Source of the DNA: a virus
Length of the DNA: 21,119 nt
Strand: one strand, 5' to 3'
IMG/VR virus record: IMGVR_UViG_3300009073_000037
Location: 1-21,119 of that record
In this document: positions 1 to 21,119 of the stretch, piece by piece
Position numbering within the stretch: position 1 is the first letter of the stretch
Layout: the number at the start of each line of letters is the position of its first letter
The notes under the pieces: generated by a model
Databases searched by the model: none
Seen by the model: the letters and a program-made list of their open reading frames with translations, nothing else
What the model was told of the DNA's origin: nothing
Made by a program: the position numbers and the translations under genes

Positions 1-805
1 TACCTGCGTGCTTACGTCCCGTAAATTCGCATGCTCCAGTAGAAAGAGCGGGAACTTTTATTTCAACGAAAGTAGTCTTGTCGGTATTTTCTTTAGCCGA
101 GTCAATTAGCCAACCAGCCAAATCATCAGTTGCCCAACGAGCCAGAACCAAAATAATCGAACCGCCCGGTTCAAGACGGTGGCGCATTGACTGAGTCCAC
201 CATTCTCTGATTTTATCATTGTAGTTTTTAGAAAAGGCCTGCTCTGAGTCTTTGTACATATCGTCACAAATGATTATTTTACCACCGTGGCCAATAATGG
301 AGGAACCTACTCCAGAGGCCCTAACCAATCCATCTGGAAAACCTTCCACGCCCCACAATGCTTTAGCGTTTCTGGTCCGATCTATTTTGTGGTCAAACAA
401 ATCTTGGTTTTCTACATATATATCCCTAGCCTTGGACGTAAAAGAAGTTGAGGTGTCCTTGTTGTATGAAGCAATCATCATTTTTTCATGGGGAAATTGC
501 GACATATACCAAGCTGGAAAATAATTAGAAGAGAGGAACGACTTTCCCATTCTTACTGGAAGAGACATTATAACAAACAACGGCTCTTTAGTTGACTGAA
601 CTAATGTTTGATTTAATATTTCAAGGTGAGGCGCTCTTGATAAAGTGCCGCCCGAAGATACTTCCATAAAATCCAATGGTGATCTTGAAGCCTTGAGTTT
701 GGCTATACCGGCTAGAAGAATTTTTCTTTCTTCAGAAGGTATGTGAGCAAAAGCTTTGTGCAAATCAGCTATTGGGACATCTATAAATTCAGTTAAGTCA
801 GACAT
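1..805 (-). CDS. terL: Terminase large subunit (TerL), N-terminal ATPase part, cut by window edge
   Basis: This is the packaging motor ATPase that, with the small subunit, cuts concatemeric DNA and pumps it into the prohead through the portal. The reading frame starts at ATG 805-803 and stays open to base 1, giving 268 residues; the nuclease domain lies outside. Visible motifs: a Walker A-like loop LPVRMGKSF at about residues 82-90, a Walker B IIICDD at 177-182, and the LVLARWATDDLAGWL block at 219-233, which matches the RWxxDDLaG signature common in phage terminases. The P-loop has VRMGKS where relatives usually have PRHGKS. The start lies 3 bases after the terS stop, with no clear ribosome binding site, so translation is probably coupled to terS. 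Family assignment is secure; the exact subfamily is not. Confidence 0.93.
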   Translation of the reverse strand, partial: MSDLTEFIDVPIADLHKAFAHIPSEERKILLAGIAKLKASRSPLDFMEVSSGGTLSRAPHLEILNQTLVQSTKEPLFVIMSLPVRMGKSFLSSNYFPAWYMSQFPHEKMMIASYNKDTSTSFTSKARDIYVENQDLFDHKIDRTRNAKALWGVEGFPDGLVRASGVGSSIIGHGGKIIICDDMYKDSEQAFSKNYNDKIREWWTQSMRHRLEPGGSIILVLARWATDDLAGWLIDSAKENTDKTTFVEIKVPALSTGACEFTGRKHAG

Positions 806-808
806 TTA

Positions 809-1648
809 CTATTCTGATTCTATATCTGGATCTATGGAAAGACCATTCTCGTTCAAGAAATCATAGTCAATAAGGACCGGATCAGATCCTTCTTCTTGAA
901 TATTATTATCTTCTCTATTCCTTTGCAAAAGTTCAAGCAAAGCTGGGTTGTACTCAACTTCTAAGTCTGGTGGCGGCGGAGCGTCCTCTTTGATAATTTC
1001 TGCGTCTATGATATTTCCAGAACTTCCATATCGCTCCAGAATCTCATTAGCCGCCTCACCAAGATCTACCTTTACAGTAGATACTGTTTCGGTCTTCTTG
1101 GTTTGGACTTCATCAACTCCATTGAGCTTGCGCTTTTCAGCCAGGGCGCTAAGAAGTATTTTAGCTGCTCGCTCATCTAGCTGTTGTGTGGCCGGATCGT
1201 ACCAAGACTCGATAATCTTATCATACTGGGCATTGGACATCGCTCGCAGAGATTCAGCGTCTTCTTGAGGATAAATTTCCCTTAAAGCCGTTTCCACTAA
1301 GCGCCTAGCGTGATTAGGATGAATGCCAAAATTTTGAGCTATTGTGTTATAGCTCATGCCCGACATTCTGGCTCGAACCAGTCTTCCAGACAGAATCCGA
1401 TTTTTGGCCGCAAACGGGCCTGTGGCAGGGCTTGTGCGGAAATCAAACGGGGCGAAGTCCCCAGATAGCCTAGGATCGCTTGTGCCGGTCCTGAGGGCCT
1501 TGTGGGCCTTTAGCTCGGGCGGAACTACATAGCCGCTGTCTTTGATGTCTTTGTCGTGAGGATAGTTTTTTCGTGGAAGCTGGTTTTTTCTCTTCTTAAG
1601 AGCATAAACCGTTTCATTTTCTGCGGTTTCAACAACAACTTTAGTCAT
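809..1648 (-). CDS. terS: Terminase small subunit (TerS)
   Basis: A 279-residue protein, probably the DNA-recognition subunit of the packaging terminase. What I see: a basic N-terminus rich in Lys/Arg (residues 18-30), a helix-turn-helix at about 86-124 (MSYNTIAQNFGIHPNHARRL), and around 159-180 the pattern ERAAKILLSALAEKRKLNGVD, which resembles the C-terminal part of actinophage TerS proteins, followed by an acidic tail. Its position directly upstream of terL supports the call. The gene has its own extended -10 promoter, and the hexamer TATAAT lies exactly 6 bases upstream of the ATG, so the message is predicted to be leaderless; no ribosome binding site is present. A general HTH regulator is the alternative but fits the context less well. 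Confidence 0.75.
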   Translation of the reverse strand: MTKVVVETAENETVYALKKRKNQLPRKNYPHDKDIKDSGYVVPPELKAHKALRTGTSDPRLSGDFAPFDFRTSPATGPFAAKNRILSGRLVRARMSGMSYNTIAQNFGIHPNHARRLVETALREIYPQEDAESLRAMSNAQYDKIIESWYDPATQQLDERAAKILLSALAEKRKLNGVDEVQTKKTETVSTVKVDLGEAANEILERYGSSGNIIDAEIIKEDAPPPPDLEVEYNPALLELLQRNREDNNIQEEGSDPVLIDYDFLNENGLSIDPDIESE

Positions 1649-1654
1649 ACAAAC

Positions 1655-1684
1655 ATTATATCACATATGTTTACTGGTAGCCAA
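1655..1684 (-). promoter_or_regulatory. Promoter of terS-terL, extended -10, leaderless
   Basis: On the minus strand TATAAT (1660-1655) is preceded by TGA (extended -10) and, 18 bp further up, by TTGGCT (1684-1679), a 4/6 match to TTGACA. Six bases separate the -10 from the ATG at 1648, so +1 would be the A of the start codon. It follows the thyX terminator, so terS-terL forms its own transcription unit. Confidence 0.72.
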
Positions 1685-1735
1685 AAAGTGAACGGTTTAA
1701 GTGTCTAAGTACAGCAAAAGTAAGGCAAAACACGC

Positions 1736-1778
1736 AAAAAAGACTAAATGACGGGAAATGTGTCCCGCCATCTAGTCT
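1736..1778 (-). terminator. Rho-independent terminator after thyX
   Basis: On the minus strand the arms 1778-1763 and 1756-1741 form a 16-bp stem with two G-T pairs around a 6-base loop, with a CGGGA/TCCCG core. The stem is followed directly by a run of T (complement of the A run 1736-1741). It ends the transcript that carries ruvC to thyX and isolates the terminase promoter downstream. Confidence 0.88.
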
Positions 1779-1846
1779 CAGGGTTGGCCTTGGCCTCCGT
1801 TTTTTAGATATTAAAAACTAACTACATATGTTAGAATTTTACAAGA

Positions 1847-2701
1847 TTAGATCTTGGCATGCTTTGAAACCCAGGCGCCATCTGGATCATCATCAGTTTG
1901 GACAAGTTTAAAATCTTGAAACAGCTCAGGCTCTTCGGTTTTCATAATACTACCAACTTCACGAAAAACATTGCGAATTTCAATCTCGGCATGAGGCGAT
2001 GTTCGCATCTCAATGATGTGGCGCAAGGAACGAATATTGGCCGTCCACATCATTGAAGTGGAAATGCCAATTGGGGCAAATCTACGCATTGCAGAAGTTA
2101 TTAGCTTCTTGTCGGCGAAATCCATATCTTCATCAAACAAACGCTCGCCACAGATAATCTGAAAATCTTCCATTAGCTTTAGCAAAACACTAGCCTCTTC
2201 TGATACCGGCTCAAGAAGCGCCGGAAGCCAAACCCTTAGCTCTTCAAGACGAACATAACGCATCGACTCCTGGCTTATGGCTTCGTGGCGATGTCGAACA
2301 AGCTCGTGGGTAAAGACTCTTGAAACATCAGCAAAAATAAACCCGTAGTTTACGTGCTCGGTAACCGAGCCGTGACCCGAGGCAATGATGTTACCCAAGT
2401 ACTGTCCTGGATCATCTCGCACCTTGGACACATTTGGGTTAAGCCCAGGCTCAAAAGACTTGTAACATAGCTTGCCTCCGATCATCACAAGCTCAGCGCC
2501 ATCAGAAAGCAGCTCATCGGCCTGGCGTTCGCCCAAAACCTCTTTGTACTCGTGCGCCCCAATATGGTCAAGGTAAGCGCCCACGCCTTCTTGATCCATC
2601 TCGGTTCTGCTAACCAAAAATACTGGCTGGCCGTCAGTGAATCGACTCCGGTCAGTTGCCAAGTCATCATTTTCTTGAGTTAGCTGTTCTAGCAATTTCA
2701 T
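1847..2701 (-). CDS. thyX: FAD-dependent thymidylate synthase ThyX
   Basis: Converts dUMP to dTMP using methylenetetrahydrofolate, with NADPH and FAD as redox partners, supplying thymidylate for phage DNA synthesis. The 284 residues include the diagnostic RHR-x7-S motif at 136-146 (RHRHEAISQES), the upstream HGSVTEHV segment (110-117) and the C-terminal NIRSLRHIIEMRTSPHAEIEIR region (222-243) that completes the active site, so the enzyme looks intact. An N-terminal extension of about 25 residues precedes the fold. The ATG at 2701 has an AAGGA ribosome binding site about 9 bases upstream, and the previous gene ends 27 bases earlier with no promoter visible between, so it is the last gene of the replication unit and is followed by a terminator. 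ThyX is common in actinobacteria and their phages. Confidence 0.97.
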   Translation of the reverse strand: MKLLEQLTQENDDLATDRSRFTDGQPVFLVSRTEMDQEGVGAYLDHIGAHEYKEVLGERQADELLSDGAELVMIGGKLCYKSFEPGLNPNVSKVRDDPGQYLGNIIASGHGSVTEHVNYGFIFADVSRVFTHELVRHRHEAISQESMRYVRLEELRVWLPALLEPVSEEASVLLKLMEDFQIICGERLFDEDMDFADKKLITSAMRRFAPIGISTSMMWTANIRSLRHIIEMRTSPHAEIEIRNVFREVGSIMKTEEPELFQDFKLVQTDDDPDGAWVSKHAKI

Positions 2702-2728
2702 TATTTATTATCCTTATGTTTGTAAAAT

Positions 2729-3430
2729 TTAATTTATATGAGATTTGTCGCCGTTGGGGCCATACTCTTGAACTAATTTAAAGAGGGTCATTAGGCTGGA
2801 TATCCGGTATCCAATGGAAGCCTTTAGTACGCCTTCATCATTCCACTTTACTGTGATTAGTTCTTGCCCTTTGCCCAGCATTAGTTTGTCTGGATCTTTA
2901 GAATCGCCTTGAATGTCCCACAAACCCAGCACAGATCTCTCTATAACCTGTTCGTACTGATCTTCGATCTCGTCTTCTGAAATAGCTTCTGCAGCTTGTT
3001 CTAAATCAGGTCTTTGAAAATCAAAGCTTTGGTCTATTGCCATAAATAAAGATTCCAAAGAAGCACACTGTCGCATAAAGAAACATTCTTCCACGCCAGA
3101 GCCTCCCGGCTCAAGATTTGCGCTAAACGCTAGTCTATCTTTGCGAACCAACAAAGATAGAGACTCTTTGTCGAAACTGTAAACCCACTCATTATTTTCG
3201 CAAATTTCAGAAAGGTTATCTAGCGCCATTTCTTGAGGCGTGCGATGATCTTCAATTATTTCCTGGCCTTCTCGCTTTAACATCCAGCGCTTTGTTTTTG
3301 CGGCTAGCGCTGACTTCTTGGCCCTTTGCTGCGGCGTAAGTCGCTCCGCGTACGCATTTTGAGGAATGTAGGTTTCATCTTTATGTTCGGTCGGGGTTAG
3401 CTCAACTCCAAGGGTATCACTATTGCTCAT
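2729..3430 (-). CDS. Unknown protein in replication cluster
   Basis: A 233-residue protein I do not recognise. It has a polar N-terminus, a Lys/Arg-rich stretch at about 36-56 (QQRAKKSALAAKTKRWMLKR), an acidic middle segment (about 140-165) and a C-terminal mixed region that ends in GDKSHIN. No catalytic motif or membrane segment is apparent. Its ATG overlaps the end of the preceding gene by 11 bases, which implies translational coupling with the probable helicase loader, and thyX follows 27 bases later. A role in replication or nucleotide metabolism is suggested by position only. Confidence 0.75.
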   Translation of the reverse strand: MSNSDTLGVELTPTEHKDETYIPQNAYAERLTPQQRAKKSALAAKTKRWMLKREGQEIIEDHRTPQEMALDNLSEICENNEWVYSFDKESLSLLVRKDRLAFSANLEPGGSGVEECFFMRQCASLESLFMAIDQSFDFQRPDLEQAAEAISEDEIEDQYEQVIERSVLGLWDIQGDSKDPDKLMLGKGQELITVKWNDEGVLKASIGYRISSLMTLFKLVQEYGPNGDKSHIN

Positions 3431-4028
3431 TTTGCAGCGCTTCCAATCTTTCTAGTTCATATTCGGCTATGGTTTCATGGCCGTTGCCGTTTTTGATAAA
3501 GTCTTCGTACTGTCTAGCTCTTTCGCCAGATACAGTAGTGCCACCGCTTGTTTTTGGCGGTATTGGCGGCTGGTAGTTTGCGTCAGGAGCTGGGCCTGTC
3601 AATTCAGAATCATCTAGTAAAAAACCAAACGGCTCATAACGATTGTCCATCCAGCGATTAAAGGCTTCAGGCAAACACTGGCTGCATGGGAAGGCTAGGT
3701 TTTTGCTGACCTTATTCCAGGTAGTTCCGCCGCATTCATTGCACGCAGTTGCCGATCTTTCAGCCTCTTTTATGGCCCTGTTGTTATAAATTGAGTTAAC
3801 AGCTGCACTTATTTCTTTGAGTGTCGGCACCCAACTGCTAGCCGGAGCCTGCTGGATAAATTTTTCCACAGCCTCAGTAAGAACCTTAGCATCTGATTTA
3901 TCTAAGAAGTCTTTCCAGACGGCCCACTCTTCGACCGTGTAGCTGCCCTTAAAATATGCAACCAACTCGTCATGAATACGAGTCCTAATTGCTTCTTTGC
4001 TCAAATTTGAAATACCAGTTAAGCTCAA
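3420..4028 (-). CDS. Zinc-finger protein, probable helicase loader (G39P/DnaI-like N-terminus)
   Basis: A 202-residue protein. Residues about 12-80 (alternating short helices ending in SSWVPTLKEISAAV) follow the pattern of the small N-terminal domain of phage helicase loaders of the G39P type: helix, Trp-containing helix, then a Pro-Thr-Leu turn before a final helix. A four-cysteine cluster follows (CNEC at 96-99 and CSQC at 115-118), probably binding zinc, and then a Pro-rich linker and charged C-terminus. The TTG start at 4028 overlaps the TGA of the upstream gene (TTGA) and is supported by AGGAG about 7 bases upstream. Position directly after a replisome-organizer-like gene fits a loader, but the assignment rests on pattern recognition, not on a catalytic motif. 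No Walker motif is present. Confidence 0.5.
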   Translation of the reverse strand: MSLTGISNLSKEAIRTRIHDELVAYFKGSYTVEEWAVWKDFLDKSDAKVLTEAVEKFIQQAPASSWVPTLKEISAAVNSIYNNRAIKEAERSATACNECGGTTWNKVSKNLAFPCSQCLPEAFNRWMDNRYEPFGFLLDDSELTGPAPDANYQPPIPPKTSGGTTVSGERARQYEDFIKNGNGHETIAEYELERLEALQNEQ

Positions 4029-4741
4029 AGTTTACTCCTGTCTATTTTTGGTCTTGATGAGTTGGCCATTTTTCTTGCTTCTCGACCTTGTTTCACTCTC
4101 TCTGCTGTTGTCTTAGAGCTAAGGATTTTTTGATAATTTCTATAAAGCCCTGGAGCGTCTTTGATAACCCCTGACCAAAAACTGTCAGCGGCGATGTTTT
4201 TTTCTGTCGAACCAAATATGTAATCGAATGTGTTTTCCAAAGATGCATCTGACACATCGGGCCGATCCATTATGTCTGAAATGCTTTTCAGCCAAAGGTC
4301 TGTTCGGTTTATGTTTTTATCATTCCGGCCAGGATCAACTTGTTGGACTTCTCTTTCTAAACGACGTGAGAAATCAGCAACTATCTTTGGATACTTATTA
4401 CCGCCAGATGGGCTGTTGCGATTTGTGCGCTTCGCACTCTTTGTCCGACACGCCCACATCACAAAGAGGGTAGAATTATCAAATGGACGAGTGCCACAGA
4501 TGTCCTGAGCAAACACATGCAATTCTTGGGGCAAATTGGAAATGTCCCTGACGCCAATTTCAAACAAAACTCCAGAGACGTTGTTAAGATAAGATAACTC
4601 AAAATCATTTTTTGAACTCAGCCCCACAATAAACCACTTACCTCTATTATGGGTCAGTTTATTTATAACAGCTCTTTCGGCTGCGGAAGGCTTCTCCGAA
4701 GGCGGAGCACTTTCAAAAAGTAAATGGTTATTCAAAATCAC
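4025..4741 (-). CDS. Putative phage replisome organizer / replication initiator
   Basis: About 238 residues from GTG 4741; a TTG two codons upstream would add two residues. The N-terminal 100 residues resemble no domain I can name. The C-terminal part (about residues 147-210) has the pattern seen at the end of replisome organizer and O-like proteins: a Trp-Leu helix (DLWLKSISDI), DRPDV, a Tyr-Ile helix, then DSFWSGVIKDAPGLYRNYQK, followed by a basic tail. This would bind the origin and recruit the helicase loader encoded next. I chose GTG because a promoter places +1 at that base, giving a leaderless message; no ribosome binding site exists for either start. Location after ruvC and before a loader-like gene supports replication. 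The functional call is tentative. Confidence 0.45.
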   Translation of the reverse strand: MILNNHLLFESAPPSEKPSAAERAVINKLTHNRGKWFIVGLSSKNDFELSYLNNVSGVLFEIGVRDISNLPQELHVFAQDICGTRPFDNSTLFVMWACRTKSAKRTNRNSPSGGNKYPKIVADFSRRLEREVQQVDPGRNDKNINRTDLWLKSISDIMDRPDVSDASLENTFDYIFGSTEKNIAADSFWSGVIKDAPGLYRNYQKILSSKTTAERVKQGREARKMANSSRPKIDRSKL

Positions 4742-4747
4742 ATACAA

Positions 4748-4776
4748 AACATACCACAGATTGACTTAGCGGTCAA
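4748..4776 (-). promoter_or_regulatory. Promoter of the replisome organizer gene, leaderless
   Basis: TTGACC (4776-4771), a 17-bp spacer, and TATGTT (4753-4748) preceded by TGG on the minus strand. Six bases lie between the -10 and GTG 4741, so the predicted transcript starts on the start codon. It lies in the 40-base gap between ruvC and this gene. Confidence 0.5.
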
Positions 4777-4787
4777 GGGCTTTAATT

Positions 4788-5258
4788 TCATTCGAGGTCA
4801 TGGTATTCGACATGTCGAGCCAGCCAATAAGCGTCGGCTTCGTTGTCATTTTCAACCTCAAGGCCAATGTCTCTACACGCCTCAAGCATATCTTCCTTAG
4901 AGGCCCTACCAGACCCTGTCGCTTCTTTCTTTATGGTGCTTGGCGATACCTCCACCATTTCGCAGCTAGCCGGATTCCAGAGCTTAATGCCTGCCCGTAG
5001 CGCACCCACAAATTGATGAAGGTGCGCTGAAGACCCCCGACCATACACGATTGGTTTTTCTATAAATATAATTGTGGTATCACTCGGTATGTTTTTGCAA
5101 ACTAATCTAGCGACGCTAAGCCCACGATCAATCGCATCGCCGTCTTTGGGCTTAGTCTTAAATGTATAAAGCCCACGCCTTGTTGCCAGGCCGGTGCCGG
5201 TCATAGATGGATCTAAGCCAACAACTGTATCGAGTACTTTTAGAGGGTCTTTGCTCAC
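4788..5258 (-). CDS. RuvC-like Holliday junction resolvase
   Basis: A 156-residue RNase H-fold endonuclease that would cut branched recombination and replication intermediates before packaging. Visible acidic catalytic residues: D16 in GLDPSMTGTG, E67 in IIFIEKP, and E140/D142 in NEADAYWLA; the SPSTIKKEATGSGRASKEDM segment (105-124) is the typical substrate-proximal loop. Length is close to bacterial RuvC. The start codon is GTG 5258; an ATG one base upstream in another frame hits a stop at once. A perfect extended -10 ends 5 bases before the GTG, so the message would be leaderless or almost so. It begins the replication unit, right after the ssb hairpin. Confidence 0.88.
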   Translation of the reverse strand: MSKDPLKVLDTVVGLDPSMTGTGLATRRGLYTFKTKPKDGDAIDRGLSVARLVCKNIPSDTTIIFIEKPIVYGRGSSAHLHQFVGALRAGIKLWNPASCEMVEVSPSTIKKEATGSGRASKEDMLEACRDIGLEVENDNEADAYWLARHVEYHDLE

Positions 5259-5263
5259 ATAAA

Positions 5264-5293
5264 ATTATAGCAGAAAACGCACTCAGAGCGCAA
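5264..5293 (-). promoter_or_regulatory. Promoter of ruvC, extended -10, (near-)leaderless
   Basis: TATAAT (5269-5264) preceded by TGC, an 18-bp spacer, and TTGCGC (5293-5288) on the minus strand. Only 5 bases separate the -10 from the GTG start. The -35 lies inside the arm of the ssb hairpin, so terminator and promoter overlap. The same TTGCGC -35 occurs in the Sak4 promoter. Confidence 0.68.
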
Positions 5294-5313
5294 GGTTGCC
5301 CCTGCGCTCTGAG
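5282..5313 (-). terminator. Hairpin terminator after ssb
   Basis: An 11-bp perfect stem (5282-5292 with 5303-5313) around a 10-base loop. On the minus strand it is followed after four bases by a short TTTT, so termination is probably only partial. It lies 32 bases after the ssb stop. Confidence 0.65.
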
Positions 5314-5344
5314 AATTAACTACCTAAAGTGACTAAGTGTTTGA

Positions 5345-5824
5345 CTACCAGTCAGGTCCGCCCTGAGAGCCGGAGTCCAAAGGATTGCTCTGGTTGCCAG
5401 AGTTTCCTCTATTGGAGTTTCCGCCGCCAGAGTTGGAGCCACCGTTGATTTCTTCGTAAGAAGAGAATCGCTGAGTGCGAACAACATCTTGGTTTGGATT
5501 GCTCACGACGATAAGGTGCTTACTGCGCTTATCACCGGTGTCTCTGTCTTCCCAGCGCTCGTGATCGATGCGCCCGGTGACAACTACGCCATCACCTTGG
5601 CTAAGATCATGAGGAATCTTGGTGACAAGAGCCTTCTTCCAAACCTTGACATCAAAGTAGGAAACCTCTTCGTTGTACTCGCCATCAATAATGTTATTAC
5701 TGTTATCGCGCTTTGGCCAGCGTCGATTGTTGGCGATCCCAAGAAGAACGTACTCAGAGTTGCCAGCGGTCTTGACCTCTGGGTCACGAGTAAGATTTCC
5801 CGATACCATAAATTGATTAATCAT
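5345..5824 (-). CDS. ssb: Single-stranded DNA-binding protein
   Basis: A 159-residue OB-fold SSB that coats ssDNA during replication and recombination. The OB fold covers about residues 1-110: it starts MINQFMVSGNLTRDPEVK, and contains VSYFDVKVWKK and GDGVVVTGRIDHERWED, all typical of SSB. A Gly/Asn/Ser-rich linker (about 125-150) leads to the C-terminal end GGPDW, which lacks the usual acidic DDIPF-type tip that recruits partner proteins; only one Asp and a terminal aromatic remain. The ATG at 5824 has an AAAGG ribosome binding site 6-7 bases upstream. It is cotranscribed with the Sak4-like ATPase, from which it is separated by 122 bases containing three hairpins; the pairing of SSB with a recombinase is common in phages. 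Confidence 0.93.
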   Translation of the reverse strand: MINQFMVSGNLTRDPEVKTAGNSEYVLLGIANNRRWPKRDNSNNIIDGEYNEEVSYFDVKVWKKALVTKIPHDLSQGDGVVVTGRIDHERWEDRDTGDKRSKHLIVVSNPNQDVVRTQRFSSYEEINGGSNSGGGNSNRGNSGNQSNPLDSGSQGGPDW

Positions 5825-5873
5825 TTTTTACCTTTTTATTTCTAAGTGTTAGTTGTTTGTTGTTTGTCTAACC

Positions 5874-5942
5874 GCTACACTGGGTGTAGCTGAAAGAATT
5901 TGTAGCGAACCCCTTGAAAGGGGTCGGACGGCCTTGTGGCCG
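5874..5942 (-). other. Cluster of three short hairpins between the ATPase gene and ssb
   Basis: Three adjacent perfect stem-loops: CGGCC/GGCCG (5929-5933 with 5938-5942), ACCCCT/AGGGGT (5909-5914 with 5919-5924) and GCTACAC/GTGTAGC (5874-5880 with 5884-5890). None is followed by a T run on the minus strand, so they are not ordinary terminators. They lie in the transcript upstream of ssb and could slow decay, mark a processing site or regulate ssb translation. Confidence 0.55.
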
Positions 5943-5946
5943 AGAA

Positions 5947-6960
5947 TTAAGCTGCTAATTCAGCTAGTGCCTTGTTGACAATAGAGTTGGCCTCTTCAAC
6001 AGCGCTATTATAGCGCCCCGCACTAATCTTGTCAAGATGCGGGTAAGCATTTTTAAATTGATTCTTTGCGGCGGTAAGGCTTGGCCCCTCTGGAATCTGC
6101 TGGAAGATCTCCACAATAGACTTGAACTGATCTTCGCTAATAATGTCAGCGGCGGCATCTTCTTCGGTAAGGTCACCTGCGGCCTGAGCTGCGTTCTCCA
6201 TAGCTTCATTGGTGGCATCAGCCATTGACTGCTGGGCGGCAATCGCCTCAGAGTTGTCTACGTTAAGCCATGCCTTTACCTTGCGACCAAGGGCGCGCAC
6301 GTCGCCAGGTGTCTGGAAGGTGTGGCCGTCAATTTCACGCATTCTGGTCTTAGAGACCGATGATGCATGAGAGTCCTTCTCTACTTCAAGAACAATAGTA
6401 AATTCGTAAATTACGTCTTCACGCTGAACAGCTTTGAGGCCGAACGTGCGAACCTGAAGTCGGCCCTTATTGTCTTTCTCTAGTTGAGTGTCGACCTTGG
6501 CACGAGTCGTGCAAATAATATGACACGGAGCATTGAGGATAGAAGAAATCATTCTGTCCTGCATCGGAGTGGCTGTGCGCCAACCCTGAATTTTGTTTGA
6601 CGCACGATCAGCAATTTCTAGAATGCCACCGGGGCCGTTCCAGAAGTGGCTAAGCGAGTCAACGATAATTACGTCGTAAGCGCCACCGTTTGTGTCGATT
6701 TCGTCAGCCAGATCAAGTGGAGCATAAGGAGGCTGGAAATCCATATGTTGGAAAACAGTTCCTTCGCCATCGGAGCCTGGTGGCTTTGAGTAAAGCTTGG
6801 CAGATCCGCGCTCAGTATCGATCACCAAGATCCTGCCGTCATCAGCCAACTCTTCAGCTAGCCAGAGAGCTTGTGAGGTCTTACCCGAACCCGAAGGTGC
6901 GCTAATTGCAATACGGGCTTTGAGATTATCTCTTTGAGCTTGTACAATCTTACGTGCCAT
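5947..6960 (-). CDS. Sak4-like / RecA-like AAA ATPase
   Basis: A 337-residue P-loop ATPase of the phage single-strand annealing and recombination type (Sak4 or RecA-core). Visible: Walker A APSGSGKT at 21-28, the acidic strand RILVIDTERGSAK at 43-55, Walker B YDVIIVDSLSHFW at 95-107, and a motif with ICTTRAK at about 149-155 corresponding to the sensor region. The C-terminal quarter is Ala/Glu-rich with helices and carries no second domain I recognise. An AGAAAG ribosome binding site lies about 12 bases upstream of ATG 6960, and the gene has its own promoter. Next to ssb and close to ruvC, it most likely drives recombination-dependent replication. A plain AAA protein of another role is possible but less likely. 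Confidence 0.85.
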   Translation of the reverse strand: MARKIVQAQRDNLKARIAISAPSGSGKTSQALWLAEELADDGRILVIDTERGSAKLYSKPPGSDGEGTVFQHMDFQPPYAPLDLADEIDTNGGAYDVIIVDSLSHFWNGPGGILEIADRASNKIQGWRTATPMQDRMISSILNAPCHIICTTRAKVDTQLEKDNKGRLQVRTFGLKAVQREDVIYEFTIVLEVEKDSHASSVSKTRMREIDGHTFQTPGDVRALGRKVKAWLNVDNSEAIAAQQSMADATNEAMENAAQAAGDLTEEDAAADIISEDQFKSIVEIFQQIPEGPSLTAAKNQFKNAYPHLDKISAGRYNSAVEEANSIVNKALAELAA

Positions 6961-7001
6961 AATTATCTAACTTTCTATTTACTACTACTTGTTAAGTAAT
7001 T

Positions 7002-7030
7002 ACTATAGCACAAACATTATTGCAGCGCAA
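7002..7030 (-). promoter_or_regulatory. Promoter of the Sak4-ssb unit
   Basis: TATAGT (7007-7002) preceded by TGC, a 17-bp spacer, and TTGCGC (7030-7025) on the minus strand. The untranslated leader would be about 35 bases and contains AGAAAG before the ATG. It follows the terminator of the tail unit. Confidence 0.68.
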
Positions 7031-7050
7031 GGGCAAAATAAAATTTATGG

Positions 7051-7106
7051 ATAAAAATACTAAAGACCCAATTGCTTCCAGCGGAATGAGGCAACTAGGT
7101 CTTTAG
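7051..7106 (-). terminator. Rho-independent terminator ending the tail unit
   Basis: Outer arms CTAAAGACC (7060-7068) and GGTCTTTAG (7098-7106) are perfect, and the inner arms continue the stem with AGTTGC/GCAATT-type pairing. On the minus strand TATTTTTAT follows. It separates the tail genes from the recombination genes. Confidence 0.85.
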
Positions 7107-7118
7107 ATTTGTGCTTGC

Positions 7119-7388
7119 TTAATTAGAAAATCTAATCTTCTTCAATCTGAAAACAACACCGGGATGTAGTTCATTAAGACGATGTCTATTTCTGTTTACA
7201 TCCTGCAGCGCTTTAAGAGCTAGATCTTTATCAGCTTCTGGCCATCTTTCGTACTCAGTAGCTCTTTCGTCTTCAAGCACAAAAAAAATGTCACCTGGCG
7301 TAGACGTTCCTAGATCAGAGCTAGTGGGCACCCTACTGGCTGCTTTATGAGCGGGGTTATTTCTTGTAACCTGCGAACTCGCAGGCAC
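7119..7388 (-). CDS. Small LysM-like protein; start uncertain, possible extension to 7433 through a UGA
   Basis: Eighty-nine residues from GTG 7388. Residues about 30-85 read PGD..., then a helical stretch, LQDVNRN, HPGVVFRLKK, which follows the LysM pattern (pGDt - helix - xxN - xxpGxxLxlP). LysM domains bind peptidoglycan; in phages they occur in tail or baseplate and lytic proteins. The GTG lacks a ribosome binding site and sits at the foot of a perfect inverted repeat (7370-7385). A better start is ATG 7433, with AGAAGG about 9 bases upstream, in the same frame, but codon 3 is TGA (7427-7425). The frame between 7433 and 7388 otherwise reads well. It is the last gene of the tail unit. Both the LysM call and the start are tentative. 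Confidence 0.5.
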   Translation of the reverse strand: MPASSQVTRNNPAHKAASRVPTSSDLGTSTPGDIFFVLEDERATEYERWPEADKDLALKALQDVNRNRHRLNELHPGVVFRLKKIRFSN

Positions 7389-7460
7389 GCGACCGACAAG
7401 GTTGCGTTTGCTATTGTTGTCACCTCAACCCATTTTATTTACCTTCTTTTATAACTAGTT

Positions 7461-7571
7461 TTAGAAACTCTGGTTTTGAGCCTGCGCGTTTTGGCTGAAT
7501 TGATATTGTTCCTTGCCTGCGAACTCACTGGCTTGGCGAGGCTTAGATTGCGCCGCTTTTTTTCTTTTCAT
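7461..7571 (-). CDS. Possible 36-residue basic peptide
   Basis: The ATG at 7571 directly follows the TAG of the PEVK-repeat gene (TAGATG) in the same frame and gives 36 residues ending at TAA 7461. It starts MKRKKAAQSKPRQ and is then Gln-rich (residues 22-36). Without it the 140 bases up to the next gene would be empty. Translation could be by reinitiation or by UAG readthrough. No recognisable function; could be chance. Confidence 0.35.
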   Translation of the reverse strand: MKRKKAAQSKPRQASEFAGKEQYQFSQNAQAQNQSF

Positions 7572-8012
7572 CTACTCATTGCCTGCCAGCAAAGAATCTT
7601 GCTGCGGATTGCTGTCCGTTCCTTCAGTCTTTGAGTCAACTACTACTTCAGCCACCTCGGCAGCTTCTTTAGCCTTTAGGCCTAGATCATCTTCATTATC
7701 ATCATTATTATCATCATTATTATTATCATTTTTGGATTCAGGCTTTACTTCAGGCTTTACTTCAGGTTTTACTTCAGGCTTTACTTCAGGCCTTATCTTT
7801 GCCTTGCCCTTTGGTTTGGGTGCCGGTTTGCGATTCTTGCGATTGTTGTTGAGCGTCTCGGTCGATGGGGCTGGCGGCTTATCACGATATGGTGCCGCAT
7901 ATCCAGAAGATATTAGACCACGAGCTTTATTCTCTGGAATATCGTATATTCCATTGCGCGTGATATCATTTATATCAACAAGTCCAATAATTCTTAACGT
8001 TTTTTCTGACAT
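7572..8012 (-). CDS. Tail-region protein with PEVK and Asn/Asp repeats
   Basis: I start at ATG 8012 (146 residues) because GGAGGG lies 6-7 bases upstream and a promoter lies just before; the longer frame to 8066 would include the promoter itself. Residues 1-45 form a small folded domain (RIIGLVDINDITRNGIYDIP, then ARGLISSGYAAPY), like the short domain seen in phage structural accessory proteins. After this come a Lys/Pro/Arg-rich linker, four tandem PEVK units plus PESK, an Asp/Asn run and an acidic C-terminus, all probably disordered. Function unknown; position after the minor tail proteins suggests a tail or virion accessory part. Confidence 0.7.
   Translation of the reverse strand: MSEKTLRIIGLVDINDITRNGIYDIPENKARGLISSGYAAPYRDKPPAPSTETLNNNRKNRKPAPKPKGKAKIRPEVKPEVKPEVKPEVKPESKNDNNNDDNNDDNEDDLGLKAKEAAEVAEVVVDSKTEGTDSNPQQDSLLAGNE
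7687..7733. repeat. Trinucleotide-like ATT/ATC simple repeat
   Basis: A low-complexity stretch of cat/tat/att triplets that encodes the Asn/Asp run of the overlapping gene on the minus strand. Length variation here would keep the reading frame. Confidence 0.8.
7738..7797. repeat. Five 12-bp tandem repeats encoding PEVK
   Basis: Units begin at 7738, 7750, 7762, 7774 and 7786 with the core TCAGGCTTTACT; the third differs by one base and the fifth is diverged at its end. On the minus strand they encode PEVK x4 and PESK at the edges, so copy number changes are in frame. Confidence 0.9.
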
Positions 8013-8036
8013 GAAAAGCCCTCCGGCTAGATAACT

Positions 8037-8066
8037 AGTATACCACAAATTTAACTTTACTGACAA
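8037..8066 (-). promoter_or_regulatory. Internal promoter before the PEVK-repeat gene
   Basis: TATACT (8042-8037) preceded by TGG, an 18-bp spacer, and TTGTCA (8066-8061) on the minus strand. The leader would be about 19 bases and include the strong GGAGGG. It gives the small genes at the end of the tail unit their own transcription. Confidence 0.65.
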
Positions 8067-8070
8067 ACAA

Positions 8071-8373
8071 TTATATCTGATCGAGAATGTCCTGCACGAC
8101 TTCGGTTAGCTCCAGCAACGATTCTCTAAGCTCGATATTTTGCTGCTGAAGGTCATCAGCCCTCTGTCGCTCACTAGCAATATCTGATTTTACAGTAGAA
8201 TAATCTTCGACCTCTACCATTTGACGACGCTGGCCGTCTGAGGTTCTCAATACCTCAACGTCTTGACCCTTTTCTTCTAAAGTAAATTGAAAATTTGAAG
8301 GCAGTATGGACCTAGTTTGCCTATGGTTTCTCCTGATCTCTCTGCGCGGATCGGAGTGAATTGTTCTTCTCAT
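8071..8373 (-). CDS. Small coiled-coil protein in tail module
   Basis: One hundred residues. The N-terminus is very basic (MRRTIHSDPRREIRRNHRQTR), the middle has a short beta-rich part (FQFTLEEKGQDVEVLRTSDG), and residues about 60-100 look like a coiled coil (SERQRADDLQQQNIELRESL). ATG 8373 overlaps the stop of the upstream gene (TAATG) and has GAGGTGG about 8 bases upstream. It probably belongs to the virion or tail assembly; no family recognised. Confidence 0.75.
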   Translation of the reverse strand: MRRTIHSDPRREIRRNHRQTRSILPSNFQFTLEEKGQDVEVLRTSDGQRRQMVEVEDYSTVKSDIASERQRADDLQQQNIELRESLLELTEVVQDILDQI

Positions 8374-9527
8374 TATTGCACCACCTCTGTTAATTCTGTA
8401 TCTCCAAACGCAGCCGAAGTAGGCTCTAGAGATAGAGTGAATGCGCCTGCTGCTATATCGTAATTAATTTCCCTTATTCTCAGTATCCCTCTGAACTCTC
8501 TGCAGGAAGCCGAAACATCGACATACACTTTAACGCCAGCAACAAGTGACGCAACATCTATTGGCGTTCCCGGCCTTAACACGGCGCCGCTTTCTGAAGA
8601 TATGTAAAAAGGATCAGAGAATGTTTTTAAATAAGCCTGAGCGGCCAGGGTAAGATCTTTTTTGTTTGTTAGCTGCAGAAACTCAACGACTCTTTCGATT
8701 ACTCCATAATTCGATATAGTCGCTTCATCAGCCTGAACCGTTACCGGGTCCCCAGATTCCCCAAATGCTATAATTCTAGTGGCAAACCCTTGACGGGGGC
8801 CGAGCATTTCTATCTTTAAAGCCGAGCTGAAGTCCCTGTCTGTGAATTCATATTGCAAAGTAGGAAAAGATGATGGCGGGCCGATTATTACTTTGCGACC
8901 GACTGCGGTATAGTCAATTCCGAAATCAGCTATTTCATCAATCGCATCTGACGCCGTGCGCTTGTCATCAGCTTCGACTACCGTCTCTGCGTACTGGCCT
9001 GTTTCAGAAGTGACGATTTGAAAACCATTTACTTGATTGAGTTCCATTGCGCTTAGATGATACAGTCTAACAATGTCAGTAAGATCCTGAGCTGTACGAA
9101 TATTGATCCTGGGAAGAACTCTCGAAGCCCACCAAGATGTATTATCTTCAGCCTCTATGGTCATTAGTCCATCAGACCAAGAAATGTATTGTATAGGCCC
9201 AGCCCAAAATACATAATCTCCGAACCTAAACTCTAGCTCTTGCTTGCCAATAGATATGTCATCAAGATTTTCGCACTCCTGAATCTTCTTGGCTTCCTGG
9301 CCAGCTACGTTATTTGCGCTACCCCAGTCTAATATCATAGTCACTGTGGCTGTAGATGTTCCATCAATCAACCGATTAAAATTTCCAGCAGTTGGGTACA
9401 GTCTGGCGATTTCAGAAAGGCCACCTTGAGTTGTAACTCTGACTTGAAGATCAGATCCGTCAGTCAGCTTGGCTTCAATTGACTTTTGACTTGGCCCAAA
9501 CGAAGGCGCTAATTGTATTCCAGCCAT
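8373..9527 (-). CDS. Minor tail protein (baseplate/hub type)
   Basis: A 384-residue protein likely to be part of the tail tip. Visible pattern: an N-terminal beta-rich domain containing FGDYVFWAGPIQYISW and GLMTIEAEDNTSWWASRVLP (about 100-140), which matches the oligonucleotide-fold tail protein layout of many siphophages; a middle region with DKRTASDAIDEIADFGIDYTAVGRKVIIGP (about 185-215), typical of hub or tail-associated proteins; and a C-terminal beta-rich part. It has only two cysteines, in contrast with its upstream neighbour. The ATG overlaps the upstream stop as TAATG, suggesting coupled translation. The order tape measure, large tail protein, then this protein fits the usual siphovirus tail operon. 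Confidence 0.7.
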   Translation of the reverse strand: MAGIQLAPSFGPSQKSIEAKLTDGSDLQVRVTTQGGLSEIARLYPTAGNFNRLIDGTSTATVTMILDWGSANNVAGQEAKKIQECENLDDISIGKQELEFRFGDYVFWAGPIQYISWSDGLMTIEAEDNTSWWASRVLPRINIRTAQDLTDIVRLYHLSAMELNQVNGFQIVTSETGQYAETVVEADDKRTASDAIDEIADFGIDYTAVGRKVIIGPPSSFPTLQYEFTDRDFSSALKIEMLGPRQGFATRIIAFGESGDPVTVQADEATISNYGVIERVVEFLQLTNKKDLTLAAQAYLKTFSDPFYISSESGAVLRPGTPIDVASLVAGVKVYVDVSASCREFRGILRIREINYDIAAGAFTLSLEPTSAAFGDTELTEVVQ

Positions 9528-12367
9528 TAAAAACCGCCACCGCTGTTGCCGAGCGTTAGCCCACCAGAAGAACTTGATCTTTTGGCGAACTTGATTTGGT
9601 AATTGAGGTCAGGCGCAGAGTTTTCACAATCTATTTCTACTTGTATGAAATACGTCTTACAAGGCTCTGCTACAAAATCTCTGTATGGCTGACTACAACC
9701 ACCACTTATGTAGCGGTTAGCAGCTTCAGGGATCTTGCCTGGCCTAGCTAGAGTTATGCGTCCAGACTCTCCATCAATTGTTAAAGTAGAATTTTCTGGC
9801 AAAATGCCGATCTCTAGAGACCACACCTCTTCCTGGTCACAGTAGAAAGATCCGGTAAAAGCATCACATACCGTAAAGTCGATTAAAGGGCCACAGTCTT
9901 GGAAAGGTGAAGGTGAAGGGGTTAAGATAATTGGCTCGCCATCTTCACTAAAAAATTCTGGCTGGCCTTCGACCAACAGCCTCGGGCAAGCTCTGGAAAA
10001 TGGAAGAGGAACAAATTCTGAATCTATATCAGGTTGATATGCTCCATCATCGGTAAAACTAATCGCCCCTACAACACCAAGACAGTTAGCATATATTGAC
10101 CATTTTTGCCGAAGCTCAAATGAGCCTAGTCCTGTTGTATTTATATATCCGTCACCGCTTATGATGAATCCTGAAGATTCGGCACATCGTAAATATTCAC
10201 ATTGTTGAGGATTATAGTTTGGATTTTCAAGAACTCCAGCATCACATGGTGATATCTGAGCCTCACTAAGTTTTTCCCAAGCCCTAACTCTGAAATTCCT
10301 CATATCTGAAGATCCAGTATTTAGTGTTAGTTGCTGCACCGCAGAGAATGTAGTTGAATTGTTTTCATATTCGCAGCAGTCCAAAGAGACCATTTCTGGA
10401 TCAGTAAAACACGAACTGGGGCCAGTGCTTGTATCAGTAGGCAGCGCAACAGTTTCCCAACAAGCCTCTTCACAATCGCCCACAGCGAAGCTCGGGAAGA
10501 TCAGCCTTGGAACGCCCTCTTTACCGGCTGGAATTTCAGCGCAAGGCGGAAGGTCCACGAGAACTTCAAGATTGCGACATACCTTGCCAGTGTTTTGCTC
10601 CTTGTTCAAAACATAATTGCACAAAGGGTCCGGAAATTGCGCCCAACAATCTCTTTCGAAATTAATCGGAACCCAAAGATTATTAATTGTGTCTATTTCT
10701 ATTCTGCAATCTTTTACAAACTCACACTCAACGCCCTCACACGAAGTGCGATCAATTGTTAAGGTGGCTCCAATTGGGGGAAATGGGTTTACCCTAAAGT
10801 CGCTACAAGTGCGATCAAATAGCCCTGGAGGCGGTGTGCCATTAGGCGGTGGGCATTCCTCTTCTTCTTTTGGACAAGAGCAATCTACGGCCTCACAAGG
10901 AGGCAATGCACCAACGGCTGGCGCCCAATTCAAGGGAGTCCAAGTGCCGCAGTTAGGGCCAGAGAAATTTAGTTTAACAAGTGCGCAGTTATCGCCAGAA
11001 GACGGAGACTCTGTCATCCATTTTTCATTACCTTCGCATTCGCCATCACAGGGATTAAATCCTGGGTTGCGCACAATTAGTTCTTCGACAACAATATCGC
11101 AGTCACACGGTATTTCGCCGTCAGAAGACCAGCGAATTGTAGAGAACGCCGTCTCTCCCGTCTCTGCGTCGTAGGCAAGAATAACTTGATATGGAGAACA
11201 CTCCGGGCCTTCTTCTTCTTCGAAATCAGCAATGACTACAACGCCATCGCCGCCGCCAAACTGAGTCTGCTCCCAATCCCAGTCACCAATTTTGCAGACA
11301 CCACCACAGCGCTGAAGCATGATTGGAAACCTATCACGCTCTACTAGAAATTCACGCTCTTGATAGACTGGACGTGGCTTCGGGCAACTGAAAGCTTTAT
11401 CGCAGGAAAGATTATTCAGTACATTTTCCAAACAAACTTCTGGCTCTTGGTAAATCCAAGGGTCTTCAGAGCAGAGGGTGAATTGCACGCGGGCGTAATA
11501 GCGGCCTTCACCGTGTTGCCTGCCGCTATCACCCATCCTGATAGTTTCTGTGACTTCAGGACCAAGACTTACACTAACATTGCGAATGTGTCTTACGGCG
11601 TCTTTTGGATCTGTTTCGCCTGGAGGGCAAAATGCTGCGGAGTAAAGATCAAACTTTCCGCAGTTTGCCATAATAGTGAAGAGGTTGTCGTAATAAGAAA
11701 CCCCATACTCTATAGCGCTCTCGCTGCAACCTATCAAATAAAAGTCAAACGTTAGACAGCGGCCGTCTCTTCTGGAAAGCCCATGAGAGGACCCGCTAAG
11801 CGCATTTGGCGTAATTACCCTAGAGAATGTAGAACCCCAGCCCCCAACATCAAATAGTATGGGGCCAGTTAGTTGATAACTGGCAGGATGACAGTCATCC
11901 CACCAAGGGGCGACAGAGAATTCCAATTCTTCATCACCAAAATCACAACCGCTGCCAGCCTTGGGTACGGCATAACATTTACTAACTCCTGGCTGAATAT
12001 CAAATGGTAATTCGTTAACAATATCAAGTGGCTCTGGAGGCTCGCTTAATCCAGTGTTATTTACCTGGACGACCGCTGGCTCGCCAGAGTCATCATCGCA
12101 ATCGAGTGTAAAGGTGGTGGTTGTATCTATATCTGGCCCGTCAGCAACAGCGGCCCTCTGAGCGGCCAGCGCTGAGATATCTTTATATACTGGCGTGTCG
12201 GTTATGTAAGGACCGGGGTCTGTGGGTATCCGAGACGCGCCTGGGCAGGATTTGAACTTTTCAATCTGCTTGATACCCATTGCTTGAGCGTAGGCAACCG
12301 TTCGCTGATTATTAAACAGTTCATAGGTTTTGCCATTTATAACTATCTCGTACCATTCGGCCAACAT
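9527..12367 (-). CDS. Giant cysteine-rich minor tail protein
   Basis: A 946-residue protein directly after the tape measure (TAAATG junction, no ribosome binding site, so probably coupled). By position it is the distal tail or tail-fibre-base protein. Residues about 165-310 (FDVGGWGSTFSRVI, then YYDNLFTIMANCGKFDLYSA, then YYARVQFTLCSEDPWIY) look like the beta-sandwich repeat of distal tail proteins. I count about 50 cysteines spread through the protein, often with acidic or Pro residues around them (CDCD, CDGEC, CEAVDCSC, DCEEAC, CPPPNGTPPPG). Such richness implies many disulfides or metal sites. The C-terminus is Ser/Gly-rich (about 930-946). No enzymatic motif seen. Tail-tip placement is inference from order; cysteine content is direct observation. 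Confidence 0.7.
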   Translation of the reverse strand: MLAEWYEIVINGKTYELFNNQRTVAYAQAMGIKQIEKFKSCPGASRIPTDPGPYITDTPVYKDISALAAQRAAVADGPDIDTTTTFTLDCDDDSGEPAVVQVNNTGLSEPPEPLDIVNELPFDIQPGVSKCYAVPKAGSGCDFGDEELEFSVAPWWDDCHPASYQLTGPILFDVGGWGSTFSRVITPNALSGSSHGLSRRDGRCLTFDFYLIGCSESAIEYGVSYYDNLFTIMANCGKFDLYSAAFCPPGETDPKDAVRHIRNVSVSLGPEVTETIRMGDSGRQHGEGRYYARVQFTLCSEDPWIYQEPEVCLENVLNNLSCDKAFSCPKPRPVYQEREFLVERDRFPIMLQRCGGVCKIGDWDWEQTQFGGGDGVVVIADFEEEEGPECSPYQVILAYDAETGETAFSTIRWSSDGEIPCDCDIVVEELIVRNPGFNPCDGECEGNEKWMTESPSSGDNCALVKLNFSGPNCGTWTPLNWAPAVGALPPCEAVDCSCPKEEEECPPPNGTPPPGLFDRTCSDFRVNPFPPIGATLTIDRTSCEGVECEFVKDCRIEIDTINNLWVPINFERDCWAQFPDPLCNYVLNKEQNTGKVCRNLEVLVDLPPCAEIPAGKEGVPRLIFPSFAVGDCEEACWETVALPTDTSTGPSSCFTDPEMVSLDCCEYENNSTTFSAVQQLTLNTGSSDMRNFRVRAWEKLSEAQISPCDAGVLENPNYNPQQCEYLRCAESSGFIISGDGYINTTGLGSFELRQKWSIYANCLGVVGAISFTDDGAYQPDIDSEFVPLPFSRACPRLLVEGQPEFFSEDGEPIILTPSPSPFQDCGPLIDFTVCDAFTGSFYCDQEEVWSLEIGILPENSTLTIDGESGRITLARPGKIPEAANRYISGGCSQPYRDFVAEPCKTYFIQVEIDCENSAPDLNYQIKFAKRSSSSGGLTLGNSGGGF

Positions 12368-15300
12368 TTAAATTACACGACCGTTTCTGCGCCTAGAGGC
12401 TTCTTCTGCTGCTTGAATTCTCATCATTACTTGATCGGCGTCCACACCATAAATATTATAAGTGTTGCCATTGCCAGATTCTTCAAATCCAGCCGCACCC
12501 ATCATACCACTTCCAGCTAATATACCAGCGACTCCTGCGCTGCGCATAAGATTAGCCATACGTGCGGGTCGGGTCAGCGGCAAGATGGCTTCTCGACCAG
12601 CTTCGCCGTATATACCCAAAGTTGCTCTGTCAAAGATGCCACCAGATGCGTTGAGGCCAATCGCACCGCCCACACTACCTATGGCACCGCCGACGCTGCC
12701 TATGGCGCCGCCCACACCGCCTAATACGCCGCCCGCAAAGTCGAGAGGCGCTGTTACGATTGACTTTAGATCCTCCCAAGCGCCTTTGATTGGGTCTATG
12801 ACTGTCTCTGTAAACCAAGTAGCTATACCGCCCCAAGCTTCAACTATAAGATCCTTGGCGGCAACAAAGAGATTACCTATTGACTTGGCTAGTTCTATTA
12901 TTTTTTCAATAGCCCAGGTGAATGGGTTTATAAATATTGTTTCAATAACTGTCCAAATAGCGCTAAAGATTGCGCTAAACATATCGACCAGCCAATTAAA
13001 GGCGGCGACAGCGGCGTCAGCGGCGGCTCTAGCGGCTGAGCCTATGCCGCCCCAAACCGCAGAAGCTATTCCACCAAGTCCCTGGAGCAGCCCACCTACC
13101 AACTCCACCATAAACCCAATGGCCGACCCAATAGCTGAAATCACAACATCAAAACCAATCTTCAAGCCCTCGAACAGAACAACAAACAGTGTCATTATGA
13201 ATTTGGTGCTTCGCTCAAGTCCCTGACCGATGCCGAGCCATTTGGCTCCAATCTTTTGAAAGAATCCAATTATTACATCAAATACTTCTTTAAATACTTT
13301 TCCTATTATTGGGATTCTCTTTAATACACTAGTGAATTTACCAAGAAATTTAGCAATAGGCACAAGCTGGATGCCTTCCCAAATAGCTCTGAAGAAGTTA
13401 ATCGCAGCTTCTTTCCACTCGCCCCTGAACAAAGCGGAAATCGTATCCATGATTCTCGCCAGGAATCGGAAAGGAGTCGCAACAATTTCGCCAAGTATTC
13501 TAAACGCTCCCATCACAATTTTGAGAGCCACTTCATTACCTTGTATTGAAGAAACCAAGCCATTGAAGGAGCCTATTAAGTCTAATATGGCTGCCATTAC
13601 TGTAGCTACAGCTGGTGCTATCAAGCCAATAAATCCAATAATTCCAGGCAGCAACCTGCCCAAAGCCTCAAAGGCAACGATTAGAGTTTCGCCAAAGTTG
13701 CCAATTCCGGCGCCACCAGAGAACATTTTAAAGACAGATTCTCCCTGCATCCCCAAATCGGCAAACCCGTCAGTCAGCCCTCCCACAAATGAATTTATTA
13801 ATTCTAGAAAGAAACCGGCTAATCCGCCCAAAGCTGTTTTGATACCGTCAAAGCCGCCAATTCTTTCACTTATGCTATTTATTTTGTCTATGAAGCTATT
13901 TACAAAATCTGTTAAAGTTTGCAAAGTATTTGATATACTTATTACGCTTTCGCCAAATCCAGCAAGCGGCGTACCTTGGAATGCATCAGATAAAGATTGG
14001 CCTATTTCACTTATTGACCCGCCGGATGTGAACGCCGAAATGGTGCCTGTGATTAAAGATATCTCGGTATTTAGTTCGCTCACCTTGTTTAAGGCTTCTG
14101 CAAAATTAGTTAACTGGCCAACTCTCTCATCAAAATCTCTATAAGTTCCAGTAGCCAATCTTATCGCTGTTGCGAAACCACTTATTTTATCAGTAGCATT
14201 ATTAAGAAAGCCAACAACCCTGCTCAGACCGCCCGTCATAAGATTTGCTAATTTGTCTTGAAGCTTACCCGTTCCTGAGAACGCATCAAAGAGAGCTGAG
14301 GCTAATTCTTTTAACGCTCCGCCGAATTGACTACTGGCCGATATTAGTTCCGCAAATGTGCTTCTGAAGGCCTGAGATGCCTCACTGGACCCAGTTATTA
14401 TATCAGAAAATAATTTAATCAGAAAGGCGAGACCCGCATATATAGGCAGCCTAAGAGTAAATCTTTTAATACTCTCCATAAACATGATAATGCTCATGGC
14501 AGCACGCACAAACATAAAGTTTATAGGACCTATGGCAGCAAGTCCGAGTATTGCTTTTATAAATGATTTAGTGGCTTCTGGGTTTGCCGCTATCATTTCA
14601 TTGAATCTTCTAACAAGTTCTGTTATTTTTTCAACAGGAGAGCTTACGGCATCAAGGCCTCCAAAGTCTCTACCCAAAACCAAAGCGGTCTCTTGGAGTT
14701 CCGACCTCAAGAGTTTAAGTTTGCTAAAGAACGAATCTTGCATGGTCTCGGCCATGTTGCCCATAAATCCTCTAAATTCAGCAGGATCTAAAGCATCTAT
14801 GGACGCTACGAACTCATCGATTGTTGCTCCACTTTGGAGAAGGCTAGCAAAACCAGGAGCGGCACGGAGGCCAAGAACTTTAAAGGTGTCGGCCAGGCTA
14901 ACGCCCTTCTCCTGAAATGCTCTAAAAGATTCGCCCAGGGTATTGGTTTCTAGAGATACATCATCTACGGCCAGACCATATTGATCTAATGATTTAATAA
15001 CAGCCGGAGTAAAGTTAACCAGTCTAGTAGAAAGGTTTTGAATAGCCGTAGAGGCTATCGAGCCTTTGATACCCCTGTCACCCAAAAAGCCTATGGCTCC
15101 AGCAATTTCTTCGAAACTTCTACCTACGGCTGTGGCTACTGGGCCACCACGTTTAAAGCCCTGCCAGAATTCTGCAAAATCAACGTTAGCCCTTGAAGTA
15201 ACCTGAGCTATAATTTCTGCTTGATCGGTAAAGGCCTGAGCATTTTTAATTTGCCCAGACGCGTCAATTGTGCCAGTTACTTTACCAATATTTGTCAGAG

Positions 15301-15755
15301 CATCCGCCACACTATCGATATCTTCAGCGGTAGCGATAGCTAAATCGTTTGATGTTTGCATAACCAAACGCATTGTTTCAGATTCTTTAACGCCAGTTCT
15401 TGCAATAAAAACAGCTGAAGCGCTTAGTTGATCAGTTGTGAATATACTGGTTCGGCCAATATCTCTAATTACGCCTTCGTAAGCCGCCATTGATTGGCCT
15501 GCCTGATCGAAGAAGGCTGGATCGCCACCACTCAAAACAGCCTGAAGTTCTTGAATTTGATCCTCGAAAGAACCGGCGATCTTCATGACTTGGCCGAAAC
15601 CCGCGGCCACGGGCAGGAGAAAACCAATATTTACTTGATTACCACTATTATTGATTTTCGCTGCTAGCGAGTTCATCTGAGTTCTGGTAGCTGCTGCAAA
15701 TCCAGAAAAGTCAATTGGGCATGAACTTCACGAACGCGGTTCCCACTTCAGCCAT
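12368..15755 (-). CDS. Tape measure protein, needs a +1 shift near its start
   Basis: The tape measure sets tail length and is extruded with the DNA. The main frame (12368-15676) encodes 1102 residues. It contains a TP901-type core at about 30-350 (DQIQELQAVLSG, TSIFTTDQLSASAVFIARTGV), many hydrophobic helices, a Gly-rich repeat at about 985-1015, and the typical C-terminal GEAGREAILPL (about 1024-1034). ATG 15676 has no ribosome binding site. The ATG at 15755 has GGAGG 7 bases upstream and begins MAEVGTAFVKFMP, the usual tape measure N-terminus, but this frame ends at TGA 15711-15713; the protein continues in the +1 frame with IDFSGFAAATRTQ. So the full protein of about 1128 residues needs a +1 shift at CCC-AAT-TGA or there is a one-base error. 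I see no cysteine. Predicted tail length is roughly 170 nm at 0.15 nm per residue. Confidence 0.9.
12657..12735. repeat. 21-bp tandem repeats in the tape measure gene
   Basis: About three and a half copies of a 21-base unit encode GSVGGAI-type heptads on the minus strand (GGVGGAIGSVGGAIGSVGGA). They form a flexible Gly-rich hinge before the conserved C-terminal GEAGREAILPL segment. Confidence 0.75.
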
Positions 15756-15772
15756 ACCCTAACCTCCCATCT

Positions 15773-15791
15773 AGCGAAACTCGCATTCGCT
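15773..15791 (-). other. Small hairpin in the tape measure leader
   Basis: AGCGAA (15773-15778) and TTCGCT (15786-15791) pair around a 7-base loop, about 4 bases upstream of the GGGAGG ribosome binding site on the minus strand. It could influence access to the start. Confidence 0.45.
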
Positions 15792-15813
15792 GTATTAATT
15801 TTTACTGCATAAC

Positions 15814-15822
15814 ATTATATCA
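15814..15822 (-). promoter_or_regulatory. Promoter before the tape measure gene, extended -10
   Basis: TATAAT (15819-15814) preceded by TGA on the minus strand, the same 12-base block (GTGATATAATGT) as at the terS promoter. The -35 region is poor, as can be the case with extended -10 elements. The leader would be about 52 bases and hold a hairpin and GGAGG. It allows tape measure expression despite the endonuclease gene upstream. Confidence 0.6.
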
Positions 15823-15866
15823 CTAAATACGACTCAATAAATCATATTGTGACTAGACTGGCTTGC

Positions 15867-16892
15867 TCACAAACCGCTGAGCATTCTAGACTTGGTTCTG
15901 ACCCTATGGCAATTGCGGCAAACCAAATCGCATTTTTCGATTTCCTTTAAGACAACGCTCATATTTCTTCTAGCCATAAGATGAGCTATATCTCCATGCT
16001 TTTCATTTGGGTCTAAATGGTCGTACTCCATGCATTGAGGAGAAAATGTTACCTTACAGTCAGAACACGGATTGGATTTTAAAATATTTATATCTCGTAG
16101 TCTCTTTTTTAATTCTTTGTATTTTCTAATATAATCACAGGATTTACAAGTACTGTTAACTCTTCCAGTCTTTCTTACGCTAAATTGTGTTTTCTTTAAA
16201 TATTGAAAACATTTATTGCATTTAAAACAATCGCCATCGTCGCGATTGGATTTTTCTCTATTGGCTATATTGTTTTCATGTTTCTGTAGTGTGTTTGCTT
16301 TGAAATCATCCCACTGTTTACGGGTATGCAGCATGTGGCAGTTAGCGCACAGCAGCCTACATATCGAAATTTCTTCAGCTACCTTAGCCCATGGCATGGT
16401 CTTCATTTCGCTGATGCAGTGAGATTTTTGGCTAGGGTCCAGGTGATCAAAATCCATAGCCTCAGGAGAATATGTGATTCCACAAATCTCACACGGGTTT
16501 AATTTTAGCTTGTTAACCTTCTCGTGAAACTCTTCGCTCTTTGCCTTGTTGTATTTTTTATGATATTTCTTAGAGCAACTAAAGCAATGACTGGCTAGAC
16601 CTGTCTTATTATAACTACATACTTGAAAATTAGTGGAATTCTTAACAATTCCACAATTCGGGCATTTCTTTTTTGCGGGAACTTCATGATCTATCAATTT
16701 GAGTTTCAGGTTATTGGATTTGCTTATACTCTTCCTACATTGTTTGCAGTTGGGGCGAAGTCTATCTTTAGTTGTTGAGTGCTTGTGGAATTCCGAAGCT
16801 GGTTTAAGTACGCCACAACTAGAGCAAGATTTTTCAACTATATCGCCATTATTGTTAAATATTCTAATAGGTTTAATTCTAGTTTTTGTCAT
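15867..16892 (-). CDS. HNH homing-type endonuclease with two HNH domains
   Basis: A 341-residue protein with repeated parts. Order: Cys2-Cys2 finger (about 18-53, CSSCG and CKQC), second finger (about 75-110, CPNCG and CFSC), HNH domain 1 (about 133-195: CEICG, DFDHLDP, CRLLCANCHMLHT), third finger (about 218-248), and HNH domain 2 (about 275-335: CSDCK, EYDHLDP, CDLVCRNCHRVRT). Each HNH copy has the catalytic DH and Cys pairs, so both look active. Such genes are usually mobile endonucleases; this one sits between the tail chaperone and tape measure genes, breaking a normally tight pair. Its DNA is visibly more AT-rich and Lys/Asn-coding than its neighbours, consistent with separate origin. 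A weak TGTTATTAT box (16903-16911) may serve as its own promoter; no ribosome binding site is evident. Confidence 0.9.
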   Translation of the reverse strand: MTKTRIKPIRIFNNNGDIVEKSCSSCGVLKPASEFHKHSTTKDRLRPNCKQCRKSISKSNNLKLKLIDHEVPAKKKCPNCGIVKNSTNFQVCSYNKTGLASHCFSCSKKYHKKYNKAKSEEFHEKVNKLKLNPCEICGITYSPEAMDFDHLDPSQKSHCISEMKTMPWAKVAEEISICRLLCANCHMLHTRKQWDDFKANTLQKHENNIANREKSNRDDGDCFKCNKCFQYLKKTQFSVRKTGRVNSTCKSCDYIRKYKELKKRLRDINILKSNPCSDCKVTFSPQCMEYDHLDPNEKHGDIAHLMARRNMSVVLKEIEKCDLVCRNCHRVRTKSRMLSGL

Positions 16893-16927
16893 AGATTAAA
16901 TCATAATAACATAAAAAGTAATAAAAA

Positions 16928-17637
16928 TTAACCAGTAGAAGGCATCGGCTTTGTTTCGCCAGAATACCAGTTATCAGGCTTGCGCTTACCAGCAAGAGTT
17001 TTTCTATACTCTTCAGGCAACGCTTCGTCTTCTTCCTTGCTGCCAAGTATTGTGTCGGCCTGAAATAACAGTCCGTTAAACTGAGAAATTTGGGCAATAA
17101 CTTCTTCACCAGAGAACCAAGTTCCCCGAGTGTGGATTTCTTTTATAGCAGAATAGTAGACAAAGTCTAGGAAAGCAGATCCGTCGCAGTCATCAACAGA
17201 TTCGTACCCGGCTGAGAAGATGGCGCCGTTGAGGAAATGTCGGTTGTCGAGGTAGTATCCGACGAGTCCGTAGATGACGCTTGATCGTTTCCCATTATCT
17301 CTTCCATCAAAGTGGTGCTAATGTTAGCCAAATCGTTCATGTCTACCGATGAATCGGGCGCATCGACCATCTCTTGGAATGCTTTGCGAGAATCCTTTTC
17401 GAGCATGCTTAGTACGAGATCGTATTGGATTTGAAACATCTCGAACATAGCGGAGCCATCTGGTTCATCACTGTCAGCTTCCTTGACAAGCTGCATGATT
17501 GAGCCAAGGTTGAGAAGCGTTGAAACAGGAATAGCACTAACCGAAGTTAGTAATTGACCCTTGAATTCAAACTCCACGGCACTGTCTTCGCCTTTGGTCG
17601 TTTCTGCGGACTCTCTAATTTTAACTCTACGTGCCAT
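16928..17637 (-). CDS. Tail assembly chaperone G-T fusion made by -1 frameshift
   Basis: The G frame is read to the slippery heptamer GGGAAAC (17293-17287), where a -1 slip joins 117 G residues to 119 residues in the other frame, ending at TAA 16928. The second part is a convincing protein in a stretch otherwise without a gene: RSSVIYGLVGYYLDNRHFL right after the slip, then SVDDCDGSAFLDFVYYSAIKE and a C-terminal WYSGETKPMPSTG. By analogy with lambda G/GT, the long form is made in small amounts and recruits tape measure and tail tube subunits. A shadow frame at 16879-17109 is not the gene. The frame, heptamer and location before the tape measure are directly visible; slippage itself is inferred. 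Confidence 0.85.
17167..17637 (-). CDS. Tail assembly chaperone G
   Basis: The short 156-residue product that coats the tape measure during tail assembly and is lost from the virion. The beta-rich VEFEFKGQLLTSVSAIPVSTLLNL (about 21-45) and following helices up to 117 match the usual chaperone layout. After the slippery site the 0-frame tail (118-156) is a low-complexity Ser/Thr/Asp stretch (DQASSTDSSDTTSTTD), overlapped by the real coding frame of T, so it is probably just the tolerated read of the overlap. ATG 17637 has AGGGG 8 bases upstream, and a near-perfect promoter precedes it. First gene of the tail unit. Confidence 0.85.
   Translation of the reverse strand: MARRVKIRESAETTKGEDSAVEFEFKGQLLTSVSAIPVSTLLNLGSIMQLVKEADSDEPDGSAMFEMFQIQYDLVLSMLEKDSRKAFQEMVDAPDSSVDMNDLANISTTLMEEIMGNDQASSTDSSDTTSTTDISSTAPSSQPGTNLLMTATDLLS
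17287..17293 (-). promoter_or_regulatory. Slippery heptamer GGGAAAC for -1 frameshifting
   Basis: Read in the G frame as ATG-GGA-AAC, i.e. X XXY YYZ with X=G, Y=A, Z=C. After a -1 slip, GGA re-pairs as GGG and AAC as AAA. It is one base different from lambda's GGGAAAG. Confidence 0.85.
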
Positions 17638-17680
17638 TTGGGCAACCCCTAAAAAAAATATAAAATAACTACTTGAGTAA

Positions 17681-17710
17681 ATTATATCAGGTTTGATACC
17701 CTTGTGTCAA
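17681..17710 (-). promoter_or_regulatory. Strong promoter of the tail unit
   Basis: Perfect TTGACA (17710-17705), 18-bp spacer, TGA and perfect TATAAT (17686-17681) on the minus strand. The leader is about 37 bases, T-rich, with AGGGG before the chaperone ATG. It is the best promoter in the window and fits a strongly expressed late module. Confidence 0.85.
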
Positions 17711-17729
17711 ACAAAGACAACTAGAATAT

Positions 17730-18629
17730 TTATTCGATGCCGACTTCGGACAGCATTTCTCTTGCCATTACTCGTTTAAGGCTGTTCTCCAAGAAATCAA
17801 TTCTGGACTCAAGTCCTTCAATATGATCAAGAACTGGCTTTGGAACTACTAGTCCAGTATCCGTTTCAGACATTTCGCCACGAGAATCTACTGACCAGGC
17901 GGTGCCACACATGAAGATTACCTCGTCTTCACCATCTCGGGCTATTACTGTTTCGCCAGGAGAAACAGCGCCTTCTGGAAGAACACCATCAGCGTGTTCG
18001 CCACCACTAGCTACTAAAGCATTTGTAATAAAGCCGCTCAAGTTGCAAGCCATAACAGCCACCATTTCCAGTGAGCGACGGGCCAGACCTTTACTTTTTA
18101 CTGGACGCCAATCAGGCGAAAAATCTGAAGCCCTAAGCATGCGGGCTTGAGCAAGAGTGACATCTGGACGCAAAGAACCAGCGATCTGAATACCGTAGTT
18201 ATCCTCAAACACCCTAACGTCAGCTACGCCACAGCCAGTGTTGTCATAATGAGAAATCACAGCATCTGGGTCCAGCCTAATGTCGGGGTGATAAGAATCA
18301 GCCGTAAGGACGCCGGTTGATACCTTATTGCCTTCAGCAGTAATCACTTCACCAACATGGAACCAAGCATAGTTGCTGGGTGAGCGTGGGGCGGTTTGGC
18401 CATTGAACTGAGGAGAAATGTGATTAGCTCTCCAGCTACATAGATAGCCATAAACTCTGCCGTCCTCGTCAATCCTGACTCCATGAGGTTCGTTTATGCT
18501 CATTGGCTCAAACCACGCGGCGGGAGGCGCTACGGGAAAGTTGTAAGAGTCTTTTTCGCTGGAACTCCCTGAGGCCACCAAGGCCTGAGGTTCAGCTGTT
18601 GGCAATGAAATTCCATAAGTAATAGTCAT
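17730..18629 (-). CDS. Capsid maturation protease C-terminal half, encoded as a separate gene
   Basis: A 299-residue protein. Residues about 34-200 follow closely the C-terminal half of actinophage capsid maturation proteases: APPAAWFEPMSINEPHGVRI, GRVYGYLCSW, PRSPSNYAWFHVGEVITAEG, HYDNTGCGVADVRVFEDNYG and AGSLRPDVTLAQARMLRAS, then the DWRP and LEMVAVMACNLSGF segments. A C-terminal coiled coil (HIEGLESRIDFLENSLKRVM, about 268-287) may help scaffold the shell. ALVASG occurs at residues 16-21 and 204-209. ATG 18629 has AGGA 8-9 bases upstream, and the protease domain gene ends 24 bases before, so this is a separate translation product. A scaffold or head-associated function after the split is inferred. 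Confidence 0.75.
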   Translation of the reverse strand: MTITYGISLPTAEPQALVASGSSSEKDSYNFPVAPPAAWFEPMSINEPHGVRIDEDGRVYGYLCSWRANHISPQFNGQTAPRSPSNYAWFHVGEVITAEGNKVSTGVLTADSYHPDIRLDPDAVISHYDNTGCGVADVRVFEDNYGIQIAGSLRPDVTLAQARMLRASDFSPDWRPVKSKGLARRSLEMVAVMACNLSGFITNALVASGGEHADGVLPEGAVSPGETVIARDGEDEVIFMCGTAWSVDSRGEMSETDTGLVVPKPVLDHIEGLESRIDFLENSLKRVMAREMLSEVGIE

Positions 18630-18653
18630 ATTATTTTCCTAATATTTAAATCT

Positions 18654-20195
18654 TTATTTATTAAACCTAAACAAATGCTCAATGTCTTCGATTAATGAGA
18701 AAACTTGTAGTTCTGGCCCAGCATCTGCGCCGCTTGCTACAAGAGCTGATTCTTCATCTTTAGCCTGAAGTATTCTCGCATCTCCAGTAAGCCACATGCC
18801 CGCCTCTTCCAAGGCTGGAAAAGTAACAGCGGTCATACCCATGAAGCGACCGGCTATAAGGACATTGAGCGGGCCTCCGTCTACGACAGAGCCAGCTTCA
18901 AGCTCGACCATTCTTACACGATCAAGGTCAGCCGAAACGCCTCGGAACTCGCCTCTATCAAAACTGTCAAATATTTGTTGGCCAAATTCTGATTCGACTA
19001 GTTTCGTTCTAGTAAACAAAGCATAATTACCAATATCGTCAGTGGGGACAGGATCAACAGAAATTATCCAACCACCCAAACGAGCTTCAAGATGCATCTG
19101 GGCACGGACATCACCAAACATGTAAGGAAGTGGCAGCTGTCGAGTATTCAACATGCCGTCGTTCTGAAAAGTCATCGGGTGAATAAATCTTCTGTCGCCA
19201 GACTCCGTACCAGTTAATATGGCTGGACCTTCAATATCTGGCTTGGCATTAGCAAGCTTTGCCATCTGGCGAGCTGAGGCTTCACCGTGGACGGGGAAGC
19301 TGCCCAAGCTATCTGCTGCTACAAAGTTAAATGGGACTTGTGAATTAAAAGCAATCTGGCTAAGATCTGACTCTGAGTCTTCGTGATGATTTAGGGTTGC
19401 TTCAGCGCTATCTGCATTTACTGGCTGTGCTTGAGAAGTAAAATTCATGGCGCCGATATCCAATCCATCTTCGATGTCTATACTTGATTCAATATGTCCG
19501 TTTGTGAGTCTCACTAGACTACTGGGGCGATCTTCGGCATCGTTTTCAACTAGCTTACGCATAGCCTCTTCAGCAGTAGTTTTATTGGCGTGACAGCAGA
19601 CAAGTCCATCATCTTTAGATCTGATTACAGCAAAGCCGTCACAATCAGAGCGTCGTGAACTTATGTAGTACTTGTCAACATCATCATCTGAACCCTCTAG
19701 GGCGTATGTCACTTGGTTATCTCGTGTGACTACGGCAAAATGATCAAACTTGATTGTCTGACCAACAATATTTTGGATAGACTCTTCTGAAACTGAAGAA
19801 TTTACTGACAAGGGGATATGTAAGGATATTTCAGAGGCTTCGTTTATTGCCACATCTTCATCCATGAAGGCATTTACGGTTTGGTTATATACTTGCTCTA
19901 AAGTAGAAGACTCTACAATGAGTGCCTTGGCAACAAACCGATCATCAACGCCGACATTAGATATTTCTGTAATTTGTCCCTCAATGGCGCCAAATCTAGA
20001 TCCAACCCTACGAAGCACAGAACCAACAGAATCAGATTCGATGTCAGCGGTATCTGTTAGTACCACTAAATGGGCGCCAGCAAACTTGCGAGGGACTGAA
20101 TCGTCTCCAGCCTCAAACAGCATATCGGCCGAATTTGGAGTAGGCATGAGGATAACTGAAGGTTCATTACCTAATGTGGGGTCTAAATAAAGCAT
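18654..20195 (-). CDS. Capsid maturation protease with N-terminal 2H-phosphoesterase-like domain
   Basis: A 513-residue protein from ATG 20195, chosen over TTG 20204 because AGGA is 9 bases upstream of the ATG. Layout: residues about 1-135 resemble the 2H phosphoesterase-like domain found at the front of actinophage proteases (AHLVVLTDTADI, RRVGSRFGAIEGQI, SLHIPLSV), but both HxT motifs are degenerate (HLV, HIP). About 150-220 is the small CDGFAVI...CCHANKTTAEEAM domain. About 290-470 is the protease, with MHLEARLGG (H368) and RGVSADLD (S421) as probable catalytic His and Ser, and GRFMGMTAVTFPALEEAGMWL typical of its end. It matures the procapsid after assembly. It lies between portal and the split C-terminal half, and carries ALVASG near its end. 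Confidence 0.85.
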   Translation of the reverse strand: MLYLDPTLGNEPSVILMPTPNSADMLFEAGDDSVPRKFAGAHLVVLTDTADIESDSVGSVLRRVGSRFGAIEGQITEISNVGVDDRFVAKALIVESSTLEQVYNQTVNAFMDEDVAINEASEISLHIPLSVNSSVSEESIQNIVGQTIKFDHFAVVTRDNQVTYALEGSDDDVDKYYISSRRSDCDGFAVIRSKDDGLVCCHANKTTAEEAMRKLVENDAEDRPSSLVRLTNGHIESSIDIEDGLDIGAMNFTSQAQPVNADSAEATLNHHEDSESDLSQIAFNSQVPFNFVAADSLGSFPVHGEASARQMAKLANAKPDIEGPAILTGTESGDRRFIHPMTFQNDGMLNTRQLPLPYMFGDVRAQMHLEARLGGWIISVDPVPTDDIGNYALFTRTKLVESEFGQQIFDSFDRGEFRGVSADLDRVRMVELEAGSVVDGGPLNVLIAGRFMGMTAVTFPALEEAGMWLTGDARILQAKDEESALVASGADAGPELQVFSLIEDIEHLFRFNK

Positions 20196-20242
20196 ACTAT
20201 ACAATCCTACTATGAAAGCCTATGTTTTTGTTGAAACTTGAC

Positions 20243-21119
20243 CTAAGCAAGATTCTCATATTCAGCAACATTTGAAAAGTAATCTCGAACTGAAATTTCA
20301 ATAACAGACCTGGCGGCATTCATTGCTTGCTCTGTAGTCATATGCTCAATATCGATAGTGGAAATAATGTAGTCTGCACTGGCTTGACAGATGCTCGATG
20401 CCAAAACTGGGGCGTTATTGCCAGAATCATTGTCTGATAAATTGAATGTCATCCACCCACCTATGGTTTCCAACACTACACTTGCTAAATTATCACGAGG
20501 TGAGCTTTCTAGAATTTCAGACCACTCAAGTCCAAGATAATCTAAATCATCTTGTGTCGCCTGAGATGAAAGATTGGGGTCGTCAGGATCAAGATGGCCG
20601 AGCGCATTTGGCTTGTCAAGCTCAGCTCTCTTTAGCTTAAGGGCCTTGCCTATTCTTCTAGACGCTATTGCCATCACCTGAACTCGCACTAAAGCAATCG
20701 ACTCAGCCAACGGCTCAAGTAATTCTTGTGGAAGCTCAGGTAATACCGCTTCTTCGGTTGATTCGTTGGCCAATTGTGATTCAACCGTCGCATCCATCGA
20801 ATATATTGTTTCTCCACCAGAATTTACTTCTGGTTTGGCTTTGGCTATATGAGAAGAAATAACAAGAGAGGCAATCTCGTCTGCGGTTTTCCCGCCAAGT
20901 AGCGGGTTCATTCCCTCTAACAAGTCCTGATTATTAGAAATCCAGTCTTGTAATTCCGCATCAACAGAAAGCGAACGATCTGAATCCACTCTGCGTTCTT
21001 CTGAGGGCGGAAGATCCGAAGTTCTGTTTCTAGTGGTATTATCACCAGTAGTTTTTGGTATTTGAGAAATTCCACGCCCGCCTCTGTTGCGACCGCGCTG
21101 ATCATCTCCGGCTGGTTCA
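20243..21119 (-). CDS. Probable portal protein, C-terminal part (open at window edge)
   Basis: The frame is open from the right edge (first full codon at 21118) to TAG 20243, 291 residues. It begins with a Gly/Arg-rich linker (GDDQRGRNRGGRG) and a polar stretch, then helical segments; SIALVRVQVMAIASRRIGKA followed by LKLKRAELDK resembles the C-terminal helices of actinophage portal proteins. The GTG at 20989 within the frame has no ribosome binding site and is unlikely to be the real start. Position directly before the maturation protease is the standard portal place. The fold core is outside the window, so the assignment rests on position and weak similarity. Confidence 0.6.
   Translation of the reverse strand, partial: EPAGDDQRGRNRGGRGISQIPKTTGDNTTRNRTSDLPPSEERRVDSDRSLSVDAELQDWISNNQDLLEGMNPLLGGKTADEIASLVISSHIAKAKPEVNSGGETIYSMDATVESQLANESTEEAVLPELPQELLEPLAESIALVRVQVMAIASRRIGKALKLKRAELDKPNALGHLDPDDPNLSSQATQDDLDYLGLEWSEILESSPRDNLASVVLETIGGWMTFNLSDNDSGNNAPVLASSICQASADYIISTIDIEHMTTEQAMNAARSVIEISVRDYFSNVAEYENLA

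Follow-up and report, generated by a model that had tools for sequence, protein, structure and literature searches.

A tape measure gene start divided between two reading frames in a metagenomic siphophage contig, probably by an accidental length change

Is the tail ruler of this virus made by regulated +1 frameshifting, or has the start of an ordinary tape measure gene been broken? The window, i.e., the whole analyzed stretch of 21,119 bases from an IMG/VR virus record (G+C about 45%), carries its tail and head genes on the minus strand. There, the start of the tape measure protein (TMP) gene is laid out as follows:

15763..15767, minus strand: Shine-Dalgarno (SD) sequence GGAGG of the tape measure gene, 7 nt before ATG 15755 (sequence read)
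15711..15755, minus strand: 14-codon stub ORF MAEVGTAFVKFMPN ending in a stop, by its profile score (23.3 bits, rank 1 of 27,112 peptides) a genuine TMP N-terminal strand
15711..15719, minus strand: frame-break junction CCC-AAT-TGA, with CCC at 15719-15717, AAT at 15716-15714 and TGA at 15713-15711 (sequence read)
12368..15715, minus strand: TMP +1 frame, IDFSGFAAATRTQ followed by a 1102-aa ORF from ATG 15676 (PF10145, PHROG tape measure families)
15674..15676, minus strand: earliest ATG downstream of the TGA; it is in the TMP frame, lacks an SD sequence and is a possible weak reinitiation site (sequence read)

All coordinates given by the original prediction for GGAGG, ATG 15755, the 14-codon frame, its TGA and the +1 continuation agree exactly with the sequence as read. 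The IDFSGFAAATRTQ stretch runs stop-free in the +1 frame into the 1102-aa ORF (15676-12368). Between ATG 15676 and the preceding TGA this frame has no ATG, GTG or TTG, the sole and odd candidate start being one ATT. Read-through of the TGA was ruled out, as frame 0 is full of stops beyond it, and a tRNA or Rfam-family intron near the junction was searched for and rejected. An inverted repeat, CAGCGAA...TTCGCTA (minus strand, 15772-15792), lies immediately 5′ of the ribosome binding site.

The 1102-aa ORF has the core domain and the large size of a siphophage TMP. It matched PF10145 (PhageMin_Tail) with 75.8 bits, the entire core lying inside the ORF, and many PHROG tape measure families, the best at 5.9e-40. 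The continuous N-terminal motif of such proteins, in which three residues separate P from G[F/I], is however found as two halves in two frames. The window contains the motif pattern a single time, whereas 100 dinucleotide shuffles gave none, and the pattern is thus more than chance. With a matrix built from other TMPs, the stub peptide GTAFVKFMP scored 21.5 bits, compared with 11.6 for the next best of 27,112 nine-residue windows and 16.9 for the best score across 20 shuffled windows. On a profile of 28 distinct TMP N-termini, which is not fully independent because the search pattern was designed from the window itself, the stub reached its 23.3 bits and the ORF from ATG 15676 alone 5.2 bits. 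Positions that the pattern had left free (E, A, and AAA after GF) also agree with the profile. Judged by its sequence, the 14-codon stub represents the genuine start of the TMP, and both halves fit one TMP N-terminal profile. Profile scores and sequence reading thus bear out the proposal that the short ORF is the real TMP start with its frame broken by +1.

To see how other TMPs begin, we scanned IMG/VR together with 84,980 species genomes, using a DNA-level TMP N-terminus pattern that left 4–19 nt free between the P and GF codons, so that any frame relation could be matched. The search yielded 80 loci, of which 49 had TMP-like starts representing 28 distinct N-termini; ten loci sampled from the 49 were checked against PHROG, and all ten were TMPs. 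These known TMPs read MA-x-VG-x-A-[Y/F]-V-x-h-h-P-x-x-x-G-F, and the named genomes among them are mostly from actinobacterial and other Gram-positive hosts. They share with the window an SD sequence, an ATG, the MAEVGTAFVKFMP motif, then SGFAAA and then a long TMP frame. In the window, however, the motif is split, a break that occurred in none of the 49 TMPs with the same N-terminal motif from IMG/VR and the species genomes. All 49 stayed in a single frame as far as their sequence went, two of them being cut short by contig ends, and distant TMPs that share the PF10145 core likewise have single-frame N-termini.

The spacing within the motif was equally uniform: exactly three residues separate P from G[F/I] in 49 of 49 TMPs, and the distance from CC to GG is 10 nt in all of them versus 14 nt in the window. 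A +1 shift at the junction restores the frame, yet leaves four residues between P and GF, i.e., one extra, a spacing seen in none of the 49. Joined with the three-residue spacing, the two window halves scored 37.0 bits, compared with 28.6–29.4 bits when joined as +1-shift products. A start-independent scan for the exact 14-nt spacing found three loci, none of them a TMP.

Close relatives of the virus were sought by several routes. Exact-peptide scans of IMG/VR with the TMP, protease and AAA proteins, a TMP peptide scan of genome contigs and the N-terminal DNA pattern scan each returned no close relative. An alignment-based search with the protease gave 80 phage loci at 38–46% identity, and no match to the window TMP was found in 50 records of such protease-matching phages. 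A TMP core pattern retrieved 50 loci, the best at about 28% identity over the main stretch, and tblastn against plasmids and phages gave distant TMPs only. Over its main stretch, none of the relatives retrieved for this TMP came closer than about 30%. The joined 65-aa N-terminus as query had no useful phage match. The ancestral form of this TMP start is therefore an inference from distant families, which counts against the reading of an accidental break favored below.

The tape measure gene stands in the following gene order:

18629-17730, minus strand: capsid-protease-like gene, closest to actinobacterial phages (top-listed match: lake phage DSL-LC01)
17637-16930, minus strand: G/GT chaperone-like pair, assigned by arrangement and frameshift anatomy
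16892-15867, minus strand: HNH-like gene of 341 aa with CxxC zinc motifs recognized by eye
after the HNH-like gene, minus strand: tape measure region, then minor tail genes

Location downstream of a G/GT tail assembly chaperone, a further feature of TMP genes, is thus found here with the HNH-like gene intervening, and the chaperone call itself rests on arrangement and frameshift anatomy. The zero-frame ORF (17637-17167) contains the slippery GGGAAAC at 17295 in zero frame, and the −1 frame is open from 17317 to 16930. Pfam and PHROG searches of the pair gave no chaperone match; it appears to be a divergent member of the lambda G/GT type, and its −1 site is ordinary. Directly 5′ of the chaperone gene, at 17710-17681, lies a sigma-70 promoter sequence with a perfect 12/12 match (TTGACA, 18 nt, TATAAT preceded by TG). 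The gap between the capsid-protease-like gene and the chaperone gene is only about 90 nt (17730-17637). In phage DSL-LC01 the corresponding genes are about 7 kb apart, and the genes for the major capsid, major tail and adaptor proteins lie in this interval; reordering of genes, a deletion or a chimeric join could account for the short gap. The HNH-like gene, without a match in a Pfam search, is only 111 nt away from the broken TMP start; a homing nuclease might conceivably have left the length change. Further along, a cysteine-rich minor tail protein of 946 aa (9527-12367) matches the uncharacterised phrog_838 with residues 144-362; this part has tblastn matches mainly in mycobacteriophages, and the remainder has no detected relatives.

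We then asked whether the junction resembles a recoding site. The original prediction had likened it to prfB (release factor 2), where CUU-UGA-C, like the window, combines a UGA-C stop with a +1 continuation. In prfB, however, the slippery codon adjoins the stop and re-pairs in +1, whereas in the window AAT lies between CCC and TGA. The comparison hence fails on the P-site codon: when TGA occupies the A site, the P site contains AAT instead of CCC, and tRNA-Asn would need to re-pair at ATT, which it cannot do. If CCC is placed in the P site, the codon to be decoded next is AAT, a common sense codon (26.8 per 1000), and therefore no stall is expected. No SD-like stimulator was seen in the upstream sequence read, and folding was not unusual either downstream (z = +0.19) or across the junction (z = −0.79). 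The lambda-type −1 shift of the neighbouring chaperone pair follows the same operon order and differs from the TMP junction in direction, in gene and in its recognised slippery heptamer (GGGAAAC, 17295). A +1 shift at a proline CCC codon has reportedly been proposed for structural genes of Listeria phage PSA; the PSA shifts are said to occur late in the capsid and tail genes, close to the 3′ end, and to add a C-terminal extension, whereas the window, sharing the CCC, would shift at the TMP N-terminus.

A programmed +1 frameshift, in which tRNA-Pro slips from CCC to CCA and continues with ATT-GAC in the TMP frame to give regulated expression of the tail ruler, is unlikely on this evidence. It can draw on good re-pairing of tRNA-Pro(UGG), an isoacceptor that is shift-prone on CCC (PMC4519876), at CCA, and on CCC being the rarest Pro codon in this phage (5.2 per 1000). 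The site also formally passes the loose forward-shift filter of PRFect, i.e., a three-base run and a commoner +1 A-site codon (PMC10885494), here ATT at 30.8 against AAT at 26.8 per 1000. However, forward shifts before stops in RECODE are mostly at CUU or UCC (PMC10885494), and the SEA-PHAGES joined frameshift genes (n = 2476) are 2397 tail assembly chaperones and 79 hypothetical genes. In the other reading frames of the window counted as genes (stub excluded), there are 12 in-frame instances of CCC with a following A. Together with the stop standing apart from the slippery codon, the common AAT, the lack of a visible stimulator or unusual structure, the absence of any other TMP split in this way among the 49 with the same motif and the extra residue within an otherwise invariant spacing, this leaves regulated +1 frameshifting of the TMP unsupported. 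We consider it decidedly unlikely that tail-ruler synthesis requires a +1 shift at CCC-A in the first 14 codons, an event that would be separate from the chaperone −1 shift.

The stub might instead serve as a translated leader that terminates at TGA 15713, with reinitiation at ATG 15676 giving a shorter 1102-aa TMP devoid of the usual N-terminal strand. In its favor, a strong SD precedes the stub, ATG 15676 follows the stop by about 35 nt with no other ATG in between and lies in the TMP frame, and the whole PF10145 core is retained in the shorter product. Yet this ATG has no SD of its own, a comparable case was not found, and the conserved N-terminal sequence kept in the stub and in the DFSGFAAATRTQ stretch would be difficult to reconcile with an old break; such a leader is improbable. 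An unusual ATT, or some other non-canonical codon of the +1 frame, is very improbable as the true start. The ATT at 15715-15713 is in the TMP frame and overlaps the stop, but ATT is a very weak start, here without a properly spaced SD, and it would give no account of the conserved MAEVGTAFVKFMP or of the ATG and SD in front of it.

We therefore favor an ordinary siphophage TMP gene with its start broken by an accidental, non-programmed length change, which in our judgment is the probable explanation. The 5′ part (SD, ATG, MAEVGTAFVKFMP) and the 3′ part beginning with DFSGFAAATRTQ would be halves of a single canonical TMP N-terminus, and the length change would lie between codons 13 and 18. The halves are homologous to the starts of other TMPs, their spacing is anomalous and the comparable genes are in a single frame; that the break was accidental we infer. 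It would stem either from an error in the metagenomic consensus or assembly or from a real mutation in the sampled virus. In the latter case, spontaneous slippage or weak reinitiation at ATG 15676 might still supply a little TMP. Few TMP copies are needed per virion, and a low supply might therefore suffice. A dead TMP in a dominant lytic virus would nevertheless be unexpected, and the lethality to be expected of it argues somewhat against a fixed real mutation. For an error there is a precedent, as an apparent frameshift at the presumptive tape measure locus of B. thuringiensis BtI1 was put down to an error in the draft sequence (PMC2147016). The original prediction had itself allowed for a one-base error or an inactivating mutation; this alternative comes closer to the evidence, although the spacing points to a net 4-nt gain and not to one of 1 nt. 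Such a gain is atypical of a single-base error and argues somewhat against simple base-calling error. The contig is also not visibly error-prone, since the other long genes of the window are intact.

If the TMP were nevertheless expressed by a +1 shift, this would be a second translational control in the phage tail operon, one that governs the dosage of the ruler. The locus also carries a caution: a strongly conserved protein start lying in two frames of one metagenomic contig needs a check of the reads before recoding is called. A simple yardstick for spotting such frame breaks is the P-x-x-x-G-[F/I] spacing, which is invariant at the TMP N-termini surveyed.
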